Shown here in pieces: positions 1 through 64,000 of a stretch of DNA of 64,000 nt. The notes under the pieces are model-generated. The model made no database searches and had not been told where the DNA came from. It saw only the letters and a program-made list of their open reading frames with translations. Within the stretch, counting starts at the first letter, position 1, and the number at the start of each line of letters is the position of its first letter. The stretch lies in contig OY282430.1 of the NCBI GenBank assembly GCA_958296025.1, forward strand, positions 1,922,001 through 1,986,000, given 5' to 3'. This DNA is from an uncultured Pseudomonadales bacterium. GTDB lineage: Bacteria; Pseudomonadota; Gammaproteobacteria; Pseudomonadales; Azotimanducaceae. A program made the position numbers and the translations under genes.

Positions 1-29
1 GTGGGCAACTGTTGCCTCAACAACCTCGC

Positions 30-1163
30 TCATCCTGGCGCCATCCCGGCGGACTGCAGCGACGGTTTGTCCGCGCAAATGGGCGGCGCCGAGTAGTCCA
101 ACTGCAGCAGTCTGAAGTAATTTTCTCCCAGCGCAATGCCGCGGAACGCCTCGTCGCTCAGCTGCTTATGGATGCGCCCGGTGATCTCAAGCTCATCCCG
201 GTAGTCCTCAAACGTCTTGCCGCCGGAGGCAACGAAGTCCGTGCCCGGCAGAAACCGCGTTGGGTGGGCGTCGATGAGATCGACGTACAGAGGGCGCTTG
301 TCCCGGTGCGACAGCACCTCGTCCTCAATGACCCGCCAGGACAGATCGATCATCAAGTTGGGGTGGCGGTCCAACAAGGCCGTCACCTCGGCGATGTGCC
401 GCGGCGCGTCCACCACCACCAACTCCCGGGAAAGCCCCAGATGCATCCAGACGATTTTGTTGTCCGGGTACCGATGCAGAACCTCGGAAATCCACGGCAG
501 GAACTCGGTCAGGTTGGCGTTGTGACCTAGGTCGGAGTGGATGGCAATGGGGATGCCCCGCTCACGCAGGCGCGTCATGAAGGGCCGCCAATTGGCGATG
601 GTCGCCAGGGGGACCGGCGCGTGGCCATTGTTGAAAAGGGCCTGCTTGACGAGGTTCACTTCCCCCATCCAGCGGAAGATACCGGGGAACTCCCGGTCCA
701 GCAGCTCCATCCCTTCGACCACGGATTGCGGGTTGGCCAAGTCCGCAAAGGTCATGGAGAGCGTCAGAACGACGTTTTTTGGGCGCAGCGCAAGGAAGTT
801 GGCGGCGTTGACGAAGTCGTTCTTCAGCGTCGGCAGCACCGGTGTGCCCGGACAATCCAAATAGTAGGTGCAATCTGAATGCACCGGCAGGGCTTGGCCG
901 ATGCCATAGACATTGGCGAACAACACCCCGGCCCGCTCAAGATGCGCCACCATCTCCCGAAACGGAACGGCCGGGCCACCGAACGGGCGGAAGTGTAGAT
1001 GCGTATCCACCACCGCCGTTGACGGCATCGCCTCCCGATCATAGCAGGGAGCGCCCCCTTGGAACATTTCCAGCGTCGGGCGGGGCGCATCGCTGGCTTG
1101 GACGGCGAAATGGCTTCCGACAGCTAGGACAACGAGAATGATTCGCCATGAAGTCAAAGTCAT
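30..1163 (-). CDS. Secreted amidohydrolase-2 family metal-dependent hydrolase
   Basis: Predicted 377-aa exported hydrolase with a TIM-barrel amidohydrolase fold. The N-terminus is a signal peptide (hydrophobic stretch IILVVLAVGSHFAVQA, residues 8-23). A metal-binding HxH (DTHLHF, H55 and H57) follows, and later segments AIHSDLGH, VWMHLGLS and LPGTDFVA supply the histidines and aspartate expected of the family. The frame stays open upstream to 1268, but that extension would bury the signal peptide, so I chose the ATG at 1163. The substrate cannot be read from sequence. The next gene on the same strand is a sodium/solute symporter 115 bp upstream, so the two could serve uptake and hydrolysis of one compound; that link is inference. 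Confidence 0.75.
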   Translation of the reverse strand: MTLTSWRIILVVLAVGSHFAVQASDAPRPTLEMFQGGAPCYDREAMPSTAVVDTHLHFRPFGGPAVPFREMVAHLERAGVLFANVYGIGQALPVHSDCTYYLDCPGTPVLPTLKNDFVNAANFLALRPKNVVLTLSMTFADLANPQSVVEGMELLDREFPGIFRWMGEVNLVKQALFNNGHAPVPLATIANWRPFMTRLRERGIPIAIHSDLGHNANLTEFLPWISEVLHRYPDNKIVWMHLGLSRELVVVDAPRHIAEVTALLDRHPNLMIDLSWRVIEDEVLSHRDKRPLYVDLIDAHPTRFLPGTDFVASGGKTFEDYRDELEITGRIHKQLSDEAFRGIALGENYFRLLQLDYSAPPICADKPSLQSAGMAPG

Positions 1164-1278
1164 GGGCAAGTCCTTGGGTAAGCCGCCCAAGTTACGCAAC
1201 GGCAGGCTTCTTTGCAACCCCTTGCTCTGCAAAGCCGAGCGTTTGAGACCCCAGCAACGCCAGCGCAACTTCCGGTTG

Positions 1279-2697
1279 TCAACGGGCCTTCTCTGATCTA
1301 TCGAGAAACAGCAGCAGCACCGCTAGCGCCGCAACGAAGGGCGCCAGGCGTTCGAGAATGTCGCCCGGCGTGTGCGGCAGCACATAGAAGACGACCGCCA
1401 GCGTGAACCCCGTCGCAATGGAGAGCAACACGCCAAGGGGTTTGGGCCGCATCCCGGCTAGCCTAAGAATGAGGGTGGGGCCGAACGCGGCGCCCACGGC
1501 CGTCCAGGCGATCAATGCGCGGGTGAAGATTCTTTCCTCCAGAAATAGGGCGACCAGCACGGCGAGCGCCACCAGAACCACGATGGTCAGACGGGAGATC
1601 AGCAGGCTGCGTTGGGCGAGATTCCTGCCCAGCCCCAAATCATGGGTCGCGGAGGAGGCGGCAACCAGCAATTGGCTGTCGGCGGTGGACATGATGGCGG
1701 ACAGCACCGCCGCCAGCAGCACGGCGCCGACCAGCGGCGGAAACAGGCTGTCCGTCAGGAGGAAGAACAGGGTTTCCTCGTTTTCCACCCCCGAATACAG
1801 GATGTGCCCCGCCAGGCCCAGAAAGCACATGCCGAAAAACACCAGCAGGTACCAGCAAATGGCGATGACCCGCCCCTGACGCAAGGATTGCGCGTCGCGC
1901 AGCGCCATGAACCGAACCATCAGGTGCGGCTGGCCGTAAGTGCCGAAACTGACGCTCAGGTTGCCGGCGATCACGCCGAGGGCCAGCAAGCCGGCGTTGC
2001 CGCCGGTCAAGCTCAGCTGTTCGGGTGTGCTGACGGCCTGCAATTGGGCGAAGAACGCGGCCACGCCGCCCAGTTCGACCAGCGCCGCCAGCGGCAGCAG
2101 CAGGGCCGTGAGGGCCATCAACAATCCTTGCAGGGTATCCGTCACGCTCACCGCCCAGAAGCCGCCAAGCAGGGTGTAGATCATGACGATGGCCGCGCCG
2201 ATGAGAATGCTGTCCGTTCTGGACAGCTCGAAACTGCTCTCGAAGGCGTTGCCTGCCCCCTGAAACTGCGCCGCCACATAGAACACGAAGGAGATGATGA
2301 TGATCGCCGAAGCCAGGGCGATAATGCAGTGGCGCATTCGGCCCGGGCAGTCGTGAACGATGGCGTCGGTGAGCGTGATGTGGCCGTGCTTGCGGCTGAA
2401 TGCCTGCATCCGGGGGGCAACCCAGAACCAGGCGACCAGCATGCCGAGGATTGATCCACCAGCCAGCCAGAGCGCGGACACGCCGATGACGTAGGCTATG
2501 CCGCTCACCCCCAACAGGGTCCAGGCGGAGGAAGCGCTGGCGGAATAGCTGATGGCCGCCACGACCGGCCCCAGCTTGCGGCCGCCCAGGAAAAAGTCCT
2601 CTTGATTGCGGGTGCGGGAAGTGGCCCAGAAGCCGATGCCCAGCAGCACAAGCTTGTAGAGGATCAGCGTTGCGAGAATCAGAACCGATTTTTCCAT
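1279..2697 (-). CDS. Sodium/solute symporter family permease (PutP-like)
   Basis: 472-aa integral membrane protein of the sodium:solute symporter (SSS) family. It begins with a transmembrane segment, then the family-typical loop SRTRNQEDFFLGGRKLGP and the TM2 sequence ISYSASASSAWTLLGVSG, which resembles the sodium-site region of PutP. About a dozen hydrophobic segments follow. Family members couple sodium entry to uptake of proline, pantothenate, sugars or similar solutes; the substrate here is not determinable. The ATG at 2697 has an AAGG 5 nt upstream. The gene lies just upstream of the amidohydrolase on the same strand. Confidence 0.85.
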   Translation of the reverse strand: MEKSVLILATLILYKLVLLGIGFWATSRTRNQEDFFLGGRKLGPVVAAISYSASASSAWTLLGVSGIAYVIGVSALWLAGGSILGMLVAWFWVAPRMQAFSRKHGHITLTDAIVHDCPGRMRHCIIALASAIIIISFVFYVAAQFQGAGNAFESSFELSRTDSILIGAAIVMIYTLLGGFWAVSVTDTLQGLLMALTALLLPLAALVELGGVAAFFAQLQAVSTPEQLSLTGGNAGLLALGVIAGNLSVSFGTYGQPHLMVRFMALRDAQSLRQGRVIAICWYLLVFFGMCFLGLAGHILYSGVENEETLFFLLTDSLFPPLVGAVLLAAVLSAIMSTADSQLLVAASSATHDLGLGRNLAQRSLLISRLTIVVLVALAVLVALFLEERIFTRALIAWTAVGAAFGPTLILRLAGMRPKPLGVLLSIATGFTLAVVFYVLPHTPGDILERLAPFVAALAVLLLFLDRSEKAR

Positions 2698-2927
2698 TTG
2701 CCACCTTGAATCGCAGCTCGAATTCTACATCTTCACACCCGCAGCGCCGTTGTGCCGGCCGCCAAGCGCATCGTCCAGCACTCGCACGCCAACCCGCACC
2801 TTTGTGCAGGCGGCGCCAAGATTCCCGCTGAACTCCTTAATGCCAAGCCACCTGCCGAAAACGACGCCACTTGGCCCGGCTGAGAACAACGGCCCGACCT
2901 AGTGGATAGGCGGGCCCGATTCCCTTT

Positions 2928-2962
2928 TGGCGGAGGGCTAGCCGTTTGGAATTTTGGGGCAT
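2928..2962 (+). repeat. Solitary half-copy of the tRNA-Ser-associated repeat
   Basis: A 35-nt sequence matching 6855-6889 at about 31 of 35 positions. It contains TGGCGGAGGG, the complement of the last ten bases of tRNA-Ser, followed by TAGCCGTT and an A/T-rich tail ending in GGGGCAT. It is the only recognisable element in the 271-bp gap between the symporter and the IS, and it ends one base after the IS target duplication begins (at 2961). Confidence 0.6.
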
Positions 2963-2968
2963 ATTTAT
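2961..2968. repeat. Left 8-bp target-site duplication of the IS
   Basis: ATATTTAT stands immediately outside the IS terminus at 2969 and recurs at 4612-4619 immediately outside the other terminus. A perfect 8-bp match at both borders points to a fairly recent insertion. Confidence 0.7.
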
Positions 2969-3208
2969 CCCTAATCCCCTAATAAGGGTCTGCTGGGTGG
3001 AGTTTGAGGGAATTTGGCGGCGGTTCGGTCTGACGTCAAGGTTTGGCGGGGCGTTTGCGCCGGGTTTGGCGTTTGTTGGGGGCTGTGAAGCGGTGGGGGG
3101 CTTGGCGGGAGGGGTGTTTTTCGGCCATTGGGCCGAAGGGCGTCCCGCCTTGGGTTGTCAAGGCGTGTTTAGGCGGGGGTTCGGGTTGGGTTCGCCGGGC
3201 GCTGCAGC

Positions 3209-4504
3209 TCACTCCAGTTGAACCGCGGCCGCGTAGATCCAGTCGAGTCGGAGGTTGGACTTGGCGAAGTCGAGGCGCCAGCGCCCGGCGGCCTTGACCA
3301 GTCGGGCGACCGTTCGGATGAAGTGCCGGATGAGGGGTCGCAGTCCGTGCTTGCGGGCGGACTTGGGCAGCAGGTTGAACTGCACGGCGCGCAGGAGCAT
3401 CTGCGCCAGTTGGCCGCAGGCGTAGAAGACTTGGTTGGCCAGCAGCTTGCGGCAGGGCGGGTGGTGCAGGTCCAGGTCCCGCAGCGGCCCCTTGAAGGCG
3501 TTCTCCTGGCCCTGCTTGCCTCGGTGGCGGCGCACCAACTCCGCAAGCGGCAGGTCATCCCGGGAGACGAGGATGACCGTGTGGACGGGAAAGAGGTCCC
3601 CTTGGGCGTCCTCGAGGAACTTGCGGACCACGACGTAGGGGTGCTCGACCCATCCATCCGGCCTGTGGCGCACCAGCACCGCCTCCTCGCAAAGGCCGAC
3701 GTCCTCCCAGGCGGACTCCGGCAGGCCCTGAAGCTGCGCCAGCACCGGAGCCTTGTAGTTGGGGTGCGTGACGCTGACCGAGCAGTCCCACTCTTGCTTG
3801 CGGCAGAACTCCACGAAGCGCCAACTGTAGTAGGCGTTGTCCGCCCGAACCCAAACGGGCGTCCCCTCGGGCAGCAGAGGGGCCACGTCCGACTCCATTT
3901 GCTCCCGCCAGCCGTGCGCCGCGTGGACCCCGCCCGGATGCAGCCGCCCGGACGCCCACAACCCGCCGACGAACGCGCCGTGCAGCACCAAGGCCCGCTC
4001 CGCCCCCCAGCTGCGCCCCGCCCCCTCGAACAACTCCCCGCCCACCTCAATCTCCGTGCCGTCCACGAACACCGGAACCCAGCCCCTCGCCGCAACCTCA
4101 TGCTCAATGACGGCCGGCGCAACCCGACGGGCCAGCCGACGCGCCGCCTCCAGCAACCCGTTCAGGTCCGCCCCGGAACCCTTCGCCAAAAACTCCCCCA
4201 TCCGCCGGCCCGACGGCGCATGGGAAAGCCCCAACAGCCGACACGCCCCCGGGTCCGCACGCAACTCGTCCAGATCGGACAGCGCCCCGCCGCCCGCCGC
4301 AAGCGACGCCACCAGCGCCCAAAGCGACTCGCCGTCCGACGCCCCGCGCCGCCGAACCTTGACCGACACGCCCTCCGACAAGTCCCCGAAAAGACCCAGA
4401 CGCTCCGCCGTCAGGGCCAAGGCGGACCAGCCCCCGAAGCCCGTCAAGCGGGCGTCCGTGAACTCGTGCTCAACCTTCAGCGGGCGGGGTGTTATGCTTG
4501 CCAT
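3209..4504 (-). CDS. IS transposase, DDE superfamily, IS1380-like, intact
   Basis: 431-aa cut-and-paste transposase. Visible features are the acidic block VFVDGTEIEVGGEL (first catalytic aspartate candidate), WVRADNAYYSWRFVEFCRK (second aspartate candidate) and the C-terminal HRGKQGQENAFKGPLRDL followed by LLANQVFYACGQLAQ, which resembles the terminal catalytic glutamate region of IS1380-type enzymes. I start it at the ATG at 4504, where AGGTG stands about 5 nt upstream and which matches the start of the second copy; an in-frame ATG at 4534 would lie within the upstream hairpin. It is likely functional because the reading frame is whole, unlike the copy at 62107-63320. Confidence 0.85.
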   Translation of the reverse strand: MASITPRPLKVEHEFTDARLTGFGGWSALALTAERLGLFGDLSEGVSVKVRRRGASDGESLWALVASLAAGGGALSDLDELRADPGACRLLGLSHAPSGRRMGEFLAKGSGADLNGLLEAARRLARRVAPAVIEHEVAARGWVPVFVDGTEIEVGGELFEGAGRSWGAERALVLHGAFVGGLWASGRLHPGGVHAAHGWREQMESDVAPLLPEGTPVWVRADNAYYSWRFVEFCRKQEWDCSVSVTHPNYKAPVLAQLQGLPESAWEDVGLCEEAVLVRHRPDGWVEHPYVVVRKFLEDAQGDLFPVHTVILVSRDDLPLAELVRRHRGKQGQENAFKGPLRDLDLHHPPCRKLLANQVFYACGQLAQMLLRAVQFNLLPKSARKHGLRPLIRHFIRTVARLVKAAGRWRLDFAKSNLRLDWIYAAAVQLE

Positions 4505-4521
4505 CGGCGCACCTGCAGGGT

Positions 4522-4556
4522 GGTTTTTGTGCAACCGGCATTTTGCCGGAAAAACC
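4522..4556 (-). promoter_or_regulatory. Conserved hairpin in the transposase 5' leader
   Basis: GGTTTTT...CCGGCATTTTGCCGG..AAAAACC forms an inner 6-bp stem and an outer 7-bp stem just upstream of the transposase start. The same hairpin occurs at 62055-62089 and, degraded, in the fragments near 32925 and 61100. Several insertion sequences use 5'-leader structures to block translation from read-in transcripts; that role here is inference. Confidence 0.55.
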
Positions 4557-4611
4557 CTTGCACGGTGCGCCTTTCAAAGCACTTCAGCGATTTCTTAAGC
4601 GGGGATTGGGG

Positions 4612-4619
4612 ATATTTAT
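4612..4619. repeat. Right 8-bp target-site duplication of the IS
   Basis: ATATTTAT, identical to 2961-2968, directly follows the IS right end. The remaining sequence to 4814 is A/T-rich at first and holds no recognisable gene. Confidence 0.7.
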
Positions 4620-4814
4620 ATAATCCCTTCATTTTTATGTTGAAAGTTCCGCTTCTAAAGTGGCGCGTTTTTTCGTTTTTTGCAATGCGACCATGCTCAG
4701 CCGAATTCTCGGCGCTTTGGTCGCCGCCGAATCACCCTCGGCGCGGGCTTGGGTTCCGCCGCCAACTACCGCCCCATTGTCGACAGCATCCACGCACGGC
4801 CGTTGGCTGACGCT

Positions 4815-6038
4815 TTAGCGCACCTTTCCACGCCGTTTTTCCATTAGGGTCGAAATAGTTCCTCGGTCTCGCGCATCCGGATGCAACTCGAAGTATCGGT
4901 CAAAGCGTCCCTGCGCCGCCGCCAAGTCGGGGCGTCGCGGCAACAGGAGCGCCCGCCCCCATTCGCGGTGCGCCTGCGGCGGCATGTCGTCAGGCGCAGC
5001 CTCGCCTCTTTGGAAGGCGGCTAGCGCCTGTGATATGGCGCCGGCGCGTTCATTCGCCTTGCCGCGCCGCACATGTCGCAGCCACACTTTGGCCTCCATG
5101 TAGGCTGACAGGCCAGCGGGAAATCCGATGTTTCTCTGTTCGTTCGCCACCACTGCAAAACGCGCCGGGTGGATGGACGCCATTTCGTCCGTAAGCCATT
5201 CCTCTCGGTAGTTCGTGAACTTGCTTGTGAACGAGGATAAGTGCGCGTCCAGACCGGCGGCGCTTGCGCCGGCCAAGTTCTGTGCGGCTTCCGTAAGGTA
5301 TCGAATGCGTTTTTTGGGGGCGGGATGCGTTGACAGCAGGCTGAATCCGCTGTCACCGTCCACGGCGTCCTGCTCCGCCACCAGCTTGCGCCACACCGCC
5401 GACGCTCCGCCTGCATCGTATCCGCCTGCCGCCATCCAGCGGATGCCGTCCAAGTCTGCCTCCTGCTCTTGCTTTCGGTTGTAGGCGAACATTTGGTAGA
5501 TGGCGGCCACCTCGGCGAAAGCCACGGCGCTTCCCGCCGTGGACCAGCCGCCCGCCGATCCCGTGCCCGCCTGCGCCACGGCCCCGCCCGCCGACGCCAC
5601 AGCGCCGAGCAACGCCAGTGCGGACGACGTGCGCTTCGCTTTACGCCAACGGTTCAGGGAGTGGCGGCGGACGTAGTGGGACGCCTCGTGTCCCAACACC
5701 GCCGCCAACTCCGCCTCGCTCTCCAGGCGCAGCAGCAAGCCGCTCTGCACGACCATGGTGCCGTTGGGGAGCATGAAGGCGTTGAAGCCGGGTTCTCGGG
5801 CGACGTACACGCGCAATCCGCCGCAATGCTCGCGCACCGCCCTGCAGGTCACTTCCCGCAGGTAGTCGGTTAGTTCCGGGTCGTTGACGTTGCGGTTCGA
5901 CATGCGGATGCCGCGTTCAAGGCGGTCCGCCGTCATGAGCAGCCCGGCCTCGTCCTTCTCGGCGGCAACGGCAAGCGTTGCGCAGCCTGCAAGAACAACG
6001 GCCAGCAAGGCCGCCAAGGACGGCTTCGCTAATCTCAC
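4815..6038 (-). CDS. M48 family metalloprotease, predicted lipoprotein
   Basis: 407-aa zinc metalloprotease of the M48 (Ste24/HtpX-like) family, with the zinc motif HEASH at about residues 117-121 (VLGHEASHYVRRH) and the downstream QEQEADLDGIRWM that supplies the third ligand. The N-terminus carries a lipoprotein signal with lipobox LAGC (Cys19), so it is probably anchored in the periplasm. I start it at the GTG at 6038, which overlaps the stop of the preceding lipoprotein gene as GTGA; a longer ATG start at 6080 would put 14 polar residues before the signal. Related periplasmic M48 proteases such as BepA and LoiP take part in outer-membrane protein quality control. The overlap implies translational coupling with 6035-6751. 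Confidence 0.8.
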   Translation of the reverse strand: MRLAKPSLAALLAVVLAGCATLAVAAEKDEAGLLMTADRLERGIRMSNRNVNDPELTDYLREVTCRAVREHCGGLRVYVAREPGFNAFMLPNGTMVVQSGLLLRLESEAELAAVLGHEASHYVRRHSLNRWRKAKRTSSALALLGAVASAGGAVAQAGTGSAGGWSTAGSAVAFAEVAAIYQMFAYNRKQEQEADLDGIRWMAAGGYDAGGASAVWRKLVAEQDAVDGDSGFSLLSTHPAPKKRIRYLTEAAQNLAGASAAGLDAHLSSFTSKFTNYREEWLTDEMASIHPARFAVVANEQRNIGFPAGLSAYMEAKVWLRHVRRGKANERAGAISQALAAFQRGEAAPDDMPPQAHREWGRALLLPRRPDLAAAQGRFDRYFELHPDARDRGTISTLMEKRRGKVR

Positions 6039-6751
6039 AGCGGAAACTCGCTCATCAGCACGTCCACGGCCTTGCGCCACTGCCTTTCGGACTCGCTGGC
6101 CGGGTCGAAGTTGGCCACGGCGTTGCCCGAATCAAAGTTGGCCCACTTGACATGCCCGTCCCGCAAGTCAATGAGGGCGCAGCGAAACCTGGCGCGGTTG
6201 TGCTCCATGCTGACGCCCGCAAGAGACACCAAGGCTGACGTGGCGATTCTGCCGGCGGAGCTCCTGTTCGCCCTGTACACCAGCGCCAAGGCGTAATCCG
6301 CCCCAGTCGACCGGGCCACCCTATCCCGTTGCGCCTCGTCCATGACGTAAGCGCGGCTGTCACCGATGGCGCTCTTGACCATCGCCAACTCCACCGCGTC
6401 CAAGGTGAGGTTGATGGACTGCCACATGGCGTACTCGTCATCCTCCGTTCCGGCCGGCACGTCCGTGAAATCGACGCCCGCGTCGAACAGGTGGGCATGC
6501 ACCGCGCTCTCCAAGGACTTGGCGACGTGCTCGGACCAGTCCGCCCGCGGCTCCAGCATGCCGCCTGCGGTTTGCAGGGACACCACGGCGTCGGGGCGCA
6601 GCACGGTCAGCGACGGATGCAGGGGCGCCTGCAGCGCCGTGCCCGAATGGTAAACGACGTTGGGGGCGACGCACCCCGCCAGCAAAAAGATTGCGCAGGT
6701 TGCTAGCAGGCGCGCTGCATTTAGGTGGAAGTGATGGCGTATGGTCGGCAT
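6035..6751 (-). CDS. Predicted lipoprotein of unknown function
   Basis: 238-aa protein with a clear lipoprotein signal (hydrophobic stretch then LLAGC; lipobox Cys27). I do not recognise the mature domain. It overlaps the M48 protease start by four bases, so the two form an operon and may work together at the envelope. The start ATG at 6751 precedes the signal peptide and needs no adjustment. Confidence 0.7.
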   Translation of the reverse strand: MPTIRHHFHLNAARLLATCAIFLLAGCVAPNVVYHSGTALQAPLHPSLTVLRPDAVVSLQTAGGMLEPRADWSEHVAKSLESAVHAHLFDAGVDFTDVPAGTEDDEYAMWQSINLTLDAVELAMVKSAIGDSRAYVMDEAQRDRVARSTGADYALALVYRANRSSAGRIATSALVSLAGVSMEHNRARFRCALIDLRDGHVKWANFDSGNAVANFDPASESERQWRKAVDVLMSEFPL

Positions 6752-6830
6752 GGTCTGCTCCTAGGTTGTGGCTGATGAGAGATGGGGATGCGCAGTCCGC
6801 ACAGGTCCCCCCTTCGATTTGGACGAATTA

Positions 6831-6889
6831 TGCCCCAAAATTGCGAACGGCTATGGCGGAGGGCTAGCCGTTCGCAATTTTTCGGCATT
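6831..6889. repeat. Palindromic tRNA-Ser-associated repeat (outer attachment-like copy)
   Basis: Two 24-nt arms (6831-6854 and 6866-6889) are inverted copies at 22 of 24 positions around the 11-nt centre TGGCGGAGGGC. Read on the minus strand, 6864-6831 is CCCTCCGCCA (the end of tRNA-Ser with its CCA) followed by the tRNA's own downstream flank, matching 8466-8433 at 31 of 34 positions in the same direction. That is the layout expected of an attachment-site duplication bordering an insertion at the tRNA 3' end. The rest of the 6752-7059 gap is A/T-rich with no recognised gene and probably holds the promoter of the following pair. Confidence 0.65.
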
Positions 6890-7059
6890 TTCCGTTTTTC
6901 CTAAATAAAACCAACAGCTTGCCTGAAAATTAAGTTGGCGCAAATTCGCCATCTTTTTTGTGCCATCATGAATGGCGCACCCTAATCAGCCGTTTTCATG
7001 CACTGCGGAGTGAAGTGGTATTGTAAGGGGTGCATCAACTAGTGATGGAGTCGTTTAAC

Positions 7060-7383
7060 ATGGACCATGACGGAAACGCCGACGAACGGACTTCCGGGCC
7101 GCGGGGGCTGGAGGATGACCGCATTCGGATGGTGGGTGAAGCCGCTTATGAAGCGATGCTGGGCATAGGTGTGCCGGCGGATGTGGCGGCACGGGAAGTG
7201 GCCGCGTACGGGGCGGAGCAACGCTACGAGACGCCGCCGCCACCGCCAGGCCCCCGCATGCTGGGCAGAGAGATGAACAAGCGTCTAGCGAACCCCGACT
7301 GGGATCGGTTTTTAGGCCGCCCAGCGGACGCTGACGACCTGGAGGACGAGTTCGGACGCAGCCTGCTGCTTGGGAGGAAATGA
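7060..7383 (+). CDS. Small acidic, proline-containing protein; candidate antitoxin partner
   Basis: 107-aa protein that I do not recognise. It is rich in acidic residues, with a helical-looking middle (VADVAAREVAAYGAEQ), a proline run (TPPPPPGP) and an acidic end (DADDLEDEFG). The ATG at 7060 is preferred because GGAG lies 9 nt upstream; in-frame GTG at 7030 and ATG at 7045 lack a well-spaced site. It ends in an ATGA overlap with the following PIN-like gene. A short acidic gene coupled ahead of a PIN-like nuclease is the usual antitoxin-toxin arrangement, but no DNA-binding fold is evident, so antitoxin is a hypothesis. Confidence 0.6.
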   Translation: MDHDGNADERTSGPRGLEDDRIRMVGEAAYEAMLGIGVPADVAAREVAAYGAEQRYETPPPPPGPRMLGREMNKRLANPDWDRFLGRPADADDLEDEFGRSLLLGRK

Positions 7384-8279
7384 ACGGACTCATGGATGAT
7401 CGCAAACGACAAGTTGGCTTCGACGCCAACATCATGCGCAATCCCACGCCCAGAAGATTTTTCCTGTCCTTCGTGGAGAAGCACGGAGCGCAGGCGCACC
7501 TATCGCCCACTGCACAGTCGCAAATCATATGGGAAGTGGGCTCTGCAGAACGGCAAAATTGGCAAAACAAGCGCCTGCAGCAAGGCACTGTGCATCAGGG
7601 CGGCGAGCAGACGGTGCTGAATGCGGTGGCGGAGGCTGCGAGGGCGTGGGGCCGAGAATCGTTCATGCAGCCGAGCGCCATCATCAACCCGCATGCACTT
7701 GACGACACGGAGATGGCCCTTGCGCACTCCCTGTACGACAACATGCCCGACTACTGCTTCCAGTCCGCAGGATCGCCCAGCACCTTGGCCGATAAGCGCA
7801 TCCTGTCGGAGACGGCTGCGGCGGCAGTCCCCATCATCATCAGCCAGAACATGACGTCGATCGTTCAGCGCAACGTCAATGCTTGGCTGCGCGATAATGG
7901 CTTGCAGAGACTGTCCATTATGTTTTGTGATGAATACATTGACCGTTGGCTGCGGGCGGGAGATAAGAAAGGCATCTGCAGAGAGGGCCTGCTGCTTGAC
8001 ATAGCCTGTGGTCCCTGCCTACCGGAACATGGGCGTGGCGTAGAGGATGACGTGCGCGCAGTATCGGCCTTCCTAGGTTGGATGTGTGAGACGACAGGAG
8101 CGCCATTGCAACAGACAGGCATTCTTCTGAAATCCCGCTTGGGCAGGGAAAGCACCGCCCAACTCGAAGATCGTTTCAACAAAGTGCGCCAATCTTTGCC
8201 TAAAGCCACTAGGTCATTGGAAAGCGACAGAGTGCGCCGCGTGGACCAAGCCGCCGAAGAGTCCGGCTGGTCGCTCTAA
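7380..8279 (+). CDS. PIN-like domain protein, putative toxin nuclease
   Basis: 299-aa protein whose segments line up with the PIN nuclease pattern: VGFDANIM near the N-terminus (D15), an acidic residue in IIWEVGS (E52), LADKRILSETAAAAVPIIISQN with D138 and E144, and N157 where PIN folds place a conserved Asp/Asn before the last strand. These would form the acidic metal site. The stretch of about 130 residues after it is unassigned and could be a specificity domain. It overlaps the upstream gene by ATGA and stops before tRNA-Ser. PIN toxins of the VapC type cut tRNA or rRNA. The protein is about twice VapC length, so it is not a standard VapC. The PIN assignment is from motif spacing only. Confidence 0.6.
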   Translation: MNGLMDDRKRQVGFDANIMRNPTPRRFFLSFVEKHGAQAHLSPTAQSQIIWEVGSAERQNWQNKRLQQGTVHQGGEQTVLNAVAEAARAWGRESFMQPSAIINPHALDDTEMALAHSLYDNMPDYCFQSAGSPSTLADKRILSETAAAAVPIIISQNMTSIVQRNVNAWLRDNGLQRLSIMFCDEYIDRWLRAGDKKGICREGLLLDIACGPCLPEHGRGVEDDVRAVSAFLGWMCETTGAPLQQTGILLKSRLGRESTAQLEDRFNKVRQSLPKATRSLESDRVRRVDQAAEESGWSL

Positions 8280-8432
8280 GCCCGCCGCCGCGATAAACTT
8301 CGGCGCAAATGCGCTTGGCAAGCAGCCGTTTGGTGGGAAGTTGGTGTTCCAGCCCCCAAAGCACCACTGTGACAACAGATCGATTTTTAAGGGGAATTCG
8401 GGGTTTTCGACCCAGGCGGGAAACGGGCAAAA

Positions 8433-8466
8433 ATGCCGAAAAATTCCGAACGGCTATGGCGGAGGG
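8433..8466 (-). repeat. Inner attachment-like direct repeat at the tRNA-Ser 3' end
   Basis: On the minus strand this is the last ten bases of tRNA-Ser followed by a 24-nt flank beginning TAGCCGTTCGG. It repeats in the same direction at 6864-6831 with three mismatches. The two copies enclose the 7060-8279 gene pair. Confidence 0.6.
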
Positions 8467-8544
8467 GCAGGGATTCGAACCCTGGGAAGCTCTCGCTTCG
8501 CTGGTTTTCAAGACCAGTGCTTTCGACCGCTCAGCCACCCCTCC
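8457..8544 (-). tRNA. tRNA-Ser (anticodon UGA)
   Basis: 88-nt class II tRNA read on the minus strand. The acceptor strand starts GGAGGGG and closes with CCCCTCC plus discriminator G and an encoded CCA. The anticodon arm CTGGTCTTGAAAACCAG carries TGA (bases 8510-8508), a long variable arm follows, and the T arm is GGGTTCGAATCCC. It reads UCA and UCG-type serine codons. Confidence 0.95.
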
Positions 8545-8689
8545 GGGGCGAGGCCCATACTGTCCTTTTGTGTGGCTGTTTTCAATCCCGCATATCCCGA
8601 GCACAGCCTGAGCAAAGGCTGCATACGAGTCCGTGGTGGGTTTATGGGGGCTGCTATACTGCCGCCGTCATTACGCGAGCCTGCTTGCC

Positions 8690-9082
8690 GTGGTTGTTTC
8701 CATCGCCGTTCATGGTGCGCCCTACGCCTCCGCCGCGGCCAGGACGGCGCTTGGCTTTGTGGAAAGCGCATTGCGCTTGGGGCATCGCGTTCACAGGGTG
8801 TTTTTTTTCCATGATGCCGTGCTGCTCGCGGCCGATTCAGTGGTCGCGCCCCAAGATGAGCAGGACATGCAAGCTGGCTGGGTCAGGTTGCAACAAACCC
8901 AGGGCATTGAACTCGCCCTATGCATCGCCAATGCGCTCAAGCGCGGGATGCTCGACGAGGAGGCGCGGCGGCGCTACGGCAAGCCGGCCGCTACAGTCCA
9001 TGCCGCCTTCACCGTCGTCGGCCTCGGCCAGCTGATTGAGGCGATGATGCAATCCGACCGCTTTGTCACCTTCGCCGGCTGA
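8690..9082 (+). CDS. tusD: Sulfurtransferase TusD (DsrE family)
   Basis: About 130-aa DsrE-fold subunit of the TusBCD sulfur-relay complex, which passes persulfide from TusA to TusE and on to MnmA for 2-thiolation of tRNA wobble uridine. The active-site cysteine lies in LALCIANALKRGML, aligned with the E. coli TusD cysteine. The frame is open upstream, but family proteins begin at the first beta strand, so I use the GTG at 8690 (VVSIAVHGAPYAS). It is first in the tusDCBE cluster; its client enzyme mnmA is at 25580. Confidence 0.8.
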   Translation: MVVSIAVHGAPYASAAARTALGFVESALRLGHRVHRVFFFHDAVLLAADSVVAPQDEQDMQAGWVRLQQTQGIELALCIANALKRGMLDEEARRRYGKPAATVHAAFTVVGLGQLIEAMMQSDRFVTFAG

Positions 9083-9146
9083 TGTCCGTGCGCCATCCCC
9101 TCTTGCTCACCCGCCGCATGGCGGGCTCCACCCAGCCTTGACCGAT

Positions 9147-9503
9147 ATGGCTAAACGCATTTTGTTTCTGCTGAACCGAGCGCCCTATGGATCCAGCTAT
9201 GCGCTTGAGGCGCTGGAGTCCGTCTTGGTCGCCGCCCTGTTCGATCAGCAGGTGAGTGTGTTGTTCAAAGGGGCTGGGCTGCATCAACTGCTCAAAGGAC
9301 AGGACGGTGCCGCAGTGGGTCAGCGAACGGTGGGGAAGATGCTCGGCGCCCTGCCGGAGTACGGTGTCGCAGGCCTGTTCGTCTGCGCACCGTCGGCGGC
9401 CCGCTTGGGCTTGACGGAAGGCGATTTCTGCTTGCCTGTCACCTTGCTCGACCATGACGGGCAGCGCCGCATCATTAACGAACAGGACATCGTCACGGGC
9501 TGA
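9147..9503 (+). CDS. tusC: Sulfurtransferase TusC (DsrF family)
   Basis: 118-aa DsrF-like subunit of the TusBCD complex. It starts MAKRILFLLNRAPYGSSYA, a typical DsrF-fold first strand and loop, and keeps the family length. The ATG at 9147 is chosen over an upstream in-frame ATG at 9063, which would add residues with no family counterpart. It lies between tusD and tusB. Confidence 0.85.
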   Translation: MAKRILFLLNRAPYGSSYALEALESVLVAALFDQQVSVLFKGAGLHQLLKGQDGAAVGQRTVGKMLGALPEYGVAGLFVCAPSAARLGLTEGDFCLPVTLLDHDGQRRIINEQDIVTG

Positions 9504-9602
9504 ACATGGCGGCGTTGCGGTTGACATGAAGGCTGCAACAGAGGCTGCCCGCGCCGGGTGCCGGCGAGCCATCGAAATTCAAGGCATCTTGGCGGGCTGA
9601 TC

Positions 9603-9872
9603 GTGGCGACGCTGCATGTGCTGAACAAGGCCGCCGCTTGGACGGACTGCGAGCCGCTGCTCGGCCCTGGAGATGCCGTCCTGTTGATCGAGGACGGCGT
9701 CTATGCGGCGCGGCAGCCGCTCAGCGTGGACGTTCCCATTCGGGCGCTTGATCCTGACGTCCAAGCCCGGGGTTTGTCGGGGCAGCTCGCGCCCAATGTT
9801 GAGCTGGCGTCCTTCGATGACTTCGTGGCGCTGGTGGTCAGCCATGATCGGGTTGTGACCTGGAGCCAGTGA
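9603..9872 (+). CDS. tusB: Sulfurtransferase TusB (DsrH family)
   Basis: 89-aa DsrH-like third subunit of TusBCD. The protein begins ATLHVLNKAAAW and contains GDAVLLIEDGVYAA, the central DsrH strand and loop. Start is the GTG at 9603; 99 nt separate it from tusC, unusually loose for this cluster, and the spacer shows no other gene. The stop directly abuts the tusE start. Confidence 0.8.
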   Translation: MATLHVLNKAAAWTDCEPLLGPGDAVLLIEDGVYAARQPLSVDVPIRALDPDVQARGLSGQLAPNVELASFDDFVALVVSHDRVVTWSQ

Positions 9873-10181
9873 ATGCCGGCCACGGACAAGGAGGGCTACC
9901 TTCTCGACTTGGCGGACTGGAGCCCCGAGGTCGCCGAGCAAATCGCGCAACGCGAAGGCATTGCGTTGACGGCGGAGCACTGGCGCATCATCCATCTGCT
10001 GCGGAATTATCACGCCGCCCATGACCTCAGCCCGGCGATGCGGCCCTTAGTGCGGCGGGTGCGGGCCCAGCTGGGTGCCGAAAAAGGCAACAGCCTTTAT
10101 CTGCTGAGGCTCTTTCCCGGCAACCCCGCCAAGGTTGCCGCCAAGATCGCCGGGCTGCCCCGGCCAACCCACTGCCTTTGA
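9873..10181 (+). CDS. tusE: TusE/DsrC family sulfur carrier
   Basis: 102-aa DsrC-fold carrier that accepts sulfur from TusBCD and delivers it to MnmA. It has the family core LTAEHWRIIHLLRNYH, EKGNSLYLLRLFPGNPAKVAAKIAGLP and the terminal PTHCL with the single penultimate cysteine. Having only that one C-terminal cysteine is typical of TusE rather than of DsrC proteins of sulfur oxidisers or reducers. Its ATG follows the tusB stop with no gap. Confidence 0.9.
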   Translation: MPATDKEGYLLDLADWSPEVAEQIAQREGIALTAEHWRIIHLLRNYHAAHDLSPAMRPLVRRVRAQLGAEKGNSLYLLRLFPGNPAKVAAKIAGLPRPTHCL

Positions 10182-10284
10182 GCCAATGGGGCCATTCCAC
10201 CGTCCGTAGAGACATTTGCGTTAGGCGGTCCAACTTGACGCGGTGGAAAACGCCGCCAACGGGTCTTGAGGGGACCGAGGCAGG

Positions 10285-11703
10285 TCAGCGCCTGTGGTTG
10301 ATGACTTCCCCGATGATGATGATGGTCGGCCCCTTCACCTCAGCCTTGGCCACCGCCGCCGGCAAGGCCGCGAGCGGTGCCTGCACTTCCCTTTGCTCCG
10401 GTAGGGTGGCTTTTTCGATCAATAGGGCCGGGGTTTCCGGGTCCATGCCTTGGGCGATCAGCTTGGCGGCGATTTGCGCCAAGCCCAACAGGCCCATGTA
10501 AACCACGAGGGTTTGGCGCGGGTTGACGAGTTCCGGCCAATCCAAGTTCACTGCGTTGTCCACCCGATGGCCGGTGACGAAGCGCACCGATTGGGCTACG
10601 TTTCGGTGCGTCAGGGGCACGCCGGCGCAGCTGGCCGCGCCCAAGGCGGCGGTGATGCCGGGCACCACCACGCAGTCGATGTCTTGGGCCGCCAGGGTCT
10701 CCACCTCCTCCCCGCCGCGGGCGAAGATGAAAGGGTCGCCCCCCTTCAGACGGACCACGCATTCGCCACGCCGGGCGCGAGCGGCAAGCAGTGCGTTAAT
10801 GGCGGCTTGGCGTTCACCGAGGACAAGCTCCCCCTCGTCCTGCTCCCGCGTTCCATCCTGCGTTGCTGCAACCGCCGCCCCGCCGCCCCGCCGCCCGACG
10901 TAGATGCGCTTCGCCTCGCGCCGGGCGAATTCAAGAATGCGCCGATCTACTAGATTGTCATAGAGCACTGCATCGGCTTGCTGCAGCAGCCGCAGGCCGC
11001 GCAAGGTCAACAGCTCTGGGTCGCCGGGGCCGGCGCCGACCAAGGCCACCAAGCCGGTGGCGACGCGAGACTTGGCGTCATCCAAGGCCTTGGCGAAGCC
11101 CTGTTCGGCACCGGCCTCGTCGCCGCCAAGCAGCCGCTCCGCCACGGCGCCGCTCAGCACAAGATCCCAGAACTTACGCCGTTGGCGCACGTTCGGCAGG
11201 GCCGCCTTGACCCGTGCCCGCCGTTCGGCAGCGAAGTTCGCCAGCGCCCCCAAGCCTTGGGGCAAACGGACCTCCAGCCAGCCGCGCAGCGTCCTGGCGA
11301 GGGTGGGCGAACGCCCGCCGGTGGAAATGGATGCCTGCACGGGGCCGCGGTCGATGATGGCGGGGAAGATGGCCGAGCACAGCTGCGGGGAATCGACGGT
11401 GTTGGCGAAGATGCCGGCGGCTTCGCAGTCGGCGAAGACTTGCGCGTTGACGGCCGCGTCATCGGTGGCGGCCACCACCAGCCAGCGGCCTCGCACGTCG
11501 GTGGGGGCGTAGGTGCGCTCCTGCAGTTCCAACGCCTCTTCCGCCGCCAAGGTGCGCACCCCTGCCCTAGCCGCCTTGGCGACCACGCTGACCTTGGCCC
11601 CGGTCCTCAGCAGCAGTTCGATCTTGCGCAGCGCCAAGGCGCCGCCGCCAACCACCAGGCAGGACCGGCCGCGCAGGTCGAGATGAAGCGGTAAATAGTC
11701 CAC
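10285..11703 (-). CDS. cysG: Siroheme synthase CysG (multifunctional)
   Basis: 472-aa trifunctional enzyme converting uroporphyrinogen III to siroheme, the cofactor of sulfite and nitrite reductases. The N-terminal half is the precorrin-2 dehydrogenase/ferrochelatase (VVGGGALALRK nucleotide loop at about residues 17-27). The C-terminal half from about residue 213 is the SAM-dependent methyltransferase (LVGAGPGDPELLTLRGL and RLKGGDPFIFARGGEE). Length matches E. coli and Pseudomonas CysG. It lies convergent to tusE and just downstream of serS. It supports the sulfate assimilation genes cysH and cysB seen later. Confidence 0.95.
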   Translation of the reverse strand: MDYLPLHLDLRGRSCLVVGGGALALRKIELLLRTGAKVSVVAKAARAGVRTLAAEEALELQERTYAPTDVRGRWLVVAATDDAAVNAQVFADCEAAGIFANTVDSPQLCSAIFPAIIDRGPVQASISTGGRSPTLARTLRGWLEVRLPQGLGALANFAAERRARVKAALPNVRQRRKFWDLVLSGAVAERLLGGDEAGAEQGFAKALDDAKSRVATGLVALVGAGPGDPELLTLRGLRLLQQADAVLYDNLVDRRILEFARREAKRIYVGRRGGGAAVAATQDGTREQDEGELVLGERQAAINALLAARARRGECVVRLKGGDPFIFARGGEEVETLAAQDIDCVVVPGITAALGAASCAGVPLTHRNVAQSVRFVTGHRVDNAVNLDWPELVNPRQTLVVYMGLLGLAQIAAKLIAQGMDPETPALLIEKATLPEQREVQAPLAALPAAVAKAEVKGPTIIIIGEVINHRR

Positions 11704-11769
11704 AACGCCGCCCCGAGTGTTTCAATGCTGGGGCCATTGGGCGCCAGCTTGCGGTTTAGGAAAGCCTGC

Positions 11770-13050
11770 CTAGACCACCCGCAAATCCAAGGTTTCGGCA
11801 CCGCCCATGGCGGGCCGCAGCACCTCCGGGATGTGGATGCGCCCGGCACCGTCCTGAAAGTTCTCCAGCACCGCCACCAAGGTCCGGCCGATGGCCAACC
11901 CGGAGCCGTTCAGGGTGTGAACGTACTCGATGGCGCCCCCGGCTTGGTCCCGGAAACGGGCCATCAGGCGGCGCGCCTGAAAGTCGAGGAAGTTGCTGCA
12001 TGAGGAGATCTCCCGATAGCGTTTTTGGCCCGGCAGCCAAACCTCCAGGTCGATGGTCTTGGCGGCGGCGAAGCCTAGGTCCCCGCCGCAGAGGGCCACC
12101 GCCCGGTAGGGCAACTCCAGCTTGCGCAGGATGGCCTCGGCATGGGCGGTCAGTTCCTCCAGGCCGCGCCAGGAGGCCTCCGGCCTAACCAGCTGCACCA
12201 ACTCCACCTTCTCGAACTGATGTTGGCGAATCATGCCTCTGGTGTCCTTGCCGTAGCTGCCGGCCTCGCTGCGGAAGCAGGGCGTGTGGCAGACATGGCG
12301 GATGGGCAACGCCGCTGCGTCGAGAATCAGGTCCCGGTACAGGTTGGTGACCGGCACTTCGCCGGTGGGAATCAGGTGCAGATCGCCCCCCTCAATGCTG
12401 AATTGGTCGTCGGCGAATTTGGGCAACTGGCCGGTGCCGTACAGGGATTCGGAGTTGACGATGTAGGGGGAGTAAACCTCAACGTAGCCGTGCTCGTCGA
12501 TATGGGTGTCCAGCATGAACTGCGTCAGCGCTCGGTGCAGGCGCACCAAGGCGCCCTTCATGACCACGAAGCGGGCGCTGGCGATCTTCACCGCGGCGGC
12601 AAAGTCGAGGGCGCCGGCGGCAGCGAGGTCCACATGGTCCAGAGGTTCAAAATTGAACTGCGGAATCCCGCCCCACAACCTGAGTTCCCGATTGTCCGCT
12701 TCGCTGTCCCCGGTCGGCACCGTGGCGTCTGGTAGGTTGGGGATCTCCAGCAGGAACCTGTGCAACCGCTCTTGCACGGCGCTGAAGCGCTCCTTGGCCA
12801 AGCTCAAACGCTCTCCTAAGTTGCCGACCTCCGCCACTAGGGGGGCAATGTCCTCGCCTCGGGCCTTGGCCGCACCGATCTGCCTGGAGCGGGCGTTGCG
12901 TTCATGCTGCAGTTGTTCGGTCTCCGCTTGCGCCGCCTTGCGCTCCGCCTCCAAGGCCAAAAATTGCCCTACATCAAGGTCATAGCGCTTTTTCTTTAAC
13001 TGCTGGGCAAAGTGATCCGGCTGGTGCCGCAGCAATCTCACATCCAGCAT
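11770..13050 (-). CDS. serS: Seryl-tRNA synthetase
   Basis: 426-aa class II synthetase charging tRNA-Ser, including the tRNA at 8457-8544. The N-terminal coiled-coil arm (about residues 25-105) that recognises the long variable loop is followed by the catalytic domain with motif 2 ([27 protein letters not shown]) and motif 3 ([18 protein letters not shown]). Length is normal. It sits four bases downstream of crcB on the same strand. Confidence 0.97.
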
Positions 13051-13053
13051 GGA

Positions 13054-13422
13054 TCAGCCCCCCGCCAGCCGATGGCCAAGCCAGGTCATGCCCAAGCACC
13101 CGGCCAAGCTAAGCCCCGAATAGATGGCGGCGGCGGCGAACCGGTCGGCCGCGACCAACAGCAGGGTTTCCAAGGAAAAGGCGGAGAAGGTGGTGAAGCC
13201 GCCGAGCACCCCGACCACTAGGAACGCCCTACCCCACTGCTGAAACCAGCCCAGTTGCGCCCAGCTTGCCCAAGCCAAGCCTATCGCCAAGCAACCGAGC
13301 AGATTAGCCGCCAAGGTGGCCCAAGGAAAGCCATCACCGCCGGCCAAGGCGATGGAGATCAGGTAGCGCGCCACCGCACCCAAGGCACCGCCCGAGGCCA
13401 CGGCCAGTATTGCCCCTGTCAT
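13054..13422 (-). CDS. crcB: Fluoride exporter CrcB/Fluc
   Basis: 122-aa four-helix membrane protein of the dual-topology fluoride channel family, which exports fluoride as a homodimer. The signature GGFTTFSAFSLETLLL (about residues 75-91) and an early GGALGAVARYL are present. It overlaps the end of rarA by four bases (ATGA), so there is no room for a fluoride riboswitch; expression should follow rarA. Confidence 0.92.
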   Translation of the reverse strand: MTGAILAVASGGALGAVARYLISIALAGGDGFPWATLAANLLGCLAIGLAWASWAQLGWFQQWGRAFLVVGVLGGFTTFSAFSLETLLLVAADRFAAAAIYSGLSLAGCLGMTWLGHRLAGG

Positions 13423-14714
13423 GTTCGCCCGGCCTGCTCATCCAAGGTCCGCAGACGCTCCAGCCGCGCCTTGATCCTGGCCTCCAAGCCCTGCTCCGTG
13501 GGGTGGTAGTAGCGCACCGGGTCGAGCCCCGGCGGAAAGTATTTCTCCCCGGCGGCGTAAGCCCCTTCCTCATCATGGGCGTAGCGGTAGCCTTCACCAT
13601 AGCCCAGTTTCCGCATGAGGCCGGTGGGCGCGTTGCGCAGATGCATGGGCACCTCGTGGGAGGGGGTGCCGGCCACATGGGCCTTGGCGGCGCCGAACGC
13701 CTTGTAGGCGGCGTTGCTCTTGGGGGCGCCGGCCAAGTAGATCACCGCTTGGGCGATGGCCAGATCCCCCTCCGGGGAACCCAAGCGGCGATAGGCATCC
13801 CAGGCCGCCAAGGCCAGCTGCACGGCACGCGGGTCCGCATTGCCGATGTCCTCGCTGGCCATGCGCACCAGCCGCCGGGCGATGTAGGCCGGGTCGCAAC
13901 CACCGTCCAACATCCGGCAGCACCAGTACAAGGCCGCATCGACGGCGCTGCCGCGCACCGCCTTGTGCAGCGCGGAGATCTGCTCGTAGAAGACGTCGCC
14001 GCCCTTGTCGAAGCGGCGCTTGCGGGCGTCGGCGGCGCGTTCGACCAGGGCCGCGTCAACGGTCCCGTCGGCCAGTTGCGCCACCGTTTCCAGCACGTTC
14101 AACATGCGGCGGGCGTCGCCATCGGCCAAGGCCATCAACTGAGCGGCGGCCTGCTCCTTCACGGCCACGCCCAAGGCCGCCGCTGCCCGGTCCAGAATGC
14201 GGCGCAAGGCGGCATCGTCCAAGGGCTTGAGTACATAGATGCGGGCGCGGGACAGCAAGGCGGAATTGACTTCAAACGAGGGGTTCTCCGTGGTGGCGCC
14301 GATGAAGATGACCACGCCCTTCTCCACATGGGGCAGAAAGGCGTCCTGTTGCGCCTTGTTGAAGCGATGCACCTCATCGACGAAGAGCACCGTGCCTTCG
14401 CCGAGCCGCCGCGCCGCTTCGGCAGTGCGCATCGCCTCGCGCACGTCCTTGACCCCGGCCAGAACGGCGCTGATGGAGATCCAACGATGCCCGGCGCCGT
14501 CCGCCAGCAGTTTGGCTAGGGTGGTCTTGCCGGAACCGGGCGGCCCCCACAGAATCATGGAATGCAGCCGGCCCTCCGCCGCCAGGCTGGCCAAGGGCGC
14601 ACCCGCACCCACCAGATGCCCTTGGCCGGCGAATTCCGCCAAGGTCGTTGGCCGCATGCGGTCCGCCAAGGGCCGCCCGTCATCCTTTTCGAATCTGCGC
14701 CCGTTATCTGGCAT
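13419..14714 (-). CDS. rarA: Replication-associated recombination protein A
   Basis: 431-aa AAA+ ATPase of the RarA/MgsA/WRNIP1 family, which acts at stalled replication forks. Walker A is GPPGSGKTTLAKLLA (about residues 57-71) and Walker B is VLFVDEVHRFNK; the C-terminal tetramerisation region ends at the usual length. It sits between lolA and crcB as in pseudomonads. Confidence 0.93.
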   Translation of the reverse strand: MPDNGRRFEKDDGRPLADRMRPTTLAEFAGQGHLVGAGAPLASLAAEGRLHSMILWGPPGSGKTTLAKLLADGAGHRWISISAVLAGVKDVREAMRTAEAARRLGEGTVLFVDEVHRFNKAQQDAFLPHVEKGVVIFIGATTENPSFEVNSALLSRARIYVLKPLDDAALRRILDRAAAALGVAVKEQAAAQLMALADGDARRMLNVLETVAQLADGTVDAALVERAADARKRRFDKGGDVFYEQISALHKAVRGSAVDAALYWCCRMLDGGCDPAYIARRLVRMASEDIGNADPRAVQLALAAWDAYRRLGSPEGDLAIAQAVIYLAGAPKSNAAYKAFGAAKAHVAGTPSHEVPMHLRNAPTGLMRKLGYGEGYRYAHDEEGAYAAGEKYFPPGLDPVRYYHPTEQGLEARIKARLERLRTLDEQAGRT

Positions 14715-14832
14715 GTTCTTGTCCGTGGGCCATGCGGGACCGCGCCCTTAAGCGCCCCAGCGGTTTCGGTGTGCCGTTCGCTCGTTCGCCCGTCATGCTT
14801 AGCCGCAACGGTCAAGCCCCGCCATGCGGGGC

Positions 14833-15525
14833 CTAGTAGAACTCCACCCCGGCGGGCAGGTCTAAGCCGAAGTCCGCGGATTGTATCACCGAGACATCCT
14901 GAAACCGCCTGAAGCGGATGTGGGTGGTATGCCCCAATGGATCGCGCAGATCGATGGCTTGCAAGGTCTTGTCGGCGAAGGAAAGAACGATTTCCGCAAT
15001 CAAGGCGCTGTCGGAGGCTGGGCGCAGGCTGTAGGCTCCGTTGCCGAGGGTGCGCACCTCATAGTCGTCGCTCAGAGAAAGGGTGGAGCGGGTCAGCAGC
15101 GCGAGGGGCGTGTCCTGCAGGGCTTCCCCCAAGGGGCGGACGATGACCTGCTCCAGATCGGGGTCATAGACCTTGAACTCGTTTTGGTCGGCGACGACGA
15201 CCTGCGGATAGGGGGAAACAACCTCCCAGCGGAGCTTGGGACGCTGCAGGCGAATGAAACCCTTGGCCTCCTCCAGCAGAACGCCGCTGGGGTCATGCTG
15301 CTTTTGCGTGAATTCGGCAGCCAAGTGGGTCAGGGCGTCGATGCGCTCGATGAGCTCCGATCTGGGGTCCGCCCAAGCGGTCGCCCCGGCCAGAAGGGCC
15401 GCGCCGAACCAAGGCGTGACCGATGCGCCACGCAGCAAGGCGCGGCTGGCGCCGGCTTTTGTCGATCGCGGGGAAGGCAAACCATTCAACCGCGTGATTG
15501 GCAACGCCGCATCCACTCTCCGCAC
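14833..15525 (-). CDS. lolA: Outer-membrane lipoprotein carrier protein LolA
   Basis: Periplasmic chaperone that takes lipoproteins from LolCDE to LolB. The mature part shows LTHLAAEFTQKQHD, GFIRLQRPKLRWEV and YPQVVVADQNEFKVYDPDLEQV, all typical of LolA, and the export signal is WFGAALLAGATAWA. No ATG is available: candidates are TTG 15528, GTG 15525, GTG 15516 and TTG 15438. I use the GTG at 15525 because GGGAC precedes it, but the TTG at 15438 would give a more ordinary signal peptide length. It follows ftsK by about 15 bp. Confidence 0.85.
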   Translation of the reverse strand: MRRVDAALPITRLNGLPSPRSTKAGASRALLRGASVTPWFGAALLAGATAWADPRSELIERIDALTHLAAEFTQKQHDPSGVLLEEAKGFIRLQRPKLRWEVVSPYPQVVVADQNEFKVYDPDLEQVIVRPLGEALQDTPLALLTRSTLSLSDDYEVRTLGNGAYSLRPASDSALIAEIVLSFADKTLQAIDLRDPLGHTTHIRFRRFQDVSVIQSADFGLDLPAGVEFY

Positions 15526-15540
15526 CAAGGCGCCGTCCCG

Positions 15541-17850
15541 CTAGTCCCTGGGCGGAACCAGCACTTCGCGGCTGCCGTTGCTGTCCGCCGGGGAGATCAA
15601 GCCCGCCTCCTGCATGGCTTCGATCAGCCGGGCGGCGCGGTTGTAGCCGATGCGCAGCTTGCGCTGCACCGAGGAGATGGAACCGCGACGCGACTGAATG
15701 ACGAACTCGACCGCCTCGTCGTAAAGGGGGTCGTCCTGTTCGGTGGAACCGTTTCTCGGCTCGATTTCAACGAACGGCGGTTCGCTGCCGCCGCTGAGAA
15801 CGCCGCCCAAGTAGTTCGGCTGGCCGCGCAGCTTCCAATCCTCCACCACCCGATGCACCTCATCGTCCGCCACGAAGGCGCCATGCACCCGGGACGGCAC
15901 GCTGGTGCCCGGCGGCAGAAAGAGCATGTCGCCGTAGCCGAGCAGCTGCTCGGCGCCGCCTTGGTCCAGAATGGTGCGGGAATCCACCCGGGAGGACACC
16001 TGAAAGCTGATCCGGGCCGGGATGTTGGCCTTGATGAGGCCGGTAATCACATTCACCGAAGGCCGCTGGGTGGCCAGCACCAAATGAATGCCGGCGGCCC
16101 GCGCCTTTTGTGCGATGCGGGCGATCAGCTGCTCCACTTGCTTGCCCACCACCATCATCATGTCAGCGAACTCGTCGATCACCACCAGGATGAACGGCAG
16201 CGGCGCCAAGGGCGGCGCATCCTCCCCTTGCTCCTCCGCCGCCAAGGGGTCTGGGATGGGCGCACCGGCTTTCTCCGCCTCGCTGACAAGGCGGTTGTAG
16301 CCGGCCAAGTTGCGTACGCCCAGCGCCGCCATCAGCCGGTAGCGCCGCTCCATCTCGCCGACGCACCAGTTCAGTGCGTGGCCGGCCTGGGTGACGTCGG
16401 TGACCACCGGCGCCAGCAGATGGGGGATGCCCTCGTAGGCTGAAAGCTCCAGCATCTTCGGATCCACCAGGATCAGCCGCACTTGTTCCGGGGAGGCCTT
16501 GTAGAGAATGCTGATGAGCATGGCGTTGACGCCCACGGACTTGCCGGAGCCGGTCGTGCCGGCGATCAGCAGGTGGGGCATGCGGCTGATGTCGGTGACC
16601 ACCGGGGTGCCGGCCACGTCCTTGCCCAAGGCTAGGGATAGGGGGGACTTCGACCTTTTGTACTCCTCGGATGCGAAGATCTCCTTGAGCCGCACGACCT
16701 CCCGGTCCGTATTGGGAATCTCGATGCCGACCACCGACTTGCCCGGAATCACCTCCACCACGCGGACGCTGCTTACGGCTAGGGTGCGGGCCAAATCCTT
16801 CGCCAAGCTGCTGATCTTCTGCGCCTTAAGCCCCGGTGCCGGCTGCACCTCAAAACGGGTCACCACCGGCCCCGGCAGCACCGAGATCACTTCCACCTCC
16901 ACGCCGAACTCCCGAAGCTTCAATTCCAGTTGCCGAGACATGATCTCCAAGGATTCATCGGAATAGCCGTGCTTGTCGTCGGCTGCCCTATCGTCCAACA
17001 GGTCCATGTCCGGCACGGCGCCGAGACCGGCCTTGTCGAACATCTCCCCTTGCTTGACCTTGGGCGCCTCGGGTGCCGGCTGCGCCCGCGGCTCGATGCG
17101 CGGCGGCTTCTGCGTCTTGCGCCTCCTGCCGTCTTTAGCCCGCTTCTCGCTACGCTCGGCCAACGCCCGCCGCGCCGCCGTGCGCGCCGCCCGCCGTTGC
17201 CGCCAAAGCTCCAGCCGGCGGGCGGCGACACCGATCATGGCGGCCGCCAACCGGTGTATGCCGCGCCCAACCCATTCGGCAATGTCCAGCCAGGAAAAGC
17301 CCAAGGCCGCTTGGGCGCCAGCCAGAACGCCGGCTGCGCCGAGCAGTGTCACCCCAGCTGCGCCCAAGAAGGATACGCCGGCTTGATTCAGCGACTGGCC
17401 GAGCACACCGCCCGGGCCGACGGGCAGGTCGGCATTGGCCGGCGCATGGGTTTGAATGAGCAGGCAGGCGCCCAAGGTCACCGCCGTCCAGCCGATGCCG
17501 CGCACGGAGGCCGTGAACCACGCCGGACGGTCGCTTCCCCGGTAGATCAAGCGGACACCTAGCAGCAGCACCGCCACGGGCAGCAAGTAGGCCACCAGCC
17601 CAAACAAGTAAAGGAGCAGATCCGAAACATAGGCGCCGCTGGAGCCGGCCCAGTTGCGCACTTCGGTGGCGTCGCCGCTGAAGCTGAACGAGGTGTCCGA
17701 TGGCGAGTGGGAAACGATGGCGATCAGCAGATAGAGGGCGAGGACCCCGAAGCCGATCAAGCCGATCTCACGAAAGGGAGGGTGGTAGGTAGCCAAGTTG
17801 GGGCGGGTGTCCTTGGGCCAATGGCGGCGCAGTTTAGCAACATTCGTCAC
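15541..17850 (-). CDS. ftsK: DNA translocase FtsK
   Basis: 769-aa septal DNA translocase that clears the chromosome terminus and activates XerCD. The N-terminal membrane domain has about four helices (residues 25-185), followed by a short charged linker, the RecA-like motor with Walker A GTTGSGKSVGVNAML and Walker B VVIDEFADMMMV, and the C-terminal gamma winged helix (SISSVQRKLRIGYNRAARLIEAMQ) that reads KOPS. The start is a GTG at 17850. The linker is short, as in Pseudomonas rather than Escherichia. Confidence 0.95.
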   Translation of the reverse strand: MTNVAKLRRHWPKDTRPNLATYHPPFREIGLIGFGVLALYLLIAIVSHSPSDTSFSFSGDATEVRNWAGSSGAYVSDLLLYLFGLVAYLLPVAVLLLGVRLIYRGSDRPAWFTASVRGIGWTAVTLGACLLIQTHAPANADLPVGPGGVLGQSLNQAGVSFLGAAGVTLLGAAGVLAGAQAALGFSWLDIAEWVGRGIHRLAAAMIGVAARRLELWRQRRAARTAARRALAERSEKRAKDGRRRKTQKPPRIEPRAQPAPEAPKVKQGEMFDKAGLGAVPDMDLLDDRAADDKHGYSDESLEIMSRQLELKLREFGVEVEVISVLPGPVVTRFEVQPAPGLKAQKISSLAKDLARTLAVSSVRVVEVIPGKSVVGIEIPNTDREVVRLKEIFASEEYKRSKSPLSLALGKDVAGTPVVTDISRMPHLLIAGTTGSGKSVGVNAMLISILYKASPEQVRLILVDPKMLELSAYEGIPHLLAPVVTDVTQAGHALNWCVGEMERRYRLMAALGVRNLAGYNRLVSEAEKAGAPIPDPLAAEEQGEDAPPLAPLPFILVVIDEFADMMMVVGKQVEQLIARIAQKARAAGIHLVLATQRPSVNVITGLIKANIPARISFQVSSRVDSRTILDQGGAEQLLGYGDMLFLPPGTSVPSRVHGAFVADDEVHRVVEDWKLRGQPNYLGGVLSGGSEPPFVEIEPRNGSTEQDDPLYDEAVEFVIQSRRGSISSVQRKLRIGYNRAARLIEAMQEAGLISPADSNGSREVLVPPRD

Positions 17851-17974
17851 GGATTGATAATATGATGCCGCCGGCGAGGGGGTGGCTCAGGGCCGCTGCG
17901 GCTGCGGACTGGGCTTGCTTGCCTAACGCAACGGGTTGGTTGGGCGTTTTCATCAGCGGCTATGGAATCGAGAC

Positions 17975-18271
17975 ATGCGGGCCGACAAGCAAAAGGTCGT
18001 CGATGAGGTTTGGGAAGATGAGCGCATTCGCTCCTTCCTGCGCAAGGCCCCTCTGGCCGCTGGGCTGGATGCGGACTACAGCGCCCTGCTGCACGCCTAC
18101 CGCAGCATGCGCCCCGATGACTTCCGCACCTTCATCGGCTACTTCCAAGCGGCTGGACGCAACCTAAAAGCCGAAAACGACGATGGCGAGACCCTGTTGG
18201 AGGTCATCGCCAACCATCGTCGGGCCGGGCCGTTTCGGAAAATCCTGTGCGACGCCGGCGCCGGACGCTAG
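17975..18271 (+). CDS. PA4642-like conserved protein
   Basis: 98-aa soluble protein resembling the Pseudomonas PA4642 family (DKQKVVDEVWEDERIRSFL, then DYSALLHAYRSMRPDDFRTF and FQAAGRNLKAEN). The molecular function is not known to me. The ATG at 17975 is preferred over an upstream in-frame start at 17936 because the family match begins there. It is divergent from ftsK. Confidence 0.7.
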   Translation: MRADKQKVVDEVWEDERIRSFLRKAPLAAGLDADYSALLHAYRSMRPDDFRTFIGYFQAAGRNLKAENDDGETLLEVIANHRRAGPFRKILCDAGAGR

Positions 18272-18401
18272 TGTGCTCGCATCGGCAAGGTCTTGCCGGC
18301 GGCACCGGCAGGCTTTGCAAACCTGGCGGGCGGTTTGTGGCTGGCGGACACGCTCCGGCGTGGGGCGAATGGCCTGATGCGGACGGGGAATTGAGCGCCC
18401 C

Positions 18402-19100
18402 ATGGCGGTAGCCTTCCTGCGCAGTCGGGCGCCCTTCCCTGAGGCGCAGTTGGCGGACGATTCCATCGGCGGCCTGCTGGCCATCGGCGGCGACCTGTCG
18501 CCGCAACGCCTGTTGGCGGCGTACCGGGCTGGCGCCTTTCCCTGGTACGACAACGACCAAGCGCCCATACTCTGGTGGAGCCCAGACCCGCGCGCCGTCA
18601 TCGAACCCGGCGCCATGCGCGTCACTCGCAGCTTCCGCAAGCGGTTGCGCAACGCCGGCTTCAGCCTTTCCTGGGATCGCGCCTTTGCCGCCGTGGTGGG
18701 CGGCTGCGCGGCGGCCCGGCCCGGGCAAGGCAGCACCTGGATCACCCCGGCCATGCGGCGGGCTTATTTGCGCCTGCACAGCTTAGGCTACGCCCACTCC
18801 GTGGAGACCTGGTGCGAAGGGCGCTTGGTCGGCGGCCTGTACGGGTTGTCTCTCGGTGAGTTCTTCTTTGGCGAATCCATGTTCAGCCGCCTGCCGGACG
18901 CCTCCAAGACCGCTTTCCACCACCTCCATGAGCGTTTGCAGCGTTGGCGCTTCCGCCTGATCGACTGCCAGATTCCCAACGACCACCTGCGCTCCCTAGG
19001 GGTCGGCGCCATGCCAAGGGCGGAGTTTCTTAAGCTGCTGGCCGCCAACGACGAGTCGAAGACCCGCCGCGGCAGCTGGACCGTCGCTCTCGACGGTTGA
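18402..19100 (+). CDS. aat: Leucyl/phenylalanyl-tRNA-protein transferase
   Basis: 232-aa N-end rule transferase that adds Leu or Phe to proteins with N-terminal Arg or Lys, marking them for ClpS-ClpAP. Family motifs are GLLAIGGDLSPQRLLAAYR, GAFPWY and GGLYGLSLGEFFFGESMFS. Its targets are handled by clpA and clpS, which lie 300 bp away on the opposite strand, so the whole N-degron pathway is encoded here. Confidence 0.95.
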   Translation: MAVAFLRSRAPFPEAQLADDSIGGLLAIGGDLSPQRLLAAYRAGAFPWYDNDQAPILWWSPDPRAVIEPGAMRVTRSFRKRLRNAGFSLSWDRAFAAVVGGCAAARPGQGSTWITPAMRRAYLRLHSLGYAHSVETWCEGRLVGGLYGLSLGEFFFGESMFSRLPDASKTAFHHLHERLQRWRFRLIDCQIPNDHLRSLGVGAMPRAEFLKLLAANDESKTRRGSWTVALDG

Positions 19101-19153
19101 TTCTCGCCGGGACGGCGGGCAGAATGCCGCCCGCTTGAACGAGCCGGGAAACC

Positions 19154-19369
19154 ATGGCCAAGGAAGAACAAATCGAGATGGAGGGCACGGTGGTGGACAC
19201 CTTGCCCAATACCATGTTTCGGGTGGAGCTGGACAATGGCCATCGGGTCACGGCCCACATTTCCGGCAAGATGCGCAAGAACTACATCCGCATCCTCACC
19301 GGCGATAAGGTCAAGGTGGAGCTGACCCCCTATGATCTCAGCAAGGGCCGCATCACTTTCAGGAAATAG
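19154..19369 (+). CDS. infA: Translation initiation factor IF-1
   Basis: 71-aa single OB-fold protein, [19 protein letters not shown] to the basic C-terminus [10 protein letters not shown]. It occupies the ribosomal A site during initiation. Length and sequence are canonical. It is convergent with clpA. Confidence 0.97.
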
Positions 19370-19396
19370 GCGGCGGCGAAGCGGCCGAAGGAGTGG

Positions 19397-21667
19397 TCAA
19401 GCGGAAGCGGAGATTTCCTCGTCGTCCGTGGACAGCGCCAGTTCGTCGTCCTCCACCCGCACCTGCAGCACCCCGCCCTTGGCCAAGGGGCCGAACAGGA
19501 TCAGGTCCGCCAGTTGACGCTTGATCTTGTCCTGGATCAGGCGTTGCATGGGCCGTGCGCCCATCTTCTCGTCGTAGCCCTCCCGCGCCAGCCAGTTCTT
19601 GGCTTCGTCGTCCACCTCCAGCTGCACCCGCTTGTCGTCCAGCTGCGCCTGCAGCTCGGTGAGGAACTTATCGACAATGGTCTTGACCACCTCCCGGCTC
19701 AGGGCGCCGAACTGAACGATGGCGTCCAGCCGGTTGCGGAACTCCGGGGTGAACAGCTTGCGGATGGCCTCCATGCCGTCGGAACTGTGGTCCTGCTTGG
19801 CGAAGCCGATGGACGGCCTGGCCATCTCCACCGCCCCGGCGTTGGTGGTCATCACGACCACGACGTTGCGGAAGTCCGCCTTGCGGCCGTTGTTGTCGGT
19901 CAGGGCGCCGTGGTCCATCACCTGCAGCAGCAGGTTGAAGACCTCGGGGTGGGCCTTCTCGATTTCATCAAGCAGCACCACGCTGTGCGGGTGCTTGGTG
20001 ACCGCCTCGGTGAGCAAGCCGCCCTGGTCAAAGCCGATGTAGCCCGGCGGGGCGCCGATCAGCCGGGAGACGGTGTGCCGCTCCATGTACTCGGACATGT
20101 CGTAGCGTAGAAGCTCCACGCCCATAATAAGAGCCAACTGGCGGCAGACCTCGGTTTTGCCAACGCCCGTGGGGCCGGAGAACAGGAAGCAGCCCACCGG
20201 CTTGTCTCCGGACTTCAGGCCGGCCCGGGACAGCTTGATGCAGTCCGCCAGCTGGTCAATGGCCTCTTCCTGGCCGAAAACCACCATCTTCAGCTTTTGA
20301 TCCAAGCCCTTGAGGGCCTCCTTGTCCGAAGTGGTGACCTGGCTGGAGGGGATGCGGGCGATCTTGGCCACCACCTGCTCCACATCCGAAGCGCCGATGG
20401 CCTTTTTGCGACGGCTGGGCGGCAGCAGCAGCTGGGCGGCGCCGGCCTCGTCGATGACGTCGATGGCCTTGTCCGGCATGAAGCGGTCGGTGATGTACTT
20501 GGCAGCCAACTCGGAAGCCGAGCGGAGAGCGGGATCAGTGAAACGAAGTTTATAGTGATCCTCGAAATAGCTCTTTAACCCCTTAAGAATCTTATAAGTA
20601 TCCCCCACATCCGGTTCGACGATGTCGATCTTCTGAAAGCGCCGGGCCAAGGCGCGATCCTTCTCGAAGACGCCGCGGAACTCCTGATAGGTGGTGGAGC
20701 CCATGCAGCGGACATCCCCGGAGGTCAGCAGCGGCTTCAACAGGTTGGAGGCGTCCATCACCCCGCCCGAGGCGGCGCCGGCGCCGATGACGGTATGCAC
20801 CTCGTCGATGAACAGTATGGCGCCCTCGGTCTTCTGCAGTTCCGCCAGAACCGCCTTGAAGCGCTTCTCGAAATCTCCCCGGTACTTGGTGCCGGCCAAA
20901 AGGGCCCCGAGGTCCAGGGCGTAAACGGTGCTCTCGGCCACCACCTCCGGCACCTGCTTATCGACGATGCGCTTGGCCAAGCCCTCGGCGATGGCGGTCT
21001 TGCCGACGCCGGACTCGCCCACCAACAGCGGGTTGTTCTTGCGCCGGCGGCACAGCACCTGAACCACCCGCTCGAGCTCCAGTTCGCGCCCAACCAAGGG
21101 ATCGATGCGTCCCTTCTGCGCCTGGACGTTGAGGTTGGTGGCGAACACCTCCAAGGCGCTCTTGCGCTCCCTCTCCGCACTGGGCCTTTCCTCCCCCTCG
21201 CTGACGGTCTCGGCGGCGCCTCCTTCGCCGTGGACCTTGGAGATGCCGTGGGCGATGTAGTTGACCACATCAAGGCGGGCGATGTTCTGCTGCTTGAGCA
21301 GGTAAACGGACTGGCTTTCCCTTTCGCTGAAGATGGCCACCAACACGTTGCCGCCGGTCACCTCCTTGCGGCCGGATGACTGCACATGGAACACCGCCCG
21401 CTGCAGCACCCGCTGGAAGCCTAGGGTGGGTTGGGTTTCCCTAGTGCCGTCGTGGCCCGGTATGCGCGGCGTGGTTTCCTCGATGTATTGATTGAGTTCG
21501 CCGCGCAGCCGGTCTAGGTCGCAGCCCACCTTGCGCAGCACCTCCATGGCCGCGGCGTTGGACAGCAGCGCCAACAACAGGTGCTCCACCGTCATGAATT
21601 CATGGCGCTTGGAACGGGCGTTTTGGAACGCCCGATTGAGGGTTGTTTCGAGTTCCTTGCTGAGCAT
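19397..21667 (-). CDS. clpA: ATP-dependent Clp protease ATP-binding subunit ClpA
   Basis: 756-aa double AAA+ unfoldase that feeds ClpP. It has the N-terminal Clp repeats, NBD1 Walker [16 protein letters not shown] (about residues 218-232) and NBD2 Walker [16 protein letters not shown], with Walker [10 protein letters not shown] and [11 protein letters not shown]. Length matches E. coli ClpA (758). It lies 18 bp downstream of clpS on the same strand. Confidence 0.97.
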
Positions 21668-21685
21668 GGCGCAAAGGGTAGCCGA

Positions 21686-22039
21686 TTAGTCCGTCATTTC
21701 CACCTTGGAGGTCAATGGATGCTGGTTGTCCCGGGCGTAGAGGTTGACCTGCTCCGATTTGGATTCCGCGAGGTCCCGAGGGAAAATGCCCACCACGGCG
21801 CTGCCTTGGGTATGCACCGCCAACATGACCTGCACCGCCTTCTCCTGTTCCATGCCGAAGAAGAACTCCAGGACATGGACGACGAACTCCATGGGGGTGT
21901 AGTCGTCATTCAACAGCACCACCTTGAACATGGGGGGGCGTTTGAGCTTCGGCTTGGCCGTGGCGGTGGCGACCCCGGCCGCCTGCCCTTCCTCGTTTTC
22001 GAAGTCATCGCCATCCTGCGCTCGCCAAAGTCCGTTCAT
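21686..22039 (-). CDS. clpS: ClpA adaptor protein ClpS
   Basis: 117-aa adaptor that binds N-degrons and docks on the ClpA N-domain. The conserved block is KVVLLNDDYTPMEFVVHVL (about residues 40-58), whose acidic and hydrophobic residues make the N-degron pocket. An unstructured N-terminal tail precedes it, as usual. It is upstream of clpA and divergent from cspD. Confidence 0.96.
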   Translation of the reverse strand: MNGLWRAQDGDDFENEEGQAAGVATATAKPKLKRPPMFKVVLLNDDYTPMEFVVHVLEFFFGMEQEKAVQVMLAVHTQGSAVVGIFPRDLAESKSEQVNLYARDNQHPLTSKVEMTD

Positions 22040-22204
22040 GAATGCCGCAGTTTCTTTCCAAGGCGGCCTAGCGCCGCCGGAACGGGGCTATCATACCCAC
22101 CTGCAAGCAGCCTGCAACGCCTTGGTGCAACCATCAATCCACTTGATGGGCGGCGGCGTCGGCAGGAAAGTGTAGCGCAGTGCCGCATCAGTTACCGCAT
22201 CGGG

Positions 22205-22444
22205 ATGCGCTGGGAGGGTAGTGCAATCGCCCAGGGAAACGTCAAGTGGTTCAACAACGCCAAAGGCTACGGCTTCATCCTGCCTGAAGGCGGCGGCGAG
22301 GACCTTTTCGCCCACTACTCAGCCATTCAGATGGACGGCTACAGGACCTTGAAGGCCGGCCAACGGGTGTCTTTTGAAGTGGAGAAGGGGGATAAGGGGC
22401 TGCACGCCGTACACATCCGCACGGAGGCGGAAGAAGCGTCCTAG
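22205..22444 (+). CDS. cspD: Cold-shock domain protein CspD-like
   Basis: Single cold-shock domain protein with RNP1 KGYGFI and RNP2-like DLFAHYSAI; CspD proteins bind single-stranded DNA and RNA and slow replication in stationary phase. Divergence from clpS-clpA is the standard cspD location. The listed start is the ATG at 22205, giving 79 aa. However, a strong GGGAGGG (22212-22218) lies inside that reading, and family proteins begin M-A-x-G-x-V-K-W-F exactly where this one reads ATC GCC CAG GGA at 22226, 7 nt after the GGGAGGG. The true start may therefore be the ATC codon. Confidence 0.85.
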   Translation: MRWEGSAIAQGNVKWFNNAKGYGFILPEGGGEDLFAHYSAIQMDGYRTLKAGQRVSFEVEKGDKGLHAVHIRTEAEEAS

Positions 22445-22560
22445 GCATGGGCAAGCGCCGCCTGCGCAGCCTGAATCGGGGTCGATTCACCCCCTTGGGC
22501 CGCGGCTTGCCGCGATGAGCCGGCCAAGCCCCCCCCCGTGGGATTGACGCCATTGCGCAC

Positions 22561-23820
22561 TTAGTGCATGGCGGCGATGATGGCGTCGCCGAAGGCGGAG
22601 CAGGACAGCAGAGTGGCGCCGGACATCAGGCGTTCGAAGTCGTAGGTGACGGTCTTGCGCGACACCGCTCCCTCCATGCCGGCGATGATGAGGTCCGCCG
22701 CCTCCCGCCAGCCTAGGTGCCGCAGCATCATTTCCCCCGAAAGCACCAAGGAGCCGGGGTTGACCTTGTCCTGCCCGGCGTACTTGGGGGCGGTGCCGTG
22801 GGTCGCCTCGAACAAGGCGATGGCGTCGCCGATGTTGGCGCCTGGCGCGATGCCGATGCCCCCCACTTGGGCGGCTAGGGCGTCGGAAATGTAGTCTCCG
22901 TTCAGGTTCAGGGTGGCCAACACGGAGTACTCGTCCGGACGGGTGAGAATCTGCTGAAGCATGGCGTCGGCGATCATGTCCTTGACGATGATCCGCCGGC
23001 CGGTGCGCGGATTGCGCAGTTGATGCCAAGGGCCGCCATCCAAGGGCGTGGCGCCGAACTCTCGGGCCGCCAGCCGGTAACCCCAGTCCTTGAACGCCCC
23101 CTCCGTGAACTTCATGATGTTGCCCTTATGCACTAAGGTCACCGACGGACGGTCCTCCTTGATGCAGTAGTGCAGGGCTTTGCGCACCAGCCGTTCCGTG
23201 CCCTCCACGGAAACTGGCTTGATGCCCACTCCGCAGTGCTTTGGAAAGCGGATTTTGCGCACACCCATTTCATTGCGCAGAAAAGCGATCAGCTTGTTGG
23301 CTTCCGCCGAGTCCGCCGGCCACTCCACCCCGGCGTAGATGTCCTCGGTGTTCTCCCGGAAGATGGCCATGTCGGTCTTCTCCGGCGCCTTCACCGGGCT
23401 GGGCACCCCCTCGAACCAGCGCACCGGGCGCAGACACACGAACAGGTCCAGCTCTTGGCGCAGGGCCACGTTCAGCGAGCGGATGCCACCCCCCACCGGG
23501 GTGGTCATGGGCCCCTTGATGCCGACGATGAATTCGCGCATGGCCGCCACGGTCTCCGCCGGCAGCCACTTTCCCTCCCCGTAGAGCTGCACGGACTTCT
23601 CACCGGCGTAGATCTCCATCCACGCAATCCGCCGCCGCTCGCCATAGGCCTTGCGCACCGCCGCATCGACCACCTTGAGCATGACCGGCGTGATGTCAAC
23701 GCCAATGCCGTCCCCCTCCATGTACGGAATGATGGGGTTGTCGGGAACGTTCAGGGAGTTGTCGTCGTTGACGCTGATCTTAGCGCCCTGCGCCGGCACC
23801 TTTAGGTGCTGATAGGCCAT
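22561..23820 (-). CDS. icd: Isocitrate dehydrogenase (NADP+)
   Basis: 419-aa TCA-cycle enzyme converting isocitrate to 2-oxoglutarate. Typical segments are [20 protein letters not shown], the substrate-loop region, [12 protein letters not shown] and [17 protein letters not shown]. Length fits the homodimeric NADP enzyme. A TATACT hexamer on the minus strand (23872-23867) could be its -10 element. It competes for isocitrate with the lyase at 28306. Confidence 0.97.
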
Positions 23821-24004
23821 GCGGTTTGCTCCGAATTCAAGGGGGCGTCTAGGGAAATAAACGCACAGTATAGCCTAGGGTGCCGGCAAACCGCCTCAGT
23901 TCACCGCTTGGTCGAGCGCCTGCTAGGGCCTAACGCGACTGGCCGCCAAGCGCACGGCAATCGGCGCAAACCCGAAAGTTCCGGCACCTTGCAAGGCCAA
24001 CGCA

Positions 24005-24472
24005 TCAGCTTCCAACAGCCGCCCTCTGCCCGGCGGCGCGGGCCAAATCCTCGCCAGTGGCCTGCAGCCAACGGGCATCGCCCCCGGCGGTCTCCTTCTT
24101 CCAGAAGATGGCGTCGGTCTTCAGGCAGTCGATGATGAAGGTGCAGGCGGCCAAGGCCTCCGCACGGTGCTGAGAGGCCGCCAGCACCAGCACGATCTGC
24201 TCCGCCGGCTGCAGCGGCCCGACCCGGTGGATGACGGTGACCGCCGCCAATTGCCAGCGGCGCTCCGCTTCGGCGACGATGGCCGCGATGCTCTTTTCGG
24301 TCATGCCCGGATAGTGCTCCAAGGTCAGAGTGGTCGGCCCCTCCCCTTGAACGTCACGCACCAAGCCGACAAAGGCGGCCACGGCGCCGGCATCCGTCCC
24401 CAAACGGCTGCGCAGCTTGCCCCACTCCTCCTGCATGGAGAAGGCCTCGGTCTGTATCCTGATCTCCGTCAT
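24005..24472 (-). CDS. moaE: Molybdopterin synthase catalytic subunit MoaE
   Basis: 155-aa large subunit that transfers two sulfurs from MoaD to cyclic pyranopterin. Conserved stretches are FVGLVRDVQGEG, LTLEHYPGMTEKSI, VIHRVGPLQPAEQIVLV and DCLKTDAIFWKKE. It is the last gene of moaC-moaD-moaE on this strand, separated from moaD by 148 bp with no recognised gene. Confidence 0.95.
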   Translation of the reverse strand: MTEIRIQTEAFSMQEEWGKLRSRLGTDAGAVAAFVGLVRDVQGEGPTTLTLEHYPGMTEKSIAAIVAEAERRWQLAAVTVIHRVGPLQPAEQIVLVLAASQHRAEALAACTFIIDCLKTDAIFWKKETAGGDARWLQATGEDLARAAGQRAAVGS

Positions 24473-24620
24473 GGGTGCCGCCTAGCCACAGCATCCCGGC
24501 TCGACCGTCCGGCCGGCGCGTCCCTTCCGAATGGGTTCCGGGACGCCTTGGGCGGCGCTGGGCGCTCGGCCTCGAACGCCCTGTGTCTTGCCTTTCATGC
24601 GAAGGCCCTGCTCAGCCCGT

Positions 24621-24884
24621 TCATCCGCCGGTGACCGGTGGCAGGAAGGCCACTTCGTCGTCGGCGCGAAGCATGGTCGCATGGCTGTCGATGAACTCCT
24701 GATTGACGGCGACACGGACGTTCTCCGCGGTCAGGGCGGCATAGCCGGCAGCATCCAAGCGCCGCCTCAACGCCGCTAGCAGCGCATCGAAATCCATGCA
24801 CGCGACGCCTTCGGGAAGGGGGCATTGCCAACCATCCAGGCCGACGGCTTCCCTGAGGGAGGCAAAAAAAAGGACGTGGATCAC
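24621..24884 (-). CDS. moaD: Molybdopterin synthase sulfur carrier subunit MoaD
   Basis: 87-aa ubiquitin-like carrier ending in the required Gly-Gly (FLPPVTGG), where the thiocarboxylate forms. The body shows VLFFASLREAVG and NQEFIDSHATMLRADDEVAF. I use the GTG at 24884, which overlaps the moaC stop as GTGA; the frame is open to 24911 but that adds only non-family residues. Confidence 0.93.
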   Translation of the reverse strand: MIHVLFFASLREAVGLDGWQCPLPEGVACMDFDALLAALRRRLDAAGYAALTAENVRVAVNQEFIDSHATMLRADDEVAFLPPVTGG

Positions 24885-25369
24885 CGTTCGCGCCCCTCCC
24901 CGCGTTGCCACAAGCCGCTCCGACCGCCTTCCTTGCGCAGCAGGCGCACCTCCTCGACAGCCATGCTGCGGTCAATGCCCTTGCACATGTCGTATAGGGC
25001 CAGGGCGGCGATGCTGGCGGCGGTCATGGCCTCCATTTCCACCCCGGTACGGCCCCTGACCCGGCACTCGGCAGTGACGGTCAGCGCATCCTGCGCCGCT
25101 GGCGCGAAGTCCACCGACACCAAGTTGAGCGGCAACGGATGGCAGAGGGGAATCAGCTCAGCGCAGCGCTTGGCCGCCTGAATGCCAGCCACCCGTGCGA
25201 CCGCCAGCGCATCGCCCTTGGCAACGCCCCCTTCGAGAAGTTGCGCCAAGGTGTCCGGCTGCATCCGCAGCCGCGCCTCGGCCACCGCCGTGCGGCGGGT
25301 CTCCGCCTTGTCGGCGACATCGACCATGGCGGCTTCGCCGCGTCTGTTGATGTGCGTCAACTCGCCCAT
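24881..25369 (-). CDS. moaC: Cyclic pyranopterin monophosphate synthase MoaC
   Basis: 162-aa enzyme for the second step of molybdenum cofactor synthesis. Family signatures are MVDVADKAETRRTAVA, ELIPLCHPLPL and RTGVEMEAMTAASIAALALY followed by DMCKGID. The frame is open far upstream, but homology begins LTHINRRGEAAMVDV, fixing the ATG at 25369. It overlaps moaD by four bases. Confidence 0.95.
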   Translation of the reverse strand: MGELTHINRRGEAAMVDVADKAETRRTAVAEARLRMQPDTLAQLLEGGVAKGDALAVARVAGIQAAKRCAELIPLCHPLPLNLVSVDFAPAAQDALTVTAECRVRGRTGVEMEAMTAASIAALALYDMCKGIDRSMAVEEVRLLRKEGGRSGLWQRGEGRER

Positions 25370-25579
25370 GACCGAATTATAGCGGCTTCCCCGCCTGTGC
25401 CCGCACAGATCCGCCTTGGTCTTTGCAAGCCCCGGCTGCGAGCCGCGTTTCCCACCTAAGCCTGTGCCGGCCACCGGTGCCGACGGCTGCCAAGCGATCC
25501 AGCTGTCCGATGCCCGACTGCGGCGCAGCCATCGGAATGCTGATGCGATCGGCAAGGCGCTGGGCGGTACAGGGCTATA

Positions 25580-26764
25580 ATGTCTTTCTTGACCGCCAAC
25601 GCCCGGAGCGCTTTCGTGGGCAGCGACAACATCATCGTGGGCATGTCCGGGGGGGTGGACTCCTCGGTGGCGGCCCTGCTGCTCAAGCAGCAGGGCCACG
25701 CCGTGTCCGGCCTGTTCATGAAGAATTGGGACGAGGACGACGACAGCGACGCCTGCAGCGCCCAAGCGGACTACGAGGACGCCGCCAGGGTCTGCGGGTG
25801 GCTCGGCATAGAACTGCACACCGCCAATTTCGCCGCCGAATATTGGGACGATGTGTTCGCCGCCTTCCTCCGGGAGCATCGGGCCGGGCGCACCCCCAAC
25901 CCGGATGTGCTGTGCAACCGGGAGATCAAGTTCAAGCAGTTCCGCCGCTACGCCGCGGCTTTGGGCGCGACCGGCATTGCCACCGGCCACTACGCCCGCT
26001 TGGCGAAGGCCGAATCCGGCGTTCGGCTGCTGAAGGGCCGGGATGCCGGCAAGGACCAAAGCTACTTTCTGCAGGCGCTGCGTCCAGATCAGCTGGCCAA
26101 CGTTCGGTTTCCTGTGGGGGAAATCCTCAAAAAGGAAGTGCGGCGCATCGCCGCAAGGCACGGGCTGCACAACCACGCCAAGAAGGACTCCACCGGCATC
26201 TGCTTCATCGGCGAGCGCCGCCTGCGGGACTTCCTGCACCGCTACCTGCCCCACGACCCTGGTCCCATCACGGATGCGGCCGGGATGACCTTGGGCGAGC
26301 ACATCGGCTTGCCCTACTACACTCGAGGCCAGCGCCAAGGGCTGGCGGTGGGTGGCCAAGCGGGGCGGCCGGAGGCCCCTTGGTACGTTCTGGACAAGGA
26401 CTTCGCCAACAACAGGCTCATCATCACGCAAAACCCAAGGACACTGCTGAACGACTGGTTGGGCGCCGGCAGCCTGAACTGGTTGGGCGACCCGCCGCCC
26501 CTGCCCTTGCGCTGCACCGCCAAAATTCGTTATCGGCAGGCGGACCAGGGCGCACTGGTCAGCCCAAGCTCCGACGCTGGGGTCAGCGTCGCTTTCGACG
26601 TTCCGCAACGGGCCATCACGCCCGGTCAATATGTCTGCTTCTACGATGGCGATGTCTGCTTGGGCGGCGGCGTCATCGAATGCTTTGGCAATCGACCAGC
26701 CGACAATGGCCTAGCCCTCGGCGGGGGTGTGGCCAACGGCTCGGTGGGAAACCGGCCGCTATGA
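25580..26764 (+). CDS. mnmA: tRNA-specific 2-thiouridylase MnmA
   Basis: 394-aa enzyme thiolating U34 of tRNA-Lys, -Glu and -Gln. It has the PP-loop [16 protein letters not shown], the catalytic cysteine in [12 protein letters not shown] and the partner cysteine in [15 protein letters not shown]. It receives sulfur from TusE (9873). N-terminal residues before NIIVGMSGG are a short extension. The stop overlaps the purB start as ATGA. Confidence 0.95.
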
Positions 26765-28164
26765 GCAACCGCACCCCAGCCACCGGTCAGCCCACCGCGG
26801 TCTCCTTGAACCCGTTGACGGCCATCAGCGCCGTGGATGGCCGTTACCGGAACAAGACCGACGGCTTGGCCCCGATTTTCAGCGAATACGGGCTGATCCG
26901 CCTCCGGGTGCAGGTGGAGTGCGAGTGGTTCCTGGCCTTGGCGGCGCTGCCGGAAGTAGCCGAACTGCCACCGCTCAGCGAAGCGCACATTCAGGCGGTG
27001 CGACGCATCCATGAGGACTTCTCCATCGAACAGGCGACCCGGGTGAAGGCCATCGAAGCCACCACCAACCACGACGTCAAGGCGGTCGAGTACTTCGTCA
27101 AGGAGCAGGTCGGGGCCGTTGACGGCCTCGCGCCCTTCGTGGAGTTCGTCCACTTCGCCTGCACTTCCTGGGACATCAACAACCTAGCCACCGCCCTGAT
27201 GCTGCGCGCCGGCCGGCGGGTGTTGGCTGGGCAGATGCGTCAACTCATTGACGCCATCGACGCCCTCCGCAAGGACGCCGGCGATTTGGCGATGCTGGCC
27301 CGCACCCACGGTCAGCCGGCCTCACCCACCACCTTGGCGAAGGAACTGCGCGTGTTCAGCGACCGGCTGGCGCGACGGCTGGATGCGGCACAGGCGGTGC
27401 CCTTGGCCGGAAAGCTGAACGGCGCCGTCGGCAACTACAACGCCCATGCGCTGGCCTATCCGCAGGTGGACTGGTTGGCGGTGAGCCGTGCGTTCATTGA
27501 CGGGTTGAACTTGACGCCCAACCTTCTGACCACCCAGATTGAACCCTACGACCATACGGCGGAACTGTTCCATGCCCTCATGCGCTGCAACCAAGTGCTG
27601 CTGGATTTCGTCCGCGACGCCTGGGCCTACATCGCCATCGACTACTTCGGCCAACGGCAAGTGGCGGGAGAGACGGGCTCCTCCACCATGCCGCATAAGG
27701 TGAACCCGATTGATTTCGAGAACGCGGAGGGCAACTTGGGGGTGGCCAACGCCCTGCTCGGCCACATGGCGGAGAAGCTGCCGGTGTCCCGTTGGCAGCG
27801 AGATCTGTCGGACTCCACGGTGTTGCGCAACCTCGGCAGCGCCTTCGCCCATTGCAGCATCGCCTATCAGTCCGCATGTAAAGGCGTTTCTAGGCTGGCC
27901 ATCAACGAGGAGCGCATTCGCGCCGACTTGGAAGGCAACTGGGAGGTGCTGGCCGAGGCAGTGCAGACGGTGATGCGCAAGCATGGCTTGGCGCAGCCCT
28001 ACGAACGGCTCAAGGACGCCACTCGGGGCCGCAAACTGGATGCGACGGGCTTCGCCGACCTGCTGAACGCATTGGACCTGCCCGAAGCGGCCCGGCGTGA
28101 ACTGGCGGATCTGACGCCGGCAAAATACCTAGGTTTGGCCAACAAGCTGGCGTCGCACCTCTAG
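26761..28164 (+). CDS. purB: Adenylosuccinate lyase
   Basis: 467-aa fumarase-superfamily enzyme acting twice in purine synthesis (SAICAR and adenylosuccinate cleavage). It carries the superfamily signature [20 protein letters not shown] (about residues 305-324), and the early [20 protein letters not shown] is typical of the E. coli-like subgroup. The start ATG at 26761 overlaps the mnmA stop; the frame is open further upstream inside mnmA, but homology starts here. Confidence 0.96.
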
Positions 28165-28221
28165 TCTTCCCGAACGCGGGAACATCGAACACGCGGCCAA
28201 GTTCGCCGCATATCATGCCTG

Positions 28222-28253
28222 TTAGGAAAATATTAGTATCCATACATTCCTAA
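28222..28253. promoter_or_regulatory. Inverted repeat upstream of isocitrate lyase
   Basis: TTAGGAA (28222-28228) and TTCCTAA (28247-28253) are perfect 7-nt inverted arms 18 nt apart in an A/T-rich patch about 50 bp before the aceA start. This could be an operator; no matching regulator is named by the sequence. Confidence 0.35.
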
Positions 28254-28305
28254 AATTTTCATTTAGGGTGCCGCTCCCATCCAAACCACCACCGCAGAGG
28301 TATCC

Positions 28306-29919
28306 ATGTCCACCTATCTTTCCAACTACCTGCAGCAGGTTGAGGACATCACTGGGGAACTGCGGGCGCGGCCCAATTGCCAGGCCGTCAACCCAGAGTA
28401 CATGGTGCGCATGCGCCTGCAGAACCGCTTCCGCACCGGCTTGGACATCGCCCGCTACACCGCCGACATCATGCGTCAGGACATGGCCGAGTACGACGCG
28501 GACCCCGGCCGCTACACCCAGTCACTGGGCTGTTGGCACGGCTTCACCGCCCAGCAGGTGATGATGTCCGTGAAGAAGCACCGCCACACTACGGACAAGA
28601 CCTACATCTACCTAAGCGGCTGGATGGTGGCCGCCCTGCGCTCCACGTTCGGCCCCCTGCCGGATCAGAGCATGCACGAGAAGACCACGGTGCCGGATCT
28701 GATCGAGGAGATCTACACGTTCCTGCGCCAAGCGGATGCCCGGGAGCTGCGGCATCTGTTCGTTGAGTTGGACAAGGCCCGGGTCAAGGGCGAAAGCCTC
28801 GCCGGGATTCTCTCCCGCATCGACAACTTCGAGACCCATGTGGTGCCGATGATCGCCGACATCGACGCCGGCTTCGGCAATGAGGAGGCCACCTACCTGC
28901 TCGCCAAGCGCATGATCGAGGCCGGCGCCTGCGCCATTCAGATCGAAAACCAAGTCTCGGACGCCAAGCAGTGCGGGCACCAAGCCGGCAAGGTCACCGT
29001 CCCCCACGAGGACTTCGTGTCCAAGCTGAACGCCGTGCGCTACGCCTTTTTGGAGCTTGGCGTGGAGCAGGGCGTCATCGTCGCCCGCACGGACTCCCTT
29101 GGCGCCGGGCTGACGATGAAGATTCCCGTCTCCAAAAAGGCGGGGGATTTGGGCGACCAATATTGCGGCTTTCTGAAGGCCGCCGAGGTGCATGACCTAA
29201 GGGAACTGCGGGACGGCGACGTCACCATCCACCAAAACGGCAAACTGTGCCGTCCGCAACGGCTGGACAACGGCCTGTACGCCTTCCGCGAGGGCACCGG
29301 CGCCGACCGCGTGGTGCTCGACTGCGTCACCAGCCTAGAGCACGGCGCCGACCTGCTGTGGATTGAAACCGAGCGACCCAACCTCGAACAGATCAGCGGC
29401 TTGGTCAACGCGGTGCGCGAGCAGGCGCCCCAAGCCAAACTGGTGTACAACAATTCACCCTCCTTCAACTGGACCTTGGCGTTCCGGGAGCAGGTCTATG
29501 CCAAGTGGCGGGCGGCCGGCGAGGATGTGTCGGCCTACCCCGACCCGGCCGTTTTCACCAAGGGGCTGATGGCGGCGGAATACGACGGCACGTCCTTGGC
29601 GGAAGCAGCGGACCAACTCATTGCCCGCTTCCAGAAGGACGCGGCCCAGCAAGCCGGCATCTTCCACCACCTCATCACCCTGCCCACCTACCACGAAACG
29701 GCCTTGGGCACGGATCTGCTGGCGGAGGGCTATTTCGGCGACCTCGGCATGCTCGCCTACGTCAAGGGCGTGCAGCGCCGGGAGATTCGCCGGGAGTTGG
29801 CGGCGGTCAAGCACCAGGACTTGGCCGGCTCCAACATCGGCGACGACCACAAGGAGTACTTCCTAGGCGAGAAGGCGCTCTTGGCCGGCGGCGCGGCGAA
29901 CACGATGAACCAGTTCTAG
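28306..29919 (+). CDS. aceA: Isocitrate lyase
   Basis: 537-aa glyoxylate-shunt enzyme splitting isocitrate into glyoxylate and succinate. The catalytic cysteine lies in AKQCGHQAGKVTVP, the counterpart of the KKCGH signature. The length resembles the longer Pseudomonas-type lyase rather than the 434-aa E. coli form. GAGG stands about 6 nt before the ATG. No malate synthase is present in the window. Confidence 0.95.
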   Translation: MSTYLSNYLQQVEDITGELRARPNCQAVNPEYMVRMRLQNRFRTGLDIARYTADIMRQDMAEYDADPGRYTQSLGCWHGFTAQQVMMSVKKHRHTTDKTYIYLSGWMVAALRSTFGPLPDQSMHEKTTVPDLIEEIYTFLRQADARELRHLFVELDKARVKGESLAGILSRIDNFETHVVPMIADIDAGFGNEEATYLLAKRMIEAGACAIQIENQVSDAKQCGHQAGKVTVPHEDFVSKLNAVRYAFLELGVEQGVIVARTDSLGAGLTMKIPVSKKAGDLGDQYCGFLKAAEVHDLRELRDGDVTIHQNGKLCRPQRLDNGLYAFREGTGADRVVLDCVTSLEHGADLLWIETERPNLEQISGLVNAVREQAPQAKLVYNNSPSFNWTLAFREQVYAKWRAAGEDVSAYPDPAVFTKGLMAAEYDGTSLAEAADQLIARFQKDAAQQAGIFHHLITLPTYHETALGTDLLAEGYFGDLGMLAYVKGVQRREIRRELAAVKHQDLAGSNIGDDHKEYFLGEKALLAGGAANTMNQF

Positions 29920-30006
29920 CGCACATGTTTCGCGCCGTTCCGACGCACCGACAAGCCGCGTGGGAAGCGAGCGGCGCCGGCGGCAGCCCTTGGGCGAAGG
30001 GCGTGG

Positions 30007-30600
30007 TTAGGAACGCGCAAGCAAGCGGGCCAGCTCCTCGTAGCTTTCCGCGGCGGCGTACTGGGGGTACAGGCTGCGCACCTTGGCCGGAGCGCGAAAC
30101 AACACGCCTTGGTGCGCCTCCTCCAGCATGGGGATGTCGTTGTACGAATCCCCGGCGGCGGCTACTCGGAAGTGCAAGGACTTGAACGCCTTGACCACGC
30201 TGCGCTTGGGGTCCGGTTGGCGGATTTTGCACTCGGCGATGCGGTCGTCCTCCACCACGAGGCGGTGGCACAGGAGCGTCGGCCGGCCCAGCTTGGCCAG
30301 CAAAGGCGTGGCGAACTCATAGAAGGTGTCCGAGACGATCACCGCCTGCCAGTTGCGGCGCACTTCGTCAAGAAATGACCGGGCGCCGGGCAGTGGTTCA
30401 AGGCCCTCCGCCACTTCCCGAATCAGCGAGAGGCGCAGGTCCCGTCGGCTCATGACCTGCAGCCGGAACTGCATCAGTTCCTCATAGTCGGGAATGTCCC
30501 GGGTGGTCTTGTGCAACTCCTCAATGCCGGTGCGCTCCGCCACCGCCTGCCAAATTTCCGGGATGAGCACTCCCTCCAAGTCCAAACACAGGATGTCCAA
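30007..30600 (-). CDS. thrH: Phosphoserine phosphatase/homoserine phosphotransferase ThrH
   Basis: HAD-superfamily enzyme of the Pseudomonas ThrH type, which dephosphorylates phosphoserine and can pass the phosphate to homoserine. Motif I is CLDLEGVLIPEIW, then VIVSDTFYEFATPLL and AAGDSYNDIPMLEEAHQG. The ThrH family starts two residues before CLDLEG, which falls on the TTG at 30600, preceded by GAGG at a good spacing; an in-frame TTG at 30621 is the alternative. About 197 aa. Confidence 0.88.
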   Translation of the reverse strand: MDILCLDLEGVLIPEIWQAVAERTGIEELHKTTRDIPDYEELMQFRLQVMSRRDLRLSLIREVAEGLEPLPGARSFLDEVRRNWQAVIVSDTFYEFATPLLAKLGRPTLLCHRLVVEDDRIAECKIRQPDPKRSVVKAFKSLHFRVAAAGDSYNDIPMLEEAHQGVLFRAPAKVRSLYPQYAAAESYEELARLLARS

Positions 30601-30983
30601 CAGCAAAACCTCGCTATTCAAAAACTTTTTTTAGGGGCCGCCTGCACCCCGCCCCATGCCGGCTGACTTCGCTGAAGCGAAGCCTTATTCTATCGCTAGC
30701 TCCCCCATTTAGCCACGCCGTGTATGGGATCACCGCCGTTCTTGCCCATCAACAAGCGGCTACCTGAGAGATAAAAAGTATTTAATTTCAGATAGTTACA
30801 CATCATTTCCGAAAACTTGCCTCGGCCAGATCCGCGCATCGCCCCTTGGCGCATCCCAGCGCCTAGCGCAATGCAAACCTTGGATGGTGGACGGAATTTA
30901 GGGTTAAGCATATAGCAAGAGGATATTTCCAGGGCGTGGCGCCGATGGCTAGACTGCCGCCCAGATGCCGATGGGAACAGCCG
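30601..30983. other. Divergent intergenic region between thrH and cysH
   Basis: 383 bp without a recognised gene. It contains the hairpin TTCGCTGAAGCGAA (about 30668-30681) and an A/T-rich patch around 30765-30800 (TAAAAAGTATTTAATTTC), which is a plausible place for the cysH promoter and a CysB site. No promoter can be assigned with confidence. Confidence 0.4.
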
Positions 30984-31700
30984 ATGGACTTTCGCAAGGC
31001 CAGCGCCTACCGCAAGCCACAGCAGTTGCTGCAGGAGGTCGCCGCAAGATTCGACCCAGCGCGGGTGGCCATCTCCTTCAGCGGGGCGGAAGACGTGGTG
31101 TTGATCGACATGGCCCATCGCGCCGGCCTGCAGTTCAACATCTTCTCCTTGGACACCGGGCGCCTGCATCCGGAAACCTACGCCTACCTCGAGCGCGTTC
31201 GGGAGCACTACGGAGTCGCCATCGAACTGCTGATGCCGCAGCCCCACGCGGTGGCGGGCTTGGTGCGGGAGAAGGGATTGTTCAGCTTCTACAAGGACGG
31301 CCACGGCGAATGCTGCGGCCTGCGCAAAATTGAGCCGCTGCGCCGCAAGCTGCACACGCTGGATGCTTGGATCACCGGCCAGCGCAAAGACCAAAGCGTC
31401 ACGCGGACAAACATCTTGTTGGAGCAGGAGGACGGCGCCTTCTCCACCGAGGCGCATCCGCTGCTCAAGTTCAACCCTCTTGCGGACTGGTCCTCACAGG
31501 ACGTCTGGGCCTACATCCGCGCTCAGCAGGTGCCGTACAACGAACTGCACGACCGCGGCTTCGTATCCATCGGCTGCCAGCCCTGCACCCGCGCCGTCGG
31601 TCCCCATGAGCATGAACGCAGCGGGCGCTGGTGGTGGGAGGAGGCCAACCACAAGGAATGCGGGCTGCACTCGCAAAACGTGGTCAGGATCTTGGGCTGA
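30984..31700 (+). CDS. cysH: Phosphoadenylyl/adenylyl-sulfate reductase CysH, Fe-S APS type
   Basis: 238-aa thioredoxin-dependent reductase forming sulfite from activated sulfate. The PP-loop is [15 protein letters not shown]. The cysteine pairs GECCGLRK and [10 protein letters not shown] are the four ligands of a [4Fe-4S] cluster, which marks the APS-reducing (Pseudomonas/plant-like) form rather than E. coli PAPS reductase. Start is the ATG at 30984; an in-frame ATG at 30936 adds non-family residues. It works with siroheme from cysG, and CysB (40662) is a likely activator. Confidence 0.93.
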
Positions 31701-31832
31701 CGGCTGGGCCTTCATGGGCCGGCGCTCCTCCGCTAAAGGCGCTCCCTAGTCTCGACACGCACGGATCATGAGCATCCGGGGCGGCGTTCGCCTAGGCCAT
31801 GGGAAAAACCGTAAAACAGGCGATCCACCCGC

Positions 31833-32864
31833 CTAGAAACGACTAAAAGAGACCCGGAACGGCAAGAAACACTGCTTCACTCGGCGAAAAAACTCGAAAA
31901 AAAGCCCACGGCGCAAGTCCCTTCTACTCAGGTTCTCCCGCCCATCATAGGAAAACCATAGACTCGCGCCCCCAACTAGCGCCTTCTCTCCCATAAAGCA
32001 GGTCATCTCATCGTGGAGGAACTCGGCGGCGTATTTGCTGCCAAAGAGGATTTGCGCCTTCGGGTTGTCCAATAGAAAGGCCATCAACAAATATTGCTCC
32101 GTCCAGAAAATCTGCATGTCGGTCAACCAGTGCTTAGGCAACGCATAGGGAAGAAACACATCATGTACATGGACAATAATGTTGCGACGAATTTCAGGCA
32201 GCAGCCGAAGATAGATATGCAGGCAGTCGCTCCCAGACTTAACCGTATGGGTGCTGTCAATGAACAGAATATCCCCATCCGCAAGGAGATCGTTTATGAA
32301 CCCAGCTTCCAGGCTTTGTGCAGTCTGTTCATGAAGCGTGATTGATGGGTTATCAGCCAGAAAGGGACGTGGGTACGGCTCTACACAATGGATCGCACCC
32401 GTACCGTTTTTGCCGACTGCTTGCATTGCGACAAGCGTGGAGAAACCGCTGCCTATCTCCAGAACTATGCTCGGGCGCAAGTGGCGAACAAAGCAGTAGT
32501 AGGCCATCGCGTCGGAATAACCAAACTGACCACTTTTCCAGAAATAGCCACTGGGTTTTTCCGCATCTCCATCGACGGGGGGAGCAAATTCTTGGGAAAA
32601 GGTGGTCAGTTTATCCAGTACTGTTCTGTGCATTTCTTCGCAAAAAAGGTCGCCGTTCAGGTAAGGAGGGAACTGCGGCTCTGCATATTCGAAGGAAGCG
32701 TCGATTTCCCCAAGTGACGGGGAATCGCTATAGAAATTGATGGGAAGCACATTGACGCCCCATTGTTGAACTTTCCTGCGTATCCCCTGGTTCGACCACC
32801 TCAGGCGTCGGAGGATGGGGCCGATCGTGGCAATCTCATCATCCGTTATTTTTGTTTTGTTCAT
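31833..32864 (-). CDS. Class I SAM-dependent methyltransferase-like protein
   Basis: 343-aa protein with a Rossmann methyltransferase core: VLEIGSGFSTLVAMQAVG (SAM motif I, about residues 134-151), IHCVEPYPRPF (acidic end of strand 2) and GDILFIDSTHTVKSG (motif IV). The flanking regions are not assigned. By eye, base composition is clearly more A/T-rich than its neighbours, suggesting acquisition by transfer. It begins 9 bp from an IS remnant, and the next genes on the other side belong to polysaccharide assembly, so sugar methylation is a reasonable guess only. Confidence 0.7.
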   Translation of the reverse strand: MNKTKITDDEIATIGPILRRLRWSNQGIRRKVQQWGVNVLPINFYSDSPSLGEIDASFEYAEPQFPPYLNGDLFCEEMHRTVLDKLTTFSQEFAPPVDGDAEKPSGYFWKSGQFGYSDAMAYYCFVRHLRPSIVLEIGSGFSTLVAMQAVGKNGTGAIHCVEPYPRPFLADNPSITLHEQTAQSLEAGFINDLLADGDILFIDSTHTVKSGSDCLHIYLRLLPEIRRNIIVHVHDVFLPYALPKHWLTDMQIFWTEQYLLMAFLLDNPKAQILFGSKYAAEFLHDEMTCFMGEKALVGGASLWFSYDGRENLSRRDLRRGLFFEFFRRVKQCFLPFRVSFSRF

Positions 32865-32872
32865 TGATTAGC

Positions 32873-33130
32873 CTTGGTCCCCGCTAAAAATGGTTGAAGT
32901 GCGCTGACAGGCGCACCATGCAAGGGTTCTTCCGGCAAGATGCCGGTTGAGGAAAAACCACCCTGCAGGTGCGCCGATGGCCAAGCATAACATCCGGCCC
33001 GCTGAAGGTTGAGGGCGAGTTCACGGACGCCCGTTTGACTGGCTTCGGGGGCTGGTGGGCCTTGGCCCTGCGGCGGTACGCGAGGGTCCTCTCCGGGCCT
33101 TGTCGGAGTTCGTGTCCGTCAAGGTGCGGA
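32873..33130 (+). mobile_element. IS 5'-end remnant (same family as 2969-4611)
   Basis: Matches the transposase-proximal end of the intact IS: GGTCCCCGCTAA end, the leader hairpin around 32925-32961, the AGGTG ribosome site and the first transposase codons (PLKVEGEFTDARLTGFGGW), then frameshifts and stops after about 60 codons. The right end of the IS is missing. It separates the methyltransferase from the wecB operon. Confidence 0.75.
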
Positions 33131-33162
33131 GTTTGCCGATCATCAACGACCTTTGATGGAAC

Positions 33163-34323
33163 ATGGGGCTAAAATGGCCTCCTATCCCTTGGTGGAGGCG
33201 TCTGTTGGCCGCGAGCCGAACATTGCCGAGAGTTCTATGCGTGGTCGGCACTAGGCCGGAGGCCATCAAGATGGCGCCGGTGGTGCTGGCCCTGCGCCGC
33301 TCCGGCAACTGGGACGTCAGGGTGCTGGCCACGGCCCAGCACCGGGAGATGCTCGACCAAACCCTGCGCCTGTTCGGCATCAGGCCGGATGCGGACCTTG
33401 ACGTCATGCAGCCGAACCAAGCGCTCGCCGCCCTGACCTCCCGCCTGATGACGGGGCTGGACGCTTGCCTGGAGAGGCATCAGCCCGCCTTGGTGCTCGC
33501 CCAAGGCGACACCACCACGGTGATGACGGCCGCCTTGGCCTGCTTCTACCGAAAAATACCCTTCGCCCATGTCGAGGCCGGGCTGCGCACCCACGACCTG
33601 AATACGCCTTGGCCGGAGGAAATGAATCGGGTGGTGGCCGGGCGCTTGGCGGCCCTCAACTTCGCCCCCACTGAAACCGCCCGCAACAACCTGTTGGCCG
33701 AGGGCGTACCGGCCGACCGCATCCATGTGACGGGAAACACCGTGATCGATGCCCTTTACATGATGGCGAGGCGGGAGGTTGCCTTGGGTGTGGACATGCC
33801 CGCCGGCAAGCGGTTGATACTGGTGACGGCCCATCGGCGGGAGAACTTCGGCGAGCCCATAGCCTCGATATGCGCGGCCCTGCGGCAATTGGCCGAGCAA
33901 CACGCGGACTTGCACTTCCTGTTTCCCGTACACCGCAATCCCAATGTCCGGGAAGTGGTGGGCCGACAGCTAGGCGCCTTGCCCCAGGTCAGCCTGTGCG
34001 AACCCCTGGACTATGGCGCATTCGTTACCGCCATGAAGAAGGCTTGGCTGATATTGACCGATTCGGGGGGCGTCCAAGAGGAGGCGCCGGCCCTCGGCAA
34101 GCCCGTTCTAGTGTTGCGCAAGGAGACCGAACGGCCCGAGGCCGTCCAAGAGGGGGTGGTCGAATTGGTGGGAACCAGGCGGGAGCGCATCGTTGCGCGC
34201 ACGACAGCGCTCATTGAGGACGCGGCCGCCTACCGGCGTATGGCCAAGGGCAGTTCCCCCTACGGCGACGGCCGCGCGGCTCGGCGCATCGTGCGCCATG
34301 TGGCGGGCCTAGCGCTGCCATGA
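33163..34323 (+). CDS. wecB: UDP-N-acetylglucosamine 2-epimerase (non-hydrolysing)
   Basis: 386-aa enzyme interconverting UDP-GlcNAc and UDP-ManNAc for surface polysaccharide. Family segments are CVVGTRPEAIKMAPVVLAL, AQGDTTTVMTAALACFY, HVEAGLRTHDLNTPWPEEMN and LTDSGGVQEEAP. The ATG at 33163 gives a 20-residue extension not usual in the family; a TTG at 33223 (LPRVLCVVG) matches the family start better, so the true start is uncertain. It overlaps the glycosyltransferase by four bases. Confidence 0.92.
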   Translation: MGLKWPPIPWWRRLLAASRTLPRVLCVVGTRPEAIKMAPVVLALRRSGNWDVRVLATAQHREMLDQTLRLFGIRPDADLDVMQPNQALAALTSRLMTGLDACLERHQPALVLAQGDTTTVMTAALACFYRKIPFAHVEAGLRTHDLNTPWPEEMNRVVAGRLAALNFAPTETARNNLLAEGVPADRIHVTGNTVIDALYMMARREVALGVDMPAGKRLILVTAHRRENFGEPIASICAALRQLAEQHADLHFLFPVHRNPNVREVVGRQLGALPQVSLCEPLDYGAFVTAMKKAWLILTDSGGVQEEAPALGKPVLVLRKETERPEAVQEGVVELVGTRRERIVARTTALIEDAAAYRRMAKGSSPYGDGRAARRIVRHVAGLALP

Positions 34324-35441
34324 AGCTGGTTTACGCCGCCCCCGTGCCCTACTCCAGCTTCGCCCAACGGGCGCACCACTTCGTGGCGTTCTGCAACCGG
34401 AGCACTGGCGGAAGCACCCTTTGGATCAATCCCTATCCAGGCCGGCTGCCTAGGTTCGCTGACTTAAGGCGGGCGCGGACGCAGGCGCATGCGCACCGGG
34501 ATGAGGCTGTCGAGCTGTTGTCACCACCCGCTTGGGTTGCCGACCCGATGGGGTGCGCCCCCTGCCTCAGGCAGCTGGCGTGGAAACCCCTGTTACGGCG
34601 CGTCGCGGCCTTCGTGGAAGGTGCGCCTTGGAGCTTGGTCATAGGCCGCCCCAGCCGGCTGGCCCTCGAATTGCTGCGCAGCACCCAGCCACAAGCCAGC
34701 TGCTACGACGCGATGGACGACTTTCCCCGGTTCTACCAAGGCCGGGCACGCAGCCTAAGCCGCGGAGTGGAAGATCAGATCGCCCGCCGAGTCGATGCCC
34801 TAGTGGTGTCCTCAAGGTCACTGCAGGATAAGTTCAGCCGCTACGGCTTGGTTGCGGAGTTGGTCCGCAACGGGCTCGATGCGCAACAACTACCGGCTCC
34901 GCGCCGCCGCCAAGGGATGCGCATCCTTGGCTACATCGGCACCATCGGCGCTTGGTTCGACTGGTCCCTGGTCGCGCAAATGGCCCGCGCTTTGCCGCAA
35001 TGGCGCTTCGACCTCATCGGTCCCGAGATGGTGCCGCCGGACGTACCCTTGCCGACCAACGTGCGGCGCTTGGGGGAATGCGCCAACGCAGAGGCGTTCA
35101 GCCGGCTGCAAGACTTTTCGGCAGGCTTGATTCCCTTCAAAATCAACGGTCTCACCGCAGCAGTGGATCCCATCAAATACTATGAATACCGCGCCGCCGG
35201 CCTGCCGGTGATCGCCACCAAGTTCGGCGAAATAGGCGGGCGCGGACGCAACCAAGGGGTTTACCTTGTTGATCCGAACACCAATTTTCCCGCACTCCTC
35301 CGGGCCGTCGAGGAACGGCCGCCGGACTCGTGCGAAGCGTTGCGGCAATTTCGGGCTGAGAACGCTTGGTCGGCCCGTTTTGCCCAATCGGGTTCTGTTC
35401 GCAAGCTGCTCGGCGCCAGCGACGCCACTGCCAGGGATTAG
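34320..35441 (+). CDS. Glycosyltransferase, GT-B (GT1/GT4-like)
   Basis: 373-aa GT-B type glycosyltransferase. The C-terminal half has ILGYIGTIGAWFDWSLVAQM, a domain-opening strand and loop, then DFSAGLIPFKINGLTAAVDPIKYYEYRAAGLPVIAT, the nucleotide-sugar binding segment with the EYxAAGxPVIAT pattern. The N-terminal half starts MKLVYAAPVPYSSFAQRAH. Donor and acceptor are unknown. Its start overlaps wecB (ATGA) and the fusion gene follows 6 bp later, so all three are one operon. Confidence 0.85.
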   Translation: MKLVYAAPVPYSSFAQRAHHFVAFCNRSTGGSTLWINPYPGRLPRFADLRRARTQAHAHRDEAVELLSPPAWVADPMGCAPCLRQLAWKPLLRRVAAFVEGAPWSLVIGRPSRLALELLRSTQPQASCYDAMDDFPRFYQGRARSLSRGVEDQIARRVDALVVSSRSLQDKFSRYGLVAELVRNGLDAQQLPAPRRRQGMRILGYIGTIGAWFDWSLVAQMARALPQWRFDLIGPEMVPPDVPLPTNVRRLGECANAEAFSRLQDFSAGLIPFKINGLTAAVDPIKYYEYRAAGLPVIATKFGEIGGRGRNQGVYLVDPNTNFPALLRAVEERPPDSCEALRQFRAENAWSARFAQSGSVRKLLGASDATARD

Positions 35442-35446
35442 AAGCC

Positions 35447-38400
35447 ATGCCCAAGCCATCTGCAGCAGCGGCGCACCGCGTGATCGCGGTCATCGGCATG
35501 CACCGCTCCGGCACCAGCTTGATGGCCCGGGCGCTGCAGGCGTTGGGCGTGGCGCTGGGCGACAACCTGGCGGCGCAGCCGGCGCCGGACAACGCCAAGG
35601 GTCATTGGGAGGATCGGGATGTTCTGGCGATCAACCGAGAGGTTCTGGCGGCGCTGGCGCTGCAATGGGAGCTCATCGGCGCTGCAGATGCGGCACACTT
35701 GCAGGCACCTAGCCTGGAACCCCTGGTGGAACGGGCTCGGGCGCTGGTTCGGGCAAACACCGCTGGGCGTTCATCTTGGGCGTTCAAGGATCCGCGAACC
35801 TCTTGGCTCTGGCCCTTCTGGCGCCGTGTGCTGATCGACGGCGGCCATTTCCAGCCATCCTTTGTTTGGGTCATCCGGCATCCCCGCGCCGTGGCGCAAT
35901 CACTGGCCCACCGCGATGGCTTCCCTTCCCTTAAGTCTCATCTGCTATGGCTGAACCACAACTTGAGTCCTTTCGAGGATGTCAGCGCAAAGTCGCATGT
36001 GGTGGTGGACTACGACCGGATGCTCAGCCGGCCCCAGCACGAGCTCGAGCGCATCGCCGCCGCTTTGCGCCTTGGTCCAGTGCAGGGGGAAACCGTCGAT
36101 GCGTTCATCCAAGAATTCTTGGACGCGAAATTGAGGCATTTCACTGCCTTGGGGAAAGCCGCCCCCGGCATCGGTGCGGAGCAGTTGGCGGAACGGGCCT
36201 ACAAAGCGCTGTTGGGCGTGGCCGGCGACGGCGGCACCCTGCGCGACGCCAAATTCCTAGCCGAGTTGCGCACCATTGAGCGCGAGGCCGTACGCTTTGC
36301 GGGCCTTGCCCCCCGGTTGGACGCTGCATCCCTGGTGCAAAACAGCGCGACGCGGCTGCAAAGTGAGATCGCGGCGAGGTTGCGGGAAGAGGTCGGCGGA
36401 ACCCTGCAGGAGCAGGTCGCCGCCACCCTGCGCGACCAGCACGAGGACACCGGCCGGCGCCTTGAGGCCGCCGGCGCCCACCTGCAGCGCCAGCAGGAGG
36501 AAAGCCAGGCCAACCTGCGGCGCCAGCAACAGGAAGGCCAGGCCAACCTGCAGGAGCAGGTCGCCGCCACCCTGCGCGACCAGCACGAGGACATCGGCCG
36601 GCGCCTTGAGGCCGCCGGCGCCCACCTGCAGCGCCAGCAGGAGGAAAGCCAGGCCAACCTGCAGGAGCAGGTCGCCGCCACCCTGCGCGAGCAACACGAA
36701 AACACCGGCCGACGCCTTGACGAGGTGCAGGCGCGAATTCAGCAGACCGAGGCGGACCTAACGACCCTAACAGAACTGCTCAACCAGGAACGCTACACGG
36801 TGTTCAAGCCCTTGCTGCGCAGGGCCTATCGCCTAGGGGTGGCCTTGACCCTGCGCCTGCCGGGTCCGGTGCAGAGGCAGTTGCGGCGTCTGAAGCAGCG
36901 TGTTTTGCCTAGGTCGGCGCCATTGACGCTGACGGTCTCCCGTCCGGCTGAGTCGGTTGGGGCGGAATCCGCGGCAGGGCCGCCGCTAGGGCGACCCTTG
37001 GCGGACCGCTTCGACATGCTGGTTTTTCCGGTCATCGACTGGCATTTCAGGTTTCAACGTCCACAGCACTTGGCCAAACAACTGGCGCAGCGCGGGCATC
37101 GGGTCTTCTATCTTTCGACCACCTTCGGCATAGGCACCGCACCCGGCTTCCGTGTGCTGGATTCGCCGCAAGCCAATGTTTTCCTCATTCAGCTATGCTT
37201 CCCCGGTCCGCAGCCACTCATTTATAAGGATCAGCTACACGGGGGTCCCCTCGACAAGTTGCTCGCCGCCATGGCGGACCTACTGGCGCGAGGCGCCTTG
37301 GCGAACTTGGTGGCCATCGTTGATCTGCCGTTTTGGCGGCCCTTGGCCCAAGCCCTGCCGGGCTGCTTGGTGGTGTACGACTGCATGGACCACCATGCCG
37401 GCTTCTCCACCAACAGCCGGCAAATGCTGAAGGAGGAGGAACGGCTGCTGACGGCTGCTGACCTCGTGGTCACTTCTTCCGCCAGCCTTTCGGAAACTGT
37501 CCGGCGGGGGGCCGACAACGTGCTGATCCGCAACGCCAGCGAAATTGCCCACTTCAGCAAGGCGCCCGAACGGTTGGCCTATCCATCCGAGCGGCCCGTG
37601 GCCGGCTACCTCGGCGCCATTGCGGATTGGTTCGACATCGACCTGGTCGCCGCCGCCGCTCGCCGATTCGAAGCTTGGGACTTTGTGCTGGTTGGCAGCA
37701 TGGACCACTGCGACGTTTCCGCAGTAAACCAGCTGGACAACGTCAAACTGATCGGAGAAGTGCCGTACGCCAGCGCAGCCGGCTGGGTGCATAGCTTCGA
37801 TGTGGCGCTCATACCCTTCCAGCTGAACGAACTCACCGCCCATACCAACCCGGTGAAGGTCTATGAGTACCTAGCCGCCGGCAAACCCGTGGTGGCCACG
37901 GCCCTGCCTGAGGTGAAGCTGATGAACGGCATGGCCCATGTGGCGGAGAACGCCGAGCGGTTCTTGGAGCTTTTGCCAGTGGCGATGGCGGAAAGCGGTG
38001 ACGCAACCCTTGCCGAGAAACGCAGGAAGTGGGCCGCCGGCCACGACTGGGCAGCGCGGGCCGAACAGTTGCAGCAGGCCATCCAAGGGGCCTTTCCGAA
38101 GGTTTCGGTCATCGTCCTGACCTACGACAACCTAGCCTTCACCCAGGCTTGCCTGCACAGCTTGGAGGCCAATACCCAATACCCCAATTGGGAGCTGCTG
38201 TTGGTTGACAACGCCTCCACCGACGGAACGCGGGAGTTTCTGGCCGACTATGCCGCCCGCCATCCCCATGCGCGGCTGATTCAGAACGATGCGAATCTCG
38301 GTTTCGCCGCCGGCAACAACCAAGGGCTCAAGGCCGCCGGCGGCGATTACTTGATCATCTTGAACAACGACACCTACGTCACCCCCGGTTGGATGCTGGA

Positions 38401-38854
38401 CCTCATCCGCCACTTCCGCAAAACGCCGGATCTCGGTTTGGTCGGGCCGGTGACCAACAACATCGGCAACGAGGCGAAGATCGACATCCACTACGAGGAC
38501 ATGGCGCAAATGCAGAAAGCCGCCTGGCGATACACCTCAGGCCATGCCGGGGAGAGTCTGAGGGTGGCCGCTGTCGCCTTCTTCTGCGCAGCCATGCCGC
38601 GCACCGTTTACGAGACGGTGGGCGGTTTGGACGAGCGCTTCGGCTTAGGCTTCTTCGAGGACGACGATTACTGCAACCGGGTCCGCGAGGCGGGGTTCAG
38701 CACGGCCGTGGCCGAGGATGTCTTCGTGCATCACCACCTTTCGGCCTCCTTCGATCAGCTGGACCAAGAGCGCCGCCAAGCGCTCTTTGAACGCAACAAG
38801 GCCCTCTACGAGGAAAAGTGGGGGCCTTGGACGGCGCACCAGTATCGGGATTAA
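35447..38854 (+). CDS. Sulfotransferase / coiled-coil / GT4 / GT2 fusion protein
   Basis: 1135-aa multidomain cytoplasmic protein. Residues 10-270 resemble a sulfotransferase, with the PAPS-binding loop IGMHRSGTSLMARAL (17-30) and FKDPRTSWLWPFW then VIRHPRAVAQSL (3'-phosphate site). Residues 300-450 are a Gln/Glu/Arg-rich coiled coil made of near-identical repeats. Residues 515-870 are a GT-B glycosyltransferase (RPLADRFDMLVFPVIDWHF start, KVYEYLAAGKPVVAT end), similar in layout to the preceding gene. Residues 885-1135 are a GT2 domain (VSVIVLTYDN, LLLVDNASTDGTREF, ILNNDTYVTPGW, FFEDDDYCNRVREAGF). It probably builds and sulfates or further extends a surface glycan exported by the ABC system next door. 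PAPS rather than APS would be needed as sulfate donor. Confidence 0.85.
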   Translation: MPKPSAAAAHRVIAVIGMHRSGTSLMARALQALGVALGDNLAAQPAPDNAKGHWEDRDVLAINREVLAALALQWELIGAADAAHLQAPSLEPLVERARALVRANTAGRSSWAFKDPRTSWLWPFWRRVLIDGGHFQPSFVWVIRHPRAVAQSLAHRDGFPSLKSHLLWLNHNLSPFEDVSAKSHVVVDYDRMLSRPQHELERIAAALRLGPVQGETVDAFIQEFLDAKLRHFTALGKAAPGIGAEQLAERAYKALLGVAGDGGTLRDAKFLAELRTIEREAVRFAGLAPRLDAASLVQNSATRLQSEIAARLREEVGGTLQEQVAATLRDQHEDTGRRLEAAGAHLQRQQEESQANLRRQQQEGQANLQEQVAATLRDQHEDIGRRLEAAGAHLQRQQEESQANLQEQVAATLREQHENTGRRLDEVQARIQQTEADLTTLTELLNQERYTVFKPLLRRAYRLGVALTLRLPGPVQRQLRRLKQRVLPRSAPLTLTVSRPAESVGAESAAGPPLGRPLADRFDMLVFPVIDWHFRFQRPQHLAKQLAQRGHRVFYLSTTFGIGTAPGFRVLDSPQANVFLIQLCFPGPQPLIYKDQLHGGPLDKLLAAMADLLARGALANLVAIVDLPFWRPLAQALPGCLVVYDCMDHHAGFSTNSRQMLKEEERLLTAADLVVTSSASLSETVRRGADNVLIRNASEIAHFSKAPERLAYPSERPVAGYLGAIADWFDIDLVAAAARRFEAWDFVLVGSMDHCDVSAVNQLDNVKLIGEVPYASAAGWVHSFDVALIPFQLNELTAHTNPVKVYEYLAAGKPVVATALPEVKLMNGMAHVAENAERFLELLPVAMAESGDATLAEKRRKWAAGHDWAARAEQLQQAIQGAFPKVSVIVLTYDNLAFTQACLHSLEANTQYPNWELLLVDNASTDGTREFLADYAARHPHARLIQNDANLGFAAGNNQGLKAAGGDYLIILNNDTYVTPGWMLDLIRHFRKTPDLGLVGPVTNNIGNEAKIDIHYEDMAQMQKAAWRYTSGHAGESLRVAAVAFFCAAMPRTVYETVGGLDERFGLGFFEDDDYCNRVREAGFSTAVAEDVFVHHHLSASFDQLDQERRQALFERNKALYEEKWGPWTAHQYRD
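36404..36720 (+). repeat. In-frame coiled-coil coding repeats, three units
   Basis: Three near-identical units start at CTGCAGGAGCAGGTC at 36404, 36548 and 36659, giving periods of 144 and 111 bp (48 and 37 codons). The first unit has an extra 33 bp encoding an additional QQ-rich heptad stretch. Nucleotide identity is much higher than needed to keep the protein pattern, so the array is recent. Confidence 0.85.
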
Positions 38855-38971
38855 GCCATCTCTTGCGGGATTGCCGCCACGGCGATGGTTCGATTGCAGC
38901 GACGGTGCTCATGTTTTGCGCAAGGGGCCTTGCGTTCCCCGACTGAAGGCGCATCAACATGAAGCGTCCTG

Positions 38972-39724
38972 TTAGCGACTCTCGCGCTGATAGACATCCA
39001 CCACCGCCTCAACCGACCCAATGGCCTTGATTCTCCCGCCTTCCAACAGCACGCCTTTGGTGCAGATGCGCTTGAGCAGCGTTAGGTTGTGGGAGGCCAG
39101 CACCAAAATGCCGGTTCGGTCGACAAATTCCTCCAATCGCTGCCGTACCTTCTTGACGAAGGCGGCGTCGCCGACGCTGAACCATTCGTCCATCAGCAGA
39201 ATGTCTGGATTGCCGCAGGTGCAGACGGCGAAGGCCAAGCGCAGCCTCATGCCGGCGGAGTAGGTGTGGACCGGCATGGCCAAGTAGTCGCCGAGCTCCG
39301 TAAAGGCCTCGATTTCCCCCGTGCGTTCCTGGATTTGGTCAGGGGTCAGTCCAAGCAGGAGGCCCTTCATCAGGATGTTCTCATAGCCGGTGGCTTCCAG
39401 ATCGATGCCGAGGGAGACATTGAGCAGCGAAGCCGTCTGGCCCTGCCGCCAGACTTGTCCCCGCGTCGGCTCGTAAGCGCCGGCCAGCACCCGCAGCAAA
39501 GTGGTCTTGCCGGCGCCGTTGCGTCCGATCAGGGCGACCCGGTCGTCCCGCGCAAAGACCAGGGTCACCTCGTCCAAGGCCCGGACGCACAGCCGGTCGT
39601 CCGCGTCCCGCCCGATGTTCCCGCCGCCACCCCTATGCAGCAGCCGGTTTTTCAGGGAACGGGCGCCGAGGCTGTAAACGGGGAAATCAACGGTGACGCC
39701 CTGCACCCGCAACTCAACGGACAT
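38972..39724 (-). CDS. Polysaccharide ABC exporter ATP-binding protein (Wzt/KpsT-like)
   Basis: 250-aa ATPase with Walker A IGRNGAGKTTLLRVLAG, signature TYSAGMRLRLAF and Walker B ILLMDEWFSVGD, the pattern of polysaccharide and teichoic acid exporters. It lacks the C-terminal carbohydrate-binding domain of Wzt proteins that recognise capped O-antigen, so it is closer to KpsT/TagH. The ATG at 39724 follows an AGGGGGGCT ribosome site; a longer in-frame start at 39787 is less likely. Partner permease is just upstream. Confidence 0.88.
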   Translation of the reverse strand: MSVELRVQGVTVDFPVYSLGARSLKNRLLHRGGGGNIGRDADDRLCVRALDEVTLVFARDDRVALIGRNGAGKTTLLRVLAGAYEPTRGQVWRQGQTASLLNVSLGIDLEATGYENILMKGLLLGLTPDQIQERTGEIEAFTELGDYLAMPVHTYSAGMRLRLAFAVCTCGNPDILLMDEWFSVGDAAFVKKVRQRLEEFVDRTGILVLASHNLTLLKRICTKGVLLEGGRIKAIGSVEAVVDVYQRESR

Positions 39725-39796
39725 AGCCCCCCCTAGCCGGGGTGCTGTCCCGGTGTTCGTCACGGGGCGCGAACGGACGGCATCCAAGCACGGCGC

Positions 39797-40657
39797 TCAC
39801 ACCCAATAGGCGATGTAGCGACGATAGCGGCGGTACATGAGGAAGGTCGCCAGCCACCCCGCCAAGGTCATGCCGACAACGGCCAGCCAGGAGGTCAGCG
39901 CCGGGGACTGACCGAGCAGCGGCGCCCGCACAACTTCCAGGCAGTGGAAAAAGGGGTTTAGCTCCAGCAGCACCGCCCGTTGCGGCAGGAACTCCGGCAT
40001 CCACATCACCGGCGTCACGAAGAAGCCGATCCGCATGAGGCTCTCCACGATGGGCGGCACGTCGCGAAAGCGCGCTGACAGCAGGCCGAGCAGCAGCCCC
40101 ACCCAAACCCCGTTCAGGGCTAGAAGGGCCAAGCCGGGCAACGCCAGCAGCCCCGTCCAGCCCGGCCAAATTTGCAGGGCCAGAGCGATGATGACGAAGA
40201 TCAGGATGTTGTGGGCGAAGATGATGAGACTGCGCCACACCAAGCGGTAAACATGCACCGAGAGGGGCATCGCCATCTGCGTGATGATGCTCTGCGCGTT
40301 GATGAACACCCGACAAGCCTCGATGGTCAGGTTGGAAATCAAGGTCCATACCACGAAGCCGAGGGCCAGAAAGGGCAGATAGCGCACCAGATCCACTTTA
40401 AACAGGGTGCCGTACAGCAAGCCCAGCAAGCCCACCAACAGGCCCATGCTGAGGGTCAGCCAAAGCGGCCCCAGCTTGGAGCGCCGGTAGCGGGAACGAA
40501 TGTCCTGCCAAGCCAGCAGCCCCCATAGGGGCATGGCCCTTGCACCCTGCACAACATCCCAGACAGCCCGCTCCGTTTGCGAGGCCGCCGGTGCGGAAAC
40601 TTGCCGTCCGCCAATTTTCACCTTGGGCCGGAACGGCTGGGCAAGGTTCGGCTCCAC
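39797..40657 (-). CDS. Polysaccharide ABC exporter permease (Wzm/KpsM-like)
   Basis: 286-aa membrane protein of the ABC-2 type with a cytoplasmic N-terminal amphipathic segment and about six transmembrane helices; the sequence WGLLAWQDIRSRYRRSKLGP and LWLTLSMG before the first helix is typical of this exporter family. I use the GTG at 40657, which lies 4 bp after the cysB stop; a longer in-frame start at 40783 would run inside cysB. The distance to cysB suggests read-through. Confidence 0.85.
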   Translation of the reverse strand: MEPNLAQPFRPKVKIGGRQVSAPAASQTERAVWDVVQGARAMPLWGLLAWQDIRSRYRRSKLGPLWLTLSMGLLVGLLGLLYGTLFKVDLVRYLPFLALGFVVWTLISNLTIEACRVFINAQSIITQMAMPLSVHVYRLVWRSLIIFAHNILIFVIIALALQIWPGWTGLLALPGLALLALNGVWVGLLLGLLSARFRDVPPIVESLMRIGFFVTPVMWMPEFLPQRAVLLELNPFFHCLEVVRAPLLGQSPALTSWLAVVGMTLAGWLATFLMYRRYRRYIAYWV

Positions 40658-40661
40658 CGTC

Positions 40662-41645
40662 TCAGCGCACCGGCAACGGCACGTCGGCAAACAGCTTCCC
40701 ACGCGCCGCCGCCGAAGGGGAGGCGATGGCCTGGTCCACGGTTCGGCGGTCCAGGTGGGGGGCGAACCACTCGATGAACGCATACATGAAGCGGCGCAGG
40801 AAGGTGCCCCGGCGAAAGCCGATATGGGTGGTCGAAGGGGCGAAAAGGTGGGAGGCGTCTATGGTGCGCAAGCTGGGATCGACCGCCGGGTCGAAGGCCA
40901 TGGCGGCGATGATGCCAACGCCAAAGCCCATGCGCACATAGGTTTTGATGACATCGGTGTCGGTGGCGGTGAAGGTCACGTTCGGCTGCAGGCCGGCAGC
41001 CTTGAACGCTTGGTCAAGCACCGAGCGGCCGGTGAAGCCGAACACATAGGTGACGATGGGCTCCGCCGCCACGTCGGCCAAGGTCAGCTGACGGCTGGCC
41101 GCCAAGGTTTCCAAGGGATGCCCTTGCGGGACGACCACATCCCGATACCAACGGTAGCAGGGCAGCATGATGAGGTCCTTGAAAAGATCCAACCCCTCCG
41201 TGGCGATGACGAAGTCCGCCTCGCCGTCCGCCGCCAATTCCGCCAATTGGGCTGGGGACCCTTGGTGCATCCTGAGCGCCACATCCGGATAGGCGGCGCG
41301 GAACTTGCGCACCACCGGCGGCAGCGCGTAGCGGGCTTGGGTGTGGGTGGTGGCGATGGACAGCAAGCCGGTCCTCTCGTCGCGGTGATCATCGGCTACC
41401 CGCTTGACGTTGCCGACTTGCCGCCGGATGTCTTCGGCGATGCCGACGATGATCTCCCCTACGGGAGTGATCTGAGTCAACCGCTTGCCCCGCCGGGCGA
41501 AGATCTCGACGCCCAGCTCGTCCTCAAGCAGGCGGATCTGCTTGCTGATGCCGGGCTGGGAGGTGTACAGCTTTTGCGCCGTCGCCGAAACGTTCAAGTC
41601 TTGGCGAACCAACTCCACGACATATTGCAGTTGCTGCAGCTTCAC
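40662..41645 (-). CDS. cysB: LysR-type regulator CysB
   Basis: 327-aa LysR regulator of the CysB/Cbl branch: MKLQQLQYVVELVRQDLNVSATAQKLYTSQPGIS is the characteristic winged helix, followed by the inducer-binding domain (N-acetylserine in known CysB) with VGIIAAMAFDP. Start is GTG at 41645, matching the family; upstream in-frame ATG at 41687 adds unrelated residues. Known CysB activates sulfate assimilation, so cysH (30984) and cysG (10285) are likely targets. A perfect palindrome lies in its promoter region (41713-41730). Confidence 0.93.
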   Translation of the reverse strand: MKLQQLQYVVELVRQDLNVSATAQKLYTSQPGISKQIRLLEDELGVEIFARRGKRLTQITPVGEIIVGIAEDIRRQVGNVKRVADDHRDERTGLLSIATTHTQARYALPPVVRKFRAAYPDVALRMHQGSPAQLAELAADGEADFVIATEGLDLFKDLIMLPCYRWYRDVVVPQGHPLETLAASRQLTLADVAAEPIVTYVFGFTGRSVLDQAFKAAGLQPNVTFTATDTDVIKTYVRMGFGVGIIAAMAFDPAVDPSLRTIDASHLFAPSTTHIGFRRGTFLRRFMYAFIEWFAPHLDRRTVDQAIASPSAAARGKLFADVPLPVR

Positions 41646-41712
41646 GGTGGGCACCCACTGTTGCGAAGGCGGCCATTGTAGCGGCAACTAACAGAAAATG
41701 ATATAAGGTGCT

Positions 41713-41730
41713 TTTCAGTTATAACTGAAA
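41713..41730. promoter_or_regulatory. Perfect 18-bp palindrome upstream of cysB
   Basis: TTTCAGTTATAACTGAAA, a perfect palindrome 68 bp before the cysB start, in an otherwise A/T-rich gap between cysB and the nucleotidase 3' end. The inner GTTATAAC resembles the ATAAC/TTAT elements reported in CysB sites, and CysB is known to repress itself in enterics. Autoregulation here is inference. Confidence 0.5.
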
Positions 41731-41770
41731 CGCCTCGATTTCCAGCAATGTAGGTTCGACCGTCCCCCAG

Positions 41771-42673
41771 TCACGCTTGATTGATCACACCCGCCGGCAC
41801 ATGCCCCACGGAGGTGTGGGCGGCGGCGGCTTGGCAGTGCTGGGTTTGATCGTCAAAGAACACGTCGGCGGCGAAAGCCCTCAGAACCTCCGCCTTTTCC
41901 ATGCCGTCGAGAAAGAACGATTCATCAAGCCGGATGTTCCAAGCCCGCAGGGTGCGGATGACCCGTTCGTGGGCCGGTGCGCCCCGTGCGGTGATCAAGG
42001 CGGTGCGAATGGGGCAATCCTCGTCAAACTCCTGCTGCAGATCCTGCAGCGTTCCCAAGAACGACTTGAACGGCCCCCCTGGCAAGGGCCTGGCGGCTTT
42101 TGCCGCCTCCGAAGCGCTGAAGGCATCCAAACCCTCGGCCTGAAAGACCCGCTCCGCCTCGTCGGAAAACAACACCGCATCGCCATCAAAGGCGAAGCGC
42201 AGCTGATCCGTCTGTGGGCGCTGCGATTGCCCGCTGGCTTGGCGGCTCGGCAGCAGGTTGGCCGCCGCCACACCCTGCTCTAGGGCGCGGCGGACATCGG
42301 CCCCGTCGGCGCTCAGGAACAGGTCGCAGCCAAAGGCCTTGACGTAGCGGTAGGGGCTTTCACCGCCGCAGAAGGCGGCCTTGGCCACCTCGAGGCCGTG
42401 ATGTTGGATGGAGTTGAAGATACGCAGCCCGGTATCCGCCGAATTGCGTGACAGCAAGATGATGTCAACCCTCTGTTTTTTGCTTAGTTTATTGAGATCC
42501 AACAGTTTTTTAACGAGCAGAAAGCCCTCCCCCGGCTCCAGAGGCTGATCTTCCTTGTCGATCTGATAGCGGCGGTACGCCTCCAGGCCTTGCTTCTCAT
42601 AGACGGCGTTGCTCTCCCGCAAATCGAACAGGGCCCTGGAGGAAATGGCGACGGTTAGCGGCTTCGGGTTCAT
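41771..42673 (-). CDS. Cytosolic 5'-nucleotidase family protein
   Basis: 300-aa protein of the bacterial 5'-nucleotidase family (PF06189 type). It begins LTVAISSRALFDLRESNAVY, with the aspartate-containing start of a HAD-like fold, then VDIILLSRNSADTGLRIFNS, FDGDAVLFSDEAERVF and ADVFFDDQTQHCQAA, matching HAD motifs. These enzymes hydrolyse nucleoside monophosphates. It overlaps the small YdcH-like gene by ATGA, so the two are co-translated. Confidence 0.85.
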   Translation of the reverse strand: MNPKPLTVAISSRALFDLRESNAVYEKQGLEAYRRYQIDKEDQPLEPGEGFLLVKKLLDLNKLSKKQRVDIILLSRNSADTGLRIFNSIQHHGLEVAKAAFCGGESPYRYVKAFGCDLFLSADGADVRRALEQGVAAANLLPSRQASGQSQRPQTDQLRFAFDGDAVLFSDEAERVFQAEGLDAFSASEAAKAARPLPGGPFKSFLGTLQDLQQEFDEDCPIRTALITARGAPAHERVIRTLRAWNIRLDESFFLDGMEKAEVLRAFAADVFFDDQTQHCQAAAAHTSVGHVPAGVINQA

Positions 42674-42867
42674 GCGTCCAGATCCGGGATGAGCTTGCTC
42701 TCCAGCTTGTCGATCATGTCCTTCAGCTTGAGTTTGCGCTTCTTCAGCCTTTGCACACGCATGGCGTCATGGTGGCCGGTCTTGTACAGATGGTGGATGA
42801 CCTCGTCGAGGTCACGATGCTCCACCCGCAACTCCTCCAGCCATTGGTTCAGTTCCTTGCTGTTCAT
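42670..42867 (-). CDS. YdcH family (DUF465) small protein
   Basis: 65-aa helical protein with the family pattern ELRVEHRDLDEVIHHL and RVQRLKKRKLKLKDMIDKLE, a heptad-rich helical hairpin. Function is not established. The ATG at 42867 is internal to a longer open frame whose upstream part has no family match. It overlaps the 5'-nucleotidase start by four bases. Confidence 0.85.
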   Translation of the reverse strand: MNSKELNQWLEELRVEHRDLDEVIHHLYKTGHHDAMRVQRLKKRKLKLKDMIDKLESKLIPDLDA

Positions 42868-42972
42868 CACCCGTCGCTGTCTTGGCTGCGCTGGTCCCCT
42901 CGGGGGCGACCGAGAGGTTCCGCCACCATGATACTCTACCGAACTCCGTGCAGACGCCGCTTGTCGCCGCCC

Positions 42973-43461
42973 ATGATCGCCATCCTGCTCGGCATCGTCG
43001 CTCTGGCCGCCTTTGTGGTGCTGATTCGGCTGCTGTGGTTGTCTTGGCGCCCCAAGCCGGCCACCGCCATCGTCACCTTGGCCACCCTGGCCTTGGTGGT
43101 CGCCTTGGCGTTTCTGGCGGCCACCGGGCGGTTGCATTGGCTGGCGGCGGCCGGAGCGGCCATTCTGCCTTTCCTGCGCCGAAGCCTTGGCCTGTTGTTC
43201 CGGTTTTTCCCGTTCCTTGGCAGGCTGCTCAGCATCTTCCGTCAGCAGCGCCGTACGGGGGGGACTTCCGGCGGCGCCCGGCGCGGCGCGGCCATGAGCC
43301 GGGAGGAAGCCTTGAAGGTGCTGGGGTTGGGGGCCGACGCTAGCCGCCAGGAAGTCATAGACGCCCATCGACGGCTGATGGCGAAGAACCATCCGGACAA
43401 GGGCGGCTCCACCTACATCGCCCAGCAACTCAACGAAGCCAAGCAAACCTTGGTGGGGTGA
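42973..43461 (+). CDS. Membrane-anchored J-domain protein
   Basis: 162-aa protein with two or three N-terminal transmembrane helices (LLGIVALAAFVVLIRLLW and following), a basic linker, and a C-terminal J domain: MSREEALKVLGLGADASRQ then AHRRLMAKNHPDKGGS. The HPD triad needed to stimulate DnaK is intact. It resembles Tim14/DjlA-type proteins that recruit DnaK to the membrane. It is divergent from the YdcH-like gene. Confidence 0.85.
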   Translation: MIAILLGIVALAAFVVLIRLLWLSWRPKPATAIVTLATLALVVALAFLAATGRLHWLAAAGAAILPFLRRSLGLLFRFFPFLGRLLSIFRQQRRTGGTSGGARRGAAMSREEALKVLGLGADASRQEVIDAHRRLMAKNHPDKGGSTYIAQQLNEAKQTLVG

Positions 43462-43592
43462 GGCTAGGCTGCGGCGAAGACAGGTGTCGCTGCCTGCTTT
43501 GGCAATGCGCAACAGGTGGTTGCTTGGCGACGACGGGTGAACAGCCGACGGAGGGGCCGGGCATTGGCCCCGTACTGTGCTGGGGCGTTGGA

Positions 43593-43985
43593 TCAACGCA
43601 TCAGATTCCGGGCTTCGTTTTCCAAGCTCTGCAGACGGCGCACCCAGTTGTCGAGCAGCTTGAACTCCGCATCATCAAGGCCAAAGCTTCTGCTGACCTC
43701 GCTCAGCAGGCACTCCTCCTCGATCTCGAACGCGCCGTCGGCGTAGCTGAGGCGGATCAGGTTCAGCAAGGCGATAATGCGGGATGCGCGGGTGTCGAAG
43801 ATGGCGCCGATGCCTTCCAATTCCAAGTATTGCGACTCAACGGCGGGGTTCAGTTCCATTTCGCGCTTGAATTCGTCCAGCATGCCCTCTTCGTTGGGGT
43901 CCAGCAGGCCGTCGGACACGACGACGTTATGCGCCAGCCCCAGCAGGGCTTCGCGTTGCTTGCCGGAAAGCGCCGACAGCCACAT
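43593..43985 (-). CDS. TerB-like (tellurite resistance fold) protein
   Basis: 130-aa helical protein with the TerB-type acidic core: LAHNVVVSDGLLDPNEEGML and LIRLSYADGAFEIEEECLL, two repeats of a D-G-x-x-x-x-E pattern that binds metal in TerB. Cellular role is unknown. It follows a 43-aa membrane protein on the same strand. Confidence 0.75.
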   Translation of the reverse strand: MWLSALSGKQREALLGLAHNVVVSDGLLDPNEEGMLDEFKREMELNPAVESQYLELEGIGAIFDTRASRIIALLNLIRLSYADGAFEIEEECLLSEVSRSFGLDDAEFKLLDNWVRRLQSLENEARNLMR

Positions 43986-43995
43986 GGCGCAGCGC

Positions 43996-44127
43996 TCAGG
44001 CGCTGAAGATGATGCGCAGGTTGTCGGCCAGGCTGGCCAGCATGATCAGCATGCACAGCCAACCCCAGCCGATGACGGCCTTCATAAACCAGCCTTGGTC
44101 TTTGAAGTCCTCCAGCAGATAGCGCAT
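43996..44127 (-). CDS. Small single-pass membrane protein
   Basis: 43-aa protein with one hydrophobic helix (AVIGWGWLCMLIMLASLADN) and a charged N-terminus (RYLLEDFKDQGW). The ATG at 44127 has GGGACGGGAA directly upstream; the longer in-frame start at 44259 lacks support. Its operon partner is the TerB-like gene 10 bp downstream. I do not recognise the family. Confidence 0.6.
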   Translation of the reverse strand: MRYLLEDFKDQGWFMKAVIGWGWLCMLIMLASLADNLRIIFSA

Positions 44128-44350
44128 TTCCCGTCCCTTCCTACACCGGCACCAACCGGGCCTGACACTAAGGTGCGGGCATTCTAGTCGAACCCGCTGC
44201 ACGATCACACCACCAACTCGCCCTGGGTGCGGCCGCAGCCGGAGGAAGCGGAGCGTCACAGGTGGAGCCTATCCCTGCATCGACCTCGGCAACGCTTCTT
44301 TCCGCCAACTTCCACCCATGCACAGGCGGCGGGATAGGTAGAATGCCGGG

Positions 44351-46780
44351 ATGCCCCTGCATTTCACCCAACTCCCGCCTAGCCTAATCGACGTGGCCGG
44401 CAGCGGTCAGATTCTTACCGCCAACGAGCGCTTGGCGCGGGAATTTGCCGCTGCCTACGATGCACGGCAAGTCGAGCTCGGTCGCGGCGCTTGGCCGCAG
44501 CCCAAGGTGGCGAGCATCGACCGCTATTGGCGCCAACAATTCGCTGCGCAAACCTCCGCCACCGCCCTGGAGTTGCTGTCTGGGGAGGCGGAACTACTGT
44601 TGTGGCGAGAACTGGCGGACTTCCAGCATGCGCATTTGGCGGAACTGGCCGTCGAGGCTTGGCGGCTTGCCCAAAGCTGGCGCATCGACCTCGATGCGGA
44701 CCTGCAGCCGCCCACCGCCGGCGCATTGTTTTTTCAGCGCTGGGCGCGGCGTTTTCGCACCCGCTTGCAGCACGACGGTCTGACCACCCATGCGCAGTTG
44801 CCTGACCACATCGGCACTGAAGGCGCCGCTTTGCACCTGCTGGGTTTCGACCAACTGAACCTCCAGCAGACCGCATTCTTCGCCCGCTGCGAAGCGGCCG
44901 GCATAGGTGTTCGTCACCACCAGTCAACAACCACCCCAGCGCGGACAGCACGGCGCGTGCAGTTCGCTCAGCGGGCCGATGAAATCAGCGCCGCCGCCCA
45001 ATGGGCGCGGCAAATCCTTGAAGGGAACCCAGACGCCCGCATCGGCATCGTCTTCCCCTATTTGACGGAGGCTTACCATCCCATCCGCCACGCCTTGCAG
45101 GCGGAATTCGCCGATGCTCCGAAAGCCTACGACATCGCCGGCGGCGCAGCCTTGACCGACCAGCCCGTATGGCGCACGGCGGAACGCCTGTTGGGCCACT
45201 TGGCAGCGCCCACTTCGGAAGGTCGGGAGGTTTTGCTCAAGGCACCTTTCCTCAACCTCAGCGCCAATCGACTGGCTGCATGGGAGGCGGAAGCTGCGCC
45301 CCCCAACCCACAATCCCTCGCCCAGTGGGTGCGCGGCTTTGCTGCAACGCTGCAACGGGGCGGCTGGGGCAGGAACGCCGGCAGCATTCAGCGGCAGGCG
45401 CTGCAAACCATCACGCAACGCCTCGACCAATACGCCGAGTTGGCGCAACTGCCGGCCATCGACCATCAGCAAGCCCTGCAAACCCTGCGCGAACTGCTCG
45501 CGCAGGGCCCGTTCGCCGCCGAACGACCTTCCGCCCCCATTCTGGCGCTGGGCTACTTGGAAACCACCGGGCTGCACTTCAGCCATCTCTGGGTGGCGGG
45601 CATGACGGACACCGGCTGGCCGATGAGCCGCTCAACCAATCCCCTGCTGCCTCTCCCCTTGCTGCGGCGGCGGGGCGTTCCACGCATCGACCCGGCGGCG
45701 GAGGCCGACTTCGCCCGACGGCGGCTCGACCAATGGCGCCATTCCTGCCGGCACTTGGTCGCCAGCTGGGCCAGCGAAGACGGCGGCGAGCAGCACCAAT
45801 GCAGCGCCCTGATCGAACCGTTCCAAGAGGTGCGGGCGGCGGACGTCATTCCCCAACATCGTCGCCTTTGGCATCCTTGGCTGACGGAACTCCCAAGGGT
45901 CGAATTGCAGCCCGCCCCTCCAGACCAAGCCACTCGGCGCGATGAGGAGAAACTCAGCGGCGGCGCCACCCTGCTGCGCGACCAAGCGCTGTGCCCTTTC
46001 AAGGCTTGGGCGACGCATCGCCTGCAACTCAGGCCGCCGCCGAGCGCCGACGGTCTGCCAGACGCCTCGGTTCGCGGCCTGCTGGTCCACCGCGCCTTAT
46101 TCGCGCTCTATGACGGCAACGCGGCACCGTTCCCCGCAACGGATCTGAGCACGGCGGCGGCGGCGGCCATTGACGAACACATCGCCGATACGCCCGAAAT
46201 CTATCGGCAAAACGAGCATGAGCGCTTGGTGGCGCTGCTGGAGCGCTGGCTGGAGTATGAGGCGGGGCGGTCCGATTTCGTGGTGGTGGGGTTGGAGCAA
46301 GAGGTGACGCTGACCCTCGCCGGCGCACAATTCAACCTGCGGGTGGACCGCATCGACCGGGACGAGGCCACGAACCGCCTCATCATCATTGACTACAAGA
46401 CCGGCGAGGTCCTTCCCAAACGCCTTCTCGACGACCGCCTGACCGAACCCCAGCTACCCATGTACGCCCTAACCGACGAATCGACCGGCGCGGTGCTGTT
46501 CGCCAAGGTCAGCGCCGAGGAAGCGAAGTTGGACGGCTTTGCGAAGCAGGAATTGGGAGTCGGCCGGCCCGTCGAAAAGCTGGTTGAGTTCGCAGAGCAG
46601 GAACGGCCTTGGGAAGGGCTTACAGGCCAATGGCGAAACCAGTTGGAGCAGTTGCTTCAAGAACACCGCGGCGGACGGGCCGAGGTTGACCCCTACCCCA
46701 ATCCGCAAAGCGCCTGTCGCTACTGTCATCTGCCGGCCCTGTGCCGCATCAACGCCTTGCAACGGTCAACGCCGGCCTAA
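44351..46780 (+). CDS. AddB-like DNA repair protein with PD-(D/E)XK nuclease domain
   Basis: 809-aa protein with an inactivated-helicase-like body and a C-terminal RecB-family nuclease domain: NRLIIIDYKTGEVLPKR provides the D...DYK catalytic core, preceded by the family glutamate region, and the C-terminus ends with a cysteine cluster CRYCHLPALC that may hold a Fe-S cluster. This architecture resembles the proteobacterial 'probable DNA repair protein' family (TIGR03623 type) related to AddB. It is followed 3 bp later by the UvrD-like helicase-nuclease, so the two probably act as an AddAB-like end-processing complex. Confidence 0.8.
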   Translation: MPLHFTQLPPSLIDVAGSGQILTANERLAREFAAAYDARQVELGRGAWPQPKVASIDRYWRQQFAAQTSATALELLSGEAELLLWRELADFQHAHLAELAVEAWRLAQSWRIDLDADLQPPTAGALFFQRWARRFRTRLQHDGLTTHAQLPDHIGTEGAALHLLGFDQLNLQQTAFFARCEAAGIGVRHHQSTTTPARTARRVQFAQRADEISAAAQWARQILEGNPDARIGIVFPYLTEAYHPIRHALQAEFADAPKAYDIAGGAALTDQPVWRTAERLLGHLAAPTSEGREVLLKAPFLNLSANRLAAWEAEAAPPNPQSLAQWVRGFAATLQRGGWGRNAGSIQRQALQTITQRLDQYAELAQLPAIDHQQALQTLRELLAQGPFAAERPSAPILALGYLETTGLHFSHLWVAGMTDTGWPMSRSTNPLLPLPLLRRRGVPRIDPAAEADFARRRLDQWRHSCRHLVASWASEDGGEQHQCSALIEPFQEVRAADVIPQHRRLWHPWLTELPRVELQPAPPDQATRRDEEKLSGGATLLRDQALCPFKAWATHRLQLRPPPSADGLPDASVRGLLVHRALFALYDGNAAPFPATDLSTAAAAAIDEHIADTPEIYRQNEHERLVALLERWLEYEAGRSDFVVVGLEQEVTLTLAGAQFNLRVDRIDRDEATNRLIIIDYKTGEVLPKRLLDDRLTEPQLPMYALTDESTGAVLFAKVSAEEAKLDGFAKQELGVGRPVEKLVEFAEQERPWEGLTGQWRNQLEQLLQEHRGGRAEVDPYPNPQSACRYCHLPALCRINALQRSTPA

Positions 46781-46783
46781 GCC

Positions 46784-49700
46784 ATGCGCCCAACCGGTAG
46801 TTTGCGTCGGCCCTACAAAAAAGCCGAAGACGCCAAACCCGCCGATCATAGGGAACGCGAACGTGCGCTGGATCCGGAAATCTCCTGCATCGTGCAGGCG
46901 CCGGCCGGCGCCGGCAAGACCACCCTGCTGGTGCAGCGCTTCGCCACCCTGCTGGCCCAAGTCGAGCGCCCGGAGCAGATTCTCGCCATCACCTTCACCC
47001 GCAAGGCCACCGCCGAAATGCGCCAGCGGGTTCTAAAGCTCCTGCGTGGGAATGGCAAGCTCAAGGGCAAGGATGCTGAGCTTGGCCGAGCCATTAGCAT
47101 CCAAGACCGGAAGCAAGGCTGGGGCTTGGCGCTCAATCCCTCTCGGTTGAAGATACAGACCATCGACGGCTTCGCCCGCTCACTGGCCGGTGCCCTGCCC
47201 CTCGGCGCCGGGCCGGAAGGCCGCGCCACTCCCGTGGAGGACGCCGGCCCGCTTTATGATAGCGCCGTGGAGCGGCTGTTCGAGCGGTTGCGGGATGACG
47301 ATGCGTCCCCATCCGCCAGCCTAGCCCCGGACATCGGCCGCTTCCTGATGCTGGTGGACAACGACGCCGCCAAGGCCCGCCGCCTGATCGTCGAGATGCT
47401 GGCGCGCCGGGACCAATGGCTTCTGCCAGTGCAGGAGCTACTGAACGCCCACCTCGAGGATTCGGAATCCGTTGCACCGGCCCTGAACACCGGCATCCGT
47501 AGGCTAACCGATGCTGTTATCAGTGAACTTCGGCAAACCCTAGGCCAAGAGTTGGAGGAGGAACTGCAATGGCTGGTGCAGTTCGCCGCCGCCAACGAGG
47601 GACCCCAAGGCGCCTTCTGGCCCACGGCCAAGGCACTGTGCATGACCAGCGCAAAACAGGCCGAGTTCCGCAAGAAGTTGGACAAGCGGATTGGCTTCCC
47701 GCCAACCCGCAAAGCCGAAAAGGAACGCGCCTTGGCGGCCATCGCCAAACTGCGGGACCTAGGGCTTAGGGACCGCTTCGCCGCACTGGCCCACCTGCCC
47801 GAAGGCGGCCTCGATGCTCAGCAAGTTCAAGACCTCGTCGCCATCTGCACCACCCTCACCCTGGCGGTGCTGGACCTGAACCAAGTGATGCGGGCCGAGG
47901 GGCGCACCGACTTCACCCAACTCAACATCGCCGCCCGGCAGGTCCTTCAGCAGGACGGCGCACCCACGGAATTGGCCTTGGCCCTGGACTACCGCATCCG
48001 CCACATCCTGGTCGATGAATTCCAGGACACATCCATCACCCAATTCGACTTGCTGTCCCTGCTGATCGAAGGTTGGACCGGCCAGGATGGCGCCAGCATC
48101 TTCGCCGTCGGCGACCCCATGCAATCCATCTACCGCTTTCGCGACGCCGACGTGGGCTTGTTCCAAAGGGCCAAGGACGAAGGCGTCAACGCCATGCGCT
48201 TGCTGCCCTTGCAGTTGACCGTCAACTTCCGCTCCGCGCCGGTGCTGGTGGATTGGTTCAACCAAACGTTCGCGCCCATCATGGGCGCTCTGGACGACGC
48301 CGAGTCCGGCGCGGTGCGCTACCATGAGTCCATTGCGCACCAACCGGCGGAATGGCGCGTTGTGGGGAGGGATGAGCAAAGCGCCGAGCACCGGGATGAG
48401 GCGGAGACGACGGACCCTGCCGCCACCGAAGCAGCGGCGGCGGCCAAGGTTCGCCTGTTCGCCAAAACCAGCGCGAAAGCAGAGGCCAACTTGGAGGCTG
48501 AAGCCGTAGCGGAGGAAATTCAAGCGCTCCGCCAAGCGCACCCGAACAGCAGCATCGCCCTGCTGGTGCGCAGCCGCAGCCATCTGCCGGACCTATTGGA
48601 GGCCCTGCGGCGGCAAGGCATCCCTTGGCAGGCAACGGACATCGACCCCTTGGCGGAAAGGCCCGCGGTCATGGATCTCCTTTCCCTAGCCAATGCGCTG
48701 ATTGACCCAACCAACCGCTTGGCTTGGCTCAGCCTGTTGCGCACACCCTGGGTGGGGCTGGACCTGCCGGATTTGGAAAAGGCGGCGGAACTGCCGGAGT
48801 TCAGCATCCCCGCTCTGCACGGGCTGGCCGAACAGCTCGAACGCGGTGCCGCCTGCCGCCTTGCCCGGCTGACTGGCAGCTTGGCCCACTGGCTGCCCCG
48901 GCTCTATGAGGAAGCGCCCAGAACCGTGCTGGAGGCGATATGGCTGGAATGCGGCGGACCCATCGCCTACGCCAGCCAACCAACAGCACCAAAACAGCAA
49001 GAAGCCGCTCCCGACCAACCATCAACCCTGGAACAGGAACAAACCGAGCCAAGCGATCCGTCGGCCTGCAAACCCGCTTTGAACCACGCCAAGCGCTTCT
49101 TCGACTTGGTGGATCAACTCGGCGCCGAGGGCCTGGATGTGGAGCAACTGCAATCGCGCACCGAACAACTCTTCGCCAGCGACAGCGCCCCGGCGCAACT
49201 GCAAATCCTCACCATCCACAAGGCCAAGGGACTGGAGTTCGACCATGTGCTCCTGCCCTGCCTGGACCGGGGGGTGCAGCCATCGTCCAGGCCCGTCCTG
49301 CATTGGCGACGCCGCCATCAAGGGCTGCTGATGGCCGCTAGGGATTCCGCTGATCTGTACGAATGGCTGCATGAGGAGGACCGCACCCGGGCGCGGCACG
49401 AGCTGCAGCGGTTGCTCTATGTGGCCTGCACCCGGGCTAAGCGCAGCCTGCTGCTGACCGCCTCCGTGCAGGCGGACCGCCCGCGCCCCGCATCGGGCTC
49501 CATGCTGGCCCTGCTGTGGCCGGCCCTTAGGCAGGACTCGCCGCCAATCGAGGGTGCCGAAACCATCGAAACGGCAACGGCGCCAACGCCATCCGCACCG
49601 CCAAGGCTGCTGCGGCTGCCCGAAGACTTCAGTTGGCGCCCTGCCCCGCCGCCGCCCTTGGCCTTGCCCAACGTCCCGGAGCATCGTTCCGACGCCGCCG

Positions 49701-50230
49701 CGGGCCGGCCCGCCAGAGCGCGGGACGTGGTGCTGGGCAACCTGATCCATGAAAGCCTCTGCGCTTGGGGCCGCGGCCCCCTGCCCGAGGACGCCGCCGC
49801 TTGGACCAAGCCAAGGCGCAGCCGGTGGCTGCGGCGCCTGCGGGCGGCGGGTTTGCACGAGGCCGAAGCGAACGATCACTTGCGGGAGGTCGAGCGGCAG
49901 CTAGAGGCAGTGCTGGCCGACCCGGACGGGCGCTGGCTGCTCGGCCCGCGCACGGACGCGGCGTCCGAGTTCGGCGTCACCGCCCACATCAACGGCACCT
50001 TGGCCAACGCCTACTTCGACCGCATCTTCGAGCACCAAGGCACGCGCTGGATCATCGACTTCAAGACCAGCCAAGTCGAAGACGACGCAGCCGCCATCAA
50101 CGCCTTGGTGTCCCGCCACCAGCCGCAACTGGCCCACTACCGAACCTTGGCGACAAGCCTCTACGACCAGCCGATCAAAACCGCCCTTTACCTAACGGCG
50201 GTGCCTAAGTTGGTGGAGATGGCGCCCTGA
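46784..50230 (+). CDS. AddA-like UvrD-family helicase/nuclease
   Basis: 1148-aa superfamily 1 helicase. Visible motifs: Walker A in VQAPAGAGKTTLLVQRFATL (about residues 39-58), Ia AITFTRKATAEM, DExx box ILVDEFQDTSITQFDLL, motif III GDPMQSIYRFRDADVGLF, motif V LTIHKAKGLEFDHV, motif VI VACTRAKRSLL, and a C-terminal nuclease core WIIDFKTSQVED. This is the RecB/AddA layout: unwinding plus nuclease in one chain. No recD or recC accompanies it. It is translationally adjacent to the AddB-like gene and probably processes double-strand breaks. Confidence 0.88.
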   Translation: MRPTGSLRRPYKKAEDAKPADHRERERALDPEISCIVQAPAGAGKTTLLVQRFATLLAQVERPEQILAITFTRKATAEMRQRVLKLLRGNGKLKGKDAELGRAISIQDRKQGWGLALNPSRLKIQTIDGFARSLAGALPLGAGPEGRATPVEDAGPLYDSAVERLFERLRDDDASPSASLAPDIGRFLMLVDNDAAKARRLIVEMLARRDQWLLPVQELLNAHLEDSESVAPALNTGIRRLTDAVISELRQTLGQELEEELQWLVQFAAANEGPQGAFWPTAKALCMTSAKQAEFRKKLDKRIGFPPTRKAEKERALAAIAKLRDLGLRDRFAALAHLPEGGLDAQQVQDLVAICTTLTLAVLDLNQVMRAEGRTDFTQLNIAARQVLQQDGAPTELALALDYRIRHILVDEFQDTSITQFDLLSLLIEGWTGQDGASIFAVGDPMQSIYRFRDADVGLFQRAKDEGVNAMRLLPLQLTVNFRSAPVLVDWFNQTFAPIMGALDDAESGAVRYHESIAHQPAEWRVVGRDEQSAEHRDEAETTDPAATEAAAAAKVRLFAKTSAKAEANLEAEAVAEEIQALRQAHPNSSIALLVRSRSHLPDLLEALRRQGIPWQATDIDPLAERPAVMDLLSLANALIDPTNRLAWLSLLRTPWVGLDLPDLEKAAELPEFSIPALHGLAEQLERGAACRLARLTGSLAHWLPRLYEEAPRTVLEAIWLECGGPIAYASQPTAPKQQEAAPDQPSTLEQEQTEPSDPSACKPALNHAKRFFDLVDQLGAEGLDVEQLQSRTEQLFASDSAPAQLQILTIHKAKGLEFDHVLLPCLDRGVQPSSRPVLHWRRRHQGLLMAARDSADLYEWLHEEDRTRARHELQRLLYVACTRAKRSLLLTASVQADRPRPASGSMLALLWPALRQDSPPIEGAETIETATAPTPSAPPRLLRLPEDFSWRPAPPPPLALPNVPEHRSDAAAGRPARARDVVLGNLIHESLCAWGRGPLPEDAAAWTKPRRSRWLRRLRAAGLHEAEANDHLREVERQLEAVLADPDGRWLLGPRTDAASEFGVTAHINGTLANAYFDRIFEHQGTRWIIDFKTSQVEDDAAAINALVSRHQPQLAHYRTLATSLYDQPIKTALYLTAVPKLVEMAP

Positions 50231-50521
50231 GGATGACCCCGACGATGGTGATGAATTCCAACGCGCTCATGCCGGCAAGGCAATAGGCGACCGAACATTG
50301 ATGCAACCCCAGGATGCCCGTTCAAGCTGGGCGAGGGACTAGCCCGGTTCTGAAAACCAACCGGCGAACGAAAAAATAGTGAAATCAGTGGCTTGATGAA
50401 ACTCAACAGCCGAAGACAGCATACGCAAGGCTGCACCCCAGCGGCAAAAAAAACCACAGCGCAAGTCTCTCTAGGCAATTTCCCCTTGCCATCGGCACGA
50501 ATATGCGTACCATGCGCCGCC

Positions 50522-50584
50522 ATGAACATCGGCGACAATTGGTTTTTCCGCACCCGTTATTTTGGCCGCGCCACAGTGACGTAG
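50522..50584 (+). CDS. Candidate aromatic leader peptide for DAHP synthase attenuation
   Basis: 20-codon open reading frame whose middle reads NWFFRTRYF: Trp, two Phe, Tyr, Phe within nine codons. It lies 138 bp upstream of the DAHP synthase gene and is followed by two strong hairpins, the second with a T-run. The end products of the pathway that this enzyme starts are exactly Trp, Phe and Tyr, as expected if ribosome stalling on scarce aromatic tRNAs controls termination. No strong ribosome site precedes the ATG, which weakens the call; the frame is also open upstream to 50393. Confidence 0.5.
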   Translation: MNIGDNWFFRTRYFGRATVT

Positions 50585-50607
50585 CCCCTCTTTTCAATCA
50601 CATGAAC

Positions 50608-50634
50608 GGAAGGTGGCCACAGCGGGCACCTTCC
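50608..50634 (+). promoter_or_regulatory. Hairpin between leader peptide and terminator
   Basis: GGAAGGTG (50608-50615) pairs perfectly with CACCTTCC (50627-50634) around an 11-nt loop. It sits between the leader reading frame and the terminator. Its 5' arm contains GTGGC, which could alternatively pair with GCCAC in the leader reading frame. Confidence 0.55.
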
Positions 50635-50645
50635 CCCCAGGCAAG

Positions 50646-50674
50646 GCCCCGCAGAGAAAGAGCGGGGCTTTTTT
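50646..50674 (+). terminator. Intrinsic terminator upstream of DAHP synthase (attenuator)
   Basis: GCCCCGC (50646-50652) pairs with GCGGGGC (50662-50668) around a 9-nt loop and is followed by six T residues (50669-50674). It points toward the DAHP synthase gene, 48 bp before its start, so read-through of this site would be needed for expression from any upstream promoter. Confidence 0.75.
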
Positions 50675-50721
50675 ATGCCCATCGACCGGCAAGGCCGGCC
50701 GGCGTTTAGGAGGTTGCAACC

Positions 50722-51789
50722 GTGTCCGAGTTGGAGAACATCAATGTGGAGCAGCTTGAGGTGCTGGTCACGCCGGAGCAGTTGAAGGCGCAATTGCCGG
50801 CGTCCGCCACCGTGCAGGCCAGCGTGCAGCGGGCGCGGCGGCGGGTGAACGCCATCCTCAACCGCCAGGACCCAAGGCTGCTGGTGGTGGTCGGCCCCTG
50901 CTCCATCCATGACGTGACGGCGGCCAAGGAGTACGCCGCCCGGCTGGCTAAGCTGGCCGCACAGGTGGATGACGCCCTATTGCTGGCCATGCGCACCTAC
51001 TTCGAGAAGCCGCGCACCACCGTCGGCTGGAAGGGGCTCATCAACGATCCCGAATTGAACGACACCTTCCGTGTGGCGGACGGCCTGCAGACCGCCCGCC
51101 GCCTGCTGCTGGACTTGGCGGCCCTCGGCCTACCCCTGTGTACGGAGGCGCTGGACCCCATCACCCCGCAGTACCTGCAGGACCTCATCGCTTGGTCCGC
51201 CATCGGCGCCCGCACCTCGGAATCCCAAACCCACCGAGAGATGGCCTCCGGCTTAAGCTCCGCGGTGGGCTTCAAGAACGGCACCGACGGCACCTTGGAT
51301 GCCGCCATCAACGCCATGCACTCGGTGGCGAAGCCGCATCGCTTTCTGGGCATTAGCCCAGCCGGGCAGGTGTCCGTCGTCAAGACCCGGGGCAATCCCA
51401 ACGCCCACATCGTCCTGCGCGGGGGAACCAAGGGCGCCAACTACGACCGGGGCAGCATCAGCGCTTGCGAGCACGAACTGGACCAAGCCGGCTTGCAGCC
51501 CACCATCATGGTGGATTGCAGCCACGCCAACTCCAACAAGAAGCCGGAGGCGCAGCCGGACGTGGCGCGCGCCGTGCTGCGGCAGGTGATGCAGGGCAAT
51601 TCCTCCATCGTCGGCCTCATGTTGGAAAGCCACCTGCACAGCGGCAGCCAACCCATCCCCAAGAACTTGGATGAATTGCGCTACGGCGTGTCCGTCACCG
51701 ACGGCTGCATCGGTTGGGCGGAAACCGAAGCGCTGCTGCTTGAAGCGGCGGACACCCTGCGCCCGCTGCTGGCCAGACGGGTGGCCTAA
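50722..51789 (+). CDS. 3-deoxy-7-phosphoheptulonate synthase (DAHP synthase, class I)
   Basis: 355-aa first enzyme of the shikimate pathway, joining PEP and erythrose 4-phosphate. AroAI-alpha motifs are LLVVVGPCSIHDVTAAKEYA, MRTYFEKPRTTVGWKGLIND, KNGTDGTLDAAINAMHSV and VDCSHANSNKKPEAQ. Start GTG at 50722 follows AGGAGG. Sequence alone does not tell me whether it is the Phe-, Tyr- or Trp-sensitive paralogue (AroG, AroF or AroH), so no symbol is given. It is probably controlled by the upstream attenuator. Confidence 0.93.
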   Translation: MSELENINVEQLEVLVTPEQLKAQLPASATVQASVQRARRRVNAILNRQDPRLLVVVGPCSIHDVTAAKEYAARLAKLAAQVDDALLLAMRTYFEKPRTTVGWKGLINDPELNDTFRVADGLQTARRLLLDLAALGLPLCTEALDPITPQYLQDLIAWSAIGARTSESQTHREMASGLSSAVGFKNGTDGTLDAAINAMHSVAKPHRFLGISPAGQVSVVKTRGNPNAHIVLRGGTKGANYDRGSISACEHELDQAGLQPTIMVDCSHANSNKKPEAQPDVARAVLRQVMQGNSSIVGLMLESHLHSGSQPIPKNLDELRYGVSVTDGCIGWAETEALLLEAADTLRPLLARRVA

Positions 51790-51960
51790 CGCGGGCAGGC
51801 GCCATCCCGCCGCGCCGCGCAAAGGAAAACGCCAACGGCGTCACCCGATGGGCGGCTCGAATGGCATTGGGCTTGCGGCCGGGAGCGCTGCTGCTACGGG
51901 CCGCCTTTCCCCGCCAGGCCCATAGCTTAGCCGGGCTACAGTGGGCACCGGCGGCTGGCG

Positions 51961-52542
51961 CTAGCGGTAATAAGCGTTTTCCGTGAAGCTATGGTCGGTG
52001 GCGTCCTTGATGGCGGTGAGTTCGGGAATTTGCGCCAGCAGCGCCGCCTCCACGCCTTGCTTCAGGGTGATGTCCACGGCGGCGCAGCCTTGGCAGCCGC
52101 CACCGAACTGCAGCACTGCGATGTTGTCCTCCAGCAGCTCCACTAGGGTGACCATGCCGCCGTGTGCGGCGAGGCCGGGATTGATTTCGTTGTACAGCAC
52201 ATAGTTGATGCGGTCCTCAAGAGGCGAGTCCGCAGCGACGCTAGGCACCCGTGCATTCGGTGCCTTGATGGTGAGTTGGCCACCCATGCGGTCTTCCTGG
52301 AAATCCACCACCGCATCCACAAGATAGGGCTCGCTGCGCGCCTCCACCCAAGCGCGAAACCCATCGTAGGCATAGGGCATGTCGCCCTCCTGCGCCTCCC
52401 CCGGCCGGCAGTAGGCGATGCAGGTTTCGGCATGGGATGTACCGGGCTGCGCCACAAACACCCGAATGCCGACCTCGGCATCCTCCTGCTTGGCCAGCAA
52501 CTCACGCAAGTAGCCTTGCGCCTGGGAAGAGATTTCAATCAT
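51961..52542 (-). CDS. nfuA: Fe-S biogenesis protein NfuA
   Basis: 193-aa carrier delivering [4Fe-4S] clusters to client enzymes. The N-terminal half is a degenerate A-type (HesB-like) domain, and the C-terminal Nfu domain has [20 protein letters not shown] with the CxxC cluster site. Start is the ATG at 52542, matching the family; an in-frame ATG at 52593 adds extra residues. Possible clients nearby include the Fe-S CysH. Confidence 0.93.
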
Positions 52543-52615
52543 GTCCGCACCTAGCTGGTTGAGCGGCCTATGGTACTGCCACAACGCCGACAAACCAAGC
52601 GGTCCATTGGGGAAG

Positions 52616-53821
52616 TCAACCCGCGTCCGGTGCCTGAGGCGGCAGCGCCCAGCGGGCCAGCAGGCCGGCGGCGAGCATCACCAGGAAAATGGGTGTCAGG
52701 CTGCCCCCGGAAAGCAGGGTGGCGAGGGCCCCGAACGCGGCGCCGACCATGAATATGAAGGTGGAGCTTAAGGAGGCGGCGCTGCCCACGTCTTCCTCGA
52801 ACAAGCCGATGAAGTAGCCCGAGGCGGACGGCGCGATGCCGCCGCCGATGGCGACGATGGCCAGCAGTGCGCCCATAGCTACGCCTAGGCTGTTCGGAAA
52901 CAGCAGGGAACCGGCCAAGGCAGAAAGAATCGCCCCTAGGTGCAGGGCGTTCGCCGCCCGCAAAATCCGCGCCGGGGGAAATCTCCCCATCAGCTTGGCC
53001 GCGGTGCGGTTGCCGACCATGATGGCCAGGCCGCCGGCGGCGAATGCGGCGGCGAACTGAAATTCGCTCAAATCGAAGTGCTGCATGTAGATAAAGGCGG
53101 CGTTCGTCAGATAGCTCAGAAAGATCCCTGATGTGCAGGCGCTAAACACCATGATCCGCTGGGCAATGCGCCTGCCGCCCACCTGATGCCGCAGCACGGC
53201 CAGATAGCTGTTGTTCAGGGAGCGCAGGGTAACCGCCCGGCGTTCGCCCGCCCCGGTTTCCGGGACGTAGAAGAAATAGATCAGCAAGTACAGGAAGCCG
53301 TAGAGGGCCAGAAAATGGAATACCGAAGCCCAGCCCAGTTGCGCCAGAGTGGCGCCGATCATGGGCGCCGCCATGGGCGCAACCAGCATCACCAGGGTGA
53401 CGTTGGCGATCTTCCTAGCCACCTCCTCAGGCCGGTAAAGGTCCCGAACCTGGGCGATGCAGATGACCGAGGCGGTGCCGGCACCCAAGGCTTGCAGCAC
53501 TCGCAGCGCCCAAACCTGCTCAATGCGGATGGCGAAGGTGACGGCCAGGGAGGCCGCCGTGAAGATCAGCAGGCCGACCAGCCCCAAGGGACGCCGCCCG
53601 AGATGATCCGACAGGGCACCGGCGAAGAACTGGCCCAAGGCGCCGCCGAAGATGTAGGCGGTGATAGTCAGGTTGACCGCGACCATATCGACCTTGAAAT
53701 AGGCAGCCATGTCCGGCATGACTGGCATGTAGGCGTCGATGGACAGGGGGCCGAGCGCCACCAGCCCGCCTAGGAAGACCAAAAACAAATTGGAGCCGCG
53801 CAGGGCTTGCGCCGACCGCAT
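52616..53821 (-). CDS. Bcr/CflA family multidrug efflux MFS transporter
   Basis: 401-aa 12-helix major facilitator. Typical opening [20 protein letters not shown] and the motif A-like [20 protein letters not shown] identify the Bcr/CflA drug:proton antiporter group. The ATG at 53821 has GAGGTG 7 nt upstream; a longer in-frame GTG start at 53863 is rejected. Confidence 0.88.
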
Positions 53822-54026
53822 GGGAATCACCTCGCCAATGTCATAAAGCCTGGGCCGGGGCACAACGCCACCGATTCACCCGCCTGTGCAGTTGGAAGCC
53901 TACATCGCCGGTTCATCCAAGCGCAAAAGTTGCACTTCGCCGATGCGGCCGCTCACCCTAATGACCAGCAAAGCCGCCGTCATTGATCTTTACGGCTTGG
54001 GACAGGTGGGTCGCCAAGGAGCAAAT

Positions 54027-54044
54027 ATCATCTTTTTTGATGAT
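54027..54044. promoter_or_regulatory. ATCATC-T6-GATGAT inverted repeat before the TonB receptor
   Basis: Perfect 6-nt arms around six T residues, about 60 bp before the receptor start. It lies in the leader or promoter region and could be an operator. It does not match a Fur box. Confidence 0.3.
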
Positions 54045-54105
54045 TTCCACTTCGTGCATTCCGCGCTATTTTGCGTGGCCACCTCTTGGAAAAGGGAACA
54101 GCCAA

Positions 54106-56337
54106 ATGCAAGAAGCCAATTTTCGCTGTCCGAGCCTCTTCCTGCTGACAATCGCGATGGCTTATGCCACGGGCCTTGCCGCTCAGGTGCGCGAAGAGGG
54201 CCACGTCTTGCTTGAAGAGGTGGTCGTCACCGCCCAGCGGCGCCTGGAAAATCTGCAGGAAGTGCCCATAGCCGTAACGGCTCTCAACCAAAAGGGCATT
54301 GAGGATGCGGACATCCACGATCTGAGCGACATCGCCACCCGAGTGCCGGGCCTAACCTTCTCGCCCTTCTCCCCCGGTCAGAACATCGTCGCCCTGCGCG
54401 GCGCCTCGTCCAACGACGACGGCGCCGGCACGGACAACTCCATCGCCGTATTTGTGGACGATGTTTACCTCGGCCGGGTCTCCAACATCAACCCGGAGAT
54501 GTTTGACATCGAACGCATTGAGGTGCTGCGCGGCCCCCAAGGCACCCTGTACGGCAAGAACACCATCGGCGGCGCCATAAACGTGGTCTCCACCCGGCCC
54601 AACTTGGACGAAGCAATCGGCAAGCTGCGGGTCAGCCTCGGCAACTACTCCCGCCGGGATTTCGCCGGCCTCATCACTGGCCCCTTAAGCGACGATTGGG
54701 CGGGCAAGCTGTCGTTCAGCACCCGCAAGCGGGATGGCTGGGTCAAAAACGTTGTCCTGGACAAAAAACTCAAGGACGACGACACCTTGGCGCTGCGCGG
54801 GCAGTTGCTGCGCAGCGGCGCCAATTTCGAAGCGCTTCTCAGCGCCGACTTCAACCGCTTGGATGTTGAGGACATGGCGCGCATCCCCATCAACACCGGC
54901 GAGGCGGGAGATCCGGCTTTTTGGGCCGCCCCGGTGCCCGGCGGCTACACGGACCGATGCGGCGCCGGAAACCCGGATTGCTCAGCCAACCCAGTGGACG
55001 GCTACGCCACAAGGGAAGCCTGGGGCCTGAGCGCCCGCCTGAGCTGGACGGTCGCCGCCGGGGAACTGATCTCGATCACCGCCTACCGGGAGAACGAGGC
55101 GGATTGGAACATGGACTCCACCGGCACCCCCGTCTCGCCTCTGCCGCCATTGTTCAACCAAATCAATGACGACATCTTCGATCAAACCGAGCAGGTCTCT
55201 CAAGAGCTGCGCTGGCTCGCCAGCATCGGTCAACGGCTGAAATACGTTGCCGGCCTGTGGTTCCTGCGCGAAAAGACCGATCGCACGGAGTGCTTTGACA
55301 ACGACGTGGAGATGAGCGACTGCACGCCGAACGCCGACGCCGGCCTGACGGACTGGTACAACCAAGTGAACAAAACCACCAGCTACGCCGCTTTCGGCCA
55401 GTTCGACTGGGACATCAGCGAGCAGTGGACGTTGACCTTGGGCGGCCGCTACAGCTACGAGAGGAAAAAAATTGACAACGACGCCAACGCCGGGGACTTC
55501 GTCGTCATCAACCAAACCTTCTCCAACTCGGCCAAGGAAAGCTGGAGCGCCTTCACGCCGAGGGCGTCGCTGGCCTACAGACCCAACGACACCGTCAATC
55601 TGTACGCCACGGTTGCCAAGGGCTTCAAGAGCGGCGGCTTCCCGGCGGCGCCGCAAGGCATCGAGTTCACCCAACCGCTGGACCAGGAAGAGGCGCTGAA
55701 CTACGAATTGGGGCTAAAGATGAACTGGAATGATCGGTTTCGTCTGCAGGCCGCCGCATTTCATACTGAATATGAGTCTCTGCAGATTCAAACCTTCGGC
55801 CCCTTGACCTCGGCGGCAGCCTTCGGCACCTTTCAAACCTTCAATGCCGGGGACGCCCAAGTGCAGGGCGTCGAAATCGAAGCCATCTACGCAGTGACCG
55901 ATCGGTTGACCCTTTCGGGATTCTATGGCTTTCAGAACAGTGAGTTCGGCGACACCAGCATTCCCGGCACCGCCTTCCCGGATCAATCAGGACAGGATTT
56001 GGTCCGGGCGCCGGAGAATAAGTACAACCTCAATTTGGATTACGTCCATCCCCTGCCCACCGGCGGTGAAGTGGCCGTGCAACTCAGTTACCGCTACACG
56101 GACGACCAGCGTGGCGAACTCGAACCCTGGGCAGTGCAGCCGAAGTTCGATCTGCTTGACGCCCGGGTGAGTTGGACAAACGCCGACGGCACCTTGGAAA
56201 TTGCCGCTTGGGGCAAGAATTTGGCCGATGAGGAGCACGTCGTCCACCTGTACACCATCGCCTCGAGCGTGGTGTCGGTGTTCGGCAATCCGCGCATGTA
56301 CGGCGTCAGCGCGACCTATCGCTTCCAGGGCTCTTAG
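54106..56337 (+). CDS. TonB-dependent receptor
   Basis: 743-aa outer-membrane receptor. Signal peptide at residues 1-27 (ending ATGLAAQ), then a TonB-box-like EEVVVTAQRR, a plug domain (VFVDDVYLGRVSN, IEVLRGPQGTLYGKNTIGGA) and a beta-barrel ending in aromatic YRFQGS. The plug sequence is that of the large group of receptors often linked to siderophores, vitamin B12 or carbohydrates; substrate unknown. Start ATG at 54106 follows AAGGGA. An upstream in-frame ATG at 53983 would put the signal inside. Confidence 0.92.
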   Translation: MQEANFRCPSLFLLTIAMAYATGLAAQVREEGHVLLEEVVVTAQRRLENLQEVPIAVTALNQKGIEDADIHDLSDIATRVPGLTFSPFSPGQNIVALRGASSNDDGAGTDNSIAVFVDDVYLGRVSNINPEMFDIERIEVLRGPQGTLYGKNTIGGAINVVSTRPNLDEAIGKLRVSLGNYSRRDFAGLITGPLSDDWAGKLSFSTRKRDGWVKNVVLDKKLKDDDTLALRGQLLRSGANFEALLSADFNRLDVEDMARIPINTGEAGDPAFWAAPVPGGYTDRCGAGNPDCSANPVDGYATREAWGLSARLSWTVAAGELISITAYRENEADWNMDSTGTPVSPLPPLFNQINDDIFDQTEQVSQELRWLASIGQRLKYVAGLWFLREKTDRTECFDNDVEMSDCTPNADAGLTDWYNQVNKTTSYAAFGQFDWDISEQWTLTLGGRYSYERKKIDNDANAGDFVVINQTFSNSAKESWSAFTPRASLAYRPNDTVNLYATVAKGFKSGGFPAAPQGIEFTQPLDQEEALNYELGLKMNWNDRFRLQAAAFHTEYESLQIQTFGPLTSAAAFGTFQTFNAGDAQVQGVEIEAIYAVTDRLTLSGFYGFQNSEFGDTSIPGTAFPDQSGQDLVRAPENKYNLNLDYVHPLPTGGEVAVQLSYRYTDDQRGELEPWAVQPKFDLLDARVSWTNADGTLEIAAWGKNLADEEHVVHLYTIASSVVSVFGNPRMYGVSATYRFQGS

Positions 56338-56349
56338 CCTTGCGCAAAA

Positions 56350-57753
56350 TCAGGCCGTACCGAGCGACGGCGGCGGGGGAAGCGGCCCCAGGATTGCGAC
56401 CACCTCCGCGGCCAGCTGCAGCAAGCCTTCGTCGCTGCCGGCCGGCGCCACCAGTTCGACGCCGATGGGCAACCCTGCCGCCGACAGGCCGGCTGGCAGG
56501 GAAATGGCCGGCAGGCCGCAGTTGCTGGGAGGGTCCGTGTGGCGGATGTAGGTTTGGAATACGGGAACCTCTTGCCCATTCAAGGGGACGCTCTGGTCTT
56601 GGCCCACTGCGCAGGCCGGCAGCGGCGTAGTCGCCACCAACAGGGCGGCTAGACGGTGCTTGCGAAAGCAGTCCCGGTAAACTGCCTGCAAAGCCGGGCG
56701 ATGCGTGGCCATGACCTCGTTGTGCGCCCCCTCGGAAATAGCGCCGCCCATAGCCGCCCGCATGGCCTCGGCCACATCCGGGCTGGCGATCTGCCGCACC
56801 AATGCCTTTAGGCTGATCCCTTGGCGTTCCCTGAGGTACCGGGCGAGATCTCGAACCACCTCGTACATGACCACCGGCATGCTAACCGCTTCGTTCAACG
56901 GGCCAATGTCCGGCAAATCCGCTTCAATGATAGTGGCGCCCGCCTTCGCCAGCAGCTTCAACACGCGAGCCAAGCAAGCGCTCACATCCTTGTGCAGCCC
57001 TTCTTGGAACCAAGTTCGAGGTGCGCCCAAGCGCACGGCGGACAGGGGTTTCGGGCCGGTCTCCGTCGTCTTGGGGGCGAGCACCGCATCGAATTGCCGC
57101 ACAAGTTTCACATTTTTGGCCATGACGCCCACGGTGTCGCGGGTATGGGAAAGCGGCACCATGCCGGCCGCCTCGTAGCGTCCCATGGTCGGTCGAAAGC
57201 CGACGATGCCGCACAGCGCCGCGGGAATGCGCACCGACCCCCCGGTGTCCGTTCCCAGCCCCACCTCCACCACCCCGGCAGCGATGGCCGCCGCGGTGCC
57301 GCCGCTGCTCCCGCCGGCGATGCGCTTGGGGTCATAGGGATTGCGCACCGCACCGAAAGCCGCATTGTTGGAAGTAATGCCAAACGCCAGTTCGTGCATG
57401 TTGGTTTTGCCGGCCAACAGGGCTCCGGCATCCAGCAGCCTTTGCACCGTCGGCGCGTTCCGGGACGGCACTTTGCCGCGCAAGGCGGGGGTGCCGGCGG
57501 AAGTGGGCATATCGGCGGTGTCAATGTTGTCCTTGACTACGAAGGGCGCGCCGAACAAGGCTAGGGAATCCCGTTCGCGCACCGGCAGTTGCGCCAAGCG
57601 GCGGGCTTCGGCGAGGAGTGCGGCCGCATCGAAATGGATGAAGGGGTTGAGAGGCCGAGCCGCCCGCGCCCGCAGAAAAAGCCGATGGACAGCTTCCCGC
57701 AGCAGGGCGTCGCTCCCACCGGACCCGTCCGGTGGCTTAATCAAGGAGTACAT
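56350..57753 (-). CDS. Amidase signature family enzyme
   Basis: 467-aa amidase with the full Ser-cisSer-Lys triad: lysine in PFVVKDNIDTADMP, then GGSSGGTAAAIAAG and GTDTGGSVRIPAALCG. The family hydrolyses amide bonds in varied substrates (indoleacetamide, mandelamide, malonamide, aryl acylamides); specificity is not readable. Start ATG at 57753. Convergent with the receptor, separated by 12 bp. Confidence 0.9.
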   Translation of the reverse strand: MYSLIKPPDGSGGSDALLREAVHRLFLRARAARPLNPFIHFDAAALLAEARRLAQLPVRERDSLALFGAPFVVKDNIDTADMPTSAGTPALRGKVPSRNAPTVQRLLDAGALLAGKTNMHELAFGITSNNAAFGAVRNPYDPKRIAGGSSGGTAAAIAAGVVEVGLGTDTGGSVRIPAALCGIVGFRPTMGRYEAAGMVPLSHTRDTVGVMAKNVKLVRQFDAVLAPKTTETGPKPLSAVRLGAPRTWFQEGLHKDVSACLARVLKLLAKAGATIIEADLPDIGPLNEAVSMPVVMYEVVRDLARYLRERQGISLKALVRQIASPDVAEAMRAAMGGAISEGAHNEVMATHRPALQAVYRDCFRKHRLAALLVATTPLPACAVGQDQSVPLNGQEVPVFQTYIRHTDPPSNCGLPAISLPAGLSAAGLPIGVELVAPAGSDEGLLQLAAEVVAILGPLPPPPSLGTA

Positions 57754-57869
57754 TCCCAAAACCCGAAAACGCAACAGACAAGCGCCAATCTCCGCACGAT
57801 GAACAACCACCCACCCTCAAGCATTGGTTATTCTAGGGGCAGCGGCCGCGCAAGCACATCATCAAGAAC

Positions 57870-57985
57870 GATGAGTTGCCGGGGCGCAGCCATGCGGCCA
57901 AGCGCATCCTGCTGCCGCACGGCCTGTTCGTCGGCGGGTTGTGGGCGTCGAACCGGCTGCAACGGGCGCCGCACGGCGCAGGCGA
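57870..57985 (+). pseudogene. Transposase remnant of the IS1380-like family
   Basis: Codes for HAAKRILLPHGLFVGGLWAS, which aligns with the intact transposase at ALVLHGAFVGGLWASGRLH. No termini or start remain. It occupies most of the recognisable part of the 290-bp gap between the amidase and the LuxR gene, and marks the beginning of the decayed accessory segment. Confidence 0.65.
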
Positions 57986-58044
57986 TTGCCCTCCATTTTG
58001 CTACACTGGGCCGCTCGGCATCTTCGCTAAGCGGTGGAGCAGCT

Positions 58045-58797
58045 GTGAACCTCACGCAGAAGCAATGGCGTCAGCTATTGGCGACCATCAAGCACCTGAA
58101 TAACGGGTTGGACGAACAGGCTTTGCGGGAGCGGGCCGGGCGGAAACTCATCGACCTGCTGGCAGCGGACTACTTCGCCTCCTTCGTGTGGGACGAGGCC
58201 ACCGGCGCCTTCGCCAACCCAGTGTTCATCAACATGTCCGCCGACAACCTGAGCCGCTACTTGGCCTACTACCAATTCCACGATCCCATCACCCACAAGC
58301 TGCAGGCCTACCGACGAGCGGTCTCCGTCAACGAGGTAATGGACCAGCGGACCTTGGTGCGCACCGAGTTCTTCAATGACTTCTTGGCCAAGGACGGGCT
58401 TTACTACGGCGTGAATCTGTACGTTTACGACGAAACCCAGCGCAACATCGGCGATTTCCGCATCTGGCGGCGTCAGGGCAAGCCTAATTTCGGCGCTGAG
58501 GATCTTGGCATTCTCGACTTGGTGACACCCCACTTTCGCAACGGCATGAGCAACGTCCGCAAAGCCAAGCACGAGTTGCGCTTTCAGGCCATTCGGCGGC
58601 ACATGGCAAACCAATGCGCCCTCACCCGGCGCGAGACCGAGGTCGCCGAAGCGCTGCTAGAGGGCAGAAGCAACAAACAGATGAGCGCCGACCTGCACAT
58701 TTCCATACCCACCCTGCGCACCCATGTACAGCATATCTACATGAAATTCGGCGTCCACAGCCGCTCCGAGTTCTGCAGCAAAGTAATCTGGGAATGA
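58045..58797 (+). CDS. LuxR-type HTH transcriptional regulator
   Basis: 250-aa regulator with a C-terminal LuxR-type helix-turn-helix (TRRETEVAEALLEGRSNKQM, then LRTHVQHIYMKFGVHSR). The N-terminal domain (YYQFHDPITHKLQAYRRAV, GDFRIWRRQGKPNF) resembles a GAF/PAS-like sensor, not a classic acyl-homoserine-lactone pocket, and no luxI is in the window. Start GTG at 58045 with GGAG 5 nt upstream. The C-terminus runs straight into a restriction-enzyme remnant. Confidence 0.85.
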   Translation: MNLTQKQWRQLLATIKHLNNGLDEQALRERAGRKLIDLLAADYFASFVWDEATGAFANPVFINMSADNLSRYLAYYQFHDPITHKLQAYRRAVSVNEVMDQRTLVRTEFFNDFLAKDGLYYGVNLYVYDETQRNIGDFRIWRRQGKPNFGAEDLGILDLVTPHFRNGMSNVRKAKHELRFQAIRRHMANQCALTRRETEVAEALLEGRSNKQMSADLHISIPTLRTHVQHIYMKFGVHSRSEFCSKVIWE

Positions 58798-59222
58798 CGG
58801 CACGGACACCGGCATCGACCTCGTGGCCGAGGAACGCGACGGCGGCCACTGCGCCATTCAGTGCAAGTGCTACGCGCCTGGGACGCGCATAGCCAAACCC
58901 GACCTCGACTCCTTCATTGCCGCCTCCGCTCGGGAGCCTTTCACCGCCCGCATTGTGGTCGATACCGGCGACGGCTGGGGGCCGAACGCGGTCAAGACCA
59001 TCACCGCGCTGAAGCCCGCCTGCGCCGTCATCCGTTTCGGGGACCTCGCCAGCCGGCCCTTTGAATGGCCCGACCTTGTGCGCGGCAAGCCGGAGGACCT
59101 GGCCCTCCGTAGCGAACCTTTCTCCCTGCGCCCCCACCAACGGGCCGCGTTCGATGCCTGGACAACAGCGCGGCTCGGCAGCGGGTGCTGATGGAACTTT
59201 ACGAGAAGTTCTTCGCCACGGC
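58796..59222 (+). pseudogene. Remnant of a type ISP-like restriction enzyme
   Basis: The reading frame lacks a start and encodes GTDTGIDLVAEERDGGHCAI then QCKCYAPGTRIAKPDLDSF, an Mrr-like nuclease core (D...QxK), then SLRPHQRAAFDAW, the opening of the helicase part. A stop follows, and in another frame LMELYEKFFATA, which resembles the methylase region of single-chain type ISP enzymes, survives. Large internal parts are gone. These enzymes are normally around 1500 residues, so only scraps of each end remain. Confidence 0.6.
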
Positions 59223-59373
59223 ATAGTGCGCCTTTGCCATAGCCCTTTGGCTTTCCGCCGCACTCCGGAGTTGATCGTCGCCATTGCCAACCACACAATT
59301 GATTTGGGGCATTATGCATATCCCCTGTTTCAGGGCAGAATAAGAAACCGTGTTTCAGCACCGAGGCGTACTG

Positions 59374-59733
59374 ATGCAGCTTCAAGAACTGGTTGACAAA
59401 GGCAGCCGGGCGTTTTCGCCCAGCCTCATTGCCGGTGAGTTGCGGACAACCAAGGCGGAAATCGCGAGCACTTTGGGCCTCAGTCGAGAAGCCCTTACGC
59501 GGGCCTCGCGGATTCAGGGCCGAAAAACCCAAACCCGGCTTCGAGAAATGGTGGAGATACTGCACCGCGTGGAGTCTTACAGCGGCGCTCCGCCTCTTGT
59601 GGCCTACGCTTGGTTCCGGTCGGAAACGTTGCCGGGTTTCGCCGGCAAGACCCCTCATCAGCTCGTGCGGGAAGGCAACGCCCAGCACGTCCACGCCCAT
59701 CTCGACCGAATCATGGCTGGCGGATACGCCTGA
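59374..59733 (+). CDS. Xre/MbcA/ParS family antitoxin
   Basis: 119-aa antitoxin with an N-terminal helix-turn-helix-like region (KAEIASTLGLSREALTRASR) and a C-terminal toxin-binding domain of the DUF2384 type (VAYAWFRSETLPGFAGKTPH then QLVREGNAQHVHAHLDRI). The ATG at 59374 has GAGG 7 nt upstream; a GTG at 59350 is the alternative. It is paired with the RES toxin 15 bp downstream. Confidence 0.88.
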   Translation: MQLQELVDKGSRAFSPSLIAGELRTTKAEIASTLGLSREALTRASRIQGRKTQTRLREMVEILHRVESYSGAPPLVAYAWFRSETLPGFAGKTPHQLVREGNAQHVHAHLDRIMAGGYA

Positions 59734-59748
59734 CAAGGCAACCGCCTG

Positions 59749-60252
59749 ATGCGGTTCCAAGGCATCGTCTATCGTGCGCACAACCCGCGCTGGTCTTGGC
59801 TGCCAACATCAGGCGAAGGTGCGCGCCTTTACGGTGGTCGATTCAACCGGGCCGGAGTTCCCGCCCTCTACTCATCCTTGTCTCTCATGACCGCGGTACG
59901 GGAAGTCAGCCCTCTGCGGCACCCTATGCAACCCACCTTGCTATGCGCCTATGAGGTGGATGCGGAGCCGGTCTTTGACGCACTGGACATGTCCCAAAGA
60001 AAGGCGTTCGGCGTGACCGACGAGGACCTAGTTTGCCCCAACTGGGAAAGGGAAATGCTGGACGGCACTATTCCCGCGTCGCAAAAGTTGGCAGATCGGC
60101 TAATTGCAGCCGGATATGTCGGCATGCGCATGTCCAGTTTTACGCAAGGCACAGGGCCGAACGATCAAAATCTCGTGTTATGGCGCTGGAGTGACCGCCT
60201 GCCCAGCCGCGTTCTGTTGATTGACGACGAACGCCGTCTGGCTTCGACTTGA
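59749..60252 (+). CDS. RES domain toxin
   Basis: 167-aa RES-domain protein: VYRAHNPRWSWLPTSGEGAR then LYGGRFNRAGVPALYSSLS has the conserved R...Y and the RES-like RA-x-x-x and S residues, and GYVGMRMSSFTQGTGPNDQN LVLW closes the fold. RES toxins of the MbcT/ParT kind modify or destroy NAD+ or transfer ADP-ribose; which applies here is unknown. Together with 59374-59733 it forms a complete type II pair. Confidence 0.88.
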   Translation: MRFQGIVYRAHNPRWSWLPTSGEGARLYGGRFNRAGVPALYSSLSLMTAVREVSPLRHPMQPTLLCAYEVDAEPVFDALDMSQRKAFGVTDEDLVCPNWEREMLDGTIPASQKLADRLIAAGYVGMRMSSFTQGTGPNDQNLVLWRWSDRLPSRVLLIDDERRLAST

Positions 60253-60515
60253 CGAAAGCGAGGACAGGCGGCGTTGGGAGGCAGGCATTGAGCAGCGGGT
60301 TCCAGCAAACATTGGACCACATCCGGTCCATCGCCGACTCACAGGCGCAGAAGGGGCGGCTCTTCAAACTCGAAGGCTTGGCGAAGTCAGCCAAGCGTCA
60401 TTCACCGAGTCACCCGCCATCCAGTCACCACCACTTCGCATGTCGAACTTGCCAAGGGCAGCTATTAGGCTGCTAGGCTATAATGGCGCTTCCCATCATG
60501 GAGGAATGAGTCAAA

Positions 60516-60731
60516 TTGAGCCTTTCCCCTTGGACCGCGATCATCACCCAGGACGAGGGCTGGTGGATAGGTTGGGTGGCTGAGATTCCAGGCGTGAACG
60601 CTCAGGAACGCACCCGGCCGCAACTACTGGCAACGCTTGCCGACGTGCTCCGGGAAGCACTTGAACTGAACAGGCAGGATGCGCTCGCCAAGGCCGGCGA
60701 CAGCTATGAGGAGGCGGAAGTTTCCCTTTAG
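60516..60731 (+). CDS. HicB-family antitoxin-like protein
   Basis: 71-aa protein with the HicB fold pattern WTAIITQDEGWWIGWVAEIP and GVNAQERTRPQLLATLADVL REALEL. Start at TTG 60516 is uncertain: GGAGG (60500-60504) is followed by an ATG at 60506, but that ATG is in another frame, so a one-base change may have moved the original start. The expected toxin HicA should follow on the same strand but is found only as an inverted fragment. Confidence 0.75.
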   Translation: MSLSPWTAIITQDEGWWIGWVAEIPGVNAQERTRPQLLATLADVLREALELNRQDALAKAGDSYEEAEVSL

Positions 60732-60737
60732 CGGCTG

Positions 60738-60818
60738 CTACGGGTCCGGTATTCCAAGATCACGGCATATTTTCTTCGCCAAGTGCTCGCTGATCTCCTT
60801 GTGGCGGGGAACGGGCCC
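60738..60818 (-). pseudogene. HicA toxin C-terminal fragment, inverted
   Basis: On the minus strand this encodes GPVPRHKEISEHLAKKICRD then LGIPDP and a stop, the normal end of HicA partners of this HicB type (PRH...ICxDLGIP). An in-frame stop precedes it, so only about 26 codons survive. HicA normally lies next to hicB in the same direction; here it faces it. Confidence 0.6.
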
Positions 60819-60904
60819 TCATGAGGGGATACCCGCTTTTGGCAACCTAGGGGGGACACACCCACCTAGCCGGCACCATATGGTGGGTGTCCCACTTACC
60901 CGAA

Positions 60905-61157
60905 CCGCCCGACACCCCGTGCCGCCGAACATTGATAGACACGCCCTTCGTTAAATCCCCGAAAAGGCCCATCCGCTCCGCCGTAAAGGCCAAGGCGGAT
61001 CAGCTCCCGAAGTTGGTCAACCGGGCGTCCATGAATTCGTGCTCAACCTTCAGTGGACGGGCTGTTATGCTTGCCGTCCGCACACCCACGGGATGATTTT
61101 TCCTAAACTGGCATTTTGCCGGAAAAACCCATGCACAGTACGCTTTTCAGCGCACTT
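60905..61157 (-). mobile_element. IS 5'-end remnant (third copy of the IS1380-like family)
   Basis: Minus-strand sequence matches the transposase-proximal end of the intact IS: ATTTTGCCGGAAAAACC leader arm (61110-61126 region), then codons resembling PLKVEHEFMDARLTNFG and VSINVRRHG. Both termini and the rest of the gene are missing. The lipoprotein gene at 61157-61396 ends at its border. Confidence 0.7.
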
Positions 61158-61396
61158 TATGGTAGGTGGGAACATGTCCGTAGCACCTGTTTCGCACAGT
61201 CTATGTCACTTGCCCCTTGCGGTACGTCACATTCCCAGTTAAGTCCACACATGCGCCTATAATTTTCGAACAAGCAGTGCCTTCTTGGGGAAGCTCCTGG
61301 CGGTATCCCACACACAGATGGGTCGTGACTGATTTCAAGGTCAGGGTCGCCGCACCCGGCCAAGGCAATGGTCGCAAGACATAGCAGTAACTTCAT
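61157..61396 (-). CDS. Small predicted lipoprotein
   Basis: 79-aa protein with signal LLLCLATIALAGC (lipobox Cys15) and six further cysteines in the mature part, so disulfides are likely. GGAG lies 7 nt before the ATG. I do not recognise it. It terminates at the edge of the IS remnant, so its C-terminus may have been shortened by that insertion. Confidence 0.55.
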   Translation of the reverse strand: MKLLLCLATIALAGCGDPDLEISHDPSVCGIPPGASPRRHCLFENYRRMCGLNWECDVPQGASDIDCAKQVLRTCSHLP

Positions 61397-61545
61397 GCCT
61401 AGACTCCATCAATGGTTGTCCGCCGATTGTAGCCCTAAAAAAAACCTGAATTGCAAATCCTAGCGCAACACCTTGGTGAAAGCGGTCGGTCAGTGGATGT
61501 AAAATCTTCCCCTGTTCCGACCAAAGACCAAGGGAGTTTTGCGCC

Positions 61546-61752
61546 ATGCAAGCAGCAGGCTACAGCCGACTGACCGACCAAGAGAGATTTTACATCAAAA
61601 TTCGCCGTGCGGATGGCGTCTCCATCCGCGACGTGGCCCGTGAGCTGGGCCATGCGGCGAGCACCGTATCGAGGGAACTGCGCCGCAACGCGCTGCCGGA
61701 CGGGGGCTACTGCCCTGTGAATGCGGGGCGCCAAGCACGGCATCGGCGCTGG
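61546..61752 (+). pseudogene. IS30-family transposase N-terminal fragment
   Basis: Encodes YSRLTDQERFYIKIRRADGV and DVARELGHAASTVSRELRRN, the typical helix-turn-helix of IS30 transposases that binds the terminal repeats. The rest of an IS30 transposase is absent; homology stops near 61750 where a different transposase scrap begins on the other strand. Confidence 0.7.
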
Positions 61753-61824
61753 CTAGGCGGCTTGGGGCGGCGCTCTGACGAGCGAGCGCATGCGTTTCGG
61801 CTCGCCTGCTCGGACGCTGCCGAG

Positions 61825-61990
61825 CGCGAGCGCCACATGACGGCCAGCGCCAGTCCGACGCGGGCCGTCATTCGGGTCTTGCCGCGGATGGTGTGGTTCT
61901 CGAAGCGGAAGCTCCCGTCGAGTCGGGCGTTGATGCGCTCCATGGCGCTGCGTCGGGCGTAGCCCTCCTGTGCGGGATCACTTACCTTCC
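61825..61990 (-). pseudogene. DDE transposase C-terminal fragment (IS5/IS1182-like), antisense
   Basis: Minus strand reads SAMERINARLDGSFRFENHT then IRGKTRMTARVGLALAVM, matching the conserved C-terminal E-R-x-N-x-R-L...F..H..R...M..RVGLALxVM pattern of IS5/IS1182-type transposases. No other part of that element is present. It abuts the IS copy at 62000. Confidence 0.6.
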
Positions 61991-61999
61991 GGACATTTT

Positions 62000-63559
62000 C
62001 CCTGATCCCCGCTTAAGAAATCGTTGAAGTGCTTTGAAAGGCGCACCGTGCAAGGGTTTTTCCGGCAAAATGCCGGTTGCACAAAAACCACCCTGCAGGT
62101 GCGCCGATGGCAAGCACAGCACCCCGCCCGCTGAAGGTTGAGCACGAGTTCACGGACGTCCGCTTGACCGGCTTCGGGGGCTGGTCCGCCTTGGCCCTGA
62201 CGGCGGAGCGTCTGGGTCTTTTCGGGAATTTGGCGGAGGGCGTGTCGGTCAAGGTTCGGCGGCGCGGGGCGTCGGACGGCGAGTCGCTTTGGGCGCTGGT
62301 GGCGTCGCTTGCGGCGGGCGGCGGGGCGCTGTCCGATCTGGATGCGCTGAGGGCGGACCCGGCGGCGCGTCGGCTGCTGGGGCTGCGCCATGCGCCATCG
62401 GGCCGGCGGATGGGGGAGTTTTTGGCGAAGGGCTCCGAGGCGGACTTGGACGGGTTGCTGGAGGCGGCCTGGCGCTTGGCGGGGCGGGTTGCGTCGGTCG
62501 TCATTGAGCATGGGGTTGCGGCGAGGGGCTGGGTTCCGGTGTTCGTGGACGGCACGGAGATTGTGGGCTGTGGGCGTCCGGGCGGCTGCATCCGGGCGGG
62601 ATCCACGCGGCGCACGGCTGGCGGAGCAAATGGAGTCGGACGTGGTTCCGCTGCTGCCCGAGGGGACGCCCGTTTGGGTTCGGGCGGACAACGCCCACTA
62701 CGGTTGGCGCCTCGTGGAGTGTTGCCGCAAGAAAAAGTGGGACTGCTCGGTCAGCGTCACGCACCCCAACTGCAAGGCCCCGGTGCTGGCGCAGCTGGAA
62801 GGCCTGCCGGAGTCCGCCTGGGAGGACGTCGGCCTTTGCGAGGAGGCGGTGCTGGTGCGCCACAGGCCGGATGGATGGGTCGAGCACCCCTACGTCGTGG
62901 TCCGCAAGTTCCTCGAGGGCGCCCAAGGGGACCTCTTTCCCGTCCACACGGTCATCCTCGTCTCCCGGGACGACCCCGCCGCTTGCGGAGTTGGTGCGCC
63001 GCCACCGAGGCAAGCAGGGCCAGGAGAACGCCTTCAAGGGGCCGCTGCGGGACCTGGACCCGCACCACCCGCCCTGCCGCAAGCTCCTAGCCAACCAAGT
63101 CTTTTACGCCTGCGGCCAACTGGCGCAAATGCTCCTGCGCGCCGTGCAGTTCAACCTGCTGCCCAAGTCCGCCCGCAAGCACGGACTGCGACCCCTCATC
63201 CGGCACTTCATCCGAACGGTCGCCCGCCTGGTCAAGGCCGCCGGGCGCCGGCGCCTCGACTTCGCCAAGTCCAACCTCCGACTCGACTGGATTTACAGGG
63301 CGGCGGTTCAACTGGAGTGAGCCGAAACGCCCGGCGAACCCAGCCCGACCTCCGCCGAAACTCGCCTGAACGACCCAAGGCGGGACGCCCTTCGGCCCAA
63401 TGGCCGAAAAACACCCCTCCCGCCAAGCCCCCCACCGCTTCACAGCACCCAACAAACGCCAAACCCGGCGCAAACGCCCCGCCAGACCTTGGCGTCAGCT
63501 CGGACCGCCGCCAAATTTCCCAAAACTCCGCCCAGCAGACCCTTATTGGGGGATTAAGG
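62000..63559 (+). mobile_element. Second IS1380-like copy, degraded
   Basis: Ends CCCTGATCCCC (62000-62010) and GGGGATTAAGG (63549-63559) match the intact IS at 2969-4611, and the leader hairpin at 62055-62089 is retained. The element is 83 bp shorter, explained by an internal transposase deletion. Flanking octamers do not match each other, so no target duplication survives. Confidence 0.8.
62107..63320 (+). pseudogene. Inactivated transposase of the second IS copy
   Basis: Starts MASTAPRPLKVEHEFTDV like the intact copy. Near 62563 roughly 85 bases that encode EVGGELFEG to FVGGLW are missing, which shifts the frame and removes a likely catalytic region. A second frame change near 62975 restores the original C-terminal frame (LANQVFYACGQLAQ). 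It cannot make active transposase but could respond to the intact one in trans through its ends. Confidence 0.85.
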
Positions 63560-63634
63560 CTGAAATCTTCCACCGACTTGCCTTCTCTTCCTACAATTCG
63601 ACTCTACACCGCCTTCTGCGAAATGGTTGGCCGA

Positions 63635-63667
63635 CGGACGCGGGTTCGACTCCCGCCGCCTCCATCA
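63635..63667 (+). other. tmRNA (ssrA) 3'-end-like sequence, possible island attachment site
   Basis: A 33-nt stretch, CGGACGCGGGTTCGACTCCC and then GCCGCCTCCATCA, is the T arm, acceptor strand and near-CCA end of tmRNA with one change (TCA for CCA). No tmRNA 5' half or tag-peptide reading frame is found upstream. Integrating elements often use the ssrA 3' end and leave such a duplicate at their far border. Confidence 0.6.
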
Positions 63668-64000
63668 CTCCGCAACGTCCGCAAACGGATGGCTGGGGTG
63701 ATCTAGCCACCGATGCTGCGGTGCAACTATTCCGCCAACTTTGCGAACGAGCCTCCCTCGAACACCTGCCGCCTTTAGGCGGTTTGCGGGAAAACTCGGT
63801 ATCGGCGTTCCACTTGTTTACGACGCAAAACTACCGCGCGGAAGAAGGGGCTTCCACTCTCGGTCATTAACCCTCCCCGCGCACCAGAACACCGGGAGCG
63901 TATTGTTCGGTACGGTATTGTGGAACGACACGAGCGCAGCCATGTTCCCGAAGCCCAACGGGTTTTGAGGTGCCAGATGCCGGCCGATCTGGAGCATCAC
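63668..64000. other. Window-end region without supported gene
   Basis: 333 bp after the tmRNA-like sequence. Open frames are present in both directions but none shows a recognisable family or a good ribosome site; I see nothing further that can be supported. Confidence 0.4.

Follow-up and report, generated by a model that had tools for sequence, protein, structure and literature searches.

The window analysed here, a stretch of 64,000 nt, comes from a genome (G000) that consists of one contig of 3.9 Mb and is 96.7% complete. It contains a tRNA-Ser(UGA) gene whose CCA is encoded, as it is in 7 of 7 same-genus tRNA-Ser(UGA) genes that were read, and behind this gene two units, E1 and E2, in the order tRNA-Ser(UGA), E1 (6865-8456), duplication, E2 (2939-6853), duplication and flank. 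The features, with terminal inverted repeats abbreviated as TIRs, are the following:

8457..8544, minus strand: tRNA-Ser(UGA), encoded CCA included (ARAGORN)
8458..8466, minus strand: target-site duplication copy 1, CCCTCCGCC, within the tRNA 3' end; identical at 9/9 bases to copies 2 and 3
6865..8456, minus strand: unit E1, 1592 bp, TIRs TAGCCGTTC...GAACGGCTA (TIR pair, end pairing and duplication)
8430..8456, minus strand: E1 a-end TIR (tRNA-proximal)
8280..8456, minus strand: E1 a-end subterminal region, equivalent of the leader before the transposase start in other a-ends
7380..8279, plus strand: ORF2, 299 aa, PIN-like, overlapping ORF1 by 4 bases (relatives in L018 and L090; weak VapC fold match)
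7030..7383, plus strand: ORF1, 117 aa, putative partner or antitoxin (a small gene lies in the same place in L090, by eye)
6865..6891, plus strand: E1 b-end TIR (distal)
6855..6863, minus strand: target-site duplication copy 2, at the E1/E2 boundary
2939..6853, minus strand: unit E2, 3915 bp, the array's second unit (end pairing, 9/9 duplication)
6035..6751, minus strand: E2 cargo, lipoprotein-like, 238 aa (lipoprotein by eye; no Pfam match)
4815..6080, minus strand: E2 cargo, M48 family peptidase, 421 aa (Pfam PF01435, E 8.8e-30)
3209..4534, minus strand: unrelated insertion sequence within E2, with a DDE_Tnp_1_4 transposase (Pfam PF13701, E 1.9e-15)
2929..2937, minus strand: target-site duplication copy 3, at the array's outer limit, beyond which comes the old flank AAAAGGG...

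The original prediction described a 34-nt direct repeat, one copy at the tRNA and one beyond the islet behind it. We confirmed the repeat, with 31 of 34 positions identical, at 8433-8466 and 6830-6863; the second copy thus lies one base off from 6864-6831, where it had been placed. As stated there, only two overlapping genes, ORFs 7030-7383 and 7380-8279, lie between the copies. The islet is also flanked by an inverted repeat of 27 bp that is 96% complementary (6865-6891 and 8430-8456). The repeat copy at the tRNA is composed of the tRNA end and the TIR of E1, and the outer copy of the copied tRNA end and the TIR of E2. Only 9-10 bp of the 34 nt are tRNA-derived and represent the target-site duplication; the remaining 24 bp belong to the TIRs of two different units. 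The proposed minimal, integrase-less island, mobilised in trans or decayed, therefore survives in part: there is an inserted element at the tRNA 3' end that lacks a mobility gene of its own, but the array of which the islet forms part comprises two units. The inverted repeat, the dispersal of the direct repeat in the genome, and a third copy of the tRNA end (2929-2937), which bounds the second unit, had been overlooked. By comparison with the a-end consensus and an intact transposase copy (L051, described below), the a-end subterminal region of E1 holds no open transposase frame.

The two-gene module of E1 had been called PIN-like. Because no model match of ORF2 was significant and the PIN protein VapC4 appeared only at E 1.8, we consider this assignment likely but not secure. 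D15, N17 and D138 are invariant across ORF2 and its three relatives, and VapC4 ranks second among the fold matches; ORF2 gave no Pfam PIN match, and the fold matches are weak (model pLDDT 66.4, no match at E 0.001, the top-ranked one a chance match). One relative of ORF2 was found in another unit of the window's genome (23% over 145 aa, E 2e-4) and two further ones in G003, one of them within a TIR-like end and behind a small gene. ORF1, for which an alternative in-frame ATG is possible at 7060, had no Pfam match at E up to 10. PADLOC yielded no match at E up to 0.01 for both PIN-like proteins, and no PIN-like proteins were found in plasmids. That ORF1 and ORF2 form a toxin-antitoxin pair is a guess drawn from the gene order only.

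We sought the window's tRNA region in nine genomes of the genus, G000 included, and found tRNA-Ser(UGA) in seven of the eight others, with no match in G002. No TIR follows the gene in five of the eight (G001, G003, G004, G006 and G008), and only a short TIR-like sequence follows it in G007. The tRNA end of G004 is itself different (CTCCACCA). G005 carries a row of four units (2885160-2892873) with CCCTCCGCC between them; their genes encode proteins of 250 and 265 aa without Pfam match and an AAA ATPase, and the PIN-like pair is absent. Two additional b-type ends were observed inside this array. The expectation that other cargo would occupy the same tRNA was thus borne out, and an empty tRNA-Ser(UGA) 3' end, the other expectation, was found in the five unit-free genomes, but without conserved flanking gene order: the symporter gene that flanks the site in the window was found in none of the seven relatives within the 4.7-17 kb around the tRNA. 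Because the wider gene order is not conserved, the unit-free relatives cannot count as strict empty sites with identical flanks.

The 24-nt core of the repeat occurs at 13 places in G000 at up to 3 mismatches, far above chance (reversed control pattern, 0), and a 16-nt core has 15 exact copies. Copies of the core lie directly behind tRNA-Ser genes with the anticodons UGA, GGA, CGA and GCU, at junctions further out and, with one mismatch, behind tRNA-Asp. Next to them TGGCGGAGGG represents the tRNA 3' end with CCA in reverse complement, and the outer copies mostly match the local tRNA, reading GGAGGG in the Ser-UGA array, GGAGAG in the other Ser arrays and GGAGCG at Asp; the exceptions are the copy at 1773751, which reads GGAAGG, and a GGAGAG copy at 2989490 away from any tRNA. 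The TIR TAGCCGTTC... comes in several subfamilies. In 12 relatives the TIR pattern gave 47 matches in G005, 4 in G001, 2 in G003, 1 each in G010 and G013, and 0 in seven; only G005 stands out clearly, because the reversed control gives 0-4 matches per genome. The possibility that the 34-nt sequence is a dispersed repeat unrelated to insertions, which would have told against the original prediction, is accurate as to dispersal, at tRNA 3' ends and further sites, but the dispersal itself consists of insertions.

Two classes of ends can be told apart. The base preceding the TIR is A at nearly all a-ends and C at nearly all b-ends, and because of this difference the length of the duplication is set at 9 bp and not at 10-11 bp. 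The a and b labels used in end pairing rest on this base, and a tRNA itself supplies it in the A of its CCA. By visual inspection of interior sequence, seven of the eight ends that adjoin a tRNA in G000 and G005 are a-ends; the remaining one (G005, 946503) diverges right after the TIR. With tRNA-like flanks excluded, we compared 356 a-b pairs, 70 in G000 and 286 in G005, and obtained exact 9-bp duplications at one non-tRNA site in G000 (2987021/2993348) and at four in G005 (4114770/4118328, 1869329/1871725, 1825108/1830260 and 925748/956591), where about 0.0003 and 0.001, respectively, were expected. One more pair in G000 agrees at 8 of 9 bases. Ends with neither a tRNA-like flank nor a duplicated partner number 8 of 43 in G000 (10 if the 8-of-9 pair is rejected) and 22 of 52 in G005, so that decay, rearrangement or missed partners must be common.

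Of the 41 a-ends and 49 b-ends in G000 and G005, we aligned those of the two largest subfamilies. Identity in the main subfamily (19 a-ends, 22 b-ends) is 0.95 at the tip and stays above 0.5 for about 260 columns in a-ends and nearly 120 columns in b-ends before it falls to background; the second subfamily (8 and 11 ends) shows a similar, weaker pattern. The a-end consensus runs into the start of a transposase.

Six remnants of this zinc-ribbon transposase are present in G000, each within about 420 bp inside an a-end, and for two further fragments, located near 3351597 and near 3185819, no a-end was recognised. A search of 58 genomes, G000 counted, gave matches in three. G005 encodes an intact transposase of 636 aa (L051:1225-3132), located inside one end of a 30.8-kb element (925748-956591) whose a-end (925748) and b-end (956591) share the exact 9-bp flank CTCAGCGAG. 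This element splits an MFS transporter gene, and its flanks, when joined, restore a single open frame. Because a tRNA-Ser(GCU) and other ends lie inside it, the element is a composite. The G005 copy is thus at a non-tRNA site, and no intact copy was seen behind a tRNA. Homologues of the transposase were absent from plasmids, phages and viral contigs.

The L051 protein matched no Pfam or NCBIfam family above cut-off; the IS1 model gave no match, and only the Zn domain appeared, at 16.5 bits against a cut-off of 28. Weak IS1 zinc-ribbon matches recur among the eight relatives scanned. One of these, L097, just passes the IS1_IS1595_Zn cut-off (28.5 vs 28 bits), and another, L098, carries a DnaQ domain; in the nine proteins (for L098, among the matches listed) the best score of the IS1 model was 45.6 bits against a cut-off of 100. 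The AlphaFold model of L051 is of low confidence (pLDDT 51.6) and gave no Foldseek match at E 0.001. Its best matches, at E 0.02 and up, included Argonaute, the Mos1 and P element transposases, UvrC and endonuclease V, which we take to be RNase-H-like, but also unrelated ones. The transposase shows a DDE-like alignment.

These results bear on the original reading of the repeat as the trace of an integrase island. In a more specific form of that reading, E1 would be a minimal integrase-type islet or satellite, the 34-nt repeat would correspond to attL and attR, and a tyrosine integrase would act in trans, all of which would suit the tRNA 3' end site, the direct repeat, the tandem stacking and the lack of an integrase gene inside. 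It does not account for full TIRs at both ends, for a tRNA-like repeat part that is only 9-10 bp long and follows the local tRNA, for the same ends at five unrelated sites with exact 9-bp duplications, or for the remnant, within the ends, of a transposase that has a DDE-like alignment and RNase-H-like fold matches. We therefore abandoned the integrase reading, which we regard as very improbable, and the likely enzyme is a DDE-type transposase.

Two other genomes connect the transposase with tRNA-Ser. In G001 a frame-shifted copy, and in G099, a member of another family, a remnant, lies directly behind tRNA-Ser, with the TIR adjoining CCA in both; a second G099 copy (L084) is at no tRNA. The G000 fragments, G005, G001 and the two G099 copies form a clade with 100/100 support in a tree of 17 N-terminal stretches, in which two rows are less than half filled and the branch is long. 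We used these copies to weigh a further explanation, in which array growth would be due not to serial transposition to tRNA ends but to homologous recombination, or unequal crossing over, among dispersed TIR repeats. The junction sequences are repeats that are able to recombine, and some junctions look rearranged, such as the b-end at 3350054, which is followed by subterminal sequence of another unit. The composite at 2987021-2993348 in G000 points the same way: it contains two units with one common outer duplication, ATCTCGTCA, and a copy of a tRNA-Ser end, CTCTCCGCC, between them, and gives the impression that two stacked units left a tRNA site together. However, both the exact 9-bp duplications at unrelated sites and the transposase-bearing end beside tRNA-Ser in G001 and G099 need insertion. 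As the origin of the arrays recombination is thus unlikely, but it may still reshuffle units.

Further homologues were obtained with a class-level search (matches in 4 of 369 genomes) and a phylum-level profile search (17 of 398 genomes), G000 being counted in each. We analysed eight distant elements with visible TIRs from six genomes, with L084, L108 and L121 left out. No clear TIR was seen around the G218 homologue (L086) or in short scans of two copies from genus g334 (L099, L102), the other g334 copies being left out. In all eight elements the 9-bp duplication is exact, give or take a shift of about one base. With one mismatch allowed, six of them have a stem of 11 or more pairs centred in the duplication, compared with 0 of 1000 random stretches each; the seventh has a 7-pair stem (27 of 1000 random stretches) and the eighth, L119, has none. 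By fold energy alone, L115, L118 and L119 are unremarkable. Judged by eye, the empty sites resemble intrinsic terminators; one of them reads AGCCCCGC-ATAA-GCGGGGCT and has T runs. Four of the elements (L114/L093, L116/L094, L117/L095 and L115/L109) carry a DNA methylase beside the transposase, between the TIRs.

Targeting of hairpins was also considered for the window's clade but did not hold there, as none of its five non-tRNA sites has a stem longer than 5 pairs. The sequences compared here support a hairpin-seeking transposase group, one clade of which would use tRNA ends and stack cassettes there. In its full form, to which we give an even chance, this proposal holds that an unnamed IS1-related group recognises the ends of transcription units, that most of its distant members examined here lie at the centre of intrinsic-terminator hairpins, and that one clade moved to tRNA-Ser 3' ends, where it would build stacks resembling integrons from interchangeable defence cassettes, with a transposase acting in trans to move one cassette or several together.

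The cargo of other units in G000, which also stand behind tRNA-Ser GGA, CGA and GCU and behind tRNA-Asp, includes type III restriction-modification genes, AAA ATPases, an AbiEii-like gene, a DNA methylase and a nucleotidyltransferase gene, and that of units in G005 includes a HipA protein and a protein below the Pfam cut-off for HepT-like. PADLOC, at E up to 0.01, matched four of the ten cargo proteins scanned (a type III restriction enzyme and its methylase, a type II-like methylase and, weakly, one ATPase) and gave no match for the other six. Some of the cargo, such as the peptidase and the lipoprotein of E2, does not look like defence, and several cargo proteins are without match. Head-to-tail cassettes whose cargo is often defence-like and whose junction (GAACGGCTA-11 nt-TAGCCGTTC) is palindromic are also what an integron-like system would offer, in which a site-specific recombinase captures cassettes singly and the junction hairpin resembles attC. 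But the two ends of a unit differ from each other and have long conserved subterminal regions, there are solitary units flanked by target duplications, and no integron integrase, nor any other integrase, was found among the cargo proteins scanned, which leaves the integron-like reading with next to no probability.

Taken together, E1 is very probably a non-autonomous DDE-type transposon, of the type called 'mobile insertion cassette', that was inserted behind tRNA-Ser(UGA) and is stacked with E2. We observed TIRs, exact 9-bp duplications, tRNA ends that are unoccupied or differently filled, conserved ends, and transposase remnants within these ends. In the proposed mechanism, two conserved ends of about 120-250 bp each would enclose unrelated cargo, in E1 the PIN-like two-gene module, and E1 would have been inserted right behind the CCA of tRNA-Ser(UGA), with duplication of 9 bp of the tRNA end. 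Since every insertion would leave a copy of the tRNA end on the far side and an a-end beside the tRNA, repeated insertions would produce head-to-tail arrays, and E1 and E2 would be such an array. The mobilising enzyme would be the zinc-ribbon transposase that is intact in G005, either supplied in trans or lost since, and tRNA targeting may be built into its clade. The cargo may be a toxin-antitoxin-like or anti-phage module that is kept or spread for defence. Movement of E1, action in trans and the function of its cargo are what we infer from sequence comparison, and because the searches of G000 turned up transposase fragments but no intact copy, present mobility of E1 is likewise a matter of conjecture.

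Mobile insertion cassettes (MICs) are IS-derived non-autonomous elements with passenger genes. E1 shares with them two transposon ends, passenger genes, the lack of a transposase and a presumed action in trans; it is bounded by TIRs, its own transposase is absent, passenger genes are present, a 9-bp target duplication surrounds it, and G005 carries a full-length relative (L051) that shares its ends and whose transposase is intact. In contrast to MICs, the E1 family has long conserved ends, stacks in a specific orientation behind tRNA-Ser and tRNA-Asp, often carries defence-like cargo, and has a transposase that no whole-protein Pfam or NCBIfam model matches at cut-off. Weak zinc-ribbon matches (NCBIfam IS1 and IS1_IS1595_Zn), RNase-H-like fold matches and the 9-bp duplication, which in IS1 is also about 9 bp, link these elements to IS1/IS1595. 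Unlike IS1, only the Zn/HTH part of the group's proteins is matched and, among the matches listed, the 100-bit cut-off of the family model is not reached, the proteins are about 480-860 aa long, and the elements carry passenger genes and insert at hairpins or tRNA ends.

Integrase islands at tRNA sites and tycheposons use tRNA 3' ends, swap cargo and have enzyme-less satellites. The E1 family likewise uses tRNA 3' ends, swaps cargo and includes enzyme-less units, but it has TIRs, a DDE-like transposase instead of an integrase, and a duplication that is staggered. Some Tn7-like elements and casposons also insert at tRNA ends; they are TIR-bounded and bear cargo, as the E1 family does at tRNA 3' ends; their duplications are 5 bp for Tn7-like elements and about 14-15 bp for casposons, whereas the E1 family has 9 bp and other end sequences. 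A literature search of limited depth met no prior description of such tRNA-stacking units, and their probable mobilising enzyme could not be assigned to a named family.

The arrangement would represent a transposon-based route to collect and swap small defence modules at a safe and ever-present site, distinct from integrons and integrase islands. Because all DNA between the ends is candidate cargo, the recurring ends may serve as a search handle for unknown defence genes. With terminator hairpins and tRNA ends as targets within one transposase group, the target choice of a DDE transposase would become testable.

In the genome from which the window derives (G000), one outer 9-bp target-site duplication encloses two units at a non-tRNA site (2987021-2993348; extracted locus L021:3021-9348). 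A copy of the tRNA-Ser end lies between the two units, and the array has apparently moved as a block. The 30.8-kb composite element of the congeneric genome G005 (925748-956591) carries a tRNA-Ser(GCU) gene at 946409-946497 with a TIR-like sequence close behind it. The same insertion sequence is present at 3209-4534 of the window, within the larger unit E2, and at L023:5071-6777, within the unit behind tRNA-Ser(GCU), and a long antisense frame is common to both copies.

An ATPase of 380-500 aa with the motif PYLAGRE or similar occurs repeatedly in or beside units of this kind in three genomes. Five examples are listed below; the four that were scanned were all assigned to Pfam AAA_22, and in some units this ATPase is the sole larger gene.

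PYLAGRE-type ATPases in or beside such transposon units (extracted locus:coordinates)
L018:14027-15370, ATPase
L022:11399-12802, ATPase
L067:11183-12691, ATPase
L066:4222-5697, ATPase
L090:4111-5256, ATPase

A second transposase lineage, represented by L032:5474-6442 and by fragments at G000 3344819 and 1764701, is placed in the tree between the tRNA-Ser clade and the remaining members; its fragments were found within units of the same TIR family. Other relatives of the transposase, in genomes G739 and G404, carry a DnaQ-like 3′-5′ exonuclease fused at the N-terminus, encoded with the transposase in a single frame in L098:682-3255 and in two frames in L110/L112. The two elements with these DnaQ-bearing relatives, L120 and L118, both lie inside hairpins with a T run. 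In genus g334, each of the eight genomes with a match yielded a single relative of approximately 500 aa (L099-L106), located beside a purine nucleoside phosphorylase-like or TPR-like gene at the five loci read (L099-L103). The g334 relative is possibly a domesticated transposase.
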